Below are positions 1 through 64,000 of a DNA stretch of 64,000 bases, in pieces. The position numbers and the translations under genes were made by a program. How positions within the stretch are numbered: position 1 is the first letter of the stretch; each line of letters opens with the position of its first letter. The notes below the pieces were generated by a model, which was not told where the DNA came from, ran no database searches, and worked only from the letters and a program-made list of their open reading frames with translations. The stretch covers positions 62,001 through 126,000 of the forward strand of contig NZ_CP024160.1 in assembly GCF_002736145.1 (NCBI RefSeq), written 5' to 3'. Source of the stretch: Collinsella aerofaciens (GTDB taxonomy: Bacteria > Actinomycetota > Coriobacteriia > Coriobacteriales > Coriobacteriaceae).

Positions 1-85
1 ACAGGTCGCTCATATCGCCGCCCGTGGCAGCGCCCAAAAACTCGCTTTTGGCTTTTGACCAGGCGGCTCGCTTTTTGCTCCCCAT
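1..85 (-). CDS. Possible 5' end of a gene running off the left edge
   Basis: An open frame on the minus strand starts with ATG at 85 and stays open to the window edge. Its first residues (MGSKKRAAWSKAKSEF...) are basic, then Gly/Ala-rich. A purine-rich stretch lies about 11 bases upstream, which is a weak ribosome site. Only 28 codons are visible, so no family can be named. It would be transcribed divergently from the acetyltransferase at 160, with the inverted repeat at 110-141 between them. Confidence 0.35.
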   Translation of the reverse strand, partial: MGSKKRAAWSKAKSEFLGAATGGDMSDL

Positions 86-109
86 CTGCTTCGCGCCCCT
101 CTCCAAACG

Positions 110-141
110 TTGGTATCATTGCTCAATCAAAGTGATACCAA
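110..141. repeat. Inverted repeat TTGGTATCA-N14-TGATACCAA, possible operator
   Basis: Two perfect 9-base arms flank a 14-base loop, between two divergent reading frames and 19 bases before the acetyltransferase start. The position suits a shared operator. No regulator is recognisable nearby. The half-site resembles the TTGGTATAACT repeats at 2990-3020. Confidence 0.4.
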
Positions 142-159
142 TAAACGTGAGGTCGCCGC

Positions 160-651
160 GTGATGATCAGAAAAACCCTCGATACCGACATTCCCGCCGT
201 CATGGCTATCTATGACGCGGCCCGCGCCTTTATGCGCGCGCATGGTAACACCACGCAGTGGCCCGAGGGCGCGCCTTCGGCCGAGCAGCTCAAAAGCGAT
301 ATCGCCGCGGGCGGTAGCTATGTGTGCGAGGAAGACGGACGCGTGGTGGCGACGTTTGCCTTTCTGCCGGGGCCGGACAGTTCCTACGATGTGATCGAGG
401 ACGGCCAGTGGCACAGCGACGCCCCGTACGCCGTGCTGCACCGCGTGGCATCCGACGGTACCACGCATGGCGTCGCGGCTGCGATGTTTGCCTTTGCCAA
501 GGAACGCATCGACCATCTGCGTATCGACACACACCAAGACAACCTGCCTATGCAGGGCGCCATCGCCAAGGCCGGGTTTAAGCGCGCTGGTATCGTATAT
601 GTGTCGGACGGTACGCCGCGTGTCGCGTTTGATTGGCTGCGCGAGGCGTAG
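160..651 (+). CDS. GNAT family N-acetyltransferase
   Basis: A 163-residue protein of the GNAT fold, which transfers an acetyl group from acetyl-CoA to an amine. The acceptor is unknown. The N-terminus (IRKTLDTDIPAVMAIYDAAR) is the usual first strand and helix. The C-terminal half has the family's last strands (LRIDTHQDNLPMQGAIAKAGFKRAGIVYV). The signature Q/R-x-x-G-x-G/A loop is weak (VASDGTTHGVAAAM). The first codon is GTG at 160 with ATG directly after it; GAGG lies 7-10 bases upstream, so either could be used. It is a single gene with a hairpin about 35 bases after the stop. Confidence 0.85.
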   Translation: MMIRKTLDTDIPAVMAIYDAARAFMRAHGNTTQWPEGAPSAEQLKSDIAAGGSYVCEEDGRVVATFAFLPGPDSSYDVIEDGQWHSDAPYAVLHRVASDGTTHGVAAAMFAFAKERIDHLRIDTHQDNLPMQGAIAKAGFKRAGIVYVSDGTPRVAFDWLREA

Positions 652-685
652 GAGCCAAGGCACGTATCATCACCCAGCTCAAATA

Positions 686-713
686 AAAAATGGCCCCGAG
701 TGGGGACATTTTT
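686..713 (+). terminator. Hairpin terminator after the GNAT gene
   Basis: A-run, ATGGCCCC, GAGT loop, GGGGACAT and a T-run form a symmetric hairpin 34 bases after the acetyltransferase stop. The A and T runs on both sides would let it work in either direction. Confidence 0.7.
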
Positions 714-956
714 GGTAAAACGCGTCGTTGTGGGACTCGCATTGTTACCGCCTCAGATGAGACCGGGCGGGCAAAAGGGGAGGTGCCGGCTTTCGCAAGG
801 CGCGAACCTACGAAAATCGCTGCGCGGCAACGCGGGGCGATGAGCTCGGTCGGGGGATAGGGCCCGCTTCGCCCGCCGGCCCGTAAATTGTATCATCCAG
901 TGTGGAACGAGGATGCCCGTTGCCGCGTGCGATGGGCTTGCAATAAGAGGAGAGCC
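714..956 (+). other. 243-base leader region before the translation GTPase, no gene seen
   Basis: No convincing gene is visible here. A TATCAT element near 891 could be a -10 box for the GTPase gene. One short frame beginning ATG near 757 runs 28 codons, but it has no clear ribosome site and I do not call it. A strong AGAGGAGAG ribosome site lies just before the ATG at 957. Confidence 0.4.
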
Positions 957-2960
957 ATGTCGAAGCAAGCGGTCGTTGGAATCTTGGCGCATGTCGATGC
1001 CGGCAAGACCACGCTGGCCGAGGCCATGCTGTTCAACGCGGGTCGCATTCGCAAGCGCGGCCGCGTGGACGATGGCGATTCGCATCTGGATACGAACGCG
1101 ATCGAGCGCGAGCGCGGCATTACGATCTTCTCGTCGCAGGCCGTGCTCGACCACGGCGATACCCACGTCATGCTCGTGGATGCACCAGGGCATGTCGATT
1201 TTTCTGCCGAGGCAGAGCGCACGCTGCGCGCGCTCGACTATGCGATTTTGGTTGTGGGCGCCAACGATGGCGTGCAGGGGCACACCGAAACCCTGTGGCG
1301 CCTGCTTGCGCGCTATGACATCCCGACGTTCATCTTTATCAGCAAGATCGATTTGGAGAATCCCGGTCGCGATGTTTTGCTGGCACAGCTGGGGCAACGT
1401 CTTTCCGAAGGCTGCCTGGATGCCAACGAGCTGCTGACGGGCGGTGCCGTTCAGGAGGATGCTGCTGCGTTGGACGAGGCGGCACTCGAGGAGTTTCTTG
1501 AAGCGGGTGAGCTTTCTGTCGCAACGCTGTCGCGCATGGTTGCCGAGCGCAAGCTCTTTCCCTGCTTTGCCGGCTCGGCGCTCAAGGACCAAGGCGTGGA
1601 CGAGCTGCTGGATGGCATATGCGCGCTGATGCGTGAACAGGCGTGGCTCCCGGAGTTTGCCGCGCGCGTCTACCGCGTGAGCCGCGGGGATCGTGGCGAG
1701 CGCTTGGCTTGGGTTAAAGTGACCGGCGGCACGCTGCATGCCAAGCAGGTGATTGGCGGACGTTCCGGTGCCGAGGCATGGGAGCAGAAGGTCGATCAGG
1801 TACGCATCTATAACGGCGAGAAGTATGAGCTTGCCCAAGAAGTTGCTGCTGGCGGTATTTGTGCCGTGACGGGTCTTGCGCACGTTCGCCCGGGGGACGC
1901 CCTGGGCGCGGAGCCCGCGGGCGATGCGCCCGTCATTGCGCCGGTTCTCACCTATACGGTGCTTCCGGGCGAACACGATGTCCATGCGGTGTTCAAAGCA
2001 TTGACTGAGTTGGCGGACGAGGATCCCATGCTCGGCGTAAGCTGGAATACGCATCTTGAGCAGATTCATTTGCAGTTGATGGGCGCCGTGCAGCTCGAGG
2101 TCGTGCAGCGGGTGTTGGCCGATCGCTTTGGCCTTTCGGTTGCGTTTGAGTCTGGCGGCATTCTCTATAAGGAGACTATTTCGCAGCCGGTCGAGGGCGT
2201 AGGCCACTTTGAGCCACTGCGCCACTATGCCGAGGTGCATCTACGCCTGGAGCCGTTGCCAGCGGGTTCGGGCGTGCAGTTTGGTACCGTGACCTCGACC
2301 GACGAGCTCGATCTTAACTGGCAGCGTTTGGCACTCACCAACGCCATGGAGCGCAATCACCTGGGCGTGCTGACCGGCTCGCCCATCACCGATGTGCGCA
2401 TTACGCTCATGGGCGGCCGTGCGCATGCCAAACATACCGAGGGCGGCGATTATCGCCAGGCCACGTACCGCGCGATTCGCCAGGGTTTGATGCAGGCGCG
2501 CGAGGCCGGCGCGGCGGTGCTGTTGGAGCCGTGGTATCGCTTTGAGCTCGAGGTGCCGGGGGAGTGCGTGGGTCGGGCGCTCTCGGATGCCACGCGCATG
2601 GGTGCCGAGTACGAGCCGCCGACAATGACAGGCGACCGGGCGAAGCTTGTGGGTCGTGTACCGGCATCAGAGGTGCAGGATTACGCGCTGGAGGTGGCTG
2701 CCTACACGAGTGGTCGTGGGCATCTGTACCTGGAGTTCGCCGGCTATGCGGCATGCCATGATGCCGAGCGCGTAATCGAGACGGCCGCCTATGAGCCCGA
2801 GGCCGATCTGCCCAACACGCCCGACTCGGTCTTTTGCTCTCACGGCGCCGGTTACACGGTCAAATGGTACGACGTACCCGCCGCGGCACACGTAAAGGTC
2901 GATCCCAGCACCTTCCGCCCCTGGCGAGCAGCAGACGCCGAGTTTTTCGGCCACATGTGA
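957..2960 (+). CDS. TetM/EF-G-like translation GTPase, uncharacterised subfamily
   Basis: A 667-residue translational GTPase. The G domain shows GILAHVDAGKTT (P loop), RGITI (switch I), DAPGHVDF (G3) and SKIDLE in place of the usual NKxD (G4). EF-G-like domains II-V follow, and the C-terminal segment has YTSGRGHLYLEF, the counterpart of the ribosomal-protection-protein loop. It should act on the ribosome like TetM/TetO or EF-G. The tail (NTPDSVFCSHGAGYTVKW) belongs, from memory, to a chromosomal subfamily common in Firmicutes and Actinobacteria, so drug resistance should not be assumed. ATG 957 is preferred over upstream frames because of the AGAGGAGAG site. The stop overlaps a palindrome. 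Confidence 0.85.
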   Translation: MSKQAVVGILAHVDAGKTTLAEAMLFNAGRIRKRGRVDDGDSHLDTNAIERERGITIFSSQAVLDHGDTHVMLVDAPGHVDFSAEAERTLRALDYAILVVGANDGVQGHTETLWRLLARYDIPTFIFISKIDLENPGRDVLLAQLGQRLSEGCLDANELLTGGAVQEDAAALDEAALEEFLEAGELSVATLSRMVAERKLFPCFAGSALKDQGVDELLDGICALMREQAWLPEFAARVYRVSRGDRGERLAWVKVTGGTLHAKQVIGGRSGAEAWEQKVDQVRIYNGEKYELAQEVAAGGICAVTGLAHVRPGDALGAEPAGDAPVIAPVLTYTVLPGEHDVHAVFKALTELADEDPMLGVSWNTHLEQIHLQLMGAVQLEVVQRVLADRFGLSVAFESGGILYKETISQPVEGVGHFEPLRHYAEVHLRLEPLPAGSGVQFGTVTSTDELDLNWQRLALTNAMERNHLGVLTGSPITDVRITLMGGRAHAKHTEGGDYRQATYRAIRQGLMQAREAGAAVLLEPWYRFELEVPGECVGRALSDATRMGAEYEPPTMTGDRAKLVGRVPASEVQDYALEVAAYTSGRGHLYLEFAGYAACHDAERVIETAAYEPEADLPNTPDSVFCSHGAGYTVKWYDVPAAAHVKVDPSTFRPWRAADAEFFGHM

Positions 2961-2986
2961 CAAAGGGACAGTTCTTTTGTCACATG
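2954..2986. repeat. GGGACAG-core palindrome overlapping the GTPase stop codon
   Basis: Arms CATGTGACAAA and TTTGTCACATG surround a GGGACAG core. The stop codon TGA of the upstream gene lies inside the left arm. The same palindrome type recurs at 4172, 4781 and 7329. Confidence 0.8.
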
Positions 2987-2989
2987 CTA

Positions 2990-3020
2990 TTGGTATAACT
3001 CGGTACAAGTTGGTATAACT
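2990..3020 (+). promoter_or_regulatory. Tandem direct repeat TTGGTATAACT, 20-base period
   Basis: TTGGTATAACT occurs at 2990-3000 and again at 3010-3020, 34 bases before the ATPase start. The 20-base spacing is about two helical turns, as expected for a dimeric regulator's direct-repeat operator. Each copy also contains TATAAC, which could serve as a -10 box. Confidence 0.45.
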
Positions 3021-3053
3021 GTGGATAACGTTTGCCAATCCGAGGAGGCCGGC

Positions 3054-4172
3054 ATGAATCCAAATCCCTTTAAGCCGACGGCAGGCAAGCGGCCCCCGAT
3101 GCTCATCGGTCGCGAGTCGGTCGTCGAAGATTTCGAGGAAGGGCTCGATAACGGCGCCGGAGCGCCGGGCAGGCTCATGCTCATTACGGGAAACCGCGGC
3201 TGCGGCAAGACGGTTCTCCTGCGGGAGCTGCAACGTCTAGCCAATGAGCGCGGATGGGCGGTTGTCTCCGATTCTGCTTCGCTTGGCTTGTGCGATCGCC
3301 TGGCCGACGCGCTTCGCTCGAATAAACCCGTTGTGACGTCAATGGAGTTTGGGCCGTCGTTTGGTCGGATGTCGGTCGAGGCGGCTCGGGCAAAGGGCGA
3401 GACGCTACGGGGGCTGGTCAACGAGCGCCTCAAGAAGCTCGGTCCAGGCAAGGGCATCCTGTTTGCGATTGACGAGGCGCAATCTGCGTCAATCGAGGAA
3501 CTGGCGGCTCTTGCCGTTCTCTATCAGCAGGTGCTCGGAGATCAGGATGCTACGGGCCTGTCCGATAGCGACCAGCGCGGTCTTGCGCTGGTATTTGCCG
3601 GCTTGCCCAGTATGGTTGACGACCTGCTCGAAGAGCCGAGCGTGACGTTTTTGCGCCGTGCTCAGCAGCGTGCGCTGGGGGCGATTTCTTTGCCCAAGGT
3701 GCGCGATTCATATGTCCAGACGGTCAAGGACGCTGGTCTTTACGTTGATGCGGAGACGGCGGACCTTGCGGCGCGCAAGAGTATGGGGCATCCCTACATG
3801 GTCCAGCTGGTGGGATATTACATGTGGCGCTCTGCTGTCCGGCGCAACTCGCAGGTCATTGAAAGGCGCGATGTCGAGGATGGCCATGCGGATGCCGTCT
3901 CCGAGTTCTACGAAGCGGTCGATGCGCCCCTGTATTACGGGCTGCGCAGTCCACAGCGCCTTTTTATCGAGGCCATGGCTACTGACGAGGGTAAGCCGAC
4001 GCGCATGGCGGATATCATTGAGCGCTGCGATCGCACTCAGAGCTGGGCGAGTAAATATCGCGCAAGCCTGATTCGCGAGCGCGTCATCGAGGCCGCCGGA
4101 TACGGCCTTGTGCGGTTTACCGTGCCCATGCTGGGCGAGTACATTCGCGATCGCATTTTATGGCACGAGTAA
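3054..4172 (+). CDS. AAA/Orc1-like ATPase with C-terminal winged helix
   Basis: A 372-residue P-loop ATPase. Residues about 45-52 are GNRGCGKT (Walker A), followed by FAIDEAQSA (Walker B, about residue 135) and LVFAGLPSMVDDL (sensor 1 region). The C-terminal 80 residues (LRSPQRLFIEAMATDEGKPTRMADIIERC...) look like a winged-helix DNA-binding domain. This is the architecture of the archaeal-type Orc1/Cdc6-like or MNS-type ATPases, whose roles in bacteria are mostly unknown. A GTG at 3021 is also in frame, but GAGGAGG lies just before ATG 3054. It has no functional partner in an operon. A hairpin starts directly at its stop codon. Confidence 0.8.
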   Translation: MNPNPFKPTAGKRPPMLIGRESVVEDFEEGLDNGAGAPGRLMLITGNRGCGKTVLLRELQRLANERGWAVVSDSASLGLCDRLADALRSNKPVVTSMEFGPSFGRMSVEAARAKGETLRGLVNERLKKLGPGKGILFAIDEAQSASIEELAALAVLYQQVLGDQDATGLSDSDQRGLALVFAGLPSMVDDLLEEPSVTFLRRAQQRALGAISLPKVRDSYVQTVKDAGLYVDAETADLAARKSMGHPYMVQLVGYYMWRSAVRRNSQVIERRDVEDGHADAVSEFYEAVDAPLYYGLRSPQRLFIEAMATDEGKPTRMADIIERCDRTQSWASKYRASLIRERVIEAAGYGLVRFTVPMLGEYIRDRILWHE

Positions 4173-4202
4173 TGTGACAAAGGGACAGTCCCTTTGTCAC
4201 AT
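4172..4202. repeat. Perfect 29-base palindrome at the ATPase stop codon
   Basis: Perfect 14-base arms (TGTGACAAAGGGAC and its complement) are separated by a single A. It begins at the last base of the stop codon. It is the cleanest copy of the GGGACAG family in the window. Confidence 0.85.
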
Positions 4203-4225
4203 CGATGTCTGAGAGAGGTCAAAAC

Positions 4226-4780
4226 ATGGTGATTCATACCGAGCGTTTGACGCTTCGTCCGTGGCGCGAGACGGATGCGGCGAGCCTGTTTGCATATGCG
4301 AGCGATCCGGACGTGGGGCCGGCTGCGGGTTGGCCGCCCCATCGAAGCATTGAGGAGAGCAGGGAGATCATTCGGACAGTCTTTGCGGCACCCCATACCT
4401 TTGCCGTTTGCCTGGCTGCGACAGATGAGCCCGTGGGTAGTATCGGACTCATGCCATCTCTCTGCGAGTCAAACCGTCGAGATGACGGTCTCGAACTCGA
4501 AGTGGGCTATTGGATCGCCAAGCCATTCTGGGGCCGAGGCTTTGCTCCCGAGGCAGTGCGAGCCATGCAGCGTTATGCGTTCGAAACGCTTGGCTGTAAG
4601 GCGCTTTGGTGCGGATACTATGAGGGCAATGACAAGTCGTTACGCGTTCAGCAAAAGTGTGGATTCGCGCCGCATCACGTTGAGCGCGATATGCCCTGCG
4701 AGCTTATGGGCGATGTGCGTACCGAGTGCTTTACGTATTTGACCTGCGAAGACTGGCGCAGGCGAGCACAGTGCGAGTAA
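4226..4780 (+). CDS. RimJ/RimL-type GNAT acetyltransferase
   Basis: A 184-residue acetyltransferase of the RimJ/RimL group. The hallmarks are TERLTLRPWRETDAASLFAYASDP at the N-terminus, LEVGYWIAKPFWGRGFAPEAVRAM (acetyl-CoA loop, G-R-G-F-A) and NDKSLRVQQKCGF near the end. Members acetylate protein N-termini or small amines; the acceptor here is unknown. ATG 4205 is also in frame, but the AGAGAGGT site fits ATG 4226 better. Palindromes flank the gene on both sides. Confidence 0.85.
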   Translation: MVIHTERLTLRPWRETDAASLFAYASDPDVGPAAGWPPHRSIEESREIIRTVFAAPHTFAVCLAATDEPVGSIGLMPSLCESNRRDDGLELEVGYWIAKPFWGRGFAPEAVRAMQRYAFETLGCKALWCGYYEGNDKSLRVQQKCGFAPHHVERDMPCELMGDVRTECFTYLTCEDWRRRAQCE

Positions 4781-4809
4781 CGTGACAAAGGGACAGTCCC
4801 TTTGCCACG
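4781..4809. repeat. GGGACAG-core palindrome directly after the GNAT stop
   Basis: CGTGACAAAGGGAC, a single A, and the near-complementary GTCCCTTTGCCACG. It starts on the base after the stop codon and ends 23 bases before the UvrA-like start. One mismatched pair (A against C) distinguishes it from the copy at 4172. Confidence 0.8.
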
Positions 4810-4832
4810 TTCGGCTAACAGGAAGGGGAGCG

Positions 4833-7325
4833 ATGACGGTGTCGCAACAACCAAGTGCTATCGAGGTGCGCGGTGCACGTGTCCACAACCTCAAGGACAT
4901 CGATATCGATATTCCGCTGGGAAGGCTCGTGGGCATTGCCGGCGTGTCGGGCTCGGGCAAGAGTTCGCTGGCGCTGGGAGTTCTTTATGCCGAGGGCTCG
5001 CGCCGCTATCTAGAGGCGCTCAGCACCTATACCCGTCGCCGTCTGACGCAGGCCGAGCATGCCCAGGTGGATGAAGTGCTGCATGTGCCGGCGGCGCTCG
5101 CATTGCATCAGCGCCCCAGCGTACCGGGTGTGCGCTCGACCTTTGGCACCATGACCGAGCTCAACAACAGCCTGCGTCTGCTCTTTAGCCGCTGCGCCCA
5201 TCACGTGTGCCCGCACTGCGGGGCGCGTGTGGAGCCGAGCCTTAATGTGGCTGCAGGCCTGTCGCTCGCATGTCCCGCATGCGGCCGCGAGTTCTACGCC
5301 CCGAGCGCCGAGGACCTTGCCTTTAACAGCGGCGGTGCGTGTCCCACCTGCGGCGGCACCGGTGTCATGCGCGAGGTGGACGAAGCGAGCCTGGTGCCCG
5401 ACGAGTCAAAGACTATCAACGAGGGCGCAGTGCTTCCCTGGGGCACGCTCATGTGGGACCTGATGAAGCAGGTGGCCGGCGAGATGGGCGTGCGCACCGA
5501 CGTGCCGTTTAACCAGCTCACGCCTCAAGAGCGCGACATCGTGTTCCATGGTCCGGCGGTTAAGAAGCACATTCTCTACGTTCCCAAAAACGGCGAGGGC
5601 GCCACGCCGCTCGACTTCACCTATTACAACGCCGTCTATACCGTTGAGAATGCGCTCGCCAAAGTTAAGGACGATAAGGGCTTAAAACGCGTTGCGCGCT
5701 TTTTGCGCGAGGGAGCATGCCGCGATTGCGGCGGCACGCGTCTCTCCGAGGCTGCGCGCCAGCCCCAGGTGCGCGGTATCAATTTGGCGCAGGCGGCTGC
5801 CATGACGTTGGGCGAGGCGATTGAGTGGGTGCGCGGCGTGCCCGCATCCTTGCCGACCGAGATGCAGCCCATGGCAGTGGATATCTGCGGTTCGTTTTTG
5901 AGCACGGCTCGTCGCCTGGTCGACCTGGGGCTCGATTACCTTTCGCTCGATCGCGCCGGCGCCACGCTCTCCACAGGTGAGCGCCAGCGCGTGCAACTCG
6001 CCCGCGTGGTGCGCAACCGGTCGACAGGTGTGCTCTATGTGCTGGACGAGCCCTCGATCGGCTTGCATCCTGCCAATGTCGACGGCTTGGTGGGCGTAAT
6101 GCGCGATCTGGTGGATGACGGCAACACCGTGGTCGTTGTCGACCACGATACGCGCGTACTGGCGGAAGCCGATTATCTGGTCGAGATGGGCCCCGTTGCC
6201 GGAGCGGGCGGCGGTAATGTGATCGCCGCCGGTACGGTGGATGAGGTCGAGCAATCGCAGGGTAGCCGCATCGCACCGTTTTTGCGCGCAGACCCCAAGC
6301 GCTTGCGGCCGCAGGTGGCTGACGACGAAATGTTCGACCAGGGCCATATCCGCATGGCGACCGATACCATCCATACCGTCAAACCGCTCGAAGTCGATAT
6401 CCCGCGCGGTCGCTTGGTCGCGGTGACGGGCGTTTCGGGTTCGGGTAAGACGACGTTGGTGCTCGAGACACTCATTCCGGCGCTCAAGGCGCAGGCAGCT
6501 GGCGAGCGCCTGCCGGGGCACGTGCGTTGGATCGATGCCGAGGGCATCGCGCGCGCCAACCTGATTGATGCCACGCCCATCGGCGCCAACGTGCGCTCGA
6601 CGGTGGCAACCTATGCCGACATCCATGATGAGCTGCGCCGCGCCTTTGCCCGTACGCCCGAGGCTAAGGCGGCGGGATACAAGGCGGGCGCCTTTAGCTA
6701 CAACACCGGTGCCTTGCGCTGCCCTACGTGCGACGGCACGGGCTCGATATCGCTCGACGTGCAGTTTTTGCCCGATGTTGAGATCGTCTGTCCCACATGC
6801 CGCGGCTCTCGCTATGCAGACGCGGCTTCGCATATCCATCGCGAGGGCAAGGACGGGAGCCTACTTACGTTGCCGCAGCTCATGGACATGAGTGTGGACG
6901 AGGCCCTCGACGCCACACTGGGACTCAAGAAGGTCCAGACGCGCTTGCAGACCTTGCACGACCTGGGCTTGGGCTATCTCACACTTGGTGAGCCCACGCC
7001 GGCGCTTTCGGGCGGCGAGGCACAGCGTCTTAAGCTCGCGAGCGAGATGGGTCGTGTGCAGGATGATGCCGTGTTTGTGTTTGACGAGCCCACGATTGGT
7101 CTGCATCCGCTCGATGTTCAGGTACTGCTGAGTGTGTTCGACGGCCTTGTTGCCAAGGGCGCCACGGTTGTCGTGATCGAACACGATCTCGACCTTATCC
7201 GTAACGCCGATTATGTGATCGACATGGGCCCGGGCGGTGGCGACGCCGGCGGGCAAATCGTCTGCGCCGGCACGCCGAGCGACATCGCGGCCTGCTCCAA
7301 GAGCATCACCGGCCGCTACCTATAA
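4833..7325 (+). CDS. UvrA-like ABC ATPase, short paralogue
   Basis: An 830-residue protein with two ABC ATPase halves, as in the DNA damage sensor UvrA (normally about 940 residues). The first Walker A is GVSGSGKSS near residue 35, with LSTGERQR as the first signature. The second Walker A is GVSGSGKTT near residue 540, with LSGGEAQR. Cys-rich zinc modules are present (CPHCG...CPACG, CPTCGGTG, CPTCDGTGS...CPTCRGS). The length and divergent first signature place it with class II UvrA/UvrA2-type proteins, linked in streptomycetes to drug tolerance, rather than housekeeping UvrA; that is inference. The start at 4833 follows AGGAAGGGGAG; the in-frame GTG at 4782 lies inside the palindrome. Confidence 0.85.
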   Translation: MTVSQQPSAIEVRGARVHNLKDIDIDIPLGRLVGIAGVSGSGKSSLALGVLYAEGSRRYLEALSTYTRRRLTQAEHAQVDEVLHVPAALALHQRPSVPGVRSTFGTMTELNNSLRLLFSRCAHHVCPHCGARVEPSLNVAAGLSLACPACGREFYAPSAEDLAFNSGGACPTCGGTGVMREVDEASLVPDESKTINEGAVLPWGTLMWDLMKQVAGEMGVRTDVPFNQLTPQERDIVFHGPAVKKHILYVPKNGEGATPLDFTYYNAVYTVENALAKVKDDKGLKRVARFLREGACRDCGGTRLSEAARQPQVRGINLAQAAAMTLGEAIEWVRGVPASLPTEMQPMAVDICGSFLSTARRLVDLGLDYLSLDRAGATLSTGERQRVQLARVVRNRSTGVLYVLDEPSIGLHPANVDGLVGVMRDLVDDGNTVVVVDHDTRVLAEADYLVEMGPVAGAGGGNVIAAGTVDEVEQSQGSRIAPFLRADPKRLRPQVADDEMFDQGHIRMATDTIHTVKPLEVDIPRGRLVAVTGVSGSGKTTLVLETLIPALKAQAAGERLPGHVRWIDAEGIARANLIDATPIGANVRSTVATYADIHDELRRAFARTPEAKAAGYKAGAFSYNTGALRCPTCDGTGSISLDVQFLPDVEIVCPTCRGSRYADAASHIHREGKDGSLLTLPQLMDMSVDEALDATLGLKKVQTRLQTLHDLGLGYLTLGEPTPALSGGEAQRLKLASEMGRVQDDAVFVFDEPTIGLHPLDVQVLLSVFDGLVAKGATVVVIEHDLDLIRNADYVIDMGPGGGDAGGQIVCAGTPSDIAACSKSITGRYL

Positions 7326-7328
7326 CCG

Positions 7329-7361
7329 AATGTGACAAAGGGACAGTTCCTTGGTCACATT
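7329..7361. repeat. GGGACAG-core palindrome between convergent uvrA-like gene and trmL
   Basis: Arms AATGTGAC and GTCACATT with a GGGACAG core, starting 3 bases after the UvrA-like stop. The right arm contains the trmL stop codon on the other strand. It probably serves as a bidirectional end signal. Confidence 0.75.
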
Positions 7362-7954
7362 CCCGGAAAGCCTGTTTGGCGCAGGGCTTCGTAGAGGACG
7401 ATGGCGGCGCTGTTGGAGAGGTTGAGTGCGCTGATGCGGTAGTCGTCCGGGTCGACGAAGTTGCCGCAGATATCCTGCCGAAGGATGGCCTCGTGGCTGT
7501 CTTCGGTATGCCCCAACGATTCCTCGTGGGCTTCCCAAGCCTCGGCGTTATCGAGTGAGTCGCAATCGCGCAGCATCGGGATGCGCTCGCAGCGCTCGGG
7601 CGCCGCGGCAAGCAGTGGCTCGGGAATCCCCGAGCTCTCGCTGCCAAAGACCAAAAAGTCACCGTCGCGGTAGGTACTTTGCGCATAGGTGCGGCGCGCC
7701 TTTTTGGTCAGCAGATGCAGGCGCTCGTCGGCGGGGGAGAGACCGTTGCGCGCAAGGAAATCCTCCCAGCCGGCATAGGTCGTCACGTCCAAATTCTGCC
7801 AGTAGCCCAGGCCGGCGCGACGTATCGTCTTGTCGTCGAGCGAAAAGCCCAGTGGCTCCACCAGATGCAGATGGGCGCCGGTGACCACGCAGGTACGGCC
7901 GATATTGCCCGTATTGGCCGGAATCTCGGGCGCATACAGCACAATGTTGAACAT
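7355..7954 (-). CDS. trmL: tRNA (cytidine/uridine-34-2'-O)-methyltransferase TrmL
   Basis: A 199-residue SPOUT methyltransferase. The N-terminal MFNIVLYAPEIPANTGNIGRTC and the C-terminal LNLSNSAAIVLYEALRQ are TrmL hallmarks. FGSESSGIP is the knotted SAM-binding loop. TrmL methylates the ribose of the wobble base in certain leucine tRNAs. ATG 7954 has AGGAGA at the right distance; the in-frame extension to 8002 lies in the palindrome upstream and is not used. The gene stands alone and converges on the UvrA paralogue. Confidence 0.9.
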   Translation of the reverse strand: MFNIVLYAPEIPANTGNIGRTCVVTGAHLHLVEPLGFSLDDKTIRRAGLGYWQNLDVTTYAGWEDFLARNGLSPADERLHLLTKKARRTYAQSTYRDGDFLVFGSESSGIPEPLLAAAPERCERIPMLRDCDSLDNAEAWEAHEESLGHTEDSHEAILRQDICGNFVDPDDYRISALNLSNSAAIVLYEALRQTGFPGM

Positions 7955-7977
7955 GAATCTCCTTGGCTCAGAACGAA

Positions 7978-8016
7978 AAACCACCACGAAGGGGACAGGC
8001 ACCTTCGTGGTGGTTT
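7978..8016. repeat. ACCACCAC-arm palindrome with GGGGACAGG core
   Basis: Perfect 15-base arms (AAACCACCACGAAGG and its complement) around a 9-base loop GGACAGGCA. It lies between trmL and the CobW-type gene. Related copies lie at 45250 and 46083. Confidence 0.8.
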
Positions 8017-8054
8017 GGCGGTTACGTAGGCGGAAAATGCCCGCTTGGATAAAC

Positions 8055-9185
8055 CTAGGCGCGGTGCCAGTCGGTCAGGCAGGCATCGAGGGAGGCGATG
8101 AGCGCATCCTTGTCCATGTGACGGCCGATGATGCACAGGCTCGTCATGCGGTCGCCCGTCTCGTCGTTCCAAATCTGCATGATCTCGGGGTTCTCGTCGA
8201 TGATCTTCTGCTTCTCGCCCTCGGGCGCGGAGTCAACGAACAGACCGTTCTCCATCAGGCGCATCTGGTGGCCGGCCTGCTCAAACATGTAGCACATGTC
8301 CGGATTGCTGGCCTGCCACAGCGGGCCCTTGACGCGGATGACCTCGTCGGGCCACTCCTGCTCAACAAAATCGGTGAACTTCTGCAGGTCAAACGGCTTG
8401 CGGCGTGAGTACACAAAGGTCTCGATGTCGTACTCGAGCACCTCGGGGTCGTCGTGCTCCTCGGGATGCTCCATGGCCTCGATCCAGGCGGCGGAGTTGT
8501 AGGCGCGCATAAAGTCGAAGCGGTCGGTATCGAGCAGCTCCTCCATGGGGACCTCGCCGTTTTGGGCCTCGACAATTACGGCGTCTTTCTGCAGGCTGCG
8601 CACGATGGCCTTGAGCTCGGCAATCTGCTCAGGCGTCACGGTGTCGGTCTTGTTGAGGATCAGCGTGGAGCAGAACTCGATCTGCTGGATGAGCAGGCTC
8701 TCGATGTCGTCCTCGTCGATATCCTCGGCCAGCAGGTCGCGACCGCCGTTGAACTCGTCGTACATGCGGGCGCAGTCGACCACGGCCACGATGTTGTCGA
8801 GCGCGAGTTTGGGCTCGCCGCCCACCTTGGCCTCGTCGCAGAAGCTCGAGATGGTGTAGGCGATGGGGATGGGCTCGCAAATGCCCGAGGCCTCGATGAT
8901 GATGTAGTCGAAGTTGCCCGAATCGGCGATGCCCTGCAGCTGGTTGGCAAGGTCGTCCGAAAGCGTGCAGCAGATGCAGCCGTTGGTGAGCGGGATGAGG
9001 TCATCGGTCTCGGAAAGGCCGCCGTCGGCGATGAGGCTGGCGTCGACGTTGATCTCGCCGATATCGTTGACGATCACGGCGGCGCGGATGCCGCCGTCGT
9101 TAGCGAGGATGTGGTTGAGCAGTGTGGTCTTGCCGGCACCGAGGTATCCGGTAAGCATGATGATTTTCACGGGTTTGTTGGGCAT
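8055..9185 (-). CDS. CobW/YjiA-type metal-chaperone GTPase
   Basis: A 376-residue G3E GTPase. GYLGAGKTT (residues about 13-21) is the P loop, CICCTL (near residue 70) is the conserved CxCC metal site, and NKTD is the base-recognition motif. The C-terminal CobW_C domain ends with ...GDRMTSLCIIGRHMDKDALIASLDACL. Such proteins hand Zn, Co or Ni to client enzymes in the cytoplasm. A strong AAGGAGGG site precedes the ATG. No Zur box or metal-enzyme neighbour is visible, so the metal is not known. Confidence 0.88.
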   Translation of the reverse strand: MPNKPVKIIMLTGYLGAGKTTLLNHILANDGGIRAAVIVNDIGEINVDASLIADGGLSETDDLIPLTNGCICCTLSDDLANQLQGIADSGNFDYIIIEASGICEPIPIAYTISSFCDEAKVGGEPKLALDNIVAVVDCARMYDEFNGGRDLLAEDIDEDDIESLLIQQIEFCSTLILNKTDTVTPEQIAELKAIVRSLQKDAVIVEAQNGEVPMEELLDTDRFDFMRAYNSAAWIEAMEHPEEHDDPEVLEYDIETFVYSRRKPFDLQKFTDFVEQEWPDEVIRVKGPLWQASNPDMCYMFEQAGHQMRLMENGLFVDSAPEGEKQKIIDENPEIMQIWNDETGDRMTSLCIIGRHMDKDALIASLDACLTDWHRA

Positions 9186-9271
9186 GTGCCCTCCTTTGTT
9201 AGACTTGGCTTACAGTTGAATCTTATGCCAAACGCCTGCTCTTATACCCACGCGCCGACAAATAACACAGG

Positions 9272-9613
9272 CTACTCCCAGGCTCCCCACACGTCGGGGC
9301 AATAGCCGACAGTGGCCTTTTTGCCATTGCGCACGATGGGCTCGGCTAGAACCTGCTGGTTCTCGAGCAGCTTGTCGAAGCGCTGGCTAGGGGTGAGGTG
9401 CTGGATGAGCGCGAGCGTCTCCTCGTCCTTGGCTTTGGGGTTGAGCAGCTTGTCGATGCCGCCGACCGCCTGCATCACGCTCGTGAGCTCGCCCTTGCTC
9501 ATCTCCTTTTCCTTAAGGTCGATAAACTGCACCTTAATGCGGCGCTCCTTAAAATAACGCTGCGCCTTCTTGGTATCGAACGACTTCTTAGTCCCGAAGA
9601 TTTGCACGTTCAT
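9272..9613 (-). CDS. ArsC/Spx-fold protein lacking the active-site cysteine
   Basis: A 113-residue thioredoxin-fold protein of the ArsC family (MNVQIFGTKKSFDTKKAQRY, then IDLKEKEMSKGELTSVMQAVGG). In this family the segment after the first strand normally carries a catalytic Cys; here the codon is TCG (Ser). The only visible cysteine is near the C-terminus (GYCPDVW). Arsenate reduction by the usual mechanism is therefore unlikely. It is 16 bases downstream of the flavodoxin-fold gene and probably cotranscribed. The start at 9613 follows a weak GGCGGAA site. Confidence 0.8.
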   Translation of the reverse strand: MNVQIFGTKKSFDTKKAQRYFKERRIKVQFIDLKEKEMSKGELTSVMQAVGGIDKLLNPKAKDEETLALIQHLTPSQRFDKLLENQQVLAEPIVRNGKKATVGYCPDVWGAWE

Positions 9614-9629
9614 ATAATGTTCCGCCGTT

Positions 9630-10253
9630 CTAACGAATGAAGTTGGTCCTGGCGCGATCGGCTTCGGGGGCTTCGATGCCGGCGACCTGTCCTGCCTCGA
9701 TGCAACGCAGGAGCCAGGCCATGTTTTTGCCGATATTTCGCATGGTGGCCAGACCCTCGGCATCTCCATCGGCCTCGCCCGGCATGGCGCCAAAGACGTT
9801 GTTCCAATAGGTGGAGGCGACCACGGGCATCTGGTTGATGGTGAAGTATTTATTGAGTACATCGAAGGTGGTCGACGTGCCGCCGCGACGGGCGACGGCG
9901 ACCGCGGCACCCGGCTTGTGCGCAAAGGCCTTGCTGCCAGCATAGAAGGCGCGGTCGAGGGCCGAAAGGATGCGTCCGCTGGGGTGCGCATAGTAGACGG
10001 GTGAGCCAAAGACAAAGCCATCTGCCTGCTCGGCGGCAACGATCAGCTCGTTCACCACGTCGTCGTCAAAGGTGCAGCGGCAATCGAGCTTGCCGCACTG
10101 GCCACAGCCAATGCAGTCGCGAATGGGCTTGGCGCCCAGCTGGAACACCTCGGTATCGATGCCCTCGGCATGCAATTGCTCGGCGACCTCGGCGAGCGCG
10201 CGGGCGGTGTTGCCGTTTGCCTTGGGGCTGCCATTGACCAAAAGAACCTTCAT
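9630..10253 (-). CDS. Flavodoxin-fold NAD(P)H-dependent FMN reductase with Cys cluster
   Basis: A 207-residue flavoprotein. MKVLLVNGSPKANGNTARAL is the FMN phosphate-binding start. CIGCGQCGKLDCRC (near residue 50) is a Cys-rich motif seen in iron-sulfur flavoproteins and related NAD(P)H oxidoreductases. GFVFGSPVYYAHPSGRI is the second flavin loop. It likely transfers electrons from NAD(P)H to small acceptors. ATG 10253 has GAGGGAGC before it; the long in-frame extension upstream is not protein-like as a whole. Confidence 0.82.
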   Translation of the reverse strand: MKVLLVNGSPKANGNTARALAEVAEQLHAEGIDTEVFQLGAKPIRDCIGCGQCGKLDCRCTFDDDVVNELIVAAEQADGFVFGSPVYYAHPSGRILSALDRAFYAGSKAFAHKPGAAVAVARRGGTSTTFDVLNKYFTINQMPVVASTYWNNVFGAMPGEADGDAEGLATMRNIGKNMAWLLRCIEAGQVAGIEAPEADRARTNFIR

Positions 10254-10291
10254 CACAAGCTCCCTCTGCTGTTGGTGACTTCTGCGGAGGA

Positions 10292-10480
10292 TTATCGCAC
10301 GAGCGGGCAGATGGCGTGGGGCACGATGCCGGCCCCGAGGGCCCACGGCAGGCACGCTCACCAGGTACGAGCGGGATACGGTCCAGAGGATGTTGGAGTG
10401 CGGGGCCTCGTGCGAGCAGATTGTAAGGGGTCTGGGCGGGTCGCCCTCGATGGCGAGCTTTGAGGCCTTGGAAGGCGGGC
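10292..10480 (-). pseudogene. Possible decayed gene fragment
   Basis: On the minus strand a GC-rich stretch reads like protein (KASKLAIEGDPPRPLTICSHEA, then SYLVSVPAVG). With one frameshift it continues as ALGAGIVPHAICPLVR to a stop at 10292. No start or family is recognisable. It fills most of the gap between the flavoprotein and the small membrane gene. This may be chance. Confidence 0.25.
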
Positions 10481-10587
10481 TGCTGCGGCGGCTATGGTTT
10501 ATACTAAGGCGGTTGCTATCGAGTAATTCATACTTGGTTTGATTCGATTGTGAATGCGTAACTAGGATGGAAAGCAAAGGAAACTCT

Positions 10588-10908
10588 ATGGAAACAGAGG
10601 ATGCTGTTTGCTTGATGACTTCGATTGCCTTGATTGTCCTTTCAATCCAATACCGAAGAGGAAGATGGCTCTGCTCAATTGCTGGATATGATGTCACAAA
10701 AAGGGAGAGCGAGATTGATATACGCCCTTACGCAAAGCTGATTTCTTCTGTGACGTTATGGATGGGGCTGCTGTTTTTCTTGTGGGCGGTAGAGGACTGG
10801 GTACGCGATTGGAATACCAGCGTTTTTGAAGTTTTGGTTCTACTTCTGTTCAGCTTGGCCTCTTTGTCGTTCGTGCGGCTCGTTAGGTTTGTTTTTATGA
10901 GGCGATAG
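10588..10908 (+). CDS. Small membrane protein, DUF3784-like
   Basis: A 106-residue protein with three likely membrane helices (near residues 8-24, 50-67 and 80-100). The segment SIAGYDVTKRESEIDIRPY between helix 1 and helix 2 resembles the DUF3784 pattern (..IAGYNTM.KEE...YD). Function is unknown. The gene is visibly AT-richer than its neighbours, suggesting foreign origin. ATG 10588 follows AAAGGAAA; ATG 10567 is also possible. A TATACT box near 10500 could drive it. Confidence 0.55.
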   Translation: METEDAVCLMTSIALIVLSIQYRRGRWLCSIAGYDVTKRESEIDIRPYAKLISSVTLWMGLLFFLWAVEDWVRDWNTSVFEVLVLLLFSLASLSFVRLVRFVFMRR

Positions 10909-11192
10909 CCAGCGGAAGTGGCTGGACGACAAAATGGACCAATGCAGCCAATTGTCAATAGAATTTGATAGGCTTGGCTTAACAGATTTACTCGAGGGCA
11001 TATCCGTGGCGGGGGATAGGTTCTATCTTGTTGAGCACTTATTTGCATCAGGCAAAGTAAACCAGGAGTATCGAAACGGTGCCCCCGGGCCCCGGGAGGG
11101 ACTGCGGGGACGTTCGGCTAACTGCGGGTACGACCTATTTGCCCAATGTGTTCGGTTGAGATCGGAAATTAACCATCATGCGCCCCATAACG
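10909..11192. other. 284-base gap, no supported gene
   Basis: The first part (to about 11060) shares the lower GC of the small membrane gene and ends near a GC-rich run at 11080-11110. A 103-codon frame spans 10934-11245 but has poor start context and overlaps the end of the GGDEF gene on the other strand. Confidence 0.4.
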
Positions 11193-12722
11193 CTAGTCCA
11201 GCTTGGTGCCCGGTACTTGTGGTGCCTCTTCAAGTAGCGCTTTGAGCTCGTTCAAAATGGAAACGGGCTGTCGGTCGACGGCATCTAGATGAAGTGTGGC
11301 CACACGAATGGGCGGCTGATATTCAAATGAGCCAAAGAGTACGGGCGACCCCAAGAACCGCTCGATTTCTTCTGCGATCGCGTCGGTCTCTTCGGGATCA
11401 AGGTCATCGAAAAGCGCCACGAACATCGGTCCGGTCGAGCGGAACAGACGGCCCTTGCCGCGCGAACAGTCCATGAGGCAGGCGGCACTTTCTGCCAAAA
11501 CGCGGTCGCCCGCATCAAAGCCAAAGCGGGCATTGACCTTGGCGATGTCGTCGATTTTGATGGCGACCAGGCCTGCCTTGCGCGCCACGCGACGCATTTC
11601 GCCAATGGCGTTGACCAGGGCGTGAATATCGCCCAGGCCGGTCACGGAATCGGTCGTATCTGCCAGGCTTCGGTTGATGATAATGCCCACGTACATGTTA
11701 GGCTCGGTATCGGTGCCGTCCAAGCGGTAGCCCGTGCAGTCGCAAAGCGCGTACGCTCCGGTAGCATCCATAACGCGGTACTGCATGTAGTGGAAGTGCC
11801 ATGTGCCGTTTATCACCATGTCGAGCTCGGCGCGTACGTTGTCGCGGTCCTCGGGGTGGACGCGAGCAAGCCACATATCGAGTGAGTTGTAGGGATGCTG
11901 GGAGGGTAGGTCGAAATCGCGCACGGCATTAATCGACCATTGCGATTCGCCGGTATCGAGGTTAAGGATAAACGGATAGCGCGTCTCGGAGCTCATAGAG
12001 ATCGCTTGGAATACGCGGTCGTTGCACGGAAGCTGCTCGGCAATTGGGTGTGGCGGCGCGTCATTGTCTTTCGGTTGCTGCACGCGATGCATAAGCTTAT
12101 AGCGATACATCTTGCGATCGGCATCCATCGTCATCTGGCGACGCGTGTCGCCGGCAAGTGGATTGACGCGCGAGCAGCCAAAGCTAAAGCTAGCGATCAT
12201 GGGCGCCTTGCCGTCTGATGTTGCCTCGACAAGATTGGTGCGTGTCCGCTCCAAGCGCTGCTCGAGTTCGGCTTCGCCTGTCGTGGGGGACACGAGTACA
12301 AATTCATCTCCACCGATACGGAACAGCACTTCATCGTGCTCCATTGCCTCGGTGAGCGCGCGGCAGATGCCCAGAATATAGCGATTGCCTTCGGCGTGGC
12401 CGAACCTATCATTGCAATGCTTGAGATGGTCGATGTCAATATAGGCGCAGGTGAAGGGGTCGCCTTTGCGCCAGAGCTGCTCGACGTGACGGTCGAGTCC
12501 GCCGCGGTTGCCCAAGTTGGTGAGCTGATCGATATAGGCGTTGCACTCAAGCAGCTGGCGCTCTTGTTGCAGGATGGCATGCGTCTTTTGCAGTTGCTCA
12601 CCAACGGCGCGTAGCTCAGCAGGCAGCGCGGAAACATCGAGTTCGGCGGTCGAGACGCCATTCGCAAGTCGCTGAAGATAGGCAATAATCGATTGCTCGC
12701 CCAAGCGGTATGACTCGTTCAT
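11193..12722 (-). CDS. Diguanylate cyclase with GGDEF, PAS-like and degenerate GGDEF domains
   Basis: A 509-residue protein. A helical N-terminus leads into a GGDEF domain (DQLTNLGNRGGLDRH to RIGGDEFVLVS) with an intact GGDEF motif, so it should make c-di-GMP. The middle resembles a PAS fold (RYPFILNLDTGESQWSINAV...YMQYRVMDATGAYAL). A second GGDEF-like domain (SVTGLGDIHALVNAIGE...) has lost the motif (RSTGPMFVAL) and may be regulatory. No membrane helix is seen. ATG 12722 has a perfect AAGGAGG-type site. Its layout matches the first half of the next gene upstream, suggesting duplication. Confidence 0.85.
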   Translation of the reverse strand: MNESYRLGEQSIIAYLQRLANGVSTAELDVSALPAELRAVGEQLQKTHAILQQERQLLECNAYIDQLTNLGNRGGLDRHVEQLWRKGDPFTCAYIDIDHLKHCNDRFGHAEGNRYILGICRALTEAMEHDEVLFRIGGDEFVLVSPTTGEAELEQRLERTRTNLVEATSDGKAPMIASFSFGCSRVNPLAGDTRRQMTMDADRKMYRYKLMHRVQQPKDNDAPPHPIAEQLPCNDRVFQAISMSSETRYPFILNLDTGESQWSINAVRDFDLPSQHPYNSLDMWLARVHPEDRDNVRAELDMVINGTWHFHYMQYRVMDATGAYALCDCTGYRLDGTDTEPNMYVGIIINRSLADTTDSVTGLGDIHALVNAIGEMRRVARKAGLVAIKIDDIAKVNARFGFDAGDRVLAESAACLMDCSRGKGRLFRSTGPMFVALFDDLDPEETDAIAEEIERFLGSPVLFGSFEYQPPIRVATLHLDAVDRQPVSILNELKALLEEAPQVPGTKLD

Positions 12723-12760
12723 GATGAATAACCTCCTTGGGCAGAACAACGGTTTGTATC

Positions 12761-12791
12761 ATATCCCCAATCCGGTTTGAATTGGGGATAT
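12761..12791. repeat. Inverted repeat ATATCCCCAAT / ATTGGGGATAT
   Basis: Perfect 11-base arms around a 9-base loop (CCGGTTTGA), 39 bases upstream of the GGDEF gene start. It could be an operator or a terminator for the upstream gene. The ATCCCCA/TGGGGAT arms recall the palindrome at 31977. Confidence 0.6.
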
Positions 12792-12849
12792 AAGTTAGCT
12801 AATGGAGACAAATGCCCCCTTCGGCGGTGGCGTTTTGCGCGCGAGCGTA

Positions 12850-15567
12850 TCAGTTGTTATTGCCACCATCGAGCAATGTCTCAAAATCATTCGCCGGCAT
12901 GGGGCGGTAGTAGAGGAAGCCCTGAGCGTAGCGGGCGCCCATCTGTCGTAGCATGTTCGCCTGCTCATTTGTCTCGACGCCTTCGACCACGACGGGCAGA
13001 TGGAGCGACTGCGCCATATCGAGCATTGATGTAATGATTTGCGCGCTGCGGCCTTGATCTCCGTCGGCGGGAACAAACGTGCGGTCAAGCTTGATAACGT
13101 CGACGTTGACGTTCTTGAGCATCGCGAGCGTGGACTGGCCGGTGCCAAAGTCGTCCATATAGGTTGAGAAGCCGCGGGTGTGCAGGTCGGCAGTCAGTTT
13201 ATCCACGGCCTCGGATTCTCCCGTATAGGCTGTCTCGGTGATCTCGATGCGCATGAGTTCGGGCGGTAGGTTGTATTGGGCGGCAAGTGCTCCCATATGT
13301 TCGGCAACGTCGCAGGCAAGGATATCCACGCGCGACACATTGAGCGAGATCGGAACCACGCGAAGCCCCCGGTCGATGCGCTCGCGCAGCCACGAGGCGA
13401 CGCCCTGCCAAATGTACTTGTCGAGCGTCACTACAAAGCCGCTTTCCTCGAGTGCGGGGATAAACGTTACAGGCGAAATGAGGGAACCGTCCTTGCCAAT
13501 CCAGCGCGTGAGCGCCTCGGCGCCAACGATCTCGCCAGTTTCCATGTCGACCTGGGGCTGCAGGTAGTAGGTAATGCGGCCGTTTGAGAACGCATACTGG
13601 AATTCGGTCAGCGTGCGGTGGAACGCGGTTTCGCGCTCGTACTCCTCGGGGCGGAAAATGGCGACGCGCTCCTTAAAGTCGTTTTTTGCGCGCCGATTGG
13701 TAAACATGGCCTTGGCCTGCGCGTCGATGGTGATTTCCTCGTTGGGATCGATGGGGCAAACGCCCATGGACGGCCAGAAACCCACGCCGTCATCATGCTT
13801 GGCCACGGCGGCGCGAACGCGGTTATAGATTTGATGGACGGTGTCGTGCTCAAAGGGGATGAGAATGCAAAAGTCGTCTTGGCCCCAGTATCCTGCGACG
13901 CCCATCTCGGCATTCTCGATGTCTTTGAGGACCGTGCCCACATCGGCGAGCACGCGGTCGCCCTCGGCCTGTCCGTGCCATTCGTTAAACAGTCGCATAT
14001 GACCCATGTCGACGGTGGCGATACACCAAGCGCCGTCGCGCCCTGTCCTCAGAAATGCGTTGGCACGCCGCATAAACTCGCTGGGTCGATAGAGGCCCGT
14101 GAGCGTATCGATGCGTTCGGCGACGGCGCTTTTACGCTCAATCTCGGGTATGGGGAGGCTGTCGTTGGGGGCAAGCCCGCCGGCGGCGCGAAGACGACGG
14201 TCGAGTTCGCCTAAAACAGCGGTCGCTTGATTGATTAAGCGCTCGTAAAAGGCCGGGACGACAAGACAGACGGGGGTAATGGTGTCGTTCGCGATTCGAA
14301 CAGGAGCGAAAACGGCCTCTTTAAGATGATGGGTCAGTTGCTCGAATGCCTCGTGGTCCAGATCGTTGCTGAGCACGACGAACTGGGCGTTTCGCGAGCG
14401 GAAGACGCGACTTCTGCCGCGGGTGATCGATAACATGCGACCTGCGTATTCGGCGAGCATGTTGTCGACAGCCTCGGCCCCGTAGAGCTCGTTGAACTTT
14501 GCCGTGCCACAAACGCGGACCGCTATAAGCCCCGTCTCGCAACGGTCGCGACGGCAGGCATCGATAGCGTTGATCAGCATACGCTGCGTTCCGAGGCCCG
14601 TGGCGGCGTCGACGGTCTCGGCGAGTGAGTGGTTAACAAGTTCGCCGACATAGAGCGAGGGGGTATTTCCGTCACCGTCGATGCGAAACCCGCGAGCGCG
14701 GCAGAGGACGTAGTCGCCCGCGGCATTGCGCATGCGGTACTGCATGACGCGGCGGTGTTTGGAGCCATTATAGATTTGGTCGATGTCGTTGATGTAGGCC
14801 TCAAGGTCATCGGGGTGGACGCGCGTTTTCCAGTAATCGTGGCAGTTGTCTACATGCTCAGAAGGAAGACCGAGATCGCGCAGGGCACCTTGTGACCAAA
14901 GGGTGCGATGTTTGTCCAAGTTCTCGATAAAGCAATAACGGCCTTCGTTGAGCATCGAAAAGGCGTCAAAAACGCGATCGCTTATTTCGAAGTCGTCGGT
15001 GTGGACTTGCGCGATATTGCGTCGATCAAGATGCATGGCATGGCGTAGCTTGTAGTCGTACATGCGATGGTCGGCATCGAGTGTCATGCGATTGGAGACT
15101 TCACCCAGGGCGGGGTCGGCGTGCGACACTCCGTAGCTAAACGAGTGAGGCATCTCGGAATCGTTGTTTTTGAGTAGGACCGTTCGGCAGTGTTCCAGGC
15201 GCTCGGCGAGGTCGTCCTCGGTCGCAATCGTAGACAGGATGGCAAACTCGTCGCCGCCTATGCGAAACGCCGCCTCGTCCACCTTCATATACAGCTTGAG
15301 ATAGAGGCTTACCTGCAAGATATAGCGGTTGCCCTCGTCATGCCCGAAGACGTCGTTGCAGTGCTTAAGGTTATCGATGTCGATAAACGCCATGGTCACG
15401 GGCAGTTCCTGCTCCCAGATTTCTTCTAGGGAACGGGTAAAGCCGCCGCGGTTGCCAAGTCCGGTGAGCTGGTCGGTAAAGGCCGTCCTAATCAGATCAT
15501 CCTGACGCTCGAGAAGGTCACGGACGGTCTTTTCGAGCGTTTCGGTGTAATTGCTGACGGTGTCCAT
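12850..15567 (-). CDS. GGDEF-PAS-GGDEF-like-GGDEF-like-EAL c-di-GMP enzyme
   Basis: A 905-residue protein. The first GGDEF domain is intact (RIGGDEFAIL). A PAS-like segment follows (RYCFIENLDKHRTLWSQGAL). Two further GGDEF-like domains have lost the motif (RSRNAQFVVL and GYWGQDDFCIL). The C-terminal EAL domain looks catalytic: AEALTRW, SLNVSR, EITET, DDFGTG, IKLDR, VVVEGVE and QGFLYYRPM are all present. It may therefore both make and break c-di-GMP. ATG 15567 is chosen because the GGDEF N-terminal helix starts there, though the ribosome site is weak. A TATAAT box lies at 15745-15750 on this strand. Confidence 0.85.
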   Translation of the reverse strand: MDTVSNYTETLEKTVRDLLERQDDLIRTAFTDQLTGLGNRGGFTRSLEEIWEQELPVTMAFIDIDNLKHCNDVFGHDEGNRYILQVSLYLKLYMKVDEAAFRIGGDEFAILSTIATEDDLAERLEHCRTVLLKNNDSEMPHSFSYGVSHADPALGEVSNRMTLDADHRMYDYKLRHAMHLDRRNIAQVHTDDFEISDRVFDAFSMLNEGRYCFIENLDKHRTLWSQGALRDLGLPSEHVDNCHDYWKTRVHPDDLEAYINDIDQIYNGSKHRRVMQYRMRNAAGDYVLCRARGFRIDGDGNTPSLYVGELVNHSLAETVDAATGLGTQRMLINAIDACRRDRCETGLIAVRVCGTAKFNELYGAEAVDNMLAEYAGRMLSITRGRSRVFRSRNAQFVVLSNDLDHEAFEQLTHHLKEAVFAPVRIANDTITPVCLVVPAFYERLINQATAVLGELDRRLRAAGGLAPNDSLPIPEIERKSAVAERIDTLTGLYRPSEFMRRANAFLRTGRDGAWCIATVDMGHMRLFNEWHGQAEGDRVLADVGTVLKDIENAEMGVAGYWGQDDFCILIPFEHDTVHQIYNRVRAAVAKHDDGVGFWPSMGVCPIDPNEEITIDAQAKAMFTNRRAKNDFKERVAIFRPEEYERETAFHRTLTEFQYAFSNGRITYYLQPQVDMETGEIVGAEALTRWIGKDGSLISPVTFIPALEESGFVVTLDKYIWQGVASWLRERIDRGLRVVPISLNVSRVDILACDVAEHMGALAAQYNLPPELMRIEITETAYTGESEAVDKLTADLHTRGFSTYMDDFGTGQSTLAMLKNVNVDVIKLDRTFVPADGDQGRSAQIITSMLDMAQSLHLPVVVEGVETNEQANMLRQMGARYAQGFLYYRPMPANDFETLLDGGNNN

Positions 15568-15891
15568 GTTGTGAGCGGCTTTCTGAGGTCGGGGCGGATG
15601 GCGTCGGGCGAGCTCGTAGTGTACACGCGTCGTTGCTCGGCGCCTTGCGTGTATCCAGGCCCCCGCCTTGCTGCGTTGTTGAGTTACTTTGCCGGCTAAT
15701 GTTCGCTGTTGATAACTGCTGAGTAGCGTAAACAACAGTACGCAATTATATATGGGTGTCCATGCTGTTGGCGGCTACTATTCGCCAAGCGGTAGCGCGA
15801 CAATGCGATGTTCGATGAAAATGCGACTGAGTCGATATATGTTGACGGGTATACTTGTCCCGTTTTAAAACGCAGGAACGGAGATGGTCAC
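15568..15891. other. 324-base divergent promoter region
   Basis: This region separates the GGDEF-EAL gene from the patatin gene. On the minus strand TATAAT at 15745-15750 gives a leader of about 170 bases. A small inverted repeat, TTGGCG-N9-CGCCAA, lies at 15768-15788, just upstream of that box. I looked for a c-di-GMP riboswitch in the leader and did not find a convincing match. Confidence 0.45.
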
Positions 15892-16761
15892 ATGGCACAG
15901 CCGGATACGACGCGCACGGTGGGGCTTGCGCTCGAGGGAGGCGGCTACCGCGGTATGTATACGGCGGGCGTGCTCGACGTTTGGATGGAGCACGGTTTGA
16001 CCTGCGACCATATGGTGGGTGTCTCGGCGGGCGCGGCGTTTGGCTACAACTTTAAATCGCGGCAGATTGGGCGCGCCATTCGCTACAACAAGGCCTATTG
16101 TGCCGACAAGCGCTATGCGAGCGTGACAAGCTGGCTGCGAACCGGTGACATGTTCAATGCCGATTTTGCCTATCATGAGGTGCCTATCGAGCGCGATCCC
16201 ATCGACTTGGAAGCGTATCGCGCCTGCCCCATGCGATTTACGTGCGTGTGTACCGATATCGAGACGGGCAAGGCTGTCTATCACGATTTGCCGTATGGCG
16301 ACGAGCGCGATATCGAGTGGATCCGGGCGTCGTCTGCTATTCCTGTGGCGACGCGTCCCGTTGCTATTGGCGGGCATAAGTATCTGGATGGTGGCGTGGC
16401 TGATTCTATCCCCAGCGCATGGCTGTTTGCGCAGGGGTATGACCGCAATATCGTGGTGCTCACGCAGCCGGCGGGCTTTGTGAAGCAGCCTAACAGCGTG
16501 ATGCCCATGCTGCGGCGCGTGTTCCGTCACTACCCGGAGTTTGTTGCAGCGCTTGAGCATCGGCATGAGGTCTACAATGCCACGCTCGATGACCTGGCAC
16601 GTCGCGAGGCTGCCGGCGAGGTCTTTGTGGTGCGGCCGAGCGAGTCGGTGAAGGTGCCGTCGCTGTGCCGCGAACCGGATGAGCTCGAGCGCATCTACCA
16701 GGTCGGCCGCCACGATGCGGAGGCGACCTTGCCCGCGCTGGAAGCGTATCTGGCGGAGTAA
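15892..16761 (+). CDS. Patatin-like phospholipase
   Basis: A 289-residue patatin-fold lipid hydrolase of the RssA/YjjU kind. GLALEGGGYRGMYTAGVLD carries the oxyanion hole (GGGYRG). GVSAGAAFG carries the nucleophile serine (GxSxG). DGGVADSIP carries the catalytic Asp of the Ser-Asp dyad. It is cytoplasmic with no signal peptide. ATG 15892 has GGAG eight bases upstream; an in-frame ATG at 15808 would add 28 unconserved residues. Confidence 0.87.
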   Translation: MAQPDTTRTVGLALEGGGYRGMYTAGVLDVWMEHGLTCDHMVGVSAGAAFGYNFKSRQIGRAIRYNKAYCADKRYASVTSWLRTGDMFNADFAYHEVPIERDPIDLEAYRACPMRFTCVCTDIETGKAVYHDLPYGDERDIEWIRASSAIPVATRPVAIGGHKYLDGGVADSIPSAWLFAQGYDRNIVVLTQPAGFVKQPNSVMPMLRRVFRHYPEFVAALEHRHEVYNATLDDLARREAAGEVFVVRPSESVKVPSLCREPDELERIYQVGRHDAEATLPALEAYLAE

Positions 16762-16770
16762 GAGTCGCAT

Positions 16771-16820
16771 GCGGAAAGCGCATCCCGGAATGGACGTGCG
16801 AACCGGGATGCGCTTTCCGC
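16771..16820. terminator. Long hairpin between convergent patatin and thiE genes
   Basis: Perfect 18-base arms (GCGGAAAGCGCATCCCGG and complement) with a 14-base loop, 9 bases after the patatin stop. No T-run follows, so it may protect 3' ends rather than terminate strictly. Confidence 0.6.
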
Positions 16821-16862
16821 TATTGAAGATATGAGGTTGCGAATCAGCTGCTTGGCCTATGC

Positions 16863-17558
16863 CTATGCCTGCTGCCAGGTGTCGACGAGCTCCTTAGCTG
16901 CGGCGTGGGGGTCGTCGGCACTGCAGACGGCGCTCACCACAAAGAAGCCATCGACGCCGGTTGCCTTGAGCTGCGGCAGGTCGGCCGTCTTGACGCCGCC
17001 GCCCACCACGATGGGTACGGGGCTTGCCGCGTGGAGTGCGGCCAGGTCCTCAAAGCTCTTGGTGATGATGGAGCCGTCGGCCGCGCGTCCGCAATCGCGC
17101 TTGGTCTCGGTCTCGTGGAGTGGGCCGATGCCCAGGTAATCGACCAGGCTCATGTCGGCGGTCTTGACGTACTCGAGCATTTCCTCGCAACGGGCCGAAA
17201 GACCCACGATGGCATCGGGGCCCAGCAGCTTGCGACAGACCTCGACGGGAATATCGCTCTGACCCACGTGCACGCCGTCGACGGCAATACCCTGCTCGCG
17301 CGCGGCAAGCACACAGTCCAGACGGTCATCGATTAGCAAGGCGACCTGACCGGTTTTGCCAGCCTTTGCGATAGCCTGCGCGGCATCGTCCGTCAGCGCG
17401 ATGATCTCGCGGGCACTTGCCACCTTGGAGCGCACCTGGATGCAGGTAAAGCCGGCGTCGAGTGCCTGGGCCACCACATCGCCCACGGGACGTCCCAGCG
17501 TGTTTTCGGGGCCGAGTACCAGATAGGCCGAGATATCAAGGTTGTCGCGGATGTTCAT
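16863..17558 (-). CDS. thiE: Thiamine phosphate synthase ThiE
   Basis: A 231-residue TIM barrel that joins HMP pyrophosphate to thiazole phosphate to make thiamine phosphate. Seen are FTCIQVRSK (strand 2), LLIDDRLDCVLA, GVHVGQSDIP, GLSARC (matching the GxSxH/C region), DYLGIGPLHETETK (pyrophosphate loop) and PIVVGGGVKTADL. It is the last gene of the thiM operon, and its start overlaps the previous stop by 4 bases (ATGA), indicating translational coupling. Confidence 0.92.
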   Translation of the reverse strand: MNIRDNLDISAYLVLGPENTLGRPVGDVVAQALDAGFTCIQVRSKVASAREIIALTDDAAQAIAKAGKTGQVALLIDDRLDCVLAAREQGIAVDGVHVGQSDIPVEVCRKLLGPDAIVGLSARCEEMLEYVKTADMSLVDYLGIGPLHETETKRDCGRAADGSIITKSFEDLAALHAASPVPIVVGGGVKTADLPQLKATGVDGFFVVSAVCSADDPHAAAKELVDTWQQA

Positions 17559-17896
17559 CGTGCTTCCTCCTGTTTCTTGATCTGTGCTTCCATGCGCTCG
17601 ATTTTGCCGGTCATGGTGTCGGTAAATCCGGGCCGAATATCGGCTTTGAGCACGACTTCGGTGCGGATGCCCTTGCTCGCCAACACAAAGGTCGCGTCGC
17701 GCACGACCTGCATGACCTCGTCCCAGTCGCCCTCGATCTCTGTGAACATCGAGGTGGTGCGGTTGGGAAGGCCGCTCTCGCGAATGACGCGCACGACCTC
17801 GGCGACCTCGGCGGACAGCTCATCGCCGGTGCCGCACGGGGCGATGGCCACGGCGACGAGTGTGTTCATGCCGGCATTGGTTGCGGGCTCGGACAT
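17555..17896 (-). CDS. MTH1187/YkoF-type thiamine-binding protein
   Basis: A 113-residue protein of the MTH1187 (DUF77) family, a ferredoxin-like fold that binds thiamine or its precursors. Diagnostic are LVAVAIAPCGTGDELSAEVAEVV and TEIEGDWDEVMQVVRDA. It sits between thiM and thiE under the TPP riboswitch, which supports a role in thiamine or HMP handling. ATG 17896 is used here; an inner ATG at residue 10 (MNTLVAVAI) is possible. Confidence 0.85.
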   Translation of the reverse strand: MSEPATNAGMNTLVAVAIAPCGTGDELSAEVAEVVRVIRESGLPNRTTSMFTEIEGDWDEVMQVVRDATFVLASKGIRTEVVLKADIRPGFTDTMTGKIERMEAQIKKQEEAR

Positions 17897-17899
17897 GGC

Positions 17900-18739
17900 T
17901 TATGCCTCCTCGAGCTCGAGTTGGTTATCGGCGATGTCTTGGGCGGCCGCGCGGTAGAGCTCATCGATAAAGGCGACCTTAAAGCTTGCCGGGGCATCGG
18001 CGACAGCGGCGGCACGCGTGCCGGCAACGTTGTAGACGGCGGTGCCACAGATGGCTGCCGTAAACGGATCGGCAGCGCAGGCGTACACAGCCAGCACGCC
18101 GCCCTGCGAGCAGCCACAACCGGTGATCTTTGACATGAGCGGGCTGCCGCCGTGGGACTTGGCCACGGTTGTGCCGTCGGTGATTAGGTCGACTTCGCCC
18201 GAGACCACTACGGCGCCGCCAGTGTAGCGGGCGAGCGCCACGGCGGCATCGCGGGCGGCATCGACCGTGTCGGTGGTATCGACACCGCGCACGCGGCTCA
18301 GATCGGCTGCCTCGCCCTCAAGACCCCACAGGCCGGCAAGCGCGATGATCTCGGAGGCGTTGCCGCGCACGATGGCGGGCTTGTACTGCTTGAGCTCGTT
18401 TACCAGCTGGGTGCGCAGGCTGCCGATGCCCAGGCCCACCGGGTCGAGCACCCAGGGCTTGCCGGCGTCGTGTGCCGCCTTGGCCGCGCGGGGAATCGTC
18501 TGCTCGTAGATGGGGAAGAGCGTGCCCATGTTGAGATAGATGGCACCTCCGCCGGCAACGAGTGCCTCGCCCTCGTCGGGCAGATAGACCATGGCGGCCG
18601 ATCCGCCCACGGCGAGCTGTGCGTTGGCGACAAAGTCGATCGTCACCGTGTTGGTGATGGAACCGGCCATCGGATTGGTGGCGCGAATCTCCTCCACGGC
18701 CTTGACCACGTTTTGCTTAAGCTGTTCCGAATCAATCAC
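17900..18739 (-). CDS. thiM: Hydroxyethylthiazole kinase ThiM
   Basis: A 279-residue ribokinase-fold enzyme that phosphorylates hydroxyethylthiazole for thiamine salvage. Seen are SITNTVTIDFVANAQLAVGGS, PWVLDPVGLG, IVRGNASEI and the anion hole KITGCGCSQGG, in which the usual GTGC is GCGC. The start is GTG 18739, eight bases after AAGGAGG; the nearer ATG is out of frame. It is first in an operon with the thiamine-binding protein and ThiE. ThiC and ThiD are not in the window. Confidence 0.92.
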   Translation of the reverse strand: MIDSEQLKQNVVKAVEEIRATNPMAGSITNTVTIDFVANAQLAVGGSAAMVYLPDEGEALVAGGGAIYLNMGTLFPIYEQTIPRAAKAAHDAGKPWVLDPVGLGIGSLRTQLVNELKQYKPAIVRGNASEIIALAGLWGLEGEAADLSRVRGVDTTDTVDAARDAAVALARYTGGAVVVSGEVDLITDGTTVAKSHGGSPLMSKITGCGCSQGGVLAVYACAADPFTAAICGTAVYNVAGTRAAAVADAPASFKVAFIDELYRAAAQDIADNQLELEEA

Positions 18740-18760
18740 TGCACATGCCTCCTTGGCATA

Positions 18761-18791
18761 GAAAAGGGGCGCTGTGCATAGACAGCGCCCC
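18761..18791 (-). terminator. Riboswitch expression-platform terminator
   Basis: GGGGCGCTGT, a short loop, ACAGCGCCCC and TTTT lie between the TPP aptamer and the thiM ribosome site on the minus strand. This is the expected position for TPP-induced termination. Confidence 0.85.
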
Positions 18792-18797
18792 TGTAAA

Positions 18798-18897
18798 GGC
18801 GGCATGCTCCCTACGCCAGCATTAACTGACAGGTTCAAAGGATTGGGCCCCATGCCCTCTCAGCCTTGTGGTTTGCACCGCCGGCACTCCCGCATCG
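18798..18897 (-). promoter_or_regulatory. TPP riboswitch (THI element)
   Basis: On the minus strand the conserved THI-box pieces appear in order: GCGGGAGTGC, GGCTGAGAGGGC, CCTTTGAACCTGT and AATGCTGGCGTAGGGAGC. An intrinsic terminator follows directly, then the ribosome site of thiM. Thiamine pyrophosphate should switch off the operon. A -10-like TAGTAT lies at 18912-18917 on the same strand. Confidence 0.95.
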
Positions 18898-18921
18898 AAT
18901 CTGTTGTCCCTATACTAGCGC

Positions 18922-19023
18922 ACCTGCCAAAAAGGGACAGGTTTATTTTGGCAGGTAACAACTGGGACTTTGCGTTTTCCCAGATAAAACCTGCCAAAAT
19001 AAACCTGTCCCTTTTTGGCAGGT
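18922..19023. repeat. Perfect 35-base inverted pair of GGGACAG-type palindromes
   Basis: Two 35-base copies (18922-18956 and 18989-19023) are exact reverse complements of each other, separated by 32 bases. Each copy is itself a palindrome (ACCTGCCAAAA ... TTTTGGCAGGT) with an off-centre GGGACAG. The spacer has its own CTGGGA/TCCCAG stem. This REPIN-like element fills the divergent promoter region between thiM and the HAD gene. A half copy lies at 60179. Confidence 0.9.
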
Positions 19024-19063
19024 CGGTACAATAGATGGGATTAAGAATGACCGAGGGGACCTT

Positions 19064-19972
19064 ATGATCAAACTTGTGCTGACCGATATGGACGATACGC
19101 TGATTCCTGCTGGACACGATGGCGCCAGCGACTGCGCCATCGAGGGCATTCATGCCATGCAGGCGGCGGGCCTGCATTTTGGCCCGGTTTCGGGTCGCCA
19201 GCCGTCCGCGATGAGCTGGATGTTCCGCAATCGCTCCGAGTGCTTCTCGACCGGTGCGTTTTGCAACGGCCAGGTGATGTTTGTCGATGGCGAGGCGGTT
19301 GCCTCGCGCGCAACTGATAACGATGCCCTTATGCGCCTGGCCGACTACCTGGAGCAAGAGACCGACGATACCTATTTGAAGGTCTACCGTCTGGGTGATG
19401 ACTTTTGGGACAACGACGCCTATTGCGTGACAAGCGATCCCGAGCGTGTGCGTCGCGCCATGGAGTCAGGCGGCAACGCGTGGCTCAAGGGCGAAGAGGC
19501 TCCCTGTCGCCCTGTCGTTGACGATGCCCCGGTATACAAGGCGAATATCTGGAGTGCCCGTTCGCGCGAGGAGCTCGCCGAGCTGCGCGAGCGTGTTGCC
19601 GCCGAGGTGCCGGAGCTCTCGCTCGTGTTTCCCAACAACCGCGTGTGCCTGTTCGACGTTCTTCCGACCGGCTGGGACAAGGGCTGTGCTGCGCTGGAGC
19701 TGGCGCGCGCTTTGGGCCTGACGCCCGACGAGGTGGCCGTATTCGGCGATTCCGATAACGATTTGCCCATGATCGATGCCGTTCCCAATTCCGTTGCAGT
19801 CGCCAATGCCAACGAGGCCGTCACGGCTGCCGCGCGCTGGCATATCGGCGCTGCGGCAGATGATGCGGTTGCCGGGGCTCTGCATCAGATTGCCGCCTGC
19901 GCCGCGACGGGGGAGATGCCGTCGTTTATGCGTCAGATGGACGCGACGGGTTTCGACGTCACGAACGTCTAG
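19064..19972 (+). CDS. HAD-superfamily Cof-type phosphatase
   Basis: A 302-residue phosphatase. LTDMDDTLIP has the nucleophile Asp (DxDxT), SGRQPSA is motif II, and GDSDNDLPMIDAVPNSVAVANA is motif IV with the C2-cap pattern of the Cof/YidA group. The substrate is probably a sugar phosphate or flavin-type phosphate and cannot be assigned. A GAGGGGAC site precedes ATG 19064, and TACAAT at 19027-19032 is a likely -10 box. Only 10 bases separate it from the LysR gene, so they may be cotranscribed. Confidence 0.85.
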   Translation: MIKLVLTDMDDTLIPAGHDGASDCAIEGIHAMQAAGLHFGPVSGRQPSAMSWMFRNRSECFSTGAFCNGQVMFVDGEAVASRATDNDALMRLADYLEQETDDTYLKVYRLGDDFWDNDAYCVTSDPERVRRAMESGGNAWLKGEEAPCRPVVDDAPVYKANIWSARSREELAELRERVAAEVPELSLVFPNNRVCLFDVLPTGWDKGCAALELARALGLTPDEVAVFGDSDNDLPMIDAVPNSVAVANANEAVTAAARWHIGAAADDAVAGALHQIAACAATGEMPSFMRQMDATGFDVTNV

Positions 19973-19982
19973 GGAGAAAGCC

Positions 19983-20879
19983 ATGAAGCTCCAGCAGCTC
20001 AGATATGTCGTCAAAGTTGCCGAATGCGGCAGCATCACCGAGGCCTCGCGCCGGCTCTTTGTGTCGCAGCCTTCGATTACCGCGTCAATTCGCGATCTCG
20101 AAAACGAGATGGGTGTACACATCTTTGAGCGCACCAACAAGGGCGTCATTGTGTCCGAGGAAGGCGAGACCTTCTTGGGCTACGCGCGCCAGGTGCTCGA
20201 CCAGGCCGACCTGCTCGAGGGCAAGTACAAGGGCACATCCGAGCAGGTGCCGCACTTTAGCGTGAGCTGCCAGCATTATTCCTTTGCCGTTAACGCGTTT
20301 GTTGACGTGATCCGCGAGTTCGATGCCGCGCGTTACGACTTCACCCTGCGCGAGGAGCAGACTCACGAGATTATCGAGGATGTCGCGCATATGAAAAGCG
20401 AACTGGGCATCCTGTACTTATCCGAGCATAACCGCGAGGTTATCGAGCGCATGCTTGCCGCCAACGAGCTCGTATTCGAGGGGCTCTTCTGCGCCACGCC
20501 GCATGTCTTCGTGTGCGCAGACCATCCACTGGCGGGTCGCTCGAGTGTGACGCTCGAGGACTTGGAAGACTACCCGTTCCTGTCCTATGAGCAGGGCAGC
20601 TACAACTCGTTTTACTATTCCGAGGAGCTGACCTCGACCTTTGAGCGCCGCAAGAATATCCGCGTGCGCGACCGTGCGACGCTGTTCAACCTAGCTATGG
20701 GCCTTAACGGTTACACGGTGTGTTCGGGCGTGATCAGCCATGAACTTAACGGCCCCGGTATTATCTCGATTCCGCTCGATGTAGACGAGTACATGGAGAT
20801 TGGCATCATCACGCGCAAGAACACGACGCTCACGCGCTATGGACAGGCCTATATCGACGCGATCCGTCAGCACATCTAG
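19983..20879 (+). CDS. LysR-family transcriptional regulator
   Basis: A 298-residue LysR protein. The N-terminal winged helix (MKLQQLRYVVKVAECGSITEASRRLFVSQPSITASIRDLE) is typical. The C-terminal half is the effector-binding domain. It lies directly upstream of a MetE-like gene with a 27-base inverted repeat between them, so it probably controls that gene. The start ATG 19983 follows GGGAGAAAG. From context a methionine-cycle effector such as homocysteine is a reasonable guess, not shown by the sequence. Confidence 0.88.
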   Translation: MKLQQLRYVVKVAECGSITEASRRLFVSQPSITASIRDLENEMGVHIFERTNKGVIVSEEGETFLGYARQVLDQADLLEGKYKGTSEQVPHFSVSCQHYSFAVNAFVDVIREFDAARYDFTLREEQTHEIIEDVAHMKSELGILYLSEHNREVIERMLAANELVFEGLFCATPHVFVCADHPLAGRSSVTLEDLEDYPFLSYEQGSYNSFYYSEELTSTFERRKNIRVRDRATLFNLAMGLNGYTVCSGVISHELNGPGIISIPLDVDEYMEIGIITRKNTTLTRYGQAYIDAIRQHI

Positions 20880-20923
20880 ATTGCTGCGTTCTGCACGGGT
20901 CAAATCTCTTTGCGGCAGTCTCA

Positions 20924-20950
20924 TTTGATATAGGAAGCATCTATATCAAA
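20924..20950 (+). promoter_or_regulatory. Inverted repeat TTTGATATA-N9-TATATCAAA, likely LysR site
   Basis: Perfect 9-base arms with a 9-base spacer, 45 bases after the lysR stop and 84 bases before the MetE-like start. It fits the T-N11-A dyad style of LysR boxes. A second perfect 12-base palindrome (ATGAGCGCTCAT) lies at 20982-20993. Confidence 0.55.
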
Positions 20951-21034
20951 CTGTTATAAACGTATATTTTACGATAGCCATATGAGCGCTCATACTCTGT
21001 CCCAGTAAAGCAACCAATGCAAAGGGAGATATCT

Positions 21035-22168
21035 ATGAGCACCTTGATTCAACCGAGCGCGCCGTTTCGCGCCGATATCGTCGGCAGCTTTCTTCGTCCC
21101 CAGGCTGTTAAGGATGCACGTGCCGCCTATGCCGCGGGCACGCTCGACGCCGCCGGCCTTAAGGCCGTCGAGGATGAGGCCATTTGCGATTTGGTGGCCA
21201 AGCAGAAGGCAGCCGGCTTACAGGTAATTACCGATGGCGAATACCGCCGCAGCTACTGGCACCTCGATTTTATGTGGGGCCTTAACGGCATTGAGCGCCG
21301 CACCTCACGCACGGGTTATATGTTCCATGACGAGGAGACGACGGCCGACACCGCTGTGGTTACCGGTCCCATTAGCGGCGAGAACCACCCGTTCGTCGAG
21401 CATTTTAAGTTTGTCAAGGCGCTTGAGGGGGAGGGCCAGGTCGCGCGTCAAACCATTCCGGCGCCGATCCAGACGTTCTCGGAGGTTACGCTCGACCGCT
21501 GCGATGGACAGCAGGAGAGTCTGCGCGCCGTCTACAAGACCGATGAGGAACTTGCCGACGCCATTGCAGCCGCTTATCGCACGGTGATCGCCGACCTGTA
21601 CGCAGCAGGCTGCCGCAACATCCAGTTTGATGACTGCACCTGGGGCATCTACTGCGATACTGATTTTGTCGCCAAAACCGGCATGAGTCCGGTCGACCTG
21701 CAAAAGGTAAGCGAGTTGGGCGTGGCGCTCAACAACGCCGCCATCGAGGACAAGCCCGACGATCTGGTCATCAACACGCATGTATGCCGCGGCAACTATC
21801 ACTCCACGTATGCCTTCGAGGGTGGTTACGATCCCATTGCACCGTACCTGTTTGCGCACGAGGATGTCGACGCGTTCTACCTTGAGTTCGATACGCCGCG
21901 CGCCGGTGGCTTTGAGCCGCTCAAGTATGTTGCTCCCGGCAAGAAGGTCGTGCTGGGCCTGGTGACCACCAAGGCCGCTGAGCTCGAGAACGAGGATGTT
22001 ATTGTCGAGCGCATCCGCGAGGCCGCAAAGTACGTGCCGCTCGAGAACCTGTACCTGTCGCCGCAGTGCGGCTTTGCCAGCTGCGAGATTGGCAACAAGC
22101 TGACTGAGGACGAGCAATGGGCAAAAATCGCGCTGGTTAAGCGCATTGCCGAGCGCGTTTGGAAATAG
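21035..22168 (+). CDS. MetE-like cobalamin-independent methyltransferase (YxjG/YxjH type)
   Basis: A 377-residue enzyme corresponding to the C-terminal catalytic half of MetE. RADIVGSFLRPQAV is the family's N-terminal signature. Zinc ligands appear in NTHVCRGNY (His and Cys) and in SPQCGFAS (Cys). Such short forms move a methyl group to homocysteine or a related thiol; the donor is not certain because the folate-binding N-terminal half of MetE is absent. AAGGGAGAT precedes ATG 21035. Control by the adjacent LysR protein is likely. Confidence 0.85.
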   Translation: MSTLIQPSAPFRADIVGSFLRPQAVKDARAAYAAGTLDAAGLKAVEDEAICDLVAKQKAAGLQVITDGEYRRSYWHLDFMWGLNGIERRTSRTGYMFHDEETTADTAVVTGPISGENHPFVEHFKFVKALEGEGQVARQTIPAPIQTFSEVTLDRCDGQQESLRAVYKTDEELADAIAAAYRTVIADLYAAGCRNIQFDDCTWGIYCDTDFVAKTGMSPVDLQKVSELGVALNNAAIEDKPDDLVINTHVCRGNYHSTYAFEGGYDPIAPYLFAHEDVDAFYLEFDTPRAGGFEPLKYVAPGKKVVLGLVTTKAAELENEDVIVERIREAAKYVPLENLYLSPQCGFASCEIGNKLTEDEQWAKIALVKRIAERVWK

Positions 22169-22290
22169 CGCTAGCGTTTGCAGGTGGCGGCGCGTGCGAG
22201 GTACTGCATATCGCGTACAATGGTTCGGATCGTATCGTTCGGGCAGGTTATCCGATATGCCTGATCGCCCTTCCATTCGAAAGGACTTCC

Positions 22291-23625
22291 ATGTCCCAGT
22301 CTTCGACGCCCGCCGTCACCGATGCCATCTACGATGCATCGTCGCTCGGCCGCCCGCGCATGTTTGTGTTGGGTTTGCAACACATGTTTGCGATGTTCGG
22401 AGCCACGGTGCTCGTGCCCGTGCTCACCGGCCTTTCCGTTTCGGCGACGCTTCTGTTCGCCGGCATCGGCACGCTGCTGTTTCATTTTCTATCGCGCGGT
22501 AAGGTGCCCGCGTTCCTGGGCTCCTCGTTTGCCTTTATCGCGGGTTATGCCGCCATTGCGCCCAACGGCGAGGCCGAGCTTTTGCCCTACGCTTGCCTGG
22601 GCGTAGCTTGTGCCGGCCTGCTCTATCCGGTGCTTGCGGCCCTGTTCCGCGCCTTTGGCGCCAAGCGTGTCATGCGTTTCTTCCCGCCGGTGGTGACTGG
22701 CCCCATCGTCATTTCCATCGGCTTGACCCTGGCAAGCTCTGCCATTGCTAACTGCCAGACCAACTGGTTTGTTGCTGTTATTGCCGTTGCCGTGATCATC
22801 ATCTGCAACATTTGGGGCCGCGGTATGGTCAAGATCGTGCCGATTCTGCTGGGCGTTGTGGTGAGCTATGCCGTTGCGGCGGTGCTGGGCGAGGTTGATT
22901 TTTCGGGGGTTGCCGCCGCGCCGTGGGTCGGTCTACCTGTCGTGTGGGACAACACCGTGTTCGCGCTCTTTGGACCGCAGTTCGATAGCAGTCTTGCCAC
23001 GACGGCCATTATCACCATCATGCCACTGGCCTTTGCGACCATGATCGAGCATATCGGCGATATCTCCGCTATTGGCTCCACCTGCGAGCGCAACTACATT
23101 GCCGACCCCGGCCTGCATCGCACGCTGCTCGGCGATGGTCTCGCCACGATTCTGGCTTCGCTCTTTGGTGCTCCGGCCAACACTACGTATGGCGAGAACA
23201 CCGGTGTGCTTGCCCTGACGCGTGTGTTCGACCCGCGCGTGATTCGCATTGCCGCGTGCTGCGCCATCGTGCTTTCGTTCTGTCCCAAGTTCGCCGCGGT
23301 CATCGCCGCCATGCCGGCATGCGTTATCGGTGGCGTGTCGCTTGTGCTCTACGGCATGATCAGTGCCGTGGGCGTTCGCAACCTTATCGAGAACCAGGTT
23401 GATTTCCAGAACAACCGCAACGTGCTGGTGGCGGCTCTGGTGCTCGTGCTTTCGCTCGGCATTGCCTACAGTACCACCGGTGCCATCGTGCTGGAGCTGG
23501 GCGGCGTGACCATTTCGCTTTCCGGCCTTGCCGTGGGCTCGCTGGTGGGCATTGTGCTCAACGCCATCTTGCCCGGTAATGACTTTGAGTTCGATACTTC
23601 CGAGCTTGAGGAGACTGCTGAATAG
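22291..23625 (+). CDS. NCS2 uracil permease (UraA-like)
   Basis: A 444-residue membrane protein with about 14 helices in the NCS2 arrangement. The signature NTTYGENTGVLALTRV matches the UraA group for uracil uptake by proton symport. FALQHMFAMF-type and EHIGDISAIG (substrate-site Glu in helix 8) segments are present. ATG 22291 follows AAAGGA. TACAAT at 22216-22221 may be its -10 box. A strong bidirectional hairpin follows the stop. Confidence 0.88.
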   Translation: MSQSSTPAVTDAIYDASSLGRPRMFVLGLQHMFAMFGATVLVPVLTGLSVSATLLFAGIGTLLFHFLSRGKVPAFLGSSFAFIAGYAAIAPNGEAELLPYACLGVACAGLLYPVLAALFRAFGAKRVMRFFPPVVTGPIVISIGLTLASSAIANCQTNWFVAVIAVAVIIICNIWGRGMVKIVPILLGVVVSYAVAAVLGEVDFSGVAAAPWVGLPVVWDNTVFALFGPQFDSSLATTAIITIMPLAFATMIEHIGDISAIGSTCERNYIADPGLHRTLLGDGLATILASLFGAPANTTYGENTGVLALTRVFDPRVIRIAACCAIVLSFCPKFAAVIAAMPACVIGGVSLVLYGMISAVGVRNLIENQVDFQNNRNVLVAALVLVLSLGIAYSTTGAIVLELGGVTISLSGLAVGSLVGIVLNAILPGNDFEFDTSELEETAE

Positions 23626-23642
23626 TAGCTGCGTTCAGCCAA

Positions 23643-23690
23643 ATTAAAAATGGCGTCCATGCGTATGTACGCGTGGACGCCATTTTTAAT
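23643..23690. terminator. Bidirectional terminator between uraA-like and esterase genes
   Basis: Perfect 17-base arms (ATTAAAAATGGCGTCCA and complement) with A and T runs at both ends. The esterase stop codon on the minus strand lies inside the right arm. Confidence 0.85.
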
Positions 23691-24351
23691 GCGCCAGTAT
23701 CCAGTGGATGCCGCGTGCCATGCGCAGGTCAGTTTGGGCAAAGTGGTTGCCGGGGTTGAGCTCCAGCGTTGTTGGAATGTCACGCTCGACAAACAGCTCT
23801 TCCATCGCGCGCGTATCGTCGAGTACGTGCCGCATCATGCGGTTGGGCGTCTTGGTTTCCTTTTTACCGAGCGACAGATAGGCGGCGTCGGGCGTAGCTG
23901 TCATCGTGCGCTCGCGCGCGTAGTCGATAAAGCCGGGGAACCACAGCGACCCCGATGCACTCGCTGCGCGCTCAAAGACATCTGTTTGCCAAAGTGCCCA
24001 CAGTGCAAAAAGACCCGCCAACGAGTAGCCGGCAATGCCGCGCCAGGTGGGCGGTTGCGGGAGCGATGATTCGGCCTGGGGGATTATCTGCTTCAACAAC
24101 TCGTCAAGAAAACCAGCGGCCTGTCCGCCAAAGGGCTCGGCATCTCGTATAGTTCCGTCGCATTCCCAGGGGCTCAGCTCGTGATTCCAATCGAGCCCTC
24201 CAATGGCGACAAGGGTGAACGGCGGGCAGTCGAGCTCTCGGCAGCGCTCGTAGACTTCATTACCGTCGCCCATAACCACGGGGAGGTAAATGACGGGCGC
24301 TCCTTCTGTACACTCTGGATAAACGGTTATCTGCTTATGATGCGCTTCCAA
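23686..24351 (-). CDS. Alpha/beta-hydrolase, enterochelin-esterase (Fes/IroE)-like
   Basis: A serine hydrolase of about 221 residues. GIAGYSLAGLFALWALW carries the nucleophile (GYSLAG), ASGSLWFPGF follows the oxyanion region, and ELNPGNHF carries the likely catalytic His. It resembles the IroE/esterase-D group; the substrate is unknown. The start is uncertain. TTG 24351 after GAGAAG gives MEAHHKQITVYP and is my choice. The open frame extends to a GTG at 24471, but that lies inside the neighbouring gene's terminator. Confidence 0.75.
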   Translation of the reverse strand: MEAHHKQITVYPECTEGAPVIYLPVVMGDGNEVYERCRELDCPPFTLVAIGGLDWNHELSPWECDGTIRDAEPFGGQAAGFLDELLKQIIPQAESSLPQPPTWRGIAGYSLAGLFALWALWQTDVFERAASASGSLWFPGFIDYARERTMTATPDAAYLSLGKKETKTPNRMMRHVLDDTRAMEELFVERDIPTTLELNPGNHFAQTDLRMARGIHWILAH

Positions 24352-24463
24352 GGCAGGCTTCTCTCGGTGTTGTGATATTGACAGCCTCAATTGTCGCACG
24401 TCAGCGTATACCGGTTGGGCAGCATCAAGAACATTCGCGCGCGTCGTGCGGGCGCAAACAGGA

Positions 24464-24499
24464 AACGCCACCGCCGGAGGGGAGCTCGGCGGTGGCGTT
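24464..24499 (-). terminator. Terminator of the beta-helix surface protein gene
   Basis: Perfect 13-base arms AACGCCACCGCCG and complement, about 60 bases after the stop on the minus strand, with a short T stretch following. Confidence 0.65.
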
Positions 24500-24557
24500 G
24501 TTAAACGGTGCGCGGACTAGGCGGCTTTAAAAGTGTCGGTTCGTGTATGAAGGGCGT

Positions 24558-26333
24558 CTATGAGTGCTTGCGGCTCACCACGGCGCCCGCGGCGATGGCG
24601 GCTGTTCCCGCAAGGGCGGCTGCCACGATGGCTGCGCTCGAGGCGTCGCCGGTTGCTGCGAGTTTGCCGGCGATCTTGGCTCCCGTGGCTGCAACTGCAA
24701 CGGTCTTGGTCGTCTTCGTGCCCTCGGACTTGGAACCCTCGGGCTTGGTCTCGCCTGGCTTCTCCTCGGGCTTGGTCTCCTCGGGAGGCGCGATGACCGT
24801 GCTCTTGGCGACAGCTTCGTTATAGGGGGAGTCGATCACAGCGTCGCCCGTGCCGATGGTTTGACCCGCCTCGTAGACGATGCCGTCGCTGAGTTCTTCC
24901 TTGTTGCGATAGTCAATGACCTTGCCGCCTTCAGGCGTCTGGATGGTGGCTCCTTCGATTTCGATGGTGCCAATCGCTTTACCATCCGCGCTCATGGCAA
25001 GGGCGAAGATTGCCGCCGTGTCTCCCTCGGCCGTGACCTTGCTGCGGAGAATCGAAATGGTTGCGGGCGTGATGCCCTCCTTGGTCTGAGCAAAGATGCC
25101 GATGTTCATGCCTCGGGGCTGAGGGTTAGTTTCGCCATCCTGGCCTGCACTGTAGTGGTCGGGGCCGTCGCCGCCGGTCTCGGCATAGCGGGCTATGGCC
25201 TTGACAACGGAGTCGCTGATGTAGATATGGCCACCCGCTTCGCCGGAGTAGAAATTACTGGTGGAGATTGCAACCGAGAACCTGCCTTCTGCGAGCGCAT
25301 CCACAGTCGAGCCGTTCTTGATGATGATGTCGTCCTCATCGGTGAAGAGTGCGCTGACTTCCCCGCCATCTGAGCTTGCGCGGACCGTCGCGGTCGCGCC
25401 ATCGAGCGTGATGCCCTTGTAGACATAGATGCCATACCCAACGCCACTTGCGTTGAGGGAAGCGTTCGTGACCGTGAGGCTGTTTTTACCGTCGATGGCG
25501 GCGTCTTCCTCGGAGCTTGCCTTGACCTGGCTGCCACCCGAGATCTCGATATTGCCGTCGGCCCAAATCGCATTGTCCTCGATAGAGCTTGCCTCTACCT
25601 TGCCGCCGCCCTTTATGATGAGGTTCTCGTTAGCATCGATACCCTGATCCTCGGTGGCCTTGGCGGTGACGGTTCCGCTGTTGTCGATCGTGATGTTGCC
25701 GTCGGCCCTGATGCCATCCGAATCGCCCGTGGCGTTAACGTCTCCCGAGCCCTTGATAGTGACATCGCCCCCGGCATCGATGGCATCGTGCTCGGTGCTC
25801 GTGGCGTTGACAGTGCCAGCGCCGTCGATGTTGATGTTGCCGACGGAAGTGATGGCGTCACGAGAAGATGTCACGTTGAGCGTGCTGGACGCGTCGCCCT
25901 GAATATTAAGCTCGGCGTTCTCGTTCGCGCCATCCTTAACCTTGATGCCGCGGCCGTCGTCGTTAGTGACGGTGTTGTTGCCCTCGTAGCTTACGTTGAG
26001 CTTGCCCGCTGCCTCGATCGCGCCGTCGTCATAGCCGTTGAGCTTCATATCGTCGGCGCCGTCCCATGACCAGGTGCCGGCGGCGTCTCCCGTGGGGCCC
26101 GCGGCCGCTTCGTGGCGGACGCCGCCAACGTCCACCCACTCGGCTGCGAGCGAGATGCTCGGCATGAGCAGCGAGCTTACCGTAAGCGCGCATACGGCGC
26201 CTACAACGATGCGGCGCGTCACGCGGCGCCAGCTGCCGTGTGCGAGCAGCGTGCGACGGCGCACGTCGGGCTCGACAAAATGGGCTCCAGAGGTTTTGTC
26301 ATTGTGCTTGGGGGTCGTGAACAAGGCGGCCAT
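24558..26333 (-). CDS. Secreted beta-helix surface protein with LAxTG sorting signal
   Basis: A 591-residue surface protein. A basic N-terminus leads to a signal peptide (IVVGAVCALTVSSLL...SLAAEW). The body is a run of short repeats in which polar patches (DAIDAGGDVTIKGSG, DGIRADGNITIDNSG, QGIDANENLIIKGGG) recur about every 22 residues. This is the pattern of the Cthe_2159-type beta-helix family, reported to bind acidic polysaccharide. A Pro/Glu/Lys linker (ETKPEEKPGETKPEGSK) follows, then LAATGD, a hydrophobic helix and SRKHS. That is a sortase signal of the LAxTG kind used by class E enzymes. ATG 26333 has GGGAG before it. Confidence 0.82.
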   Translation of the reverse strand: MAALFTTPKHNDKTSGAHFVEPDVRRRTLLAHGSWRRVTRRIVVGAVCALTVSSLLMPSISLAAEWVDVGGVRHEAAAGPTGDAAGTWSWDGADDMKLNGYDDGAIEAAGKLNVSYEGNNTVTNDDGRGIKVKDGANENAELNIQGDASSTLNVTSSRDAITSVGNINIDGAGTVNATSTEHDAIDAGGDVTIKGSGDVNATGDSDGIRADGNITIDNSGTVTAKATEDQGIDANENLIIKGGGKVEASSIEDNAIWADGNIEISGGSQVKASSEEDAAIDGKNSLTVTNASLNASGVGYGIYVYKGITLDGATATVRASSDGGEVSALFTDEDDIIIKNGSTVDALAEGRFSVAISTSNFYSGEAGGHIYISDSVVKAIARYAETGGDGPDHYSAGQDGETNPQPRGMNIGIFAQTKEGITPATISILRSKVTAEGDTAAIFALAMSADGKAIGTIEIEGATIQTPEGGKVIDYRNKEELSDGIVYEAGQTIGTGDAVIDSPYNEAVAKSTVIAPPEETKPEEKPGETKPEGSKSEGTKTTKTVAVAATGAKIAGKLAATGDASSAAIVAAALAGTAAIAAGAVVSRKHS

Positions 26334-26478
26334 GGTTACTCCCATCCTCATGGGGCCTATGCGATTACGCCCAGCATATCTGCAGGATGTAGCCGGCGGT
26401 AGTGCCGCTTGGAGGGCAAAATGTCCAAAACTTGGGAGGCAATACATCGCGCGTCCGTGCGGTGCCTGGCTTTAAAAG

Positions 26479-26515
26479 CAAAGCGCGGAGCCGCTCGATG
26501 CGACTCCGCGCTTTG
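26479..26515 (-). terminator. Terminator of the purine permease gene
   Basis: 12-base arms CAAAGCGCGGAG and complement followed on the minus strand by CTTTTAAAG. It lies 26 bases after the permease stop. Confidence 0.8.
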
Positions 26516-26540
26516 GTGTTCTGCTTTGGCAGCTTTGCCG

Positions 26541-27854
26541 CTACGCTACGAAGAAGTAGACGAGGAAGGCGAGGGCTGCGATCCACATGAGCGGCTTGAT
26601 CTTGGAGGCCTCGCCCTTAAAGAGCGCGACGATCACGTAGGCGATAAAGCCCAGGCCAATGCCGGCAGAGATGGAGTAGGTGAAGGGCACGCCGGCGACA
26701 ATCATGAACGCCGGGAAACCCTGCGACACGTCGGACCAGTCGATCTCGGAGGCCTCGCTCATCATGAGGTAGCCGACGTAGACCAGAGCACCGCAGGTGG
26801 CGGCGCTGGAAACGATGGTGACGATGGGGGAGAAGAACGCGGCGAGAATGAACAGCACGCCGGTGGTGACGGAGGTGAGGCCCGTGCGGCCACCGTCGGC
26901 AGCGCCAGAGGTGGACTCGACGAAGGTAGTGATGGAGGAGACGCCCATAAAGCCACCGGCAGCAGCGGCCACGGAGTCGACGACCAGGATGGGACGGATG
27001 TCCTCGACATTGCCGTCCTCGGTCAAGAATTCGCCCTGCTTGGCGACGGCCATCGCGGTGCCCATGGTGTCGAAGAAGTCGCTCATGAGCAGCGAGAAGG
27101 CAACGACGAGCAGCATCGGGTCGGTCAGAACCTTCACGATGGCCATGTTGCCGTCGGCGGTGCTGGCAAACGGGGCGCCAAAGGTCGAGAAGTCGAGCGG
27201 TGCGATGAGGCCCTCGGGCGCATGGGTGACGCCCAGCGGGATACCGGCAATAACGGCGACGATGATGCCGATGAGCAGCGAGCCCGGCACGTTGCGGGAA
27301 GCCAGGGCAACCGTCACGATGATGGAGATGATGCCGACGATAAAGGTGGGGGAGGCGATGTCGCCCAGGCCGACGAGCGTACCGGCGCCAGCGGTGATGA
27401 TGCCGGCGTCGCACAGGCCGATCATGGCGATAAACAGACCCAGACCCACCGAGATGGCGTGGCGCAGGACCACGGGGATGGCGTCCATGATGGCCTCGCG
27501 CAGGCCGCACAGGACGAGCAGCAAGATGACGATACCCTCGAGGAAGATAACGCTCATGGCCACGTGCCAGTCGCCGCCGCACATGGTGGTGGCGATGCCC
27601 GCGATCATGGCGTTGATGCCCAGACCCGACGCGCAGGCGAGCGGGCGGTTGGCGAAGATGCCCATGCAGATGGTCATGATGCCGGCGCCCAGGCAGGTGG
27701 CGCAGGCGAGCGCTCCCGCATCGATGCCAGCGCCCGAGAGCACTGCGGGGTTGACGGCGATGATGTAGGCCATCGCCAGGAATGTTGTCAGTCCAGCGCG
27801 AAGTTCGGTCCCGATTGTGGACTTGCGCTCACTGACGTGAAATAGTTCGTCCAT
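26541..27854 (-). CDS. NCS2 purine permease (AzgA/PbuG type)
   Basis: A 437-residue transporter with about 13 membrane helices. AGLTTFLAMAYIIAVNP at the N-terminus, ACASGLGINA, and SSITTFVESTSGAADGGRTGL are signatures of the adenine/guanine/hypoxanthine group, distinct from the UraA group nearby. ATG 27854 has GGAAAGGG upstream; the in-frame extension to 27911 lacks a site. No purine riboswitch is seen in the short leader. Confidence 0.9.
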   Translation of the reverse strand: MDELFHVSERKSTIGTELRAGLTTFLAMAYIIAVNPAVLSGAGIDAGALACATCLGAGIMTICMGIFANRPLACASGLGINAMIAGIATTMCGGDWHVAMSVIFLEGIVILLLVLCGLREAIMDAIPVVLRHAISVGLGLFIAMIGLCDAGIITAGAGTLVGLGDIASPTFIVGIISIIVTVALASRNVPGSLLIGIIVAVIAGIPLGVTHAPEGLIAPLDFSTFGAPFASTADGNMAIVKVLTDPMLLVVAFSLLMSDFFDTMGTAMAVAKQGEFLTEDGNVEDIRPILVVDSVAAAAGGFMGVSSITTFVESTSGAADGGRTGLTSVTTGVLFILAAFFSPIVTIVSSAATCGALVYVGYLMMSEASEIDWSDVSQGFPAFMIVAGVPFTYSISAGIGLGFIAYVIVALFKGEASKIKPLMWIAALAFLVYFFVA

Positions 27855-28047
27855 GCATACCCTTTCCTTGTTCGGCCCCGAGTTTAGGCCGATCGACACG
27901 AACGCTCCCACTATAGTCCCTTTACGACGCTGTTGTTCCTCGCATGTTGATGTTCGGCGCTTTGCAGCAGACGGACGGTATTTTTCGCATGAAAATGTGT
28001 GGGTACCGTATACTTAAGCGGTTACAACGACCCCTATGGAGGAACGT

Positions 28048-28467
28048 ATGATTAAAGAGCTTTGCCACGACGAGGCTATCCTGTCCCAGCGTTGCGAGGT
28101 TGCGACCGTCGAGGACGAGTCGGTTGCTCAGGACCTGATCGATACCATCAAGTCGCTCGACGATGCCGGCTGCCTTGCCGCTAACCAGATTGGCGTTACC
28201 AAGAAGGTTTGCGTCTACCTGGACGATGCCGGCGAGCCCCACGTGCTCTACAACCCCCGTCTGGTGTTTGGCCTGGGCGCCAGCAAGATGGAGGAGAGCT
28301 GCCTGACGCACGAGGAGGTCACCAAGTCCACGCGCTATATCAAGTGCAAGGTTGCTTATGACGTGATCGTTGACGGCAAGATGCGCGAGCGCAAGCAGGA
28401 CTTCGTCGGCTTCGAGGCACAGATGGTCCAGCATATGATCGATCACTGCCAAGGTAAACTTGTCTAG
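28048..28467 (+). CDS. Peptide-deformylase-like protein with lost catalytic Glu
   Basis: A 139-residue deformylase-fold protein. Motif I is GCLAANQIG, motif II is EESCLTHEE (normally EGCLS), and motif III is QHMIDHCQG where active enzymes have HExxH. The codon after the first His is ATG, so the catalytic Glu is Met, while the three metal ligands (Cys, His, His) remain. Normal deformylation is doubtful; it may bind metal or N-formyl peptides without catalysis. GGAGG lies just before ATG 28048. TATACT at 28009-28014 is a possible -10 box. A hairpin follows the stop. Confidence 0.85.
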   Translation: MIKELCHDEAILSQRCEVATVEDESVAQDLIDTIKSLDDAGCLAANQIGVTKKVCVYLDDAGEPHVLYNPRLVFGLGASKMEESCLTHEEVTKSTRYIKCKVAYDVIVDGKMRERKQDFVGFEAQMVQHMIDHCQGKLV

Positions 28468-28499
28468 GGTGACTACAGCACCGCACTTCGTCTCTTTTG

Positions 28500-28545
28500 G
28501 TCCGGGCGTGACATTGTTGTCATGTCCGGGCTTTTGTGTTTAGCG
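28500..28545 (+). terminator. Hairpin terminator after the deformylase-like gene
   Basis: CCGGGCGTGACA and TGTCATGTCCGG pair with wobble pairs and are followed by GCTTTTGTGTTT, about 40 bases after the stop. Confidence 0.7.
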
Positions 28546-28598
28546 CCTTTTTGTTTGGTGACAATAACCTTAGCAAGAACGTAAAGCTAGGAGGCGCT

Positions 28599-29564
28599 AT
28601 GTGCACGAGCATTCGATTTACCGATAATTCTGGCCACATGTATCTGGGCCGCAACCTCGACTGGAGCTTTGACTACGGCCAACAGGTTCGCGTGATGCCG
28701 CGCGGGTTCCACATTCCGTATTCGTTTATCGACGATGCGTCGGCGGCACACGCGGTAATCGGCATGTGCATCGATTACAAGAACTACCCTATGTTCTTCG
28801 ACTGCGGCAACGATGCGGGCCTCGCCGTGGCGGGTCTCAATTTCCCGGGTTATGCCGAGTATGCCGAGGACCCTGTCGACGGCAAGACCAATATCGCGGC
28901 CTATGAGTTTCCCCTGTGGGTGGCAGCGACGTTCTCGACGGTCGACGAGGTCGAGGCTGCGCTGCGCGATACGGTGATTGTCGCCAAATCTGCGGGAGAG
29001 GGGCTGGGCGTGTCGCTGCTCCATTGGATTATCGGCGACAACCAGCGTAGCATCGTGGTCGAGATGATGGCTGACGGCCTGCATGTATACGACGATCCGG
29101 TCGACACCCTTGCCAACCAGCCGACCTTCCCGTGGCACATGGAAAACCTGCGCACCTATATCACTGCCACAAGCGATTTTCCGCAGACGGCGACATGGCG
29201 TGGCGCCGAGCTCAAGCCCTATGGTGCGGGTGCCGGCATGCGCGGTATTCCGGGTGATTGCTATTCGCCGAGCCGTTTTGTAAAGGCGGCGTACCTCAAT
29301 GCCAATTACCCGCAAAAGGAGAGCGAGACCGAAAACGTCGTCCGCATGTTCCGTTCACTCGAGGGCGTGGTGATGATTGAGGGGGCGTCCAGGATGGGCG
29401 ATGGCAAGTTCGAGAAGACTATCTATACCGGATGCTTTAGCGCGCGCACGGGCAATTATTACTACGCGATGTATGGGGATCCGTCGATTCGCTACGTGAG
29501 CCTGATGGATGCCGAGGGCGCGAGCCCCGATAGGCTCGTGGTTCCCGAGCCGCGTCGTTCGTAG
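28599..29564 (+). CDS. Bile salt hydrolase / choloylglycine hydrolase
   Basis: A 321-residue Ntn hydrolase. After Met removal the catalytic Cys2 is exposed (MCTSIRF), and Arg18 and Asp21 fall exactly in GRNLDW. AGLNFPGYAEY carries the conserved Asn. LLHWIIGD and SIVVEMM are further family segments. It cleaves glycine or taurine from conjugated bile acids in the gut. AGGAGG precedes ATG 28599. It is a single gene with no bile transporter beside it. Conjugate preference cannot be read reliably. Confidence 0.92.
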   Translation: MCTSIRFTDNSGHMYLGRNLDWSFDYGQQVRVMPRGFHIPYSFIDDASAAHAVIGMCIDYKNYPMFFDCGNDAGLAVAGLNFPGYAEYAEDPVDGKTNIAAYEFPLWVAATFSTVDEVEAALRDTVIVAKSAGEGLGVSLLHWIIGDNQRSIVVEMMADGLHVYDDPVDTLANQPTFPWHMENLRTYITATSDFPQTATWRGAELKPYGAGAGMRGIPGDCYSPSRFVKAAYLNANYPQKESETENVVRMFRSLEGVVMIEGASRMGDGKFEKTIYTGCFSARTGNYYYAMYGDPSIRYVSLMDAEGASPDRLVVPEPRRS

Positions 29565-29588
29565 GTGAGAAGTCCGTCGCGATACAAA

Positions 29589-29622
29589 GCGGCCCTGCAT
29601 CTCTCGTGAGGTGCAGGGCCGC
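29589..29622. terminator. Bidirectional hairpin between bsh and kup
   Basis: 15-base arms GCGGCCCTGCATCTC and complement with one G-T wobble pair and a 4-base loop, in the short gap between two convergent genes. Confidence 0.75.
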
Positions 29623-29643
29623 TGTCGTCGATTCGCGGCGTCG

Positions 29644-31893
29644 CTAGAAGTTGGCGTCGTTGAGTTGTTCACTCTCGAGGCCGTCGAGCTGTTGCTGCTC
29701 GGGCGTATCGGCGACGCTCTCGAGCAGCTCAGTGGGATCGACGTTCATATTCCTACCGGCCTCGTTGCCGTTGACCAGGTCGTCCGAGAAGATGTCGACT
29801 TCCATTTCCTCGGCTTCCTCGATCTGAACTTCGAGTGGCACCTGGGTGCGTACAAGCTTGACTGCCGGACGCATGCGGGCAAAGAGGGGCACGTACTCGA
29901 TGATGATGGCCGAGTTCTCTAGGCCGTACCAACGTGCCGGGCTTCCGCAGGCGCGGCGGACGGCGTACTTGATGGCCATCACGCGGTGGTCGTTGCGGTT
30001 GATGTCCGTTTCGGGGGCAAGCATCTTGCGTAGCATGCAAAAACGGAAGTCGCCCACGTTGCCGCGCGTCTCGTAGATGGAGTAGGTGTGGTGCTGCGGC
30101 GGCAGCTCGCCCGATGCCATCAGGTCGCCAACAATCTGGCGCAGGTAGGCGTTAACGCGCTGGTTGACCTTAAAGCCCAGGTCCAAGCGCACGCGGAACA
30201 AGAAGTCCGTGCCAAAGGTCTCAACGGAATACTCATGCGTATAGGGCTCATCGGTAACGTGCACGTTGATGAACCAGTATGCCTTGGCGCGCTTGGGATG
30301 CTTGTCCAAGATGGAATAGAGCACGTCGCGGTCGAGCGTGAGCGGGTCGGGACTGTTGGTGAGGAACACCAGGTTGTCGGCGAGCACGGGGTAGGTCTCA
30401 TCGTTACGCAGGCGGTTGAGCTGATCGATGTACTTGGAGACGGGCAGCAGAATCGTCTGCGTGCGCTCGATGGCGGTGCCGCGGCGCCACACGTACATAA
30501 GGCCAAACAGCAGCGAGGCCAGGAAGATCATCACATAGCCGCCGTCAAAGAACATGGTGAGGCATGAGGCAAAGAAGCAGAGCTCGATGGCGCCAAAAAG
30601 CAGGGCGAAGATGCAGGCGCCCAGCTTGTGCTTGAGAATGCCGGCGATATAGCTCGTCAAAAGCGTCGTGGTCATGAGCATGGTCACGGTGATGGCGAGG
30701 CCATAGGCGCTTTCCATGCGCTCGGAGTTCTGGAACAGCAGCACAATGAAGATGCAGCCGACCCACATGATGTTGTTGACGAGCGGAATATAGAGCTGAC
30801 CCTTGGTGTCGCTGGGGTAGTGGATGCGCAGGTGCGGCATGAGATTGAGGCGCGTTGCCTCAGATACCAGCGAGAACGAGCCGGTGATGAGCGCCTGTGA
30901 GGCGATGATGGCCGCCACGGCCGAAAGCACGATGGCAAAGGGGCGCAGGGGCTCGGGGAGCATCATATAGAACGGGTTGACGATATCCATCGCGAGCATC
31001 TGGGGGTTGTAGTTATTGGCGAGCAGCCAAGCGCCTTGACCCAGATAGTTGAGGATAAGGGCCGCCTTAACAAACGGCCAGGATGCATAGATGTTGGCCT
31101 TGCCCACATGACCCATGTCCGAGTAGAGCGCCTCGGCACCGGTTGTCGACAGGAAGACAAAGCCGAGCACCATGATGCCCGAGTGGTTGATGGGCGAGAA
31201 CAGGAACATGATGCCGCGGATGGGGTTGAGCGCGCGCAGGATGGACAGGTTGCCGAGCATGTTGAACAGGCCGGCGCCTGCCAGGAACAGGAACCACAGC
31301 GTCATGAGCGGGCCGAACAGCTTGCCGATCGACGAGGTACCGGCGCGCTGCATGGCAAATAGGCCGCAGATAATGATGATGGTAATAATGATGACGTTGG
31401 TTTGCCCGTCACCCAAAAGCGCGTGACCCCACTCGATGGTGCGCAGGCCCTCGATGGCCGTGGTAACCGTGACGGCGGGGGTGAGGATGCCGTCGGCGAG
31501 CAGCGCCGCGCCGCCGATCATGGCGGGGAGAATCAGCCATGGCGCCACCTTGCGCACGAGACTGAACAGGGCGAAGATGCCGCCTTCGTTGTGGTTGTCG
31601 GCCTTCATGGCGATCAGCACGTACTTGACCGTGGTCACGAGCGTCATGGTCCAGATAACGAGTGAAAGCGCGCCCAGGATCATGTCCTCGCTGACGGTTC
31701 CGATGCCGCCGTTGTTGGCGACGATTGACTTCATGGTGTACATGGGGCTCGTGCCGATGTCGCCGTAGACGACGCCGAGCGTTACGAGCAACATGCCAGC
31801 GGAGAGGGGGATGGCGCCATGCCCGGCCTGACTATGCTGGTCTTGGAGGCTTGCCTCCAGCTTGTTGTGTGCCACGTGGACTCCCTTGGACAT
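29644..31893 (-). CDS. kup: Kup potassium uptake protein
   Basis: A 749-residue membrane transporter with about 12 helices in the first 450 residues and a long cytoplasmic C-terminal domain. GVVYGDIGTSPMYT near residue 42 is the Kup signature, and SDMGHVGKANIYASWPFVKAALILNYLGQGAWLL is typical. It takes up potassium with protons. The last 60 residues are acidic (EEAEEMEVDIFSDDLVNG). AGAGGCCAG precedes the ATG. A c-di-AMP riboswitch was looked for upstream but the leader is short and shows none. Confidence 0.92.
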   Translation of the reverse strand: MSKGVHVAHNKLEASLQDQHSQAGHGAIPLSAGMLLVTLGVVYGDIGTSPMYTMKSIVANNGGIGTVSEDMILGALSLVIWTMTLVTTVKYVLIAMKADNHNEGGIFALFSLVRKVAPWLILPAMIGGAALLADGILTPAVTVTTAIEGLRTIEWGHALLGDGQTNVIIITIIIICGLFAMQRAGTSSIGKLFGPLMTLWFLFLAGAGLFNMLGNLSILRALNPIRGIMFLFSPINHSGIMVLGFVFLSTTGAEALYSDMGHVGKANIYASWPFVKAALILNYLGQGAWLLANNYNPQMLAMDIVNPFYMMLPEPLRPFAIVLSAVAAIIASQALITGSFSLVSEATRLNLMPHLRIHYPSDTKGQLYIPLVNNIMWVGCIFIVLLFQNSERMESAYGLAITVTMLMTTTLLTSYIAGILKHKLGACIFALLFGAIELCFFASCLTMFFDGGYVMIFLASLLFGLMYVWRRGTAIERTQTILLPVSKYIDQLNRLRNDETYPVLADNLVFLTNSPDPLTLDRDVLYSILDKHPKRAKAYWFINVHVTDEPYTHEYSVETFGTDFLFRVRLDLGFKVNQRVNAYLRQIVGDLMASGELPPQHHTYSIYETRGNVGDFRFCMLRKMLAPETDINRNDHRVMAIKYAVRRACGSPARWYGLENSAIIIEYVPLFARMRPAVKLVRTQVPLEVQIEEAEEMEVDIFSDDLVNGNEAGRNMNVDPTELLESVADTPEQQQLDGLESEQLNDANF

Positions 31894-31976
31894 CTGGCCT
31901 CTGCAAAGAGCAGTAGACCTTTATGCCATCTTTATACATTTAAGAGCAGTTTGGCACATCGGGGTGTTTTAGACAA

Positions 31977-32000
31977 TAATCCCCAGCTGGGGATTATTCA
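31977..32000. repeat. Perfect 24-base palindrome AATAATCCCCAG/CTGGGGATTATT
   Basis: Two 12-base arms with no spacer, about 85 bases upstream of kup and 100 bases from the DMT transporter stop. It could be an operator for kup. The arms resemble those at 12761. Confidence 0.6.
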
Positions 32001-32031
32001 TGTACGCAGGTAGCATTTCAAAACAGGGGCG

Positions 32032-32088
32032 TATCCGCTGTATGGTTTGCTGCAGTGTGTCAACCGCGGACGCACCCCTGCTTTGAAC
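32032..32088 (-). terminator. Imperfect hairpin after the DMT transporter gene
   Basis: CAGGGGCGTATCCGC pairs imperfectly with GCGGACGCACCCCTG across a 27-base loop, 14 bases after the transporter stop on the minus strand. Confidence 0.45.
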
Positions 32089-32101
32089 TGAAGAGGGGCG
32101 T

Positions 32102-33013
32102 TTAGGCGCGTACTGCCTGGGCGATACCGGCCTTGGCGCTTGCGCGCTTACCGGCGAGTTCGCAAAAGATCGCACCGCCGATGATGAGCGCGGCGCCCAT
32201 CAGGCGGACCGGTGTTATGGCTTCGCCTAAAAGGACGGCGGAGAACACGACGGCCGAAAGCGGCTCGAGGTAGCCGACAACCGCGACGGTCTGGACGGGC
32301 AGTTTGGCGACGGCACTAAAGTAGAGCAGGCAACCGATGCCGGTGTTGACGACGCCGAGCATGACGACGGCGCGCCAATCAATACCGGCGGCGACGCCGG
32401 CGGACAGGAATGAGGGGACGCCCTGCGTGATGAGCGTGAGGACCAGTGCGGTCACAAAGGCGGCGCTCACCTGGAGCGTGGAGTTTTCGAGGCCTTCGAT
32501 GTGTGGCGCACCCTTGCTAGCGATGACCATCAGCGCATAGCAAAATGCCGAGGCGATTCCGCAAGCGATACCAGCAATGGGCATATTGCCGCCTAGACCT
32601 TGCGCCGCAATGAGAAAAGCACCGCAAGCAACGGCGATGAAGCCGGCGATTTTGCCACCGGTCAGCTTTTCGCCAAAGATGAGCGGGGAGAGCGCCATGA
32701 CAATGATGGGGCCGCAGTAGTACAGCAGCGAGGATACGCCGACGCCGATCGTCTGGTAGGCGCGGAATAGAAAAATCCAGCTGGCGCCCAGCGCGGCTCC
32801 CGAGAGGAGGAGGGCTGCGGCTTCGCGGGGGCGAGATGGCGCCTGCAACTTATGGCGTTGGGTGATGGCGAGGATGGTGACAAGCGAGAGTGCGCCCAAA
32901 AACGTGCGTAGTAGCACGATATCGGAGCTCGGCAGCGCGATGGCAGCGGCGATGATGCCGTTGGAGCCAAACAATAGCAATGCTGCTAAGTACGTAAACA
33001 GTCCGTTGTTCAT
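32102..33013 (-). CDS. EamA/DMT-family transporter
   Basis: A 303-residue protein with ten membrane helices formed by two EamA repeats (GIIAAAIALPSSDIVLLRTFLGALSL in the first, CLLYFSAVAKLPVQTVAVVGYLEPLSAVVFSAVLLGE in the second). Members export amino acids or other small metabolites. The divergent LysR gene at 33132 probably controls it. The N-terminal MNNGLFTYLAALLLFGSNG places the start at 33013, with AGAAGGGAT before it. Confidence 0.87.
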   Translation of the reverse strand: MNNGLFTYLAALLLFGSNGIIAAAIALPSSDIVLLRTFLGALSLVTILAITQRHKLQAPSRPREAAALLLSGAALGASWIFLFRAYQTIGVGVSSLLYYCGPIIVMALSPLIFGEKLTGGKIAGFIAVACGAFLIAAQGLGGNMPIAGIACGIASAFCYALMVIASKGAPHIEGLENSTLQVSAAFVTALVLTLITQGVPSFLSAGVAAGIDWRAVVMLGVVNTGIGCLLYFSAVAKLPVQTVAVVGYLEPLSAVVFSAVLLGEAITPVRLMGAALIIGGAIFCELAGKRASAKAGIAQAVRA

Positions 33014-33080
33014 GCGCTGACATCCCTTCTATATCCGAGCATCTTCACTATGGGTGAACTGGATTTAGAAGAAAAGCGAA

Positions 33081-33114
33081 TATAATGCATGGATAACATG
33101 ACAAAAACTCATGT
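33081..33114 (+). promoter_or_regulatory. -10 box and dyad between DMT transporter and lysR
   Basis: A perfect TATAAT lies at 33081-33086. The dyad ACATGA-N7-TCATGT lies at 33096-33114, about where transcription would begin. This suits autoregulation by the LysR protein and control of the divergent transporter. Confidence 0.5.
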
Positions 33115-33131
33115 AAAGGTGGAGGGGTGCC

Positions 33132-33989
33132 GTGGAAACGAATATTCAAAAAATGCAGGTGCTGCTCGAGACAGTGCGCGCCGGAAGCTTTACGCGCGCC
33201 GCCGAGCGCCTGAGCTATTCGCAATCGGGCGTGAGCCGCATGGTGGCCGATCTTGAGGCCGATTGGGGCTTTAAGGTGCTCGACCGCAGTCGTGAGGGTG
33301 TGGTTCTTTCTGCTGACGGGCGGCAGGTCATGCCGGCTGTCGAGGCGCTCTGCGAGGAATTCGTTCGCTTGCAGCGACGCGTGGATGAGATGCGTGGGCT
33401 CATGCGCGGCAAAATCTGCATCGGTACGTTTTCGAGCGTGGCGACCCACGTGCTGCCGCCGGTGATTGCTCGTTTTCGTGCCGATTATCCAGACATTGAT
33501 TACGAGTTGCTGATGGGCGACTATTCAGAGATTGAACAATGGGTGGCAGAGGGCCGCTGCGATCTGGGCTTTATCCCGCATGAGCCCCGAGAAAATGGCA
33601 TGACGTCGCGGTCTTTGGTGCGCGACGAGTTGATGGCGGTAGTGCCGGCAGACTCTTTGCTTGCCACTGAAGAGGTCGTCTCTCTTGCCGATTTGGCCAA
33701 CGAGCAGTTTATTCTGCTGGAACGCGGCACCGATGACGAGATTACGCCGCTGTTCCGTCGGGCGGGGCTGACCGTGCGCTCAAAGCTGTCGACCTGGGAT
33801 GACTATGCGATTATGGCCATGGTCGAGGACGGCCTGGGCGTGAGCGTCCTTCCGGCGCTCATCTTGCGCCGCTGCCAGTTCAATGTCGCCATTCGTTCGC
33901 TCGAAGGACATCCCCATCGGCAGATCAACGCCATATATCGAACGGCCGATGTTTCACTTGCCGCCGCTCGATTCCTTGAATACCTCTAA
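33132..33989 (+). CDS. LysR-family transcriptional regulator
   Basis: A 285-residue LysR protein. METNIQKMQVLLETVRAGSFTRAAERLSYSQSGVSRMVADLE is the winged helix, and MRGKICIGTFSSVATHVLPPVIARF begins the effector domain. It starts with GTG 33132 after GGAGGGG. It is divergent from the DMT exporter and likely activates it in response to an unknown ligand. Confidence 0.88.
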   Translation: METNIQKMQVLLETVRAGSFTRAAERLSYSQSGVSRMVADLEADWGFKVLDRSREGVVLSADGRQVMPAVEALCEEFVRLQRRVDEMRGLMRGKICIGTFSSVATHVLPPVIARFRADYPDIDYELLMGDYSEIEQWVAEGRCDLGFIPHEPRENGMTSRSLVRDELMAVVPADSLLATEEVVSLADLANEQFILLERGTDDEITPLFRRAGLTVRSKLSTWDDYAIMAMVEDGLGVSVLPALILRRCQFNVAIRSLEGHPHRQINAIYRTADVSLAAARFLEYL

Positions 33990-34048
33990 ATGAGCGCACG
34001 CCGTTGTCGCTTTGGGATTAATCTCGGAGTTCGGTACGTTTTCTTATG

Positions 34049-34133
34049 AAATTGAACTTTCGAATGAGGTACGGCGCTATACTGCTTGCTAAATTGAACC
34101 TTGGTTCAATTCGTGTTCTATAAATTGAACTTT
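34049..34133 (+). promoter_or_regulatory. Three TTGAAC-type sites upstream of the HTH-aminotransferase fusion
   Basis: The 12-mer AAATTGAACTTT occurs at 34049-34060 and 34122-34133. Between them the 20-base palindrome AATTGAACC-TT-GGTTCAATT spans 34092-34111. A TATACT -10 box lies at 34078-34083. The sites straddle the promoter, as for autoregulation by the downstream HTH protein. Confidence 0.6.
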
Positions 34134-34151
34134 GCCAGCAAGGAGGTTCCT

Positions 34152-35672
34152 GTGGCCCAAGAGACGTTTAGCGATCGCCTGCGACAGACTATGTCCGATC
34201 GCGACGTTCGCCAGTCGGACGTAATCCGCGCATCGGAGATGCTCGGCAAAAAACTCGGCAAGAGTCAGATGAGCCAATATGTGAGCGGCAAGACGATTCC
34301 GCGGCGCGATGTGGCAGAGCTGCTCGCCCGTATTTTGGAGGTCGATGTTACCTGGCTGCTCGCCGGTGACGCCGACCAAGGCGAGGAATCATCTCCCCGC
34401 AACGATTCCAAGCCCGAACCCCATCCCTCAGCTCAAATTGCAAGGAGCGCCACCATGCGTACTTTTTCTAAATCCACCAAGCTCGATAACGTCCTGTATG
34501 ACGTGCGCGGTCCCGTCGTCGACGAGGCCGCCCGTATGGAGGACGAGGGCGAGCGCATCCTCAAGCTCAATATCGGCAACCCGGCGCCCTTCGGTTTCCG
34601 CACGCCCGATGAGGTCATCAAGGACATGCGCCAGCAGCTGCCCGACTGCGAAGGCTATTCCAACTCGCGTGGCCTGTTCTCCGCGCGCAAGGCGATCATG
34701 CAGTATTCGCAGATCAAGGGCTTGCCCAACGTTCAGATGGAGCATATCTACACAGGCAACGGCGTATCCGAGCTCATTCAGCTTTCGATGAACGCGCTGC
34801 TCGACAATGGCGACGAGATTCTGATCCCCAGCCCCGACTATCCGCTCTGGACGGCGTGCGCAACCCTTGCCGGCGGTCATCCCGTGCACTATCTGTGCGA
34901 TGAGCAGGCGGATTGGTATCCCGACCTGGAGGATATGGAGTCCAAGATCACGAGCGCGACCAAAGCCCTCGTCATCATCAACCCCAACAACCCCACGGGT
35001 TCCGTCTATCCGCGCGAGGTGCTCGAGGGCATCGTCGAGGTTGCGCGCAGGCATCAGCTGATGATCTTTGCCGATGAGATCTACGACCGCCTGTGCATGG
35101 ACGGCTACGAGCACGTCTCGATTGCCTCGCTCGCCCCCGACCTGCCCTGCGTTACCTTTAGCGGTCTGTCCAAGTCGCACATGATCGCGGGCTATCGTAT
35201 TGGCTGGATGGTGCTTTCGGGCAACCAGCGCTGCATGAGCGACTTCATCATGGGCATCAACATGCTCTCCAACATGCGCCTGTGCTCCAACGTGCCGGCT
35301 CAGTCGATCGTTCAGACGGCGCTCGGTGGCCATCAGTCCGTCAACGACTACATCCGCCCCGGCGGCCGTGTCTACGAGCAGCGCAACTTTGTGTATGAGG
35401 CGCTCAACAAGATTGACGGCATCTCGGTGGTCAAGCCCCGTGCGGCGTTCTACATCTTCCCCAAGATGGATGTGAAGAAGTTCAACATTACCGATGACGA
35501 GCAGTTCGCCCTTGACCTGCTGCACGAGAAGAAGATCCTGATCACGCGCGGCGGCGGCTTTAACTGGGCTGAGCCCGACCACTTCCGTATCGTGTACCTG
35601 CCGCGCATGGAAGTGCTCAAAGAGTCCCTCGAAGACCTCGCCGACTTCTTCGACCATTACCGCCAGAGCTAG
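34152..35672 (+). CDS. XRE helix-turn-helix fused to class I/II aminotransferase
   Basis: A 506-residue fusion. Residues about 8-75 form a XRE/Cro helix-turn-helix (RQSDVIRASEMLGKKLGKSQMSQYVSGKTIPRRDVAELLARIL). A Pro/Ser linker follows, and from about residue 102 there is a full AlaA-like PLP aminotransferase (LNIGNPAPFGFRTPDEV, YTGNGVSELIQLS, INPNNPTGSVYP, PLP lysine in FSGLSKSHMIAGYRIGW). The C-terminal domain is complete, so it may be an active alanine-type aminotransferase that also binds DNA. GTG 34152 follows AAGGAGG. An inner AAGGAG plus ATG 34455 could give the enzyme alone. Not a GntR/MocR fusion. Confidence 0.87.
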   Translation: MAQETFSDRLRQTMSDRDVRQSDVIRASEMLGKKLGKSQMSQYVSGKTIPRRDVAELLARILEVDVTWLLAGDADQGEESSPRNDSKPEPHPSAQIARSATMRTFSKSTKLDNVLYDVRGPVVDEAARMEDEGERILKLNIGNPAPFGFRTPDEVIKDMRQQLPDCEGYSNSRGLFSARKAIMQYSQIKGLPNVQMEHIYTGNGVSELIQLSMNALLDNGDEILIPSPDYPLWTACATLAGGHPVHYLCDEQADWYPDLEDMESKITSATKALVIINPNNPTGSVYPREVLEGIVEVARRHQLMIFADEIYDRLCMDGYEHVSIASLAPDLPCVTFSGLSKSHMIAGYRIGWMVLSGNQRCMSDFIMGINMLSNMRLCSNVPAQSIVQTALGGHQSVNDYIRPGGRVYEQRNFVYEALNKIDGISVVKPRAAFYIFPKMDVKKFNITDDEQFALDLLHEKKILITRGGGFNWAEPDHFRIVYLPRMEVLKESLEDLADFFDHYRQS

Positions 35673-35696
35673 TGGGATAGAAGCTCCGCACTATGA

Positions 35697-35732
35697 AAAG
35701 CTCCCTGCAGTTGTTTTGCTGCAGGGAGCTTT
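35697..35732. terminator. Bidirectional terminator between the fusion gene and deformylase-like gene
   Basis: 14-base arms AAAGCTCCCTGCAG and complement with a 8-base loop, followed by TTCTT on the plus strand and AAAAG-type ends on the other. Confidence 0.85.
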
Positions 35733-35747
35733 CTTGAATCGGCGGAA

Positions 35748-36158
35748 CTATATAACAATCCCGTTGCAGTGGTCGATTTCGTGTTGGATGATCTCGGCGG
35801 TGTAGCCCGAGAAGTTCTTGATGCGGTGGACGAAGTTCTCGTCCAGATATTCCACCTTAATGCGACGATAACGAGTGCAGGGACGCTCGCCGACGAGAGA
35901 AAGACATCCTTCGCTCGTCTGGTAGGCATTGACCTGCTCAAGAATTTGCGGGTTGTACATAAGCAGCGACTTGCTGCCGTCCTTTACGCAGATGATGCGT
36001 TTGCGCACACCGATCATGTTGGCGGCGAGGCCCACGCACTCGTGCTCATGCTCGTGGAGCGTATCCAGAAGATCCTGTCCGGTCGCGGCATCTTCTGGGC
36101 CGGCGTTTTCGGAAGGCAGGCGCAAAAAGAACTCGGATTTCATGATGGGCTTAATCAT
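35748..36158 (-). CDS. Peptide-deformylase family protein
   Basis: A 136-residue deformylase. Motif II is SEGCLS and motif III is QHEIDHCNG, so the metal ligands and catalytic Glu are intact. Motif I is VGLAANMIG where the canonical enzymes have a Gln that stabilises the oxyanion; here it is Met. It is shorter than housekeeping Def (about 165-180 residues). It may deformylate nascent peptides or a special substrate. Compare the degenerate paralogue at 28048, which keeps the Gln but loses the Glu. Confidence 0.85.
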   Translation of the reverse strand: MIKPIMKSEFFLRLPSENAGPEDAATGQDLLDTLHEHEHECVGLAANMIGVRKRIICVKDGSKSLLMYNPQILEQVNAYQTSEGCLSLVGERPCTRYRRIKVEYLDENFVHRIKNFSGYTAEIIQHEIDHCNGIVI

Positions 36159-36203
36159 GGCGGGCTCCTTAGGGTGGACACGTTTGGTTCAGGCCATGAT
36201 ACC

Positions 36204-36215
36204 GCGACATGTCGC
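36204..36215. promoter_or_regulatory. Palindrome GCGACATGTCGC in a divergent promoter region
   Basis: A perfect 12-base palindrome 46 bases upstream of the deformylase-like start and 158 bases before the RGG-protein gene. Its role is unknown. The stretch 36275-36372 before the RGG gene has small GC-rich hairpins (GCGCAAAGAGTGCGC, GCCCCGCGAATGGGGC). Confidence 0.35.
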
Positions 36216-36372
36216 ATTAATGTGTGCACATAGATTCTGCAGCTAGATTGGCGGGCGACACCATAAACTAATGGGCGTTTTGCCGAGAGGCATGAATGTT
36301 TAAAGCGCAAAGAGTGCGCGACGGGCCCCGCGAATGGGGCGATGATGCCCGAGAGGGCCAAGAAGGAGTCTC

Positions 36373-37266
36373 ATGTCCGAGAACGAAGAGATCATGAACG
36401 AGACCGAGAACGAGACCATGGCTGCCGAGGTAGAGGCAGTCGAGACCGTGGAGACCGAAGCTGCCGAGGTTGAGGCTGCTGACGAGGTTTCCGCCGAGGA
36501 GGAGGCCGAGGTTGTCGAGGCCGCCGTTGATTACGATGACGAAGAGCTGATGGACAAGATGCAGAAGGCCGCCCGTCTGCTGCGTAGCCGTCGCTTTGCT
36601 ATTTCCAAGGAGGAGGAGGCCAAGGCCGAGCGCATGGCGAACATCGAGCGCGCCATCAAGCTTCTTGACCTCAAGCCCAAGATGGAGCAGAAGGAAATGT
36701 CCGACCTGCTCGGCATGCGCCTCCGCGAGCTCGATGGTCTGATGGCCGAGGCCGAGGCTGCCGATCTGGTCGGCCGCATCGACGACGCCGAGGGCGATAT
36801 GCGCAAGATCGTCGTCTTCGCTGCCGAGGATGCCGCTGAGGGCCTGGTCGAGCTTGCCAACAAGAAGGAGAAGCTCTTGCCCGAGCTTTCTTACGAGGAG
36901 GCCACCGAGCTGATGGCCGCTCTCGATAAGGTTATTGCTCCGCTCGTCGCCATGGGCCTGGACGAGGACCGCGGTCCTCGCGGCGGCCGTGACGATCGCG
37001 GTGGTCGTGGCGGCGACCGTGGCGGTCGCGGCGGCTTTGGCGATCGCGGTGGCCGTGGTGGCGACCGTGGCGGTCGCGGTGGCGATCGCGGCGGCCGTGG
37101 CGGCGACCGTGGCGGTCGCGGCGGCTTCGGCGGCAACCGTGGTGGCTATGGCGACCGTGGTGGTAACCGTGGCGGCTTCGGCGGCAACCGTGGTAACGAT
37201 CGCGGCGGTCGCGGTGGCGACCGTGGCGGCCGCAACGGTGGCGGCTTCCGCGGCAACCGCTTCTAG
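36373..37266 (+). CDS. Winged-helix protein with acidic N-terminus and RGG-rich tail
   Basis: A 297-residue protein in three parts. Residues 1-58 are highly acidic (Glu, Val, Ala). Residues about 60-195 contain a MarR-like winged-helix segment (IERAIKLLDLKPKMEQKEMSDLLGMRLRELDGLMAEAEAADLV). Residues about 200-297 are a low-complexity Gly/Arg/Asp tail with many RGG and GGDRGG units. RGG tails bind RNA in eukaryotes and drive condensation; in a bacterium this is inference. AGAAGGAG precedes ATG 36373. The long GC-rich leader may be structured. Its native role is not known. Confidence 0.8.
   Translation: MSENEEIMNETENETMAAEVEAVETVETEAAEVEAADEVSAEEEAEVVEAAVDYDDEELMDKMQKAARLLRSRRFAISKEEEAKAERMANIERAIKLLDLKPKMEQKEMSDLLGMRLRELDGLMAEAEAADLVGRIDDAEGDMRKIVVFAAEDAAEGLVELANKKEKLLPELSYEEATELMAALDKVIAPLVAMGLDEDRGPRGGRDDRGGRGGDRGGRGGFGDRGGRGGDRGGRGGDRGGRGGDRGGRGGFGGNRGGYGDRGGNRGGFGGNRGNDRGGRGGDRGGRNGGGFRGNRF
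36965..37262 (+). repeat. Tandem DNA repeats encoding the RGG tail
   Basis: Units such as GGCGACCGTGGCGGTCGC recur about a dozen times with small changes. The synonymous variation shows that the protein sequence, not just the DNA, is kept. Such repeats can change in number by slippage. Confidence 0.75.
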
Positions 37267-37268
37267 GG

Positions 37269-37295
37269 GTTACGCGGTTCTACGAACCGCGTAAC
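37269..37295 (+). terminator. 12-base stem GTTACGCGGTTC with TAC loop
   Basis: Perfect 12-base arms with a three-base loop, directly after the RGG-protein stop. No T-run follows. Confidence 0.7.
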
Positions 37296-37306
37296 TAGTT
37301 GACGCT

Positions 37307-37407
37307 GCGCGCCCACCAGAGCGACAACTTGTCATTCAAAGAGGACGGCATGACCAGAAGGTCTATGCCGTCCTCTTTTCATGCCAATTTGTTCGCTCTG
37401 GTGGGCG
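37307..37407 (+). terminator. Nested hairpins with intrinsic terminator after the RGG gene
   Basis: An inner hairpin (AGAGGACGGCAT ... ATGCCGTCCTCTTTTC, 37340-37379) has the form of an intrinsic terminator. It lies inside an outer pair of arms reading GCGCCCACCAGAGCGA and its exact complement. Confidence 0.75.
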
Positions 37408-37455
37408 CTCGCTGTCGTTGCCGAAACATCGGCGTTGCCTTTGTTGCCATAGTCA

Positions 37456-37499
37456 TTGGGGACGTTCTTGTTTGACTAGTCGTTTAAGAACGTCCCCAA
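37456..37499. repeat. Inverted repeat TTGGGGACGTTCTT-N16-complement
   Basis: Perfect 14-base arms with a 16-base spacer; the outer AGTC/GACT bases extend the pairing past one mismatch. The arms contain GGGGAC, as in the other palindromes. Confidence 0.8.
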
Positions 37500-37511
37500 C
37501 GACTACATAGG

Positions 37512-37579
37512 ATGAGAGTGGATAATCTCCCGGTTTGAGCCTGCATTCAAACTCAAAGTGGGAGATTATCCACTCTCAT
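37512..37579. repeat. Perfect 20-base inverted repeat with inner stem
   Basis: The left arm starts ATGAGAGTGGATAATC and the right arm is its exact complement over 20 bases. The 28-base loop has an inner TTTGAG/CTCAAA stem. Confidence 0.85.
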
Positions 37580-37619
37580 TTGTTGTGTGTCCGAAAATTC
37601 ACGCTCGTTTCTATGCTGC

Positions 37620-38207
37620 CTACATTTGCAGGAACAGTTCGTGGAGGCGGGTGTCTTCATCGAGTTCGGGGTGGAAGGTTACGCCGAGCTGGTTGCCCTG
37701 GCGGGCGGCGACGATGCGGCCATCGACCTCTGCCAAGGCCTTGGCGTCGCCGTGGACCTTGACGATGCGGGGCGCGCGGATAAACGTTAGCGGCACTTCA
37801 CCGTCGATGCCGTCTACCTGTCCCTTGGTGCGAAAACTGCCGAGTTGTCTTCCATAGGCATTGCGCTCGACAAGTACATCCATGGTTGCCAAACGCGGCG
37901 TGCCCTTATCGTCATGGGCGGCAAGGTCGTGAGCCAGCAGAATCAGGCCGGCGCAGGTGCCCAGGACGGGCATGCCTTCAGCGATACGGGTACGAAGCTC
38001 CTCGAGCATGCCCAACTCATCAAGCAGTTTCCCTTGAACGGTAGACTCGCCGCCGGGAAGTACCAGACGGTCAAAGTTCTGCTTCAAATCAGCCGCCTGC
38101 CTCAGCTCAATACAACGTGCGCCCAGCTCGGACAGCCTCGCCTCGTGCTCGGCAAAAGCACCTTGGACCGCCAGCACGGCGACCGTCTGGTCTGCGTAAT
38201 CGCTCAT
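37620..38207 (-). CDS. pdxT: PdxT, glutaminase subunit of PLP synthase
   Basis: A 195-residue class I glutaminase. VLAVQGAFAEHEARL opens the protein, LPGGESTV is the family signature, GTCAGLILLA has the nucleophile Cys, and TFHPEL has the catalytic His and Glu. It supplies ammonia to PdxS for pyridoxal 5'-phosphate synthesis. It lies 20 bases after pdxS and forms a two-gene operon with it. Confidence 0.94.
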   Translation of the reverse strand: MSDYADQTVAVLAVQGAFAEHEARLSELGARCIELRQAADLKQNFDRLVLPGGESTVQGKLLDELGMLEELRTRIAEGMPVLGTCAGLILLAHDLAAHDDKGTPRLATMDVLVERNAYGRQLGSFRTKGQVDGIDGEVPLTFIRAPRIVKVHGDAKALAEVDGRIVAARQGNQLGVTFHPELDEDTRLHELFLQM

Positions 38208-38227
38208 GTGCGATCCTTTCTGCCGGA

Positions 38228-39118
38228 CTAGCGTCCGCGCTCCTCCATGATGATCTCGATCTCGTCAGCGTTGATACCGACCATGGCCTCGCCCAGGTCC
38301 TCCGAAAGCTCGGCGATGAGCTTGGCATCGGTGAAGTTTGCCACGGCCTTGACGATGGCGGCGGCGCGCTTGGCGGGGTCGCCGCTCTTAAAGATGCCCG
38401 AGCCGACAAAGACGCCCTCGGCGCCCAGCTGCATCATCAGCGCGGCGTCGGCGGGGGTCGCGACTCCGCCGGCGGCAAAGTTTACGACGGGGAGCTTGCC
38501 CGTGGCATGGACCTCGCGCACCAGCTCGACCGGAACCTGCAGCTGCTTGGCTGCCTCAAAGAGCTCGTCGTCGCGCAGAGCAACAACGTCGCGGATCTGC
38601 TTTTGGATCTTGCGCATGTGACGCACGGCCTGAACGACGTCGCCCGTGCCCGGCTCGCCCTTGGTACGAATCATCGTGGCGCCCTCAGCAACACGGCGCA
38701 ACGCCTCGCCCAGATCGCGGGCGCCGCAGACAAACGGCACGTCAAACTGGGTCTTGTCGATGTGATAGACATCATCGGCGGGGGAGAGGACCTCGGATTC
38801 GTCGATGTAGTCGATTTCGATGGCCTGCAGGATCTGCGCCTCGACCATGTGGCCGATACGGCACTTGGCCATAACGGGGATGGAGACAGCTTTTTGGATG
38901 CCCTTGATCATCTTGGGGTCGCTCATGCGCGAGACGCCGCCTGCGGCGCGGATGTCGGCCGGGATGCGCTCGAGCGCCATGACGGCGCAGGCGCCCGCCT
39001 CCTCGGCGATGCGTGCTTGCTCGGGCGTGGTGACGTCCATGATGACGCCGCCCTTGAGCATCTGCGCGAGCTCGCGATTGAGTTTGACGCGATCGGCCTT
39101 GCTGGTCTGTTCTGCCAT
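38228..39118 (-). CDS. pdxS: PdxS, PLP synthase subunit
   Basis: A 296-residue TIM barrel that makes PLP from ribose 5-phosphate, glyceraldehyde 3-phosphate and ammonia from Pdx[39 protein letters not shown] (first Schiff-base Lys), RTKGEPGTG (second Lys) and [20 protein letters not shown] are all present. ATG 39118 follows AAGGGAGC. The divergent MocR gene at 39264 is very likely its regulator. Confidence 0.95.
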
Positions 39119-39208
39119 GGTTGCTCCCTTGGTTGGCATGTACATTGCTTGACGGAACATCCTATCGGGGAGCTGGGTATGGCGAAATACTCAGTTTTCG
39201 AGATAATA

Positions 39209-39252
39209 ACAAGGTCAGACTAATGCCAGATTGAATGACTCGACAAGGTCAG
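39209..39252. promoter_or_regulatory. Direct repeat ACAAGGTCAG, likely PdxR operator
   Basis: ACAAGGTCAG occurs at 39209-39218 and 39243-39252 in the intergenic region between pdxS and the MocR gene. PdxR-type MocR regulators are known to bind direct repeats. The second copy lies 11 bases before the regulator's ATG, which suits autorepression. Confidence 0.55.
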
Positions 39253-39263
39253 GTGACAAACTC

Positions 39264-40679
39264 ATGCTTGACTATAATTTGGAAAACCGCGGCGAAGCAT
39301 CGCTCTATGAGTATGTTTACCAGCAAATTCGAGATGATATCGTAGCTGGACGCATTGCGGCGGGGGAACATCTGCCGTCTAAGCGCGCCTTTGCCAATCA
39401 TCTGGGAATTAGTGTCATTACAATCGAAAATGCATATAGCCAGTTGCTTGCCGAGGGTTATATTTGCTCAAAGCCGCGCCGTGGTTACTACGCGTGCGAA
39501 CTTCCGGATGCGCCGGTTTTGTCTTTGGCCGCGGGGGATATCGACCGAGATGCTGTCTCTGTTGGCCCCAGCGCGCATGATTCCGACGGACAGACCGAGC
39601 AGTTCGAGGCTCTTTCTCCTTCCGCCTTGGAGGCGGCGCGGCTTTGGCAAAGCGCGCTACGGGCGACACTGATGTCCGAAGACGAACGTGAAATCTTTTC
39701 GCCCGCGCCGGCGCAGGGCACCGCTCGGCTGCGACGTGCGATTGCGCACCATCTACGCGGGACGAGGGGTATGAATGTCAATCCCGACAATATCGTTATC
39801 GGTGCGGGCGCCCAGTTGCTCGATACCATGTTGGTTCAGCTGCTTGGCACGGACAAGATATATGCCGTTGAGGATCCGGGCTATTTGCGCCTGACGCGCA
39901 TCTATCAGGCTATGGGTTGCGAAGTGCGTCATATCCCGTTGGACGGTGAGGGCGTGGACTTGAGCGCTCTGCAGAAAACCGGGGCGGATGTCCTTCACCT
40001 GATGCCGTCTCACCAATATCCGACCGGCCTTGTGACGAGCATTGCACGTCGCTATGCGCTGCTGAGCTGGGCCGCCGAACGGCCGAGTCGATATCTCATC
40101 GAAGACGACTTTGATTGCGAGTTTCGTCTGGCCGGCAAGCCGATTCCCGCGCTCGCGTCGATCGATGCCGCTCAATCGGTCATCTACACCAACACCTTTT
40201 CAAAAAGTCTGTCGTCGGCCCTGCGTTTGGCGTATATGGTCCTGCCTGATGAGCTGATGGAACGGTTTAGGCGCAACCTTGGTTTTTACGCCTCGTCGGT
40301 GAGTTCTGTTGACCAGGTCGCTTTGGCTCGTTTACTGGAATCAGGCGATTACGAGCGCCATGTAAACCGGGTCCGCGTTCGCGCTCGCGAGACACGCGAT
40401 GGCCTGGCGTCGCTTGTGCGGAAAGCGTTTCCAGCAGGGGAGGTCTCGATCGAACATGCAGATGCGGGCCTTTACTGCACTGTTGCCCTGGCCGAGGACA
40501 AGGCGGGGGAGAGTTTCGCGAAGGCTCTCGCTGACGCTCGTATTTCCTATGTCAACATCGCCGATTGCCTGTGGACGGCTGATCGGGCATCGACTAAGAA
40601 CGCTCCATCTCGCGTCCTCATACAATACGACGACCTGAGCCCTCAGTCGCTCAGTGTTCTTCAAGAGCAGCTGCAATAA
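39264..40679 (+). CDS. pdxR: MocR-family regulator, PdxR-like
   Basis: A 471-residue GntR winged helix (YEYVYQQIRDDIVAGRIAAGEHLPSKRAFANHLGISVITIENAY) fused to a class I aminotransferase fold with the PLP lysine in YTNTFSKSLSSALRLAYM. Divergence from pdxST and direct repeats in the shared promoter identify it as PdxR-like: it senses PLP and activates pdxST. ATG 39264 is preferred to a TTG at 39231. A bidirectional hairpin follows. Confidence 0.87.
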   Translation: MLDYNLENRGEASLYEYVYQQIRDDIVAGRIAAGEHLPSKRAFANHLGISVITIENAYSQLLAEGYICSKPRRGYYACELPDAPVLSLAAGDIDRDAVSVGPSAHDSDGQTEQFEALSPSALEAARLWQSALRATLMSEDEREIFSPAPAQGTARLRRAIAHHLRGTRGMNVNPDNIVIGAGAQLLDTMLVQLLGTDKIYAVEDPGYLRLTRIYQAMGCEVRHIPLDGEGVDLSALQKTGADVLHLMPSHQYPTGLVTSIARRYALLSWAAERPSRYLIEDDFDCEFRLAGKPIPALASIDAAQSVIYTNTFSKSLSSALRLAYMVLPDELMERFRRNLGFYASSVSSVDQVALARLLESGDYERHVNRVRVRARETRDGLASLVRKAFPAGEVSIEHADAGLYCTVALAEDKAGESFAKALADARISYVNIADCLWTADRASTKNAPSRVLIQYDDLSPQSLSVLQEQLQ

Positions 40680-40689
40680 TCCCACGAAG

Positions 40690-40717
40690 AAGGCCCGAAC
40701 CATGCGGTCCGGGCCTT
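40690..40717. terminator. Bidirectional terminator between pdxR and rubrerythrin
   Basis: AAGGCCCGAACC and GGTCCGGGCCTT pair with one wobble pair and a 4-base loop, just after the pdxR stop and 34 bases from the rubrerythrin stop. Confidence 0.75.
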
Positions 40718-40750
40718 ATCGAGCTAAAGATTATCTCTCAGGCGGCTGGC

Positions 40751-41311
40751 TTAGCCAAAGTAGCGCTTGAGCAGACCGGCGAAAGCCTTGCCGTGGCGAG
40801 CCTCGTCGCGAGCCATCTCGTGCACGGTGTCGTGGATGGCATCGAGGCCAGCGGCCTTGGCGCGCTTGGCAAGATCGGTCTTGCCGGCGGTGGCGCCGTT
40901 CTCGGCCTCAACGCGCATCTCGAGGTTCTTCTTGGTGGAGTCGGTCACGACCTCGCCCAGGAGCTCGGCGAACTTGGCGGCGTGCTCGGCCTCCTCGTGG
41001 GCAGCCTTCTCCCAGTACAGACCGATCTCGGGATAACCCTCGCGATGGGCGACGCGAGCCATGGCCAGGTACATACCGACCTCGGAGCACTCGCCCTCAA
41101 AGTTGGCGCGCAGGTCGGCAACGATGTCCTCGGAGACGCCCTCCATCTTGGCGACGCCCACGACGTGCTCGGCAGCCCACTCGAGCTGGCCCTCCTCCTG
41201 CTTCAGGAAACGAGAACCGGGAACACCACACTGGGGGCACTTGAAGTCCTCGGGCAGCTGGTCGCCGTCGAACTCTTCCACATAACCGCAAACGGGGCAA
41301 ACAAACTTCAT
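40751..41311 (-). CDS. Reverse rubrerythrin
   Basis: A 186-residue protein with an N-terminal rubredoxin domain (CPVCGY and CPQCGVP iron sites) followed by a ferritin-like four-helix domain ([57 protein letters not shown]). The order is reversed relative to classic rubrerythrin, as in the clostridial NADH peroxidase components. It removes hydrogen peroxide and oxygen in an anaerobe. ATG 41311 follows AAAGGAT. Confidence 0.92.
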
Positions 41312-41469
41312 GATTCGATCCTTTCGATCGATGGCGATTGTGCGCTCGTCCGGTCCCGTAAGGGCCCTCTCCGGACGTGCGTCTTGACGAGTTCTATTAT
41401 CCATAAATGAGACCGAATGTGAAGCCTATTAGGAATGATTTTTAATAAAACAATTTTGGCATGTGAAGA

Positions 41470-41549
41470 TGTTGATTGATTAACGATTGCTAGACCTCGT
41501 GCGACCTCCGCCGAGTACAATCGGTCGAGCAAATGTTGACCAATCAACA
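41470..41549 (+). promoter_or_regulatory. Two TGTTGA-N4-TCAACA-type sites around the adh promoter
   Basis: A perfect dyad TGTTGA-CCAA-TCAACA lies at 41534-41549 and a diverged copy (TGTTGA-TTGA-TTAACG) at 41470-41485. TACAAT at 41516-41521 is a -10 box between them. This is a repressor-style layout for the dehydrogenase operon; the regulator is not in the immediate vicinity. Confidence 0.5.
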
Positions 41550-41567
41550 AATGAAGGAGCTTCCTTT

Positions 41568-42788
41568 ATGCATCTAGCCCGCCGCGCCTGGTGCCGAACG
41601 TATCAAACGGTTTTTCGCATCGCATTGCCGGTGCTGCCCTATACCGAGCCGCGCATTTTGGAGCATGCCGAGGATGTGCCCGCGGTGCTTCAAAAGCGCT
41701 CGATCCAGAAGGTCCTTATCGTGACAGACCCTGGTATTGCACGTTTGGGGCTCACGGCATCGCTCGAGCGTGCGCTTACGGCTCAGGGGATTGGCGTTAC
41801 GGTCTATGCCGAAACGCGTGCGAACCCCACGGTCTCAAACGTGGAGGAAGCGGCGTCTCTGTATCGAGCGCGCGCCTGCCAGGCCATTATCGGCTTTGGC
41901 GGCGGTTCTGCCATGGACTGTGCCAAGGGCGTGGGTGCGCGCATCGCGCAACCCAACAAACCCATCAACAAGATGCGCGGCCTGCTGCGTGTCCATCGTC
42001 GCCTGCCGCTGCTCATCGCCGTTCCCACCACGGCGGGCACGGGAAGCGAAGTCACACTCGCGGCGGTTATCACCGATGACGAGACGCACTACAAATACCC
42101 CATTAACGACTTTGTGCTTATTCCGCGCTTTGCGGTGCACGACCCCGAGTTTACACGCGGCCTGCCCGCCTCCATTACGGGGCAGACGGGCATGGATGCT
42201 CTGACACATGCCGTCGAGGCGTTTATCGGGCGCAGCACCACGCCCTATACGCGTAAGATGGCGCGTCAGGCGGTCCAGCTCATCCGCGACAATTTGCTCG
42301 AGGCTTATGAGCATGGCGACGACATGCGCGCTCGTCGCAATATGCTTTCGGCGGCGTATAAGGCGGGCGTTGCGTTTACTCGCTCCTATGTCGGATATGT
42401 GCATGCCATCGCGCACAGCCTGGGCGGCCGATACGGAATTCCGCACGGTTTGGCCAACGCGATCATCCTGCCGCACATGCTTCGCGCTTATGGTGACGCC
42501 GCCGCCCCCAAGCTTGCCGATCTTGCTCGCATGGCCGGTATCGCGCCGGCTAACGCGCAGGACAGTCTTGCGGCCGAGGCCTTTATCGATTGGGTCGACC
42601 GCATGAATGCCGCCTTGGGCATTCCCAAATATGTGACGGGCATTCGCCGCTCCGACATTCCTGAGATGGCGGCCCATGCCGATGCCGAGGCCAATCCGCT
42701 GTACCCCGTTCCACTTTTGATGGATCGTTTGGAGCTCGAGCGTATGTACGAGGTCGTCGCGGGTGGTATGTTTGAGGGCGAGAACTAG
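41568..42788 (+). CDS. Iron-containing alcohol dehydrogenase
   Basis: A 406-residue group III dehydrogenase. IIGFGGGSAMDCAKG binds the cofactor, PTTAGTGSEVT is the first family signature, and the metal site is formed by TGMDALTHAVEAF (Asp, His) and VHAIAHSLGGRYGIPHGLANAIILP (His residues). It interconverts an alcohol and an aldehyde with NAD(P)H; the substrate is unknown. GAAGGAGC precedes ATG 41568. An aldehyde dehydrogenase follows after 8 bases, so the pair likely processes one aldehyde both ways. Confidence 0.9.
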   Translation: MHLARRAWCRTYQTVFRIALPVLPYTEPRILEHAEDVPAVLQKRSIQKVLIVTDPGIARLGLTASLERALTAQGIGVTVYAETRANPTVSNVEEAASLYRARACQAIIGFGGGSAMDCAKGVGARIAQPNKPINKMRGLLRVHRRLPLLIAVPTTAGTGSEVTLAAVITDDETHYKYPINDFVLIPRFAVHDPEFTRGLPASITGQTGMDALTHAVEAFIGRSTTPYTRKMARQAVQLIRDNLLEAYEHGDDMRARRNMLSAAYKAGVAFTRSYVGYVHAIAHSLGGRYGIPHGLANAIILPHMLRAYGDAAAPKLADLARMAGIAPANAQDSLAAEAFIDWVDRMNAALGIPKYVTGIRRSDIPEMAAHADAEANPLYPVPLLMDRLELERMYEVVAGGMFEGEN

Positions 42789-42796
42789 GAGGGTCC

Positions 42797-44176
42797 ATGA
42801 ACACCGAGGAAATCGCGCGCATTGTCGGCGAACAGCGCGCCTACTTTAAGACGCACGCCACGTTTGATGTCGATGCTCGACGCCGCGCCCTCGTGCGCCT
42901 GCGCGAGGCGGTGCGGGCACACGAGACTGATATCGCCCATGCGCTCAAGACCGATTTGGGAAAGTCACATGACGAGGCCTATATGTGCGAGATCGGCACC
43001 TCGCTTTCCGAGATGCGTCATCAGATTGCACATGTGGCTCGATGGAGTCGTCCGCGCCTGCGTCCGTGTGACCTCGCCAACGCCGTAAGCGTGTGCAAAA
43101 CGCAAGCCGTGCCCTATGGTGTCACGCTCATCATGGCACCCTGGAATTATCCGTTTTTGCTGACGCTCGAGCCGCTCGCCGGCGCCCTTGCCGCGGGCAA
43201 CACCGTGGTCATCAAGCCGAGCGCCTATGCTCCGGCATCGAGCGCGGTGCTCAGGCAAATCTGTGAAGAGGCATTTGATCCGCGCCTGGTGACGGTTGTC
43301 GAGGGCGGGCGCGCCGAAAATGAAGCGCTGCTCGATGAGTACTGGGACAAGATCTTCTTTACCGGTAGCGTTCCGGTCGGCAAGCTCGTCATGGAGCGCG
43401 CAAGTAAAAACCTTACGCCCGTGACGCTTGAGCTGGGCGGAAAGAGTCCCTGCATCGTGGATGCGACGGCAAACTTGAAGGTCGCGGCGCGGCGTATCGC
43501 CTTTGGTAAATGGCTCAACGTGGGGCAGACCTGCGTGGCGCCCGACTACCTGCTGGTCGATGCGCGCGTGCATGACGAGCTGCTGGACCTTATCAAGGAG
43601 GAGGTCCGCCGTATGTTTGGCGAGCATCCGCTCGATAACGAGGATTACGGACATATCGTCAACGCCAAGCATTTTGCGCGCGTGCGTGGGCTGATCGACC
43701 CCGACAAGGTTGTGCTGGGAGGCACGGCGCGCGAGTCGTCGCTCAAGATCGAGCCGACGATTTTGGACGGCGTGACCCCCGATGACGCCGTAATGCAGGA
43801 GGAGATTTTCGGCCCGATCTTACCGGTGCTGGCGTTTGATGACCTGGATGAGGCCGAGACGTTTATTACGGATCGTCCGACGCCGCTGGCCCTGTATGTC
43901 TTTAGCCAGGACCGTGCGGCTCAGCAGCGCTTTGTGCGCTACGTGCCCTTTGGCGGCGGCTGTGTTAATGACACCATTATGCATTTGGCTACGAGTCATA
44001 TGGGCTTTGGCGGCATGGGCGCGAGCGGCATGGGGCAGTACCATGGCCGCGAGAGCTTCGATACGTTTAGTCACAAGAAGAGCATCGTGAACAAGGCAAC
44101 GTGGCTGGACGTGCCGTTCCGCTATGCCCCTTACGCAAACTGGAAGCACAAGTTCGTGCGCATGTTTGTGCATTAG
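42797..44176 (+). CDS. Aldehyde dehydrogenase, class 3-like
   Basis: A 459-residue NAD(P)-dependent aldehyde dehydrogenase. APWNYPFLLTLEPLAGALAAGNTVVIKPS, FTGSVPVGK, LELGGKSPCIV (general-base Glu) and GQTCVAPDYLL (catalytic Cys) are in order. The lack of an N-terminal extension and the tail FRYAPYANWKHKFVRM match the class 3/coniferyl aldehyde type. GGAGGG precedes the ATG. It is the second gene of the operon with the alcohol dehydrogenase. Confidence 0.92.
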   Translation: MNTEEIARIVGEQRAYFKTHATFDVDARRRALVRLREAVRAHETDIAHALKTDLGKSHDEAYMCEIGTSLSEMRHQIAHVARWSRPRLRPCDLANAVSVCKTQAVPYGVTLIMAPWNYPFLLTLEPLAGALAAGNTVVIKPSAYAPASSAVLRQICEEAFDPRLVTVVEGGRAENEALLDEYWDKIFFTGSVPVGKLVMERASKNLTPVTLELGGKSPCIVDATANLKVAARRIAFGKWLNVGQTCVAPDYLLVDARVHDELLDLIKEEVRRMFGEHPLDNEDYGHIVNAKHFARVRGLIDPDKVVLGGTARESSLKIEPTILDGVTPDDAVMQEEIFGPILPVLAFDDLDEAETFITDRPTPLALYVFSQDRAAQQRFVRYVPFGGGCVNDTIMHLATSHMGFGGMGASGMGQYHGRESFDTFSHKKSIVNKATWLDVPFRYAPYANWKHKFVRMFVH

Positions 44177-44200
44177 AATCAGATGACATAGGGATAAACA

Positions 44201-44236
44201 AAGTGGCCGCCCCCGCGTAAGCGAAGACGGCCACTT
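44201..44236 (+). terminator. Terminator of the adh-aldh operon
   Basis: AAGTGGCCG and CGGCCACTT arms with an 18-base loop, 25 bases after the stop. The rest of 44237-44428 holds no gene I can support. Confidence 0.65.
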
Positions 44237-44428
44237 CTCACGATGAAAACGTGTATCGGAGTTGGCAAGACCCGCTGCCACGGGTGCCATCCGTGTTCCT
44301 ATCTTATCTGCAAGCGTTCCGTCGCGCAAGCGTTGCGGCAAACGATTGAAAGACGCAGACAGGATGAATTTGTGTCCGCACGGGCCCGTAGACTTCTCAA
44401 CTATGTTGTGGATGCTCTCTAATCGGTA

Positions 44429-44620
44429 ATGGAGGCGCACGTGTTTGATGGCGACGACCTGTTGGATCTGACAGACGATCCGTTTGAGTGGGATATGCTA
44501 CTCGATGACGATGAGTTGGAGCAGGACCGTAAGAAGCGGCAGGGCAAGAAGGCGCGGGATGACGCTTCGAAAAAGCAGGACAAGCGTCGCCGAGGTCTGT
44601 TCGGCGGGCTCTTTGGGTGA
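44429..44620 (+). CDS. Small protein with acidic N-terminus and basic GLFGGLFG tail
   Basis: A 63-residue protein. The first half is acidic (DGDDLLDLTDDPFEWDMLLDDDELE), the middle is Lys/Arg-rich and helical, and it ends RRRGLFGGLFG. No family is recognised. ATG 44429 is given, but GGAGG lies just after it and fits GTG 44441 better. The charge pattern and short hydrophobic end suggest a binding or membrane-touching peptide, which is speculation. Confidence 0.5.
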   Translation: MEAHVFDGDDLLDLTDDPFEWDMLLDDDELEQDRKKRQGKKARDDASKKQDKRRRGLFGGLFG

Positions 44621-44697
44621 CTGTCTCATCGCCGCGTCTGTACCGCGTCTGTATACTAAACAGGTCTTATACGCGTTGCGAAATGAGGACAGAGACG

Positions 44698-45243
44698 ATG
44701 ATGTGGTTTACCGCCGACCTGCACCTGGGCGATACGAATATCTTGCACGACGTGGATCGACCGTTTGATTCGGTCGAGGAGATGAACCGCAAGGTCATCG
44801 ATGCCATCAATGAGTGCGTGGCTGTGGACGACCGCCTCTATATCCTGGGAGACTTTACGTATCGTTTGCCCATGGCGGAGGCAGTGCGCCTGCGCGAGCG
44901 CATTGAATGCCAGAGCGTGACGCTCATCCGTGGTAACCATGATGGCGATTGGGGAGATCCGGACGCGCCGCACATTTGGGATGAGGTGCGCGATTATCTG
45001 GAGGTCGCCCCCGGTTACGCTAAGGGCCATCGCCTGGTAATGAGCCATTACCCCATGCTCAGCTGGAATGGCAAGGCGCGCGGCGCCATCATGCTGCACG
45101 GGCACATTCACAGCAGGGGAGACCGCACCAACGCGCGCAATCGCGATCGCGAGCGCCCTATCTTTCGCTACGATGTCGGTCTCGATGCCAACGACTACAA
45201 GCCCGTAAGTCGCGATCAAATCCTCGACTTCTTTAGACTGTAA
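44698..45243 (+). CDS. Calcineurin-like metallophosphoesterase
   Basis: A 181-residue phosphoesterase. FTADLHLGDTNIL (metal Asp and His), LGDFTYR, RGNHDGD (GNHD) and HGHIHSR (GHxH) are the conserved motifs of the family. Similar short proteins act on nucleotides or RNA, and the substrate here is unknown. ATG 44698 follows GAGGACAG; upstream in-frame codons lie in the promoter, with TATACT at 44652-44657. A palindrome begins 7 bases after the stop. Confidence 0.85.
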   Translation: MMWFTADLHLGDTNILHDVDRPFDSVEEMNRKVIDAINECVAVDDRLYILGDFTYRLPMAEAVRLRERIECQSVTLIRGNHDGDWGDPDAPHIWDEVRDYLEVAPGYAKGHRLVMSHYPMLSWNGKARGAIMLHGHIHSRGDRTNARNRDRERPIFRYDVGLDANDYKPVSRDQILDFFRL

Positions 45244-45249
45244 TTCTCG

Positions 45250-45287
45250 AACCACCACAAGATGGGACAGGCACCTTTGTGGTGGTC
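45250..45287. repeat. ACCACCAC-arm palindrome with GGGACAGG core
   Basis: Arms ACCACCACAA and TTGTGGTGGT with a GATGGGACAGGCACCT-type middle, directly after the phosphoesterase stop. It matches the element at 7978. Confidence 0.8.
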
Positions 45288-45308
45288 CTTGCATAGATTG
45301 GAGTCGCT

Positions 45309-46073
45309 ATGAAGCAATTGCTCATTCGTGCCGACGATATCGGTTATTCGTATGCCGTTAACCTGGGGATTGCCCGCAGCATCAATGAGGGTCTGGTGCG
45401 CTCGGCGGGCTTGATGCCCAATATGCCCGAGGCCGAGCGTGGCTGGTCGCTCGTGGCGGACGCCGGCATTGCGGTGGGCCAGCATACCAACGTGTGCCTG
45501 GGCAAGCCGTGTGCCGACCCGGAGCTCATTCCGAGTATGCTCAACGAGAGCGGTGATTTCCATAGCAGCCGTACCTTCCGCGAGCATTTTAAGCGCGGCG
45601 AAGAACTGATCGACTTTGATGAGGCCTGCATCGAGATCCGCGCGCAGCATGACCGCTTTGTAGAGATTGTGGGCCGCGAACCCGATTACTTTGAGGCCCA
45701 TGCCGTCATGAGCAAAAACCTTAACCGAGCGATCTCGGCGGTTGCTCAGGAACTGGGCCTTAAGGAACAGAAGGCGAGCTTCGACCCCACGGCGGTTGTG
45801 CGTTGCGGTGCCACCGACCTGCGCATGGTGATGCACTCGATGGAGCCGGGCTACGAACCCAAGGACTCGATTATGCGGACGGTTCGCGAGATGGCGGACG
45901 GCGAGACGGTCGTCTTTGTGTGCCATCCGGGCTATCTCGATCGTTTTATCTTGGAGAACAGCTCGCTTACGACCGATCGCACCAAGGAAGTCGATGCGCT
46001 GACCGACCCCGAGCTTCGCGCTTGGCTTGAGTCTCAATCCGATCTTCGCCTGATCGACTACCGCGACCTGTAA
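45309..46073 (+). CDS. YdjC/ChbG-type carbohydrate deacetylase
   Basis: A 254-residue protein of the YdjC family. LIRADDIGYSYAVNLGIARSINEGLV carries the metal Asp pair, VGQHTNVCLGKP carries the His, and FEAHAVMSKN carries a further His. ChbG deacetylates chito-oligosaccharides; here the substrate is not known and no sugar transporter is nearby. The start is ATG 45309 after TTGGAGTC. A degenerate palindrome and a terminator follow the stop. Confidence 0.83.
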   Translation: MKQLLIRADDIGYSYAVNLGIARSINEGLVRSAGLMPNMPEAERGWSLVADAGIAVGQHTNVCLGKPCADPELIPSMLNESGDFHSSRTFREHFKRGEELIDFDEACIEIRAQHDRFVEIVGREPDYFEAHAVMSKNLNRAISAVAQELGLKEQKASFDPTAVVRCGATDLRMVMHSMEPGYEPKDSIMRTVREMADGETVVFVCHPGYLDRFILENSSLTTDRTKEVDALTDPELRAWLESQSDLRLIDYRDL

Positions 46074-46082
46074 GGACCCAAG

Positions 46083-46115
46083 CCACCACAAAAGGGATAG
46101 GCACCCTCGCGGTGG
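46083..46115. repeat. Degenerate ACCACCAC-arm palindrome
   Basis: CCACCACAAAAGGGATAGG followed by GCACCCTCGCGGTGG. The core is GGGATAG instead of GGGACAG and the arms carry mismatches, so it looks like an eroded copy. It starts 10 bases after the deacetylase stop. Confidence 0.65.
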
Positions 46116-46119
46116 ATCT

Positions 46120-46155
46120 GGCGCCGTTGCCATTATGGCTGCGGCGCCTTTTTTG
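46120..46155 (+). terminator. Intrinsic terminator after the YdjC gene
   Basis: GGCGCCG ... CGGCGCC stem followed by TTTTTTG. Confidence 0.85.
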
Positions 46156-46212
46156 TCCGCGTGGCGCGGTAGAGTGTAGAAGGTTGAAATTTGCGTCCAT
46201 CGAGGAGCTGCT

Positions 46213-47970
46213 ATGAACGAGATCAAGTGCCCGCATTGCGGCGAAGTTTTTAAGGTCGATGCGTCCGGTTATGCGGATATCGTCAAGCAGGTGCGCGACG
46301 CCGAGTTCTCGCGCGACCTGGACGAGCGCGTGAAGGCTGTTCAGCGCGAGGGCGAGCAGGCGCTGGAGCTTGAGCGCTCGCGCTCGACGGCTGCTTTGCA
46401 AAAGGCGGAGTCTCAGCGCGACGCTCAGCTTGTCGAGCAGAAGAACGCTGCAGCCCAGCAGCTGGCGCAAGAACTCGCCAAGCGCGATGCGGAGCTTGCC
46501 GAGCTACGCGCCAAGCTCGAGGGCGCTGCCGCGGAGCGCGAGAGCGCAAGCCAGCGCGCGGCGGTTGAAGCCCGCGCCGATGCTCAAAAGGAGAACGCCG
46601 AGCTCCAGCGTGAGATCGACAATTTGCGTGCGCAGCTGGGACGCAAGGATGATGAAGCCAAGCTTGCCGAGTCGGCGGCGCGCAACGCTGCTCAAAACGA
46701 TGTAGCCGCGCGTGATGCCCAGATTGCCGAGCTGCAGGCCAAGCTTGCCGCGGCAGACAAGGCTCAGGAGATGGCGCTTGCCGCTGCTGCTGCCGAGTCG
46801 CAGCGCGAGCTCGATGCCGCTCGCAGCGAGGCCGAGCGTACGCTTACTGACTATCACGCGAAGGTACAAGAGAAGTTTTCCGCCGCAAGGGCTCAGTCTG
46901 AGCAGGAGGCCGAGGGCCTGCGCGCACGGCTGCGCGAACAGGAGCTGACGGCCAAAATGAACCTATCAGAGGCGGTCGCCGCGGCGGAGCGAGAGCGCGA
47001 TGAGGCACGTGCCAAGCTGACGAGTGAGCTGGCAGTGCGCGATTCTCGCGAGGAACAGGCCAAGGCAGCACATGAGCTTGAGCTTGCGCAGGCCAAGCGC
47101 GCGAGCGATGACCTAATTCGCTACAAGGATGAAGAGATTGAGCGCCTTAAGGACATGAAGGTTCGCCTGTCCACCAAGATGGTGGGCGAGTCGCTCGAGC
47201 AGCACTGCGAGACTGAGTTCAATCGTTTGCGTATGACCGCGTTTCCTAATGCGTACTTCGAGAAAGACAACGATGCGTCCGAGGGCACCAAGGGCGACTT
47301 TATCTTCCGCGAGTGCGACGCGAGCGGCAACGAGATCATCTCGATCATGTTCGAGATGAAAAATGAGAACGACGAGACTGCGACCAAACACAAAAACGAG
47401 GACTTCTTTAAGAAACTCGATCACGATCGCCGCCAAAAGGGCTGTGAGTACGCGGTACTCTGCACACTGCTCGAGCCCGAGAGCGAGCTTTACAACGCGG
47501 GAATCGTGGACGTGAGCTACCGCTACGAGAAGATGTACGTGATTCGCCCACAGTTTTTCATTCCCATGATTACGCTGCTGCGCAACGCCGCCATGGGTTC
47601 GCTGCACTATAAGCAGGAGCTGGCGGAGTACAAACAGCAGAATATCGACGTCACGAACTTCGAGGCCAAGATGGAGAAGTTCAAGGACGGCTTCTCGCGC
47701 AACTACAACCTGGCGAGTAAGCAATTCGAGTCGGCAATCAAGGAAATCGATGCCGCCATCAAGCAGCTCGAGAAGACCAAGGACGATTTGCGCCGCAGCA
47801 CCGAGAATCTGCGCCTGGCCCACAACAAGGCCGATGAGCTTACCATTCGCAAGCTCACGTGGGGCAACAAGACCATGAAAGCAGCGTTTGACGAAGCGCG
47901 CGAGGCTGTGACAGAGGCAAACGATGAGCCAGCCGAGGCGGATTCGTATGAGGTCGAGGATGCCGAGTAA
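46213..47970 (+). CDS. DUF2130 coiled-coil protein
   Basis: A 585-residue protein. It starts with a CxxC zinc-ribbon-like motif (IKCPHCGEVFKVD). A very long coiled coil rich in Ala, Glu and Arg follows (residues about 25-310). The DUF2130 domain comes next (SLEQHCETEFNRLRMTAFPNAYFEKDNDASEGTKGDFIFRE, then MFEMKNENDETATKHKNEDFFKKLDHDRRQKGCEYAVL). The family has a nuclease-like fold in my recollection, with conserved Glu/Asp/Lys (FEMKNE), but no known role. The gene stands alone between two hairpins. Confidence 0.85.
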   Translation: MNEIKCPHCGEVFKVDASGYADIVKQVRDAEFSRDLDERVKAVQREGEQALELERSRSTAALQKAESQRDAQLVEQKNAAAQQLAQELAKRDAELAELRAKLEGAAAERESASQRAAVEARADAQKENAELQREIDNLRAQLGRKDDEAKLAESAARNAAQNDVAARDAQIAELQAKLAAADKAQEMALAAAAAESQRELDAARSEAERTLTDYHAKVQEKFSAARAQSEQEAEGLRARLREQELTAKMNLSEAVAAAERERDEARAKLTSELAVRDSREEQAKAAHELELAQAKRASDDLIRYKDEEIERLKDMKVRLSTKMVGESLEQHCETEFNRLRMTAFPNAYFEKDNDASEGTKGDFIFRECDASGNEIISIMFEMKNENDETATKHKNEDFFKKLDHDRRQKGCEYAVLCTLLEPESELYNAGIVDVSYRYEKMYVIRPQFFIPMITLLRNAAMGSLHYKQELAEYKQQNIDVTNFEAKMEKFKDGFSRNYNLASKQFESAIKEIDAAIKQLEKTKDDLRRSTENLRLAHNKADELTIRKLTWGNKTMKAAFDEAREAVTEANDEPAEADSYEVEDAE

Positions 47971-47989
47971 GGCATAGCGTATAGTGCAA

Positions 47990-48027
47990 AAGCGGGGCTG
48001 CTGGCGATGTTGCCAGCGGCCCCGCTT
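47990..48027. terminator. Bidirectional terminator between DUF2130 and helicase genes
   Basis: AAGCGGGGC and GCCCCGCTT arms with an inner CTGGC/GCCAG stem, between convergent genes. Confidence 0.8.
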
Positions 48028-48049
48028 CGTTTCGTTCCAGTATGTTCGG

Positions 48050-50731
48050 CTAGTCCTCGAGCAGGTCCTCGATAAAGCCGACGCGGTAGTTTTTGAAGAT
48101 GACCTCGCCGCCGTCCTGCGTGGCGTCCAGATCGACATCGCCCATGATGCCAAAGTCGTGGTCGCCGTCCTCGTCGGCAAAAATCTGGTGCACGTGCCAC
48201 ACATGCTGCGTCTTCTCATCGCTCTCGTCGATGGAAAACATCGCGGAGCTGCGAGCGTCTCCGTCGGTGAGGATTTCCTCGTGCTGATCATGGTAGGCGT
48301 CGAGCGCTTTTTGCCAGCGGGCCTCGCTCATGCCCCAGTCTTCATCGAGCTCGCCCAGGTCGCGCACGTGCTCGCGGGCGGCAAGGGTCACGCGGCGGAA
48401 GAGCGCATTGCGCACCAGCAGCGTGCAGCCGCGGCGGTCCGCCACGACCTCGTCGATGCCCTGCGGCGGCGCGGCATCGAGGGCTGCCGGGTTGCCGGCG
48501 TTCTCCCACTCGTCCACCAGGCTCGAGTCCACCGAGCGCACCACAAAGCCCAGCCACGAGATAATGTCACGCAGGCGCTCGTCACGCTTCTCGATGGGCA
48601 CGGTGCGGTCGAGGGAACGGTAGGCCTCTGCCAAATAGCGTAGCAAAATGCCCTCGGAGCGGGCGATGCCGAGCTTTTGAATATAGCCCTTAAAATCGCT
48701 CGCGCTCTCCAGCATATCGCGCAGGACGCTCTTGGGAGAGAGCTGGTAGTCGTTTGCCCAGGGCACCTCCTGGCAGTACTTGTCAAAGGCGGCGTCGAGC
48801 AAATCCTCGAGCGGCTTTTCGTAGGTGACATCCTGGATGCGCTCCAGGCGTTCCTCATAGTCGACGCCGTCGGCCTTCATCTCGGCCATAGCGCGATCGC
48901 GTGCGGCGCGCTCTTGTGCGCGCAGCACCTGCTTGGGATCCTCGAGCGTTGCCTCGACCATTGAGATTAGATCCATGGTATAGGTCTCGCTCTCGGGGTC
49001 GAGCAGCTCCAACGCGGCAAGCAAGAACGGCGAGAGCGGCTGATCGAGCGCGAAGTCCTCGGGCAGGTCGACCGTCAGCGCGTAGTCGATGTCCGGCGCG
49101 GCGTCAGCCGGAGCATCGGGTGCGGGCGGCACCTCGGTGCGCACGACGACGCCGGAGTCGATGAGCGTGGCGAAGATTTCGTCAGCGCGAACCTCGAGCT
49201 TAGCCTTTTCCTCGGGCGTTTGCAGGCTTGTCTCGATGAGGTCGTGCACGCGGGCGCGAGCGTCGCCGCCCTGCTCGACCACGCTAATTACCATGGAGTG
49301 TGTGATGCGAAGGCGCGGCTTGAGCGTTTCGGGCTGCGTCTCGATCAGGCGCTCAAAGGTCTGCTTGTTCCAGGTGACAAAGCCCTCGGGGGCCTTCTTC
49401 TTTTTAATCTTGCGGAGCTTCTTGGGGTCGTCGCCCGCCTTGGCCATAAGCTTGGCATTCTCGATCTCGTGCTCGGGTGCCTCGGCGATGACCATACCCT
49501 CGGTGTCAAAGCCCGAGCGACCGGCGCGACCAGCGATCTGATGGAACTCGCGGGCGCGCAGACGACGCATCTTGTAGCCGTCGAACTTGGTGAGCGCGGT
49601 GAGTACCACGGTGTGGATGGGTACGTTGATGCCGACGCCGAGCGTATCGGTGCCGCAGATGACGGGCAGCAGGCCCTGCTGCGCCAGGCGCTCGACCAGC
49701 AGGCGATAGCGCGGCAACATGCCAGCATGGTGCACGCCGACGCCGCATCCAAGCAGGCGTTTGAGAATCTTGCCAAAGGCCGTCGAGAAGCTCGTGCCCT
49801 TGGCGGCTTCCTTAATGGCCTCGCGCTGCTCCTTGCTGGCGATGCCAAAATTGGCAAGTGACTGTGCCGTCGCAAGGGCGGCATCCTGGCTAAAGTGCAC
49901 GATATAGAGCGGGGCCTCGCCACGGCGCATGGCGAGCTCGACCGTGCCCTCGAGGGAGGTCGTCACATAGTCGTAGCTCAGCGGAACAGGACGCGGGGCG
50001 TCGACAACCAAGTCGCAAGCAGCGCCGGTGTGCTCCTCGAGTGAGGCGGCGATGGCGGTGACATCGCCGAGCGTGGCGCTCATGAGCATGAATTGCGTGT
50101 GAGGCAGGGTGAGCAGCGGCACCTGCCAGGCCCAACCACGATCGGGGTCGGCAAAGTAGTGGAACTCGTCCATGGCGACGCAACCAACATCGGCATCTTC
50201 GCCCTCGCGCAGCGCGTCGTTGGCAAGGATCTCTGCCGTGCAGCAGATGACGGGCGCCTTGGTGTTGATATGCGTGTCGCCGGTGATCATACCGACGTTA
50301 TCGCGGCCGAGCACCTGCACAAGGTCGAAAAACTTTTCGCTGACCAGAGCCTTGATGGGGGCCGTGTAATAACAGCGCTTGCCTTGTGCCATGCCCATAA
50401 AGAGCATGCCCAGCGCGACAAGCGACTTGCCCGATCCGGTCGGTGTTCCCAAAATGACGTGATCGCCGGCAGCCAGGTCCATGAGGGCCTCTTCTTGGTG
50501 GTCCCACAGCTCAATACCGCGATTGCTCGTCCATTCAAAGAAGCGCTCGAAGGCCTGGTCGGGCGTGAGCCACGGTTCGGGCTCGCTGCCGTCCTCGGGC
50601 TCCCACCAGGTGGGGGAGAGCGCACCGAGTGAGCCGAATTCGGCTTCGGTTCCCGTGCCGCCCGAGAATGAGCTGGCGGCGCCGGCGCCAGAGACGGTGC
50701 TGGCGGCGGTATCTATCGTGGTCTGTGCCAT
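48050..50731 (-). CDS. Ski2-like DEAD/DEAH-box helicase with DUF3516
   Basis: An 893-residue SF2 helicase. TPTGSGKSLVALG is Walker A, MDEFHYFADPDRG is the DEFH box, LMSATLGD is motif III, VICGTDTLGVGINVP is motif V, and IAGRAGRSGFDTEG is motif VI. The long C-terminal DUF3516 region ends in an acidic tail. Actinobacterial proteins of this type are thought to act on RNA or DNA, with no established substrate. The N-terminal 45 residues are Ser/Ala/Gly-rich and probably disordered. GAGAGAAAG precedes the ATG. Confidence 0.87.
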   Translation of the reverse strand: MAQTTIDTAASTVSGAGAASSFSGGTGTEAEFGSLGALSPTWWEPEDGSEPEPWLTPDQAFERFFEWTSNRGIELWDHQEEALMDLAAGDHVILGTPTGSGKSLVALGMLFMGMAQGKRCYYTAPIKALVSEKFFDLVQVLGRDNVGMITGDTHINTKAPVICCTAEILANDALREGEDADVGCVAMDEFHYFADPDRGWAWQVPLLTLPHTQFMLMSATLGDVTAIAASLEEHTGAACDLVVDAPRPVPLSYDYVTTSLEGTVELAMRRGEAPLYIVHFSQDAALATAQSLANFGIASKEQREAIKEAAKGTSFSTAFGKILKRLLGCGVGVHHAGMLPRYRLLVERLAQQGLLPVICGTDTLGVGINVPIHTVVLTALTKFDGYKMRRLRAREFHQIAGRAGRSGFDTEGMVIAEAPEHEIENAKLMAKAGDDPKKLRKIKKKKAPEGFVTWNKQTFERLIETQPETLKPRLRITHSMVISVVEQGGDARARVHDLIETSLQTPEEKAKLEVRADEIFATLIDSGVVVRTEVPPAPDAPADAAPDIDYALTVDLPEDFALDQPLSPFLLAALELLDPESETYTMDLISMVEATLEDPKQVLRAQERAARDRAMAEMKADGVDYEERLERIQDVTYEKPLEDLLDAAFDKYCQEVPWANDYQLSPKSVLRDMLESASDFKGYIQKLGIARSEGILLRYLAEAYRSLDRTVPIEKRDERLRDIISWLGFVVRSVDSSLVDEWENAGNPAALDAAPPQGIDEVVADRRGCTLLVRNALFRRVTLAAREHVRDLGELDEDWGMSEARWQKALDAYHDQHEEILTDGDARSSAMFSIDESDEKTQHVWHVHQIFADEDGDHDFGIMGDVDLDATQDGGEVIFKNYRVGFIEDLLED

Positions 50732-51041
50732 GTGTTTGCTTTCTCTCGCGATTGTCCGCCAACTATTATGGCGTAGCGGCGGCGCGGGGTGCCAGCGCGC
50801 GAGAAAATGCAGGAAATGGGCGTTCTGCCCGGCCGTTTGGTGCAGTTGTCAGTTAAGTGAGTAGACTTTTTGCAATATCGCGAGCACATGACTTTTGCGC
50901 AAGGGCTTTACCTGCGGTTTTATTTCTTCCTATGCAGACTGTGCTCGGCTATTGCCAAAAAGTCTACTCACTTAGATTTGAGGACCGTCCGTCGGCGCCT
51001 ATTTGCCGCTTGGTTGCCGGCGTAGCGACCGCCAAAAGCCC
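50732..51041. other. 310-base gap holding a long nested hairpin
   Basis: Apart from the inverted-repeat element at 50854-50974 I see no gene. The minus-strand helicase promoter should lie in 50732-50800. Confidence 0.6.
50854..50974. repeat. 121-base nested inverted repeat (REPIN/MITE-like)
   Basis: Outer arms TAAGTGAGTAGACTTTTT and its exact complement (18 bases) are extended by GCAAT/ATTGC after one bulge. An inner CGAGCACA/TGTGCTCG stem lies further in. The element lies between two genes and has no coding capacity. Confidence 0.8.
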
Positions 51042-51881
51042 CTATGACTCCTGCGGCAGGCGCTTCTTGCCCTTGCGGGCGCGGTTCTTAAAGTTCTCGA
51101 CGGCCTCTTCCATACCCAGAGGTACATAGGTGAGCTCATCGAGGTTTTCGGGCAGATAGCACGCAAGGCTTTGCTCCTGCGCTCGGCCTGCTGCGAGCTG
51201 CTCTTCGGTAGGCTGCTCGCCGGGTGTGGCGCAAATGCCATAGACGACGGCACCCATCTCGCGCGTGCGGCGCTCGTACTCGGTCTCGGGATGCTCGGGA
51301 TGGTCGCGGCGGACGTCGTCGCTTACCCAAAGCGTGTCGTAGCCGGCCGCGGCAAACTGCCCCAGGGCGTAGTCGCGCAATGGCTTACTGTCGGATCGCA
51401 GTGTGACGGTGGCGCCGGCTGCAAAGAGCGGGCGATAGAGCATCAGATGGTCGACATGGACGAGTCGTTTTTTGGCGTACTTGGCCTTGGGCTGCGGCGT
51501 GGGAAAGTTGATGGAGATGGCATCGAGCTCGCCTGCGGCAAACAGCTGCGGCAGCGATGCGGCACCTCGGGGCAGGACGAGTGCGTTGGACAGCTCCTGC
51601 TCGCAGATTTTCTGTGCGGCATAGGCGATGCAGATGGGCTCCTGGTCCATGCCGATAAAGAGGGTGTCGGGTTCGCAGTGGGCTCGCTCAACCAGATAGG
51701 TGCCTTTGCCGCAGCCCAGATCTAGATGAAGGCGGGTGAAGGACGCGCCACCAACTGGTGCGCAAGACTTGCGCCAATCTCCGGCATAGGCCTCGGGGTT
51801 CGTCTCAATCGCATCGGCGTAGCGCTCCAGGCGCTCTTCGAGCACAAAGTTCTTAGGCGTGCGAACGTGGACGGCTCCCAT
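51042..51881 (-). CDS. trmB: tRNA (guanine-N7)-methyltransferase TrmB
   Basis: A 279-residue class I SAM methyltransferase. LHLDLGCGKGTYLVERA is motif I, FIGMDQEPICIAYA is the second strand, and INFPTPQPKAKYAKKRLVH corresponds to the NFSDPWPKKRHHKRRL signature of TrmB. It makes m7G46 in tRNA. The conserved DPWPK is changed to TPQPK, so the enzyme is a divergent branch. It may be cotranscribed with the methyltransferase upstream. Confidence 0.85.
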   Translation of the reverse strand: MGAVHVRTPKNFVLEERLERYADAIETNPEAYAGDWRKSCAPVGGASFTRLHLDLGCGKGTYLVERAHCEPDTLFIGMDQEPICIAYAAQKICEQELSNALVLPRGAASLPQLFAAGELDAISINFPTPQPKAKYAKKRLVHVDHLMLYRPLFAAGATVTLRSDSKPLRDYALGQFAAAGYDTLWVSDDVRRDHPEHPETEYERRTREMGAVVYGICATPGEQPTEEQLAAGRAQEQSLACYLPENLDELTYVPLGMEEAVENFKNRARKGKKRLPQES

Positions 51882-51994
51882 GAGGCTCCTTGGTCATAGG
51901 TATGGAACGTGTGGCTGCACGTTCCGGTAATGGGTTAGAGGGGGGGCGATTTGCCCGAAAGTTGCGGTGTGGCTCGGCGGCGAGTCGTCGGTGC

Positions 51995-52867
51995 CTACAG
52001 GCGCTTGAGGATCACATAGCGGTTGAGATCGCCGCTGCGACCGTCGGCATGGAAGCGCTCAAGCTCGCGCACGGGGACCTCGCCGCTCTTGTAGAACGTT
52101 CGGACGCCGCGCACCAGGTCGGTGATCTGTTGATCGTCAAAGTGATGACAATAGCGGTAGGCGTGGCGGTCGTTTTGCCAGCCAATGAGGTGGTCGCCGG
52201 CTTCAAACTGCGCGGAATCGTAACCCTCAAACGGCGGGGTGAGCTCGGCGCGGGCTTCGGCTCGAACGGCCTTGCGCGCCATGCGCTCGTCGTTCATAAA
52301 CTCCCAAAAGCTGATGGCGATGATGCCGCCCGGGCGCGTCTGACGCACCAGGGCGTCGAGCACGCGTACGCGGTACTCGCACGACGGCACGTGGTGCATA
52401 AAGCCAAAGCAGACCGAGATGTCGGCGAGCGGGGCGTCGAAAAGCACGTCGGGTGTCTCGGCGGGGTTGAGCTTCATGAGGGCATCGAGCACATCGAGCT
52501 CCTGGAAGTGCAGGTTGGGGATGCGCAGGGCGTGGCCGCGCGCATCGATGGCCAGGTCCTGGCACGAGTCGACACCATAGAACTCAAATGGGCAGTTGGC
52601 ATCTGCCGAGGGGCTCGCGCCGTCGACGCCCTTGGCAGCCAGCGTGCCGCCGGCGGCAAAGTTCTCGAATCGCATATTGCCGCAGGCAAGATCGAAGACG
52701 CGGACGGGATGCTCTATCGTGGCTACATCGAGCTGCCCGAGTGCGATGTCCATAGTGCGCACCCAGCCGGGCCACGGAGCCTGGCGTGTATCGGAAAAGG
52801 AGGCGGAGTGCTCGCGATAGAACGTATTGTTGAGCTGGATGAGCGATGAGGCGAAATCGCGGTTCAC
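51995..52867 (-). CDS. Trm9/ALKBH8-like SAM methyltransferase
   Basis: A 290-residue class I methyltransferase. The N-terminal FSDTRQAPWPGW (residues 24-35) matches the FSxTRxxPWP signature of yeast Trm9 and ALKBH8. FDLACGNMRFE is motif I, and FGFMHHVPSCEYRVRVL, PGGIIAISFWEF and YRYCHHFDDQQITDLV follow Trm9 (VVHHWSTRERR, GGQALIYCWA, YRYYHLY) in order. Trm9 methylates cm5U34 in tRNA to mcm5U34. The start is GTG 52867 after GGAGGGAG. Elp3, which makes cm5U34, is encoded 2 kb away. Confidence 0.82.
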   Translation of the reverse strand: MNRDFASSLIQLNNTFYREHSASFSDTRQAPWPGWVRTMDIALGQLDVATIEHPVRVFDLACGNMRFENFAAGGTLAAKGVDGASPSADANCPFEFYGVDSCQDLAIDARGHALRIPNLHFQELDVLDALMKLNPAETPDVLFDAPLADISVCFGFMHHVPSCEYRVRVLDALVRQTRPGGIIAISFWEFMNDERMARKAVRAEARAELTPPFEGYDSAQFEAGDHLIGWQNDRHAYRYCHHFDDQQITDLVRGVRTFYKSGEVPVRELERFHADGRSGDLNRYVILKRL

Positions 52868-53134
52868 GGCGCGGGACTCCCTCCGTTGGCGGTGCGGAAT
52901 AAACAGTACGACCATACTACCGTTAACGCTGCAACGGGGACAACCGAGCTGCGGGTCATTGCTTTGTTTGGACACATTTCCGCAGCTCATATGTGCCCGC
53001 AACCGCCGGTTGTCAAAAATCTCACTAGAATAGGTGGCATGCTTTTGGCGGTGGCGGATAGATTTTTAACTGTGCAAGGCGCCTTAAGAACAAAAACGGT
53101 CCGGCGGCACGGCTGGCATCACATAGGAGGAACC
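52868..53134. promoter_or_regulatory. Divergent promoter region with dyad GAGCTGCGG / CCGCAGCTC
   Basis: The region separates the Trm9-like gene from the XRE gene. The 9-base arms lie at 52946-52954 and 52980-52988. No gene is seen here. Confidence 0.4.
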
Positions 53135-53857
53135 ATGAATGTAGAAACTGCGCAGCGGCTCGCCGACCTTCGTCGCAGCAAGGGTTTTAGCCAAGAAGGG
53201 CTTGCACGAAAGCTGGGACTGTCGCGCCAGGCGGTCAGTAAATGGGAGCGCGCGGAGAGCTCGCCCGATACCGAGAACCTGATCTCGCTCGCAAAACTCT
53301 ATGGCGTGAGCCTGGACGAGCTCCTCAATCCGAGCGATGAGATCGAGGACGATATCGAGTTTGAGAACGAGGACCGCGCCCGTCAGCGCGAGGCCGAGGC
53401 AGCGGAGCGCGCCCGTACCCATGAGGCGGCGGCACGTGCTACCGAGGCGGCAACGCAGGCGAGTGATGCCGCCGCCAAGGCGGCGCAAGCGGCAAGCTGG
53501 AGTGCACAAGCCGCCAATGCCGCTACGGCGCAGGTGACGAGTGGCGGCGCAGTTGGCTCGACTCCGGTGAAGGGCCCGTTCCAGTCGTTCCCGTATTGGG
53601 CCGTGTGCTGGCTGCTGTTCTTTTTGCTGATGTTCTCGTTTGGCGCCGGCCCCTTTGCCGCGCTGATTTTCTTTACGATCCCCATCTATCACTGGGTGGC
53701 ACGTGCGCTCGATGGCGATTGGGCGCGCGGGGATATTCAGGTTGGTCCGGCGCCGGCGGTCGCTAGGACTAAGGGGGAGGACGTTTCCACTGCGGTTGAC
53801 GCTGACATGGCTGCCGCGGCCACCGCTGAGCCGAGTGCCAAAGAAGGTGGTGAATGA
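53135..53857 (+). CDS. XRE regulator with membrane-anchored C-terminus
   Basis: A 240-residue protein. Residues 1-60 are a strong XRE helix-turn-helix (AQRLADLRRSKGFSQEGLARKLGLSRQAVSKWERAESSPDTENLISLAKLYGVSLDELL). An Ala-rich helical linker follows (about residues 75-135). Two membrane helices come next (SFPYWAVCWLLFFLLMF and FAALIFFTIPIYHWVARAL), then an acidic tail. It may sense a membrane state and act on DNA. AGGAGG precedes ATG 53135. It overlaps the DUF4097 gene by 4 bases, indicating coupled translation. Confidence 0.87.
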   Translation: MNVETAQRLADLRRSKGFSQEGLARKLGLSRQAVSKWERAESSPDTENLISLAKLYGVSLDELLNPSDEIEDDIEFENEDRARQREAEAAERARTHEAAARATEAATQASDAAAKAAQAASWSAQAANAATAQVTSGGAVGSTPVKGPFQSFPYWAVCWLLFFLLMFSFGAGPFAALIFFTIPIYHWVARALDGDWARGDIQVGPAPAVARTKGEDVSTAVDADMAAAATAEPSAKEGGE

Positions 53858-54753
53858 TGAAGCTCTCGCATGAGTCTAAGAGGCGCTTGGGCGTCGGCAT
53901 CGGAGCGTTTGTGCTTATCATCGGACTTGTCTTCGGCACTTCGTGGACTTTGATTCATTTTGATGGACCGTGGGATTTCGACGATGTTGTATCCGGCTTG
54001 TCTGGTATGGGCGATGCGTTTGACGAGGACGATTCCTTGAATAGCGGTAACTATTCCGCTCGGCCTCAACAGCTTTCGAAGGAAACGTTTGATGCCGACG
54101 CGTTCACATCCCTTGACTTGGATGTGACGTCGGGTACGGTTGAGATCAAATGCGTTTCCGACGGGCCGGTACGTGTCATCGAGAGTGGCCGCGTCGCAAA
54201 AGGAGTAGCTGCTTACGATGCGGCAACCCAGAATCTGGCCGAGGTTAAGGGTTCTACGCTCAAGCTTCGCCAGTTCGATTGCGATGACGAGCGCGCCATT
54301 GACCGCACGGTAACCGTCGAACTGCCGCGCGAAGTTGCCGATAACATGGTGGGCATTACAGCGAATGTAGAATCGGGAGACCTGACGGTCACGGACATTG
54401 CGTGCCATGACCTCAACCTGACGTTGGACTCGGGAGACGTTGAGTTTGCGGGCACTGTAACCGACGCCCTGAATGCCAAGGTAGGTTCGGGCGATGCGAC
54501 GTTCGAGCTCTACCAGGCCCCCGCGAAGTCGATGGACGTAAGCGTGGACTCGGGCGATGTGGAGATAACGGTTCCGAACTCTACGGGCTTTAAGGCGAGC
54601 CTTACCGTGGGCAGCGGTGACTTCGAGAGCGATTTCCTTCCGCTTGGCTACGATGGCGAGACCATATTGAATCTTGAATTCGACAACGGTGATAAGTCTG
54701 CCACGTATCGTTTTAAGGTCGGTTCGGGCGACATGTCGTTTGATTCGGAGTGA
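53854..54753 (+). CDS. DUF4097 membrane-anchored beta-sheet protein
   Basis: A 299-residue protein with one N-terminal membrane helix (VGIGAFVLIIGLVFGTSWTL). The outer part has the DUF4097 pattern of short repeats (ANVESGDLTVTD, LTLDSGDVEFAG, AKVGSGDATFEL, VSVDSGDVEITV, LTVGSGDFES, FKVGSGDMSFDS), a beta-helix or adhesin-like fold. The family is common beside XRE or PadR regulators and is thought to work at the cell envelope. It is cotranscribed with the XRE gene. Confidence 0.82.
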   Translation: MMKLSHESKRRLGVGIGAFVLIIGLVFGTSWTLIHFDGPWDFDDVVSGLSGMGDAFDEDDSLNSGNYSARPQQLSKETFDADAFTSLDLDVTSGTVEIKCVSDGPVRVIESGRVAKGVAAYDAATQNLAEVKGSTLKLRQFDCDDERAIDRTVTVELPREVADNMVGITANVESGDLTVTDIACHDLNLTLDSGDVEFAGTVTDALNAKVGSGDATFELYQAPAKSMDVSVDSGDVEITVPNSTGFKASLTVGSGDFESDFLPLGYDGETILNLEFDNGDKSATYRFKVGSGDMSFDSE

Positions 54754-54800
54754 CATGCGGTTTTCGGAGACCGTTGCATATAGGCGTGCTCTTTGATGGA

Positions 54801-54838
54801 GGCGTCGGGGCTGAGGTTGGCTCCGGCGCCTTTGCCTT
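54801..54838 (+). terminator. Terminator of the XRE-DUF4097 operon
   Basis: GGCGTCGGGGC and GCTCCGGCGCC pair with wobble pairs and are followed by TTTGCCTTT. The -35 box of the next gene lies within the stem. Confidence 0.65.
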
Positions 54839-54844
54839 TACAAT
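54817..54844 (+). promoter_or_regulatory. Promoter of elp3, likely leaderless
   Basis: TTGGCT at 54817-54822 and TACAAT at 54839-54844 with a 16-base spacer. The ATG of elp3 begins 7 bases after the -10 box, about where transcription should start. Only GGGG lies between, two bases from the ATG. Confidence 0.5.
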
Positions 54845-54850
54845 GGGGAC

Positions 54851-56758
54851 ATGGAACAGATTATCTTGAACATACTCGAGGTCCTGCGTCGTGGCGAGGC
54901 CGTGGACGACAAGACCCTCGTCAAACTGATACATGCCGAGGCGCGCCGCGAGGGTGCCGACAAACGAGACCTGGCCAAGCGCCGACTGCTGCCGTTCTAC
55001 CAGCGGGTTAAACGTGAGGAGCCGGCTCGTTGGGCGGCATGGAATGTCGATGCCGAGCTGGAGCGTCAGCTGCTGCAGGTGCTGCGCATGAAACCGCGCC
55101 GAACGGCCTCGGGCGTGGCGACCATTACCGTCATCACCAAGCCCTGGCCGTGCTCGGGCGATTGCCTGTTTTGTCCTAACGACCTGCGCATGCCCAAAAG
55201 CTATCTGCATGCCGAGCCCGCGTGCGCCCGTGCGGAGCAAAACTGCTTCGACCCGTATCTGCAGGTGAGCGCCCGTTTGACGGCGCTTTCGCAGATGGGA
55301 CATGCGACTGATAAGATTGAGCTCATCGTGCTCGGCGGTACCTGGAGCGACTATCCGCAAGGGTATCAGGCATGGTTTACGTCGGAGCTCTTCCGTGCGC
55401 TCAATGATGATGCGGTGGCGGGCGTGGCGGCCAACCCCATGTTGGCGCGTCCGGGCATCAGCCGTGCCGAGGCGGGGCGTCTGCTCGATGACGCTCCCGC
55501 CGATGCCCTGCCGCCGGTGGTAGCAGAGCGTCGCGAGCGCTATCGGGCCGCCGGCATTGCGACAGACGAGGTCGAGCTTGCTGCCGGCGTTGCCGACGAG
55601 CAGGGGCGTGTGGATGCTGCCGTGGGCGGCTATAACCGTGCGGTGCGTCGTCTGTACGGCCCCGGTACGCCGTGGGGCGAGGTCACCGAGTGGCAGACGG
55701 CAACGATGGAGGAGCTCGAGCGTCAGCAGCGCATTAACGAGACGGCGAAGCATCGCGTGGTGGGACTCGTTATCGAGACGCGCCCCGATGCCGTAACGCC
55801 GCAGGCGCTCACGCTCATCCGCCGCCTGGGCTGCACCAAGATACAGATGGGCATCCAAAGCCTTGACCAGCACCTGCTCGATATCAACGAGCGCCGCATT
55901 TCGGTGACACAGATCGAGCGGGCGTTTTCGCTCGCGCGCCTATTTGGCTTTAAGATCCACGCTCATTTTATGCTCAACTTGCTGGGCGCCACACCCGAGG
56001 GGGACAAGCGCGACTACGAGCGCTTTATGACCGAAGGGACCTTTATGCCCGACGAGGTCAAGGTCTACCCGTGTGCGCTCATCGAGGGCTCGCGCCTGGT
56101 GGGCTGCTACGAGCGCGGCGAGTGGCGCCCCTATACCGAGGAAGAACTGCTCGATGTGCTGGCCGATGACATCGTGGTGACGCCGGCGTTCTGCCGCATC
56201 AGCCGCATGATTCGCGACTTTAGTTCCGATGACATCATGGTGGGCAACAAGAAGCCCAACCTGCGTCAGCTCGTCGAGAACCGCCTGGCTGCTCGGGGTG
56301 ACGGTGCGACGGTGCGTGAAATCCGCTATCGCGAGATTAGCACGGCGGGCGCCGACCTGGGCGAGTTGACCCTTGACGAGGGCGTGGCGTACGAGACGCC
56401 GGTGACGCACGAGCGCTTTTTGCAGTGGGTGACGCCCGAAGGCAAGATCGCCGGCTTTTTGCGCCTGTCGCTGCCCGATCGTTCGTTTGTTGCCGCGCAC
56501 GCGGACGAGCTGCCGACGGCGCCGGACGAGGCGATGATTCGCGAGGTGCACGTGTACGGCATGGCGGCGCGCATGGGAGATCAAGGCCAGGCGGCTCAGC
56601 ATCATGGACTGGGGCGGTCGCTGGTGGAGCGTGCGTGCCAGATGGCGCGGGATGCGGGTTATGCGCGCATCAACGTTATCAGCGCGATTGGTACGCGCGA
56701 GTACTATCGCCATTTGGGTTTTTACGACCATGGACTCTATCTGCAAAAGGAGCTCTAA
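54851..56758 (+). CDS. elp3: Bacterial Elp3, radical-SAM/GNAT tRNA U34 carboxymethylase
   Basis: A 635-residue protein. KPWPCSGDCLFCPNDLR holds the radical-SAM cysteines (CxxxCxxC). VLGGTWSDYPQGYQAWF, GLVIETRPDAVTPQAL and LGCTKIQMGIQSLD are Elp3 segments. The C-terminal GNAT domain ends REYYRHLGFYDHGLYLQKEL. Elp3 adds a carboxymethyl group from acetyl-CoA to U34 of tRNA; bacterial Elp3 such as that of Dehalococcoides mccartyi works without the other Elongator subunits. The promoter suggests a leaderless mRNA. The next gene starts on the base after the stop. Confidence 0.92.
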   Translation: MEQIILNILEVLRRGEAVDDKTLVKLIHAEARREGADKRDLAKRRLLPFYQRVKREEPARWAAWNVDAELERQLLQVLRMKPRRTASGVATITVITKPWPCSGDCLFCPNDLRMPKSYLHAEPACARAEQNCFDPYLQVSARLTALSQMGHATDKIELIVLGGTWSDYPQGYQAWFTSELFRALNDDAVAGVAANPMLARPGISRAEAGRLLDDAPADALPPVVAERRERYRAAGIATDEVELAAGVADEQGRVDAAVGGYNRAVRRLYGPGTPWGEVTEWQTATMEELERQQRINETAKHRVVGLVIETRPDAVTPQALTLIRRLGCTKIQMGIQSLDQHLLDINERRISVTQIERAFSLARLFGFKIHAHFMLNLLGATPEGDKRDYERFMTEGTFMPDEVKVYPCALIEGSRLVGCYERGEWRPYTEEELLDVLADDIVVTPAFCRISRMIRDFSSDDIMVGNKKPNLRQLVENRLAARGDGATVREIRYREISTAGADLGELTLDEGVAYETPVTHERFLQWVTPEGKIAGFLRLSLPDRSFVAAHADELPTAPDEAMIREVHVYGMAARMGDQGQAAQHHGLGRSLVERACQMARDAGYARINVISAIGTREYYRHLGFYDHGLYLQKEL

Positions 56759-57637
56759 ATGAACAAGCCGAGTGTTTCTGCTGGCGTCGTTGCCGGCGTT
56801 GCTCTGGGAGCCGCGGCGCTTGGTGCGGCCGCCGTCGCTGTTCGTGCTGCCTGTCTGCAGGTTACGCGAACCCGCAATGGGTTGGCGCGTGTGAAACGCG
56901 TGCACGATGAGGGCGGCGACGAAGTCCGCGTATTGGTGCAAGGCGGCGTCTACCAAAGCGCGAGTTACGTTGGCGAGCGCTGGGTGGAGCCCGTCTTTGC
57001 GTACTATCGCGCGTTTGACGACGTGTTTGAGGCCGAGGATGCGATGCGCGACGCTTATGGTCACGGTATCAACCGTATGCTTATGCTAGGTGGCGGTGGG
57101 TTTGCCTATCCCAAATTTGCGCTGATGTCGCACGAGGGCTTGCGCGTGGACGTCATCGAGTATGACGGAGAGATAACGCGCTTGGCGCGCCGTTGGTTCT
57201 ATCTGGATGAACTGGAGCACGCGGTGGTCGATCGCCTGCGGGTGATTACCGCCGAGGCTCGCTCGTATCTGGGTGTGACGAGCGTGGGCCATCGTCGCTA
57301 CGACGTGGTCGTGAGCGATTGCTTTGGCGGTGCCGAGCCCGTGCGCGAGCTGGCGACCGTTGAGGCGCTGCGCCTGGTGCGGGGCAGCCTGAACCCCGGG
57401 GGTATCTACGTGGCCAATATCGTGAGCGCAAACGAGGGGAGCGATGTGACGTTCCTTCGCGACTGCGCTGCCACGGCACTCGAGGTATTCGTCCACGCCT
57501 GGGTGGTCCCATGTGGCGATGCGAAGTTCGGTGGCGAGGAAAACTTCCTGCTCATCGCCAGCGACGGCGACTATGCCTTTGCCGAAGCCGTGCCCTTCGA
57601 CACCGACTTCCTCGGCACCGTCCTTCACGACAAGTAA
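56759..57637 (+). CDS. Spermidine-synthase-like methyltransferase-fold protein
   Basis: A 292-residue protein. An N-terminal hydrophobic helix (SAGVVAGVALGAAALGAAAVAV) is followed by a spermidine-synthase-type Rossmann domain (MLMLGGGGFAYPKFAL, VDVIEYDGEITRLARRWF, YDVVVSDCFGGA). The polyamine-site residues are not clearly conserved, so the reaction is uncertain. It starts on the base after the elp3 stop, with AAGGAG inside elp3, so it is translationally coupled to it. Confidence 0.8.
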   Translation: MNKPSVSAGVVAGVALGAAALGAAAVAVRAACLQVTRTRNGLARVKRVHDEGGDEVRVLVQGGVYQSASYVGERWVEPVFAYYRAFDDVFEAEDAMRDAYGHGINRMLMLGGGGFAYPKFALMSHEGLRVDVIEYDGEITRLARRWFYLDELEHAVVDRLRVITAEARSYLGVTSVGHRRYDVVVSDCFGGAEPVRELATVEALRLVRGSLNPGGIYVANIVSANEGSDVTFLRDCAATALEVFVHAWVVPCGDAKFGGEENFLLIASDGDYAFAEAVPFDTDFLGTVLHDK

Positions 57638-57663
57638 GTCTCCCCGTCCCAAAAAGACTGGTC

Positions 57664-60108
57664 TTAGGCGTGGCCGCGCCAGCCGAGAACGCGCTGCTTC
57701 ATGCCCTCTATGTCGAGCACGCCTTCGGCAAAGCCCTTACGCACGAGCTCCTCGGGAACAAACTCGTCGTAGCGATCAAAGTAAGGCACCTCGCCGGGGT
57801 AGACGAGCTCGATGGGGTCGAAGTCCTTTTCGGCCTCGGCAGCGAGCACCTCAAAGAACGTCTCCTCGTCTGCCTTCATCTTAAACTGCATAAAGTACGG
57901 GCGTGAAGGGTCGAGTCCGCGAAGGCCCAGCTCCGCGGCACATTTAATCTTGAGCATGCGCTCGAGCGCCAAAAAGGCGTAGCTGCCCAACCAGGGGAAG
58001 AGCACCCAGGTGTCGCCGCCCAGGTTAATGAGCGGTTTAGTTCCCGCGCCCGAAATCTCGGCGGTATGACGAGCCTGTGCAAGGCGTGCCCGTGCGTTGC
58101 CCATGAGGTACGGATATGCCGCGTGCTCGTTGAGCGCCTTGCGCATGCGCTCGAGTACGTGTGTATTGATGTCGCCGGGGCAGTCGCCAAAGTAGGCCGG
58201 CACCCGGCCCTTGACCTGCGTGGCAAAGACAGTGTGGCGCTTCCAGTCCACTTCCTCGACAATCCAGCAGTGTCCGGCGATGGCGATGCGCTCACCGGGC
58301 GGGGGCGGATTAACGATCGTGCCCAGCTCGGCCGATTCGCTCCGGACGGTAAACTCCTCGTTTTCTTGAAACACGGCGTAGAACTTAAAGTTGTTGATGA
58401 TGCGCTCGCCCGCGAGACCCACGATGAGCCCGCCACCTTCGGTGACCTGGATATGGTCGATCTTAATGAGGTGATGTAGCAGCACGCGGTAATCGTCTGC
58501 CGAGACACGGTGGAAATAGCTGAGCGTGAGCACGCGTTGGGCAAGTTCGGCCGGCGTGAGCTCGCCGGTGCTGGCGAGGGTCGACATAGTCTGGTGATAG
58601 AGCAAACTGTAGGGGAGTCGATCGAGCTCGGGCGGCTCGACCCACTTTTCCTCGCGATAGAGTTGTACGAGCGCTATACCCTGCAGGAGCTTCCAGGGAA
58701 TGGTTTCGGGCATCATCGTGCGTGGCTCAGGTTCTTCCTCACGCATGACAAACCACATCTCGGGCGGAAGGTCGCGACGGCCTGTGCGCCCCATGCGCTG
58801 CAAAAAGGAGCTGACGGTAAACGGCGCATCGATCTGAAATGCACGCTCCAGGCGGCCGATATCGATACCGAGCTCCAACGTAGAGGTGGTGACGGTTGTC
58901 TGCGTCTGCTCCTCGTCGCGCATGAGCTCCTCGGCCGTCTCGCGCAGCGATGCCGAAAGATTGCCGTGATGGATGAGAAAGCGGTCGGGCTCGTGCCGGC
59001 TCTCGCAGTAGCTGCGCAGCATGGAGCACACGGCCTCTGCCTCCTCGCGCGAGTTGGCAAAGACCAGGCACTTGCGGCCGCGCGTATGCTCAAAGATATA
59101 GCCCATACCGGGGTCGGCGTTGTCGGGCGCCGTGTCGGTGGGGTTGAGAAGCGCCTGCTCGGTCGCTCGTGGGATGTCGACTTCGCCCTCGGGGGCCGAG
59201 GAAGTGCGACGGTCTTTGGGAGCGGCCTTGCCCCGCGCCTGTTCGCGACGTTGACGGCGTTCTTCCTGTGCAAGCTGTCCGCTGTGGCACATGTCTTGTC
59301 CGGATGCGGGCAGCGCCGCGGGCGCCGCCGTCTCAATACGCTCGCAAGCAAGCATCTCGGCTTCTTGTGGACCTGTGCCTACGAATCCTCGTTGCTGAGC
59401 CTGGGTGCCCGAGTTGTAGAAGTGCTCCATGGAGATGCGCCACACGCGGCGCGGTTCCTCAAAGCGGGGGATAACGCAGTCGCGCCCCGTTCCCTGCGAG
59501 AGAAAGGCGCCCGTGCGCTCGGGGTCGCCGATGGTGGCCGAAAGGCCAATGCGACGGGGCCGCACGCCCGCCATGCGCGAAAGACGCTCGATAAGGCAGA
59601 GCGTCTGCCCGCCGCGGTCGCCGCGCATGAGCGAATGGACCTCGTCGATGACCACATAGCGCAGGTCGCAGAACATACGCGGGATTGCCATGTGCTTGTG
59701 GATCAGGAGTGCCTCGAGTGATTCGGGCGTAATCTGCAAGATGCCGCTCGGTTTTTTGATGAGCTTAGCCTTGTGCGACTGCGAGACGTCGCCATGCCAG
59801 TGCCAGACGAGGATGTCGGCTTCTTCGCACAGGTCGTTGAGGCGGACGAATTGGTCGTTGATGAGCGCCTTGAGGGGGCCAATGTAGAGGGCGCCCACGC
59901 TTGCGGGCGGGTTCTCCCAAAACTCGGTCAGGATGGGAAAGAAGGCTGCCTCGGTTTTGCCGGAAGCCGTGGATGCCGTCAGGAGCACATTGTCCTGTGT
60001 GTTGAAGATGGCATCTGCCGCCGCAACCTGGATAGAGCGCAAGCTCTCCCAATCGTGGGAGTAGATGAAGTCTTGGATAAACGGGGCGTAGCGGTCAAAG
60101 GCGTTCAC
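57664..60108 (-). CDS. Lhr-like SF2 helicase, BrxHI type
   Basis: An 814-residue helicase. TASTASGKTEAAFFP is Walker A (residue about 43), VIDEVHSLMRGDRGGQ is the DEVH box (about 155), LSATIGDP is motif III, VTTSTLELGIDIG is motif V, and QRMGRTGRRD is motif VI. The C-terminal region follows the Lhr layout. A low-complexity Arg/Glu/Gln insertion separates the RecA domains (about residues 265-330). BrxHI-like Lhr helicases occur in some BREX loci. GTG 60108 follows AAAGGAGG; the longer frame starting at 60150 lacks a site. It is the last gene of the TerB cassette. Confidence 0.87.
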   Translation of the reverse strand: MNAFDRYAPFIQDFIYSHDWESLRSIQVAAADAIFNTQDNVLLTASTASGKTEAAFFPILTEFWENPPASVGALYIGPLKALINDQFVRLNDLCEEADILVWHWHGDVSQSHKAKLIKKPSGILQITPESLEALLIHKHMAIPRMFCDLRYVVIDEVHSLMRGDRGGQTLCLIERLSRMAGVRPRRIGLSATIGDPERTGAFLSQGTGRDCVIPRFEEPRRVWRISMEHFYNSGTQAQQRGFVGTGPQEAEMLACERIETAAPAALPASGQDMCHSGQLAQEERRQRREQARGKAAPKDRRTSSAPEGEVDIPRATEQALLNPTDTAPDNADPGMGYIFEHTRGRKCLVFANSREEAEAVCSMLRSYCESRHEPDRFLIHHGNLSASLRETAEELMRDEEQTQTTVTTSTLELGIDIGRLERAFQIDAPFTVSSFLQRMGRTGRRDLPPEMWFVMREEEPEPRTMMPETIPWKLLQGIALVQLYREEKWVEPPELDRLPYSLLYHQTMSTLASTGELTPAELAQRVLTLSYFHRVSADDYRVLLHHLIKIDHIQVTEGGGLIVGLAGERIINNFKFYAVFQENEEFTVRSESAELGTIVNPPPPGERIAIAGHCWIVEEVDWKRHTVFATQVKGRVPAYFGDCPGDINTHVLERMRKALNEHAAYPYLMGNARARLAQARHTAEISGAGTKPLINLGGDTWVLFPWLGSYAFLALERMLKIKCAAELGLRGLDPSRPYFMQFKMKADEETFFEVLAAEAEKDFDPIELVYPGEVPYFDRYDEFVPEELVRKGFAEGVLDIEGMKQRVLGWRGHA

Positions 60109-60178
60109 GGGGCCTCCTTTCAACAACGAATCTCTCAACGCGGCTGGCAACGGCTTGCTGCATTACTGCTTCAACGTT

Positions 60179-60226
60179 TGCCCAGATAAAACCTGCCAAA
60201 ATAAACCTGTCCCTTTTTGGTAGGTT
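60179..60226. repeat. Single GGGACAG-type palindrome inside the TerB cassette
   Basis: CCCAGATAAA and then a palindrome ACCTGCCAAAA ... TTTTTGGTAGGT. It matches the right half of the element at 18980-19023 with one change (C to T). It lies directly after the ATPase stop, whose codon touches it, and before the helicase gene. Confidence 0.8.
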
Positions 60227-61529
60227 AGATGGTGAACTCGGCGAAGTTACGGTCGCCGCTTGCGGTGTCGGTGTCGCCTGTTGCTGCTGCCGGCGCCAGC
60301 GCGTCGCCGCCGACGCTTTGCAGCAGCTCGGCCACATTTGCATCGGGGTTCTGACACAGGATATCGAGCAGCTCGATAAAGTCACGGATAACCTCACGCG
60401 GCGTCAAGTGCGTATCGGCTCCCACGCGGCCGAACTCAATCTTGAGAAAGTCCACCAAGTCGTTTTCGGCAAGCGTGGGCGTCCAGCCAAAGTAGCCGGC
60501 ATGGATCTGCATGAGTTTTTCGATGAGCACCAGTAGCTCCTCGTAGGTGAGTGGCTGCAGGCGGATGATGGGCGCGAGCATGTCCTTAAGGTCTTCGCGC
60601 GCAAAGCGGCCCTGAGCGAGTCGGCTGCGCAGGGCCTCGTAGGAGAACACGCCGCGGCGGCGGTCTTCGATGGAGGTTGGCGTGCCGCCCATGATCATGC
60701 CCAGGTACTGCGCCTTACCCTGGAGCGTGTCGTTGTACATGGTCAGGATCTTCTCGTAGTTGTATTGGCGCGTGATGGCGTTGGGAATCTTATACAGATT
60801 CACGAGTTCGTCGATGAGCACCAGCATGCCCTTGTAGCCGCTGCAGACCAAAAAGCGCGCGATGAGTTTGACGTAGTCGTACCAGTCGTCATCGCTGATG
60901 ATGGTCGAGGAGCCCAGCTCGGCGCGTGCCTCGCTCTTGGTGCGGTATTCGCCGCGAATCCATTTGGTCACGCGGCTCATGGCCTCTTCGTCGCCCCCGG
61001 ATGCGGCCATGCGATAGCGGCGGAGCATGCGGGTGAAGTCGAAGCCGTGGACCATCTCCTCGAGCGGGGCCAGTTGGGCATTGACGACCGACTCGTCGAC
61101 GTCGGCACACGAGGCGACCCAGCGATCCAGGATCAGGTTGAGCGCACCGCCCTCGGGGCGCGTCTTGGTCGATATATTACGGATGAGCTCGCGGTAGGTG
61201 GCAAGGCCCTGCCCCTGACCGCCCTGCAGGCGGCGCTCGGGCGACAGGTCGGCATCAGCGACGACGAATCCCTCGCCCATGGCGTGCGTGCGGATAGTCT
61301 GGAGCAAAAAGCTCTTGCCGGCGCCGTAGCGACCGACCAGAAAGCGGAAGCTCGCGCCACCGTCGGCGATGAGACTCAGATCGGTGAGCAGGGCGCGGAT
61401 CTCGACCTCGCGCCCTACGGTGATGTAAGGAAGACCGATGCGCGGGACCACGCCGCCCTTGAGCGAGTTGAGAATGACGGCAGCGACGCGCTTGGGCACG
61501 CGGGGTGCTGCGGATGCGGTATCACTCAT
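60225..61529 (-). CDS. BrxD-like P-loop ATPase (DUF2791)
   Basis: A 434-residue ATPase. FLVGRYGAGKSFLLQTIR (residues about 63-80) is Walker A, and GMLVLIDELVNLYKI (Walker B at about 236-250) follows. VPRIGLPYITVGREVEIRALLTDL and MIMGGTPTSIEDRRRGVFSYEALRSRL are segments typical of the BREX-associated DUF2791 family (BrxD). The C-terminus has PLTYEELLVLIEKLMQIHAGYFGW. It probably works with the adjacent helicase on DNA. The start overlaps the TerB gene by 8 bases, indicating coupling. Confidence 0.87.
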   Translation of the reverse strand: MSDTASAAPRVPKRVAAVILNSLKGGVVPRIGLPYITVGREVEIRALLTDLSLIADGGASFRFLVGRYGAGKSFLLQTIRTHAMGEGFVVADADLSPERRLQGGQGQGLATYRELIRNISTKTRPEGGALNLILDRWVASCADVDESVVNAQLAPLEEMVHGFDFTRMLRRYRMAASGGDEEAMSRVTKWIRGEYRTKSEARAELGSSTIISDDDWYDYVKLIARFLVCSGYKGMLVLIDELVNLYKIPNAITRQYNYEKILTMYNDTLQGKAQYLGMIMGGTPTSIEDRRRGVFSYEALRSRLAQGRFAREDLKDMLAPIIRLQPLTYEELLVLIEKLMQIHAGYFGWTPTLAENDLVDFLKIEFGRVGADTHLTPREVIRDFIELLDILCQNPDANVAELLQSVGGDALAPAAATGDTDTASGDRNFAEFTI

Positions 61530-63273
61530 GGTCTAGGTATCCTCTCACGTCTGCTTCGTAGTCCTCGATAATCTGCGGCCCTGCCGCGCTAAATTCAATT
61601 ACGGTGTCGCCCACCAGGTCAAAGAGCGCCTCGTTGATGGTATCGACGAGCATGTCCTCGCTCTGCCCCGATTGCACTACCGCCGATTCCGCCTGTACTG
61701 CGTTGTGCTCGAGCAGCGCGCGGAGATAGGCGTCTGCGGCGGGCGCGAGTTCGTTCGTGGCGTCAGCGGGCGCAGCCGCTGCGAACGCGGGCGTCGGCGC
61801 GAGAAGCGGTGCCACAACACCAAACTGTTCGGTGGATATGGTCGGCTCGTCGGACTCGTCCTGCCCTGCGACCGCCTCGACCGTCGCGTCGGCTACGGGC
61901 TCGGCTTCCGGTTGCCCTGAGTCCGCTGCCTCGGCTTCTGCGGACGCGCCGTCCTCGCGTTCCTCGTCGATCAAAAGCGCTTCGCGCGTTTGTGCGGCAG
62001 CGCTCCGAATGTGCCCCAGCTGGCTCAAATCGATATCGATCTTGACGGGCTGGTGTGCGGCGTCCCACGAAAGCCATGCCACAATCTCGTCATCGATAAT
62101 CTTGGCCAGATATTTGGGGACCTTTTCTTCCTTAAGGGGATGGGCGGGGTCCAGCGCCAGGCGCAGGCGTTGGTCGCAGGCGCGCATCATCTCGCCAAGT
62201 TTGCTGCTCTTTTGTCTGCTGCCGTGAATCCGCATGCATTCCCAAAAACCGTTTTGGCAACGGTAGATATGGATGGGGTCCAGACGGTATTCGCAATCCT
62301 CGTGGCGCTCGGGCGCAAAGAATACGGCCGAGGCAAACATGGTGTAGGGCATGGCCGTCTCCTCCCCAAATAAACTTGCCACGATGCCGGTCTTTCGATG
62401 CGTGCCATAGTAGCGCGCCATGCGGACATACACGGCGCATGCCACGTGGCGCAGATCGCGGTGGTGGCTGCGGTCGAGCCGCGAGTTACTTAGGTTGTAC
62501 GTGGAGAGGGCGTTGATGGCGGCCATGAGTCGCTCCTCGCGCACTTCATCGGGCGGAAGGGGGAGCGTGGGCTCGGAGGTTTTGCGACGCTTAGGGGTCT
62601 GGCCGGACGGTGCCGGTGCCGGTACAAGGTCTCGTGCCGCGCGCCGCAGTTCGATAAGGGCGTTATCGAACATGACGGTTTTAGAGTCGCGAAGCAGCTT
62701 GGGGTCGAGCCCGTGGAACACGGCGTAATCTTGCAGCCACACGCGCGCAAACCGGTCGATGCCGGGCTCGAAGGCGCGATAGACATCCCAAAAAGCCTTG
62801 ATCTTGTTAAAACCATCGAGTGGATTATCTACGCCAATGCCGCAAATCAGCTCATAGAGATACAGAAAGGCAAAGGACGTAGACGTTTCCTCGACGGTTC
62901 CGCGGCGCACTTGGGCACGCCAGGTAAAGTAGCCGCGCAGCTGCCGGTCGCTCATGGCGTTGTAGGTGGGAAAGTACGACTTAAAGGTGCCGTTGTAGGG
63001 ACAGTCGTCCTCAAAGTCGGCCATCAGCAGGCCCTGGCGGTAAAAAAGCTCGGCTTCCGAAAGCCAGCGGCCCGCACCGCCCTTGGGGTCATCCTGCCAG
63101 CGCGATATCTCGCGCATTTTACGGTACTGGTCGGGGAGGAAATTCTGCATCTGTCGGCCGGTTTTGAGAATCGGCTCGTCTGCGTAGATTTCGTTTGAGA
63201 AGCGGGCGGACTGATGGGTCCGGGCCTCGGCCATAATGCGCTCGATGAGCATCTTGATGTCCTGGTCGGCCAC
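61522..63273 (-). CDS. TerB-N/TerB-C domain protein
   Basis: A 583-residue protein. Residues about 40-190 show the TerB_N pattern (LPDQYRKMREISRW, EAELFYRQGLLMADFEDDCPYNGTFKSYFPTYNAMSDRQLRGYFTWR, FAFLYLYELICGIGV). The middle is poorly conserved, and residues about 390-583 fit TerB_C (VPKYLAKIIDDEIVAWLSWD, then DMLVDTINEALFDLVGDTVIEF). An acidic Ala-rich linker spans about 440-510. TerB domains are linked to tellurite resistance and stress systems and may bind metal. GTG 63273 follows GAGAGGAGG. It is the first gene of the cassette. Confidence 0.87.
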   Translation of the reverse strand: MADQDIKMLIERIMAEARTHQSARFSNEIYADEPILKTGRQMQNFLPDQYRKMREISRWQDDPKGGAGRWLSEAELFYRQGLLMADFEDDCPYNGTFKSYFPTYNAMSDRQLRGYFTWRAQVRRGTVEETSTSFAFLYLYELICGIGVDNPLDGFNKIKAFWDVYRAFEPGIDRFARVWLQDYAVFHGLDPKLLRDSKTVMFDNALIELRRAARDLVPAPAPSGQTPKRRKTSEPTLPLPPDEVREERLMAAINALSTYNLSNSRLDRSHHRDLRHVACAVYVRMARYYGTHRKTGIVASLFGEETAMPYTMFASAVFFAPERHEDCEYRLDPIHIYRCQNGFWECMRIHGSRQKSSKLGEMMRACDQRLRLALDPAHPLKEEKVPKYLAKIIDDEIVAWLSWDAAHQPVKIDIDLSQLGHIRSAAAQTREALLIDEEREDGASAEAEAADSGQPEAEPVADATVEAVAGQDESDEPTISTEQFGVVAPLLAPTPAFAAAAPADATNELAPAADAYLRALLEHNAVQAESAVVQSGQSEDMLVDTINEALFDLVGDTVIEFSAAGPQIIEDYEADVRGYLDHE

Positions 63274-63309
63274 CGCTCCTCCTCTCGAACGCAGCTACGG
63301 TGACCTCAT

Positions 63310-63318
63310 ATCATAGCA
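63310..63318 (-). promoter_or_regulatory. Extended -10 promoter of the TerB cassette
   Basis: On the minus strand TGCTATGAT (extended -10) lies about 40 bases before GTG 63273. No strong -35 is present, as is common with extended -10 promoters. Confidence 0.4.
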
Positions 63319-63360
63319 CAGCATCAAACAGATGTTCGAGATACCGCTGCGTTGATAGAT

Positions 63361-64000
63361 TTAGAACAGGAGGGCGTAGATGACGGCGATGACGACGGAG
63401 GGAAGCATATTGGCCGTGCGGAAGGTCTGAGGACGGATGAGGTTGACGCCGACGCAGAAGATGAGCATGGAGCCTACGAGCGAAAGGCTGTTGAGGGCAG
63501 CTGTGGTCATGATGGGGGAGAGCGCACCGGCAAACAACGTGATCGTCCCCTGGAACACGGCGACGGGCAGGGCGGAGAAGATACAGCCGCGGCCAAGCGA
63601 GGCCGTCATGGTGCAGACGATGATGCAGTCCAGTGCGCCCTTGAGGGCAAGCGTTGACCAGTCGCCGAGCAGGCCGTCCTGGATCGATCCCACAATGGCC
63701 ATGGCGCCGATGCACACGGTGAGTGAAGTCGAGACAAAAGCGTTGGTGAACTCGTTATCGCCCTCACTGCCAGTCTTGCGCTTGAGCCATTCGCCAAGGT
63801 TCTCGATGGCGGCCTCCAAGTTGATGGCCTCGCCGATGAGCGAACCGAGCGCAAATGAGACGATGAGCATGGTGGTACCGGTGGTCGCTAGCGCCTTTCC
63901 ATCGATGATGAGCATCTTTTGCATGGTGCCGCCCAGGCCGATAAACAGGACGCACAGCCCCGATGCTTTCATGAGCGTGTCTTGGATGCGCGGTGTAATG
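63361..64000 (-). CDS. DUF554 membrane protein, cut by the right edge
   Basis: A membrane protein of at least 213 residues. DTLMKASGLCVLFIGLGGTMQ, VSFALGSLIGEAINLEAAIENLGEWLKRKTG and VNLIRPQTFRTANMLPSVVIAVIYALLF are DUF554 (YdfK/YqgA) features. The frame is open to the window edge and the first 15-25 residues of the family are missing, so the start lies beyond 64000. Its role is unknown, and it is a likely transporter. Confidence 0.87.
   Translation of the reverse strand, partial: ITPRIQDTLMKASGLCVLFIGLGGTMQKMLIIDGKALATTGTTMLIVSFALGSLIGEAINLEAAIENLGEWLKRKTGSEGDNEFTNAFVSTSLTVCIGAMAIVGSIQDGLLGDWSTLALKGALDCIIVCTMTASLGRGCIFSALPVAVFQGTITLFAGALSPIMTTAALNSLSLVGSMLIFCVGVNLIRPQTFRTANMLPSVVIAVIYALLF

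Follow-up and report, generated by a model that had tools for sequence, protein, structure and literature searches.

We present evidence that Collinsella aerofaciens possesses a protein in which a MarR-type winged-helix core is framed by an acidic head and an RGG tail, and that the mRNA of this protein opens with a conserved row of short hairpins that is almost certainly a functional RNA element. The reading that we favor, to which we give a probability of about one half, is that this is a MarR-derived RNA-binding protein under autogenous control through its leader, possibly replacing the cold-shock protein CspA; it is argued from sequence comparison throughout. The gene lies within a 64,000-nucleotide stretch of DNA, here called the window, and is present in single copy in the 2.31-Mb single contig of the host genome. 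The features of the locus are collected in Table 1.

Table 1. Features of the RGG-tail locus, in window coordinates
Feature	Position	Strand	Basis or remark
XRE-HTH + aminotransferase-like gene, upstream of the RGG-tail gene	34101-35672	+	product name from sequence reading; start codon uncertain
Peptide-deformylase-like ORF, divergent to the RGG-tail gene	35748-36158	-	product name from sequence reading
-10 box TAAACT (relatives' consensus TA(A/C)ACT)	36264-36269	+	alignment A2; 0/6 columns vary, 22 distinct sequences
Leader hairpin 1, tgccGAGAggca, GNRA tetraloop	36281-36292	+	0/12 columns vary
Leader hairpin 2, gcgc-AAAGAGT-gcgc	36305-36319	+	0/15 columns vary; loop insertion in one sequence
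Leader hairpin 3, gcccc-GCGAAT-ggggc	36325-36340	+	0/16 columns vary
Leader hairpin 4, gcccGAGAgggc	36347-36358	+	0/12 columns vary; 4 nt 5' of Shine-Dalgarno
Shine-Dalgarno sequence AAGGAG	36363-36368	+	read directly
RGG-tail ORF, 297 aa	36373-37266	+	ATG 36373, stop 37264-37266
Acidic head, aa 1-54	36373-36534	+	21 Asp/Glu, 0 Lys/Arg
MarR-type winged-helix core, aa 55-197, with D-M-R wing motif	36535-36963	+	PDB profile, AlphaFold2, fold search
RGG tail, aa 198-297, and stop	36964-37266	+	19 RGG, 50 Gly, 25 Arg
Possible terminator, 12-bp inverted repeat, then TTT	37340-37379	+	read directly; function inferred

The sequence-only reading of this DNA had described an acidic head, a MarR-like core and an RGG tail, and this account of the anatomy and family of the protein is now nearly certain. 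A profile of the cores of 18 relatives matched MarR proteins in the PDB, with 2fbi as the best match (E 3.5e-6). In an AlphaFold2 model of the core as a single chain (pLDDT 91, pTM 0.69), a 45-residue first helix that fuses helices 1 and 2 is followed by a winged helix and a C-terminal helix. The 50 rows shown by a Foldseek search with this model were all taken to be of MarR type, in part by their titles, with a whole-length TM of about 0.4. VIA Z reached 10.6 for the core model, a score that by the tool's own note can reflect an arrangement merely common among helical proteins, and its rows included some winged helices outside MarR, for example Zalpha domains. Neither Pfam nor NCBIfam gives the RGG-tail family a name: Pfam returned no MarR and no cold-shock domain match for the window protein, only 2 of the 18 relatives' cores match PF01047 (best E 1.2e-4), and the NCBIfam matches were HpaR, at E 0.0039 well short of the cut-off, and one chance match (E 0.98).

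In divergent species too the protein has an acidic head, a core of this kind and an RGG tail. The acid excess of the heads is 15 to 30 residues in most loci and 5-8 in Olegusella/Atopobium, the tails are 99-105 residues long in C. aerofaciens-type loci, and RGG motifs are repeated in the tails of relatives as well, as expected of RGG/RG-motif proteins; the composition of these tails suggests disorder. An RGG-tail gene is present in 59 of 65 genomes of the Coriobacteriaceae family and in 11 others of Coriobacteriales, and the ORF, whose coordinates proved exact, is as it had been described and not a chance reading frame. Within the family, matches are missing from all four genomes of genus g2 and from G036 and G055, which are 72% and 85% complete. 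When the core profile (alignment A1) was searched over 396 genomes of the class, the strong tier (E < 1e-40) comprised the carriers of the family, nine genomes of family f2 and two of family f3, the remaining listed matches being much weaker MarR matches; in the phylum sample of 396 genomes no strong core match fell outside Coriobacteriales. The earlier statement that such a protein is unusual in bacteria is thus partly right: it suits the core, but in the same order RG-rich tails are not rare among MarR-type proteins, several of the more distant relatives having one. In the host genome, the RGGxRGG pattern (pyrimidine wobble) has six sites in the RGG tail and two lone sites elsewhere. A search of open-licence PMC found no paper on this RGG-tailed family.

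The protein shares a winged-helix core and D-x-R wing with MarR, SlyA and HpaR (PDB 2fbi, 1s3j, 7el3), and differs from them in its modelled fused N-terminal helix, its acidic head and its RGG tail. An alternative reading is an ordinary MarR transcription factor, in which the RG-rich tail merely boosts non-specific DNA binding and the leader hairpins are a separate matter. The MarR fold found by profile and model, the weak HpaR match and the D-M-R wing motif, which is invariant in alignment A1, all suit this explanation; since the D-x-R wing is retained, DNA binding may persist. Distant relatives with RG-rich tails also have palindromic operators, and at one locus ABC-transporter-like genes stand behind. 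Nevertheless, inspection by eye of the listed upstream regions of 34 RGG-gene carriers revealed no common palindromic operator, GGTACC being present in 2 of the 34, the RGG-tail gene stands alone in the window with no target operon, and the fused helices and the missing Pfam MarR match set the window protein apart. We regard a conventional transcription factor as rather unlikely.

The sister MarR genes bear on this comparison. In a sample of 18 distinct weak-tier MarR loci, a GGTACC-centred palindrome lies 5' of the core in eight and a GRRA hairpin in none, and the MarR relatives at L106 and L109 carry 15-16 RGG motifs without a GRRA leader, so tail and leader can occur apart. This contrast indicates that the hairpin leader tracks the derived core, and that the RGG tail alone is not predictive of it. 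The palindromes, one or two 5' of each MarR gene (ACAGGTACCTGT, ACCGGTACCGGT, AAGGTACCTT; loci L103, L105, L106, L107, L108, L110, L128 and L133), are probably a common operator code. A candidate DNA operator upstream of the RGG-tail gene in C. aerofaciens, gcgacatgtcgc, was rejected, as it was not seen in the other species listed.

The leader itself is a row of three to four short hairpins between the -10 box and the Shine-Dalgarno sequence, and transcription probably starts about 7 nt 3' of the -10 box. The short hairpins mentioned in the sequence-only reading were confirmed as four in the window, only two of which have GNRA loops. Across 22 distinct C. aerofaciens-type sequences the 55 hairpin columns are all constant, whereas 65 of 124 vary upstream of the -10 box. 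Variation is found at 4 of 11 columns between the -10 box and hairpin 1, at 5 of 12 in the first spacer (spacer 1) and at none of 11 in spacers 2 and 3. The Shine-Dalgarno-proximal hairpin is kept in 15 aligned relatives and abuts the Shine-Dalgarno sequence in many. Some 30-45 nt 5' of the -10 box, an element GTGTGCACAnAGATTCT (window 36222-36238) appeared by eye to be loosely conserved in several Collinsella-type promoters and is perhaps an activator site.

Hairpins with GNRA tetraloops are strikingly enriched in these leaders and confined to one strand. With at least three Watson-Crick pairs per stem, 34 leaders (140 nt) hold 62 GNRA hairpins in the sense and 0 in the antisense direction, against 4.5 +/- 1.9 (maximum 10) over 200 dinucleotide shuffles. 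Eleven leaders have three such hairpins, 8 have two, 13 have one and 2 (L094, L100) have none. The 34 were drawn from 101 strong-tier loci by dropping most near-identical sequences, with the similar pairs L001/L008 and L027/L030 retained, and by leaving out L037, L039, L075, L099 and L101 for uncertain starts; the leaders of L099 and L101 likewise lack a GNRA hairpin. With stems of at least four pairs, a set of 31 loci that includes near duplicates and some mis-set starts gave 56 GNRA hairpins within leaders, which total 5,115 bases, and 68 in the remaining 468,961 strand-bases; every one of the 29 hairpin pairs less than 70 nt apart fell in a leader. Both strands of the window, of 280 kb of its own genome and of 120 kb of relatives (928 kb of strand sequence) contain 68 GRRA hairpins. 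Two pairs of these lie on the same strand within 120 nt of each other, one being the window's RGG-gene leader and the other lying inside an ORF at 19613-19637 (-); five such pairs are found if any GNRA is counted.

The helices also covary. In an alignment of 15 leaders, a three-hairpin structure taken from one of them pairs 86% of cells, against 34-42% when slid by 1-3 columns, and both sides change at 7 of 14 pairs. None of 500 shuffles reached the covariation score of this alignment, and 58 of 500 reached its number of further pair types. When 21 leaders were folded to minimum energy, mostly separate hairpins resulted; the z-scores (0.6 to -4.3) are modest and unconvincing as stand-alone evidence. 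A correlation between RGG number and hairpin number (Spearman 0.41, p 0.019) was too weak for use, its 32 rows including L099 and L101 and tails that are cut, interrupted by N-runs or early-ending in L079, L086, L087 and L101.

A covariance model built from RGG-gene leaders (R1; 75 positions, 14 pairs) located the element almost only where it was expected. Over 64 whole genomes of the family R1 gave 36 matches, 33 of which, including the leaders used to build the model, lie at the RGG-gene leader in 33 genomes, with ends from 2 nt inside the RGG-gene match to 148 nt 5' of it; the remaining three are inside ORFs. R1 finds no match at the C. aerofaciens version of the leader, that of the window included. 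Over 197 genomes of the order it gave six extra matches outside the family, four inside ORFs, one between two ribosomal-protein genes and one exactly at a cspA leader (G118). The extra matches in G053, G054, G055, G776, G759, G215 and G220 were set aside as lying inside ORFs; the one between ribosomal-protein genes, in G212, was likewise set aside (product names by eye).

The match at cspA is not isolated. On 56 csp loci of the order R1 gave 23 matches at E <= 1, of which 14, the nine best included, are at the csp leader. These leaders, read at 48 of the 56 loci (46 distinct sequences, the other eight loci being diverged copies), often consist of three tandem hairpins reaching the Shine-Dalgarno sequence, mostly with GCAA or GCGA loops. 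GNRA accounts for 31 of their 86 tetraloop hairpins, against 5 antisense and 1.0 +/- 1.0 (maximum 4) over 100 shuffles. The RGG-tail gene thus resembles cspA in being a single gene behind a tandem-hairpin leader that runs from transcription start to Shine-Dalgarno sequence, in having a leader from which a model that also finds csp leaders can be built, and in a distribution partly complementary to that of CspA. It differs in that its product has no cold-shock domain and in its loops, which are GRRA rather than the GYRA preferred in csp leaders (23 of 31 GNRA loops). The Coriobacteriales cspA leader (L161-L208) is itself conserved, and in many copies the central one of its three hairpins is a gcgc hairpin with a GNRA cap. 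Rfam cspA matches on five csp loci were rejected because they are below the gathering score and span the coding region.

Loop choice is informative for a second explanation, that the leader stabilizes a highly expressed mRNA or enhances its translation with no trans-acting regulator, the GNRA loops being kept for stability. Genes of the csp type, which are usually highly expressed, have similar hairpin arrays, and the RGG tail uses no Arg or Gly codons other than CGC/CGT and GGC/GGT, though the same codons are the most frequent in the window's ORFs. GYRA tetraloops should match GRRA loops for stability. Yet in 33 leaders, where GNRA makes up 55 of 83 tetraloop hairpins against 84 of 2,933 in the background (Fisher p 9e-58; rows related), the GRRA type accounts for 53 of the 55 GNRA loops, compared with 35 of 84 in a background that still includes the window's own leader (Fisher p 3e-12; rows related). 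This bias suggests that selection is for more than stability. The near confinement of R1 matches to the RGG gene and some csp genes, and the invariance of spacers 2 and 3 within C. aerofaciens-type sequences, likewise speak against a generic stabilizer, which we consider improbable.

A temperature- or metabolite-sensing leader, acting as thermosensor or riboswitch with no autogenous binding, is less probable still. The mRNA of E. coli cspA is a thermosensor, according to PMC9450479, and provides a precedent. The leaders of L024, L025, L028, L091 and L092 could also be cited in its favor: a larger domain with the conserved stretches GAAYGACA..GATGATC..AGGAAT replaces their first hairpins, below the Rfam gathering score. 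Against a sensor stand the simple hairpins, their fast sequence turnover and the absence of any obvious conserved ligand-binding core, as well as the Rfam results. At the leader, in the window and in 15 relatives' loci, no family reaches its gathering score, and at E <= 10 the window and L092 leaders gave chance-level matches only (RT-17 on the opposite strand, E 0.42; SOX2OT, E 4.9). Two RNA motifs listed in PMC2864571 invite comparison, Collinsella-1 (RF01700), which comes from related bacteria, and Chlorobi-RRM (RF01697), which by name is tied to RNA-binding-protein genes; neither was reported in the window or the 15 relatives' loci at the gathering score, or in the window and L092 leaders at E <= 10. 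With no family of Rfam release 15 matched, the RGG-gene leader would be an added cis-RNA motif.

Two further routes of regulation were weighed. Control by CsrA was rejected, as CsrA is absent from 64 of 64 family genomes and the window's four loops are without GGA. Own-mRNA binding through G-quadruplexes encoded by the RGG repeats, a route that PMC11789052 proposes for human RGG proteins, is highly improbable here, for although the tail coding DNA is G-rich with nine two-tier G-tract patterns, it has no GGG and no three-tier motif.

The occurrence of cold-shock domains (CSD, PF00313) in the order provides a second link to CspA; neither this link nor the resemblance between the leaders had been noted in the sequence-only reading. 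The window's genome (G000) has no CSD match anywhere. Among 70 carriers of the RGG-tail protein, 17 have a canonical CSD (96-102 bits), 16 a diverged one (66-75 bits) and 37 none, and of the 70 non-carriers for which both proteins were searched, 63 have a canonical CSD, 1 a diverged one and 6 none; nine genomes without an RGG-protein search (G758-G766) were taken out of this table. The association has p 9e-16 at the level of genomes, with about two groups carrying the signal by genus labels, and because the carriers are related the CSD absences represent few independent events. The carriers with canonical CspA are eight genomes of genus g3 and nine of family f2, and genus g2, which has no RGG protein, has canonical CspA in 4 of 4 genomes. 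In the diverged proteins (L209-L216, eight copies from Collinsella and relatives), VKWFN has become a KKSFF-type sequence and an insertion is present. The RGG gene has a csp-like leader, and in the main group of carriers CspA has been lost or has diverged; both observations suggest that the work of CspA is done by the RGG protein. Given the 17 of 70 carriers with canonical CspA and the 6 of 70 non-carriers without CSD, replacement is at best lineage-specific. That the RGG-tail protein is an RNA chaperone that replaced CspA is put forward as a tentative idea.

The sequence-only reading had also proposed own-mRNA binding as a possibility. This idea gains comparative support from a conserved, strand-specific and covarying hairpin array almost confined to the RGG gene, and for autogenous control through the leader we put the chances at roughly even. 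In the mechanism that we favor, the protein would be a MarR-derived nucleic-acid-binding protein acting mainly on RNA. Its RGG tail would make multivalent contacts of low specificity, its winged-helix core would provide specific contact or dimerize, and the acidic head would compete for the basic tail and so tune it. The tandem hairpins that open the mRNA, of which one to three are GRRA-capped in most species, end at the Shine-Dalgarno sequence, and protein bound at hairpin 4 would overlap the 30S footprint. An excess of RGG protein, or hairpins left unmelted by it, could thereby block entry of the 30S subunit. The multivalency of RGG and the row of like hairpins would suit cooperative, level-dependent binding. 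Negative feedback would be the simplest circuit: RNA structure, as in the cold, would draw the protein off and translation would resume, so that the protein level would be set by the load of free RNA structure, much as for a cold-shock protein.

The RGG protein may have replaced CspA in Collinsella and a few relatives, where CspA is diverged or absent. A more speculative extension is that a MarR fold was turned into an RNA chaperone by gaining head, tail and a cold-shock-style leader that lets it sense its own free level, that it displaced CspA, whose later fate was divergence (VKWFN to LKKSFF) or loss, and that the GRRA array is a new class of cis-regulatory RNA which the RGG protein reads.

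Nucleolin is a eukaryotic protein with an acidic head, RRMs and an RGG tail. The RGG protein has the same order of acidic stretch, folded nucleic-acid-binding core and RGG tail, although its core is a winged helix instead of RRMs and no homology is claimed. The acidic tail of Hfq competes with RNA, as stated in PMC9037510; the idea of an acidic disordered part that tunes an RNA chaperone may be applied to the RGG protein, which nonetheless has another fold, an N-terminal acidic part and a separate RGG tail. Human RGG proteins, for which rG4 autoregulation is proposed in PMC11789052, share with it an RGG protein in contact, here putative, with its own mRNA, whereas the candidate site in Collinsella is a 5' hairpin array and the tail coding sequence lacks GGG. 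The locus pairs a bacterial RGG protein with an RNA element of its own mRNA that is conserved and nearly gene-specific, a concrete case open to testing, and it may explain how a common genus of the gut manages without cold-shock-domain proteins. If the proposal is true, a MarR fold has been recruited for RNA work.

Several features of the surrounding DNA were observed. When window ORFs were compared with the loci by tblastn, the XRE-HTH/aminotransferase-like gene was detected near the RGG-tail gene at many divergent Collinsella loci and at L091, L092, L094 and L098 of f2 and f3, so that this fusion keeps its place near the RGG-tail gene across three families of Coriobacteriales. On the 3' side (window 37440-37590) lie tandem palindromic repeats, TTGGGGACGTTCTT... 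and GAGTGGATAATCTCCC..., which may be the reason that many C. aerofaciens contigs stop just 3' of the RGG-tail gene. Genome-wide, the GAGTGGATAATCTCCC repeat occurs as 7 palindromic pairs and the TTGGGGACGTTCTT repeat as 26 single sites, in places adjoining. The only Rfam match at gathering score in the window is a TPP riboswitch at 18791-18901 (-).
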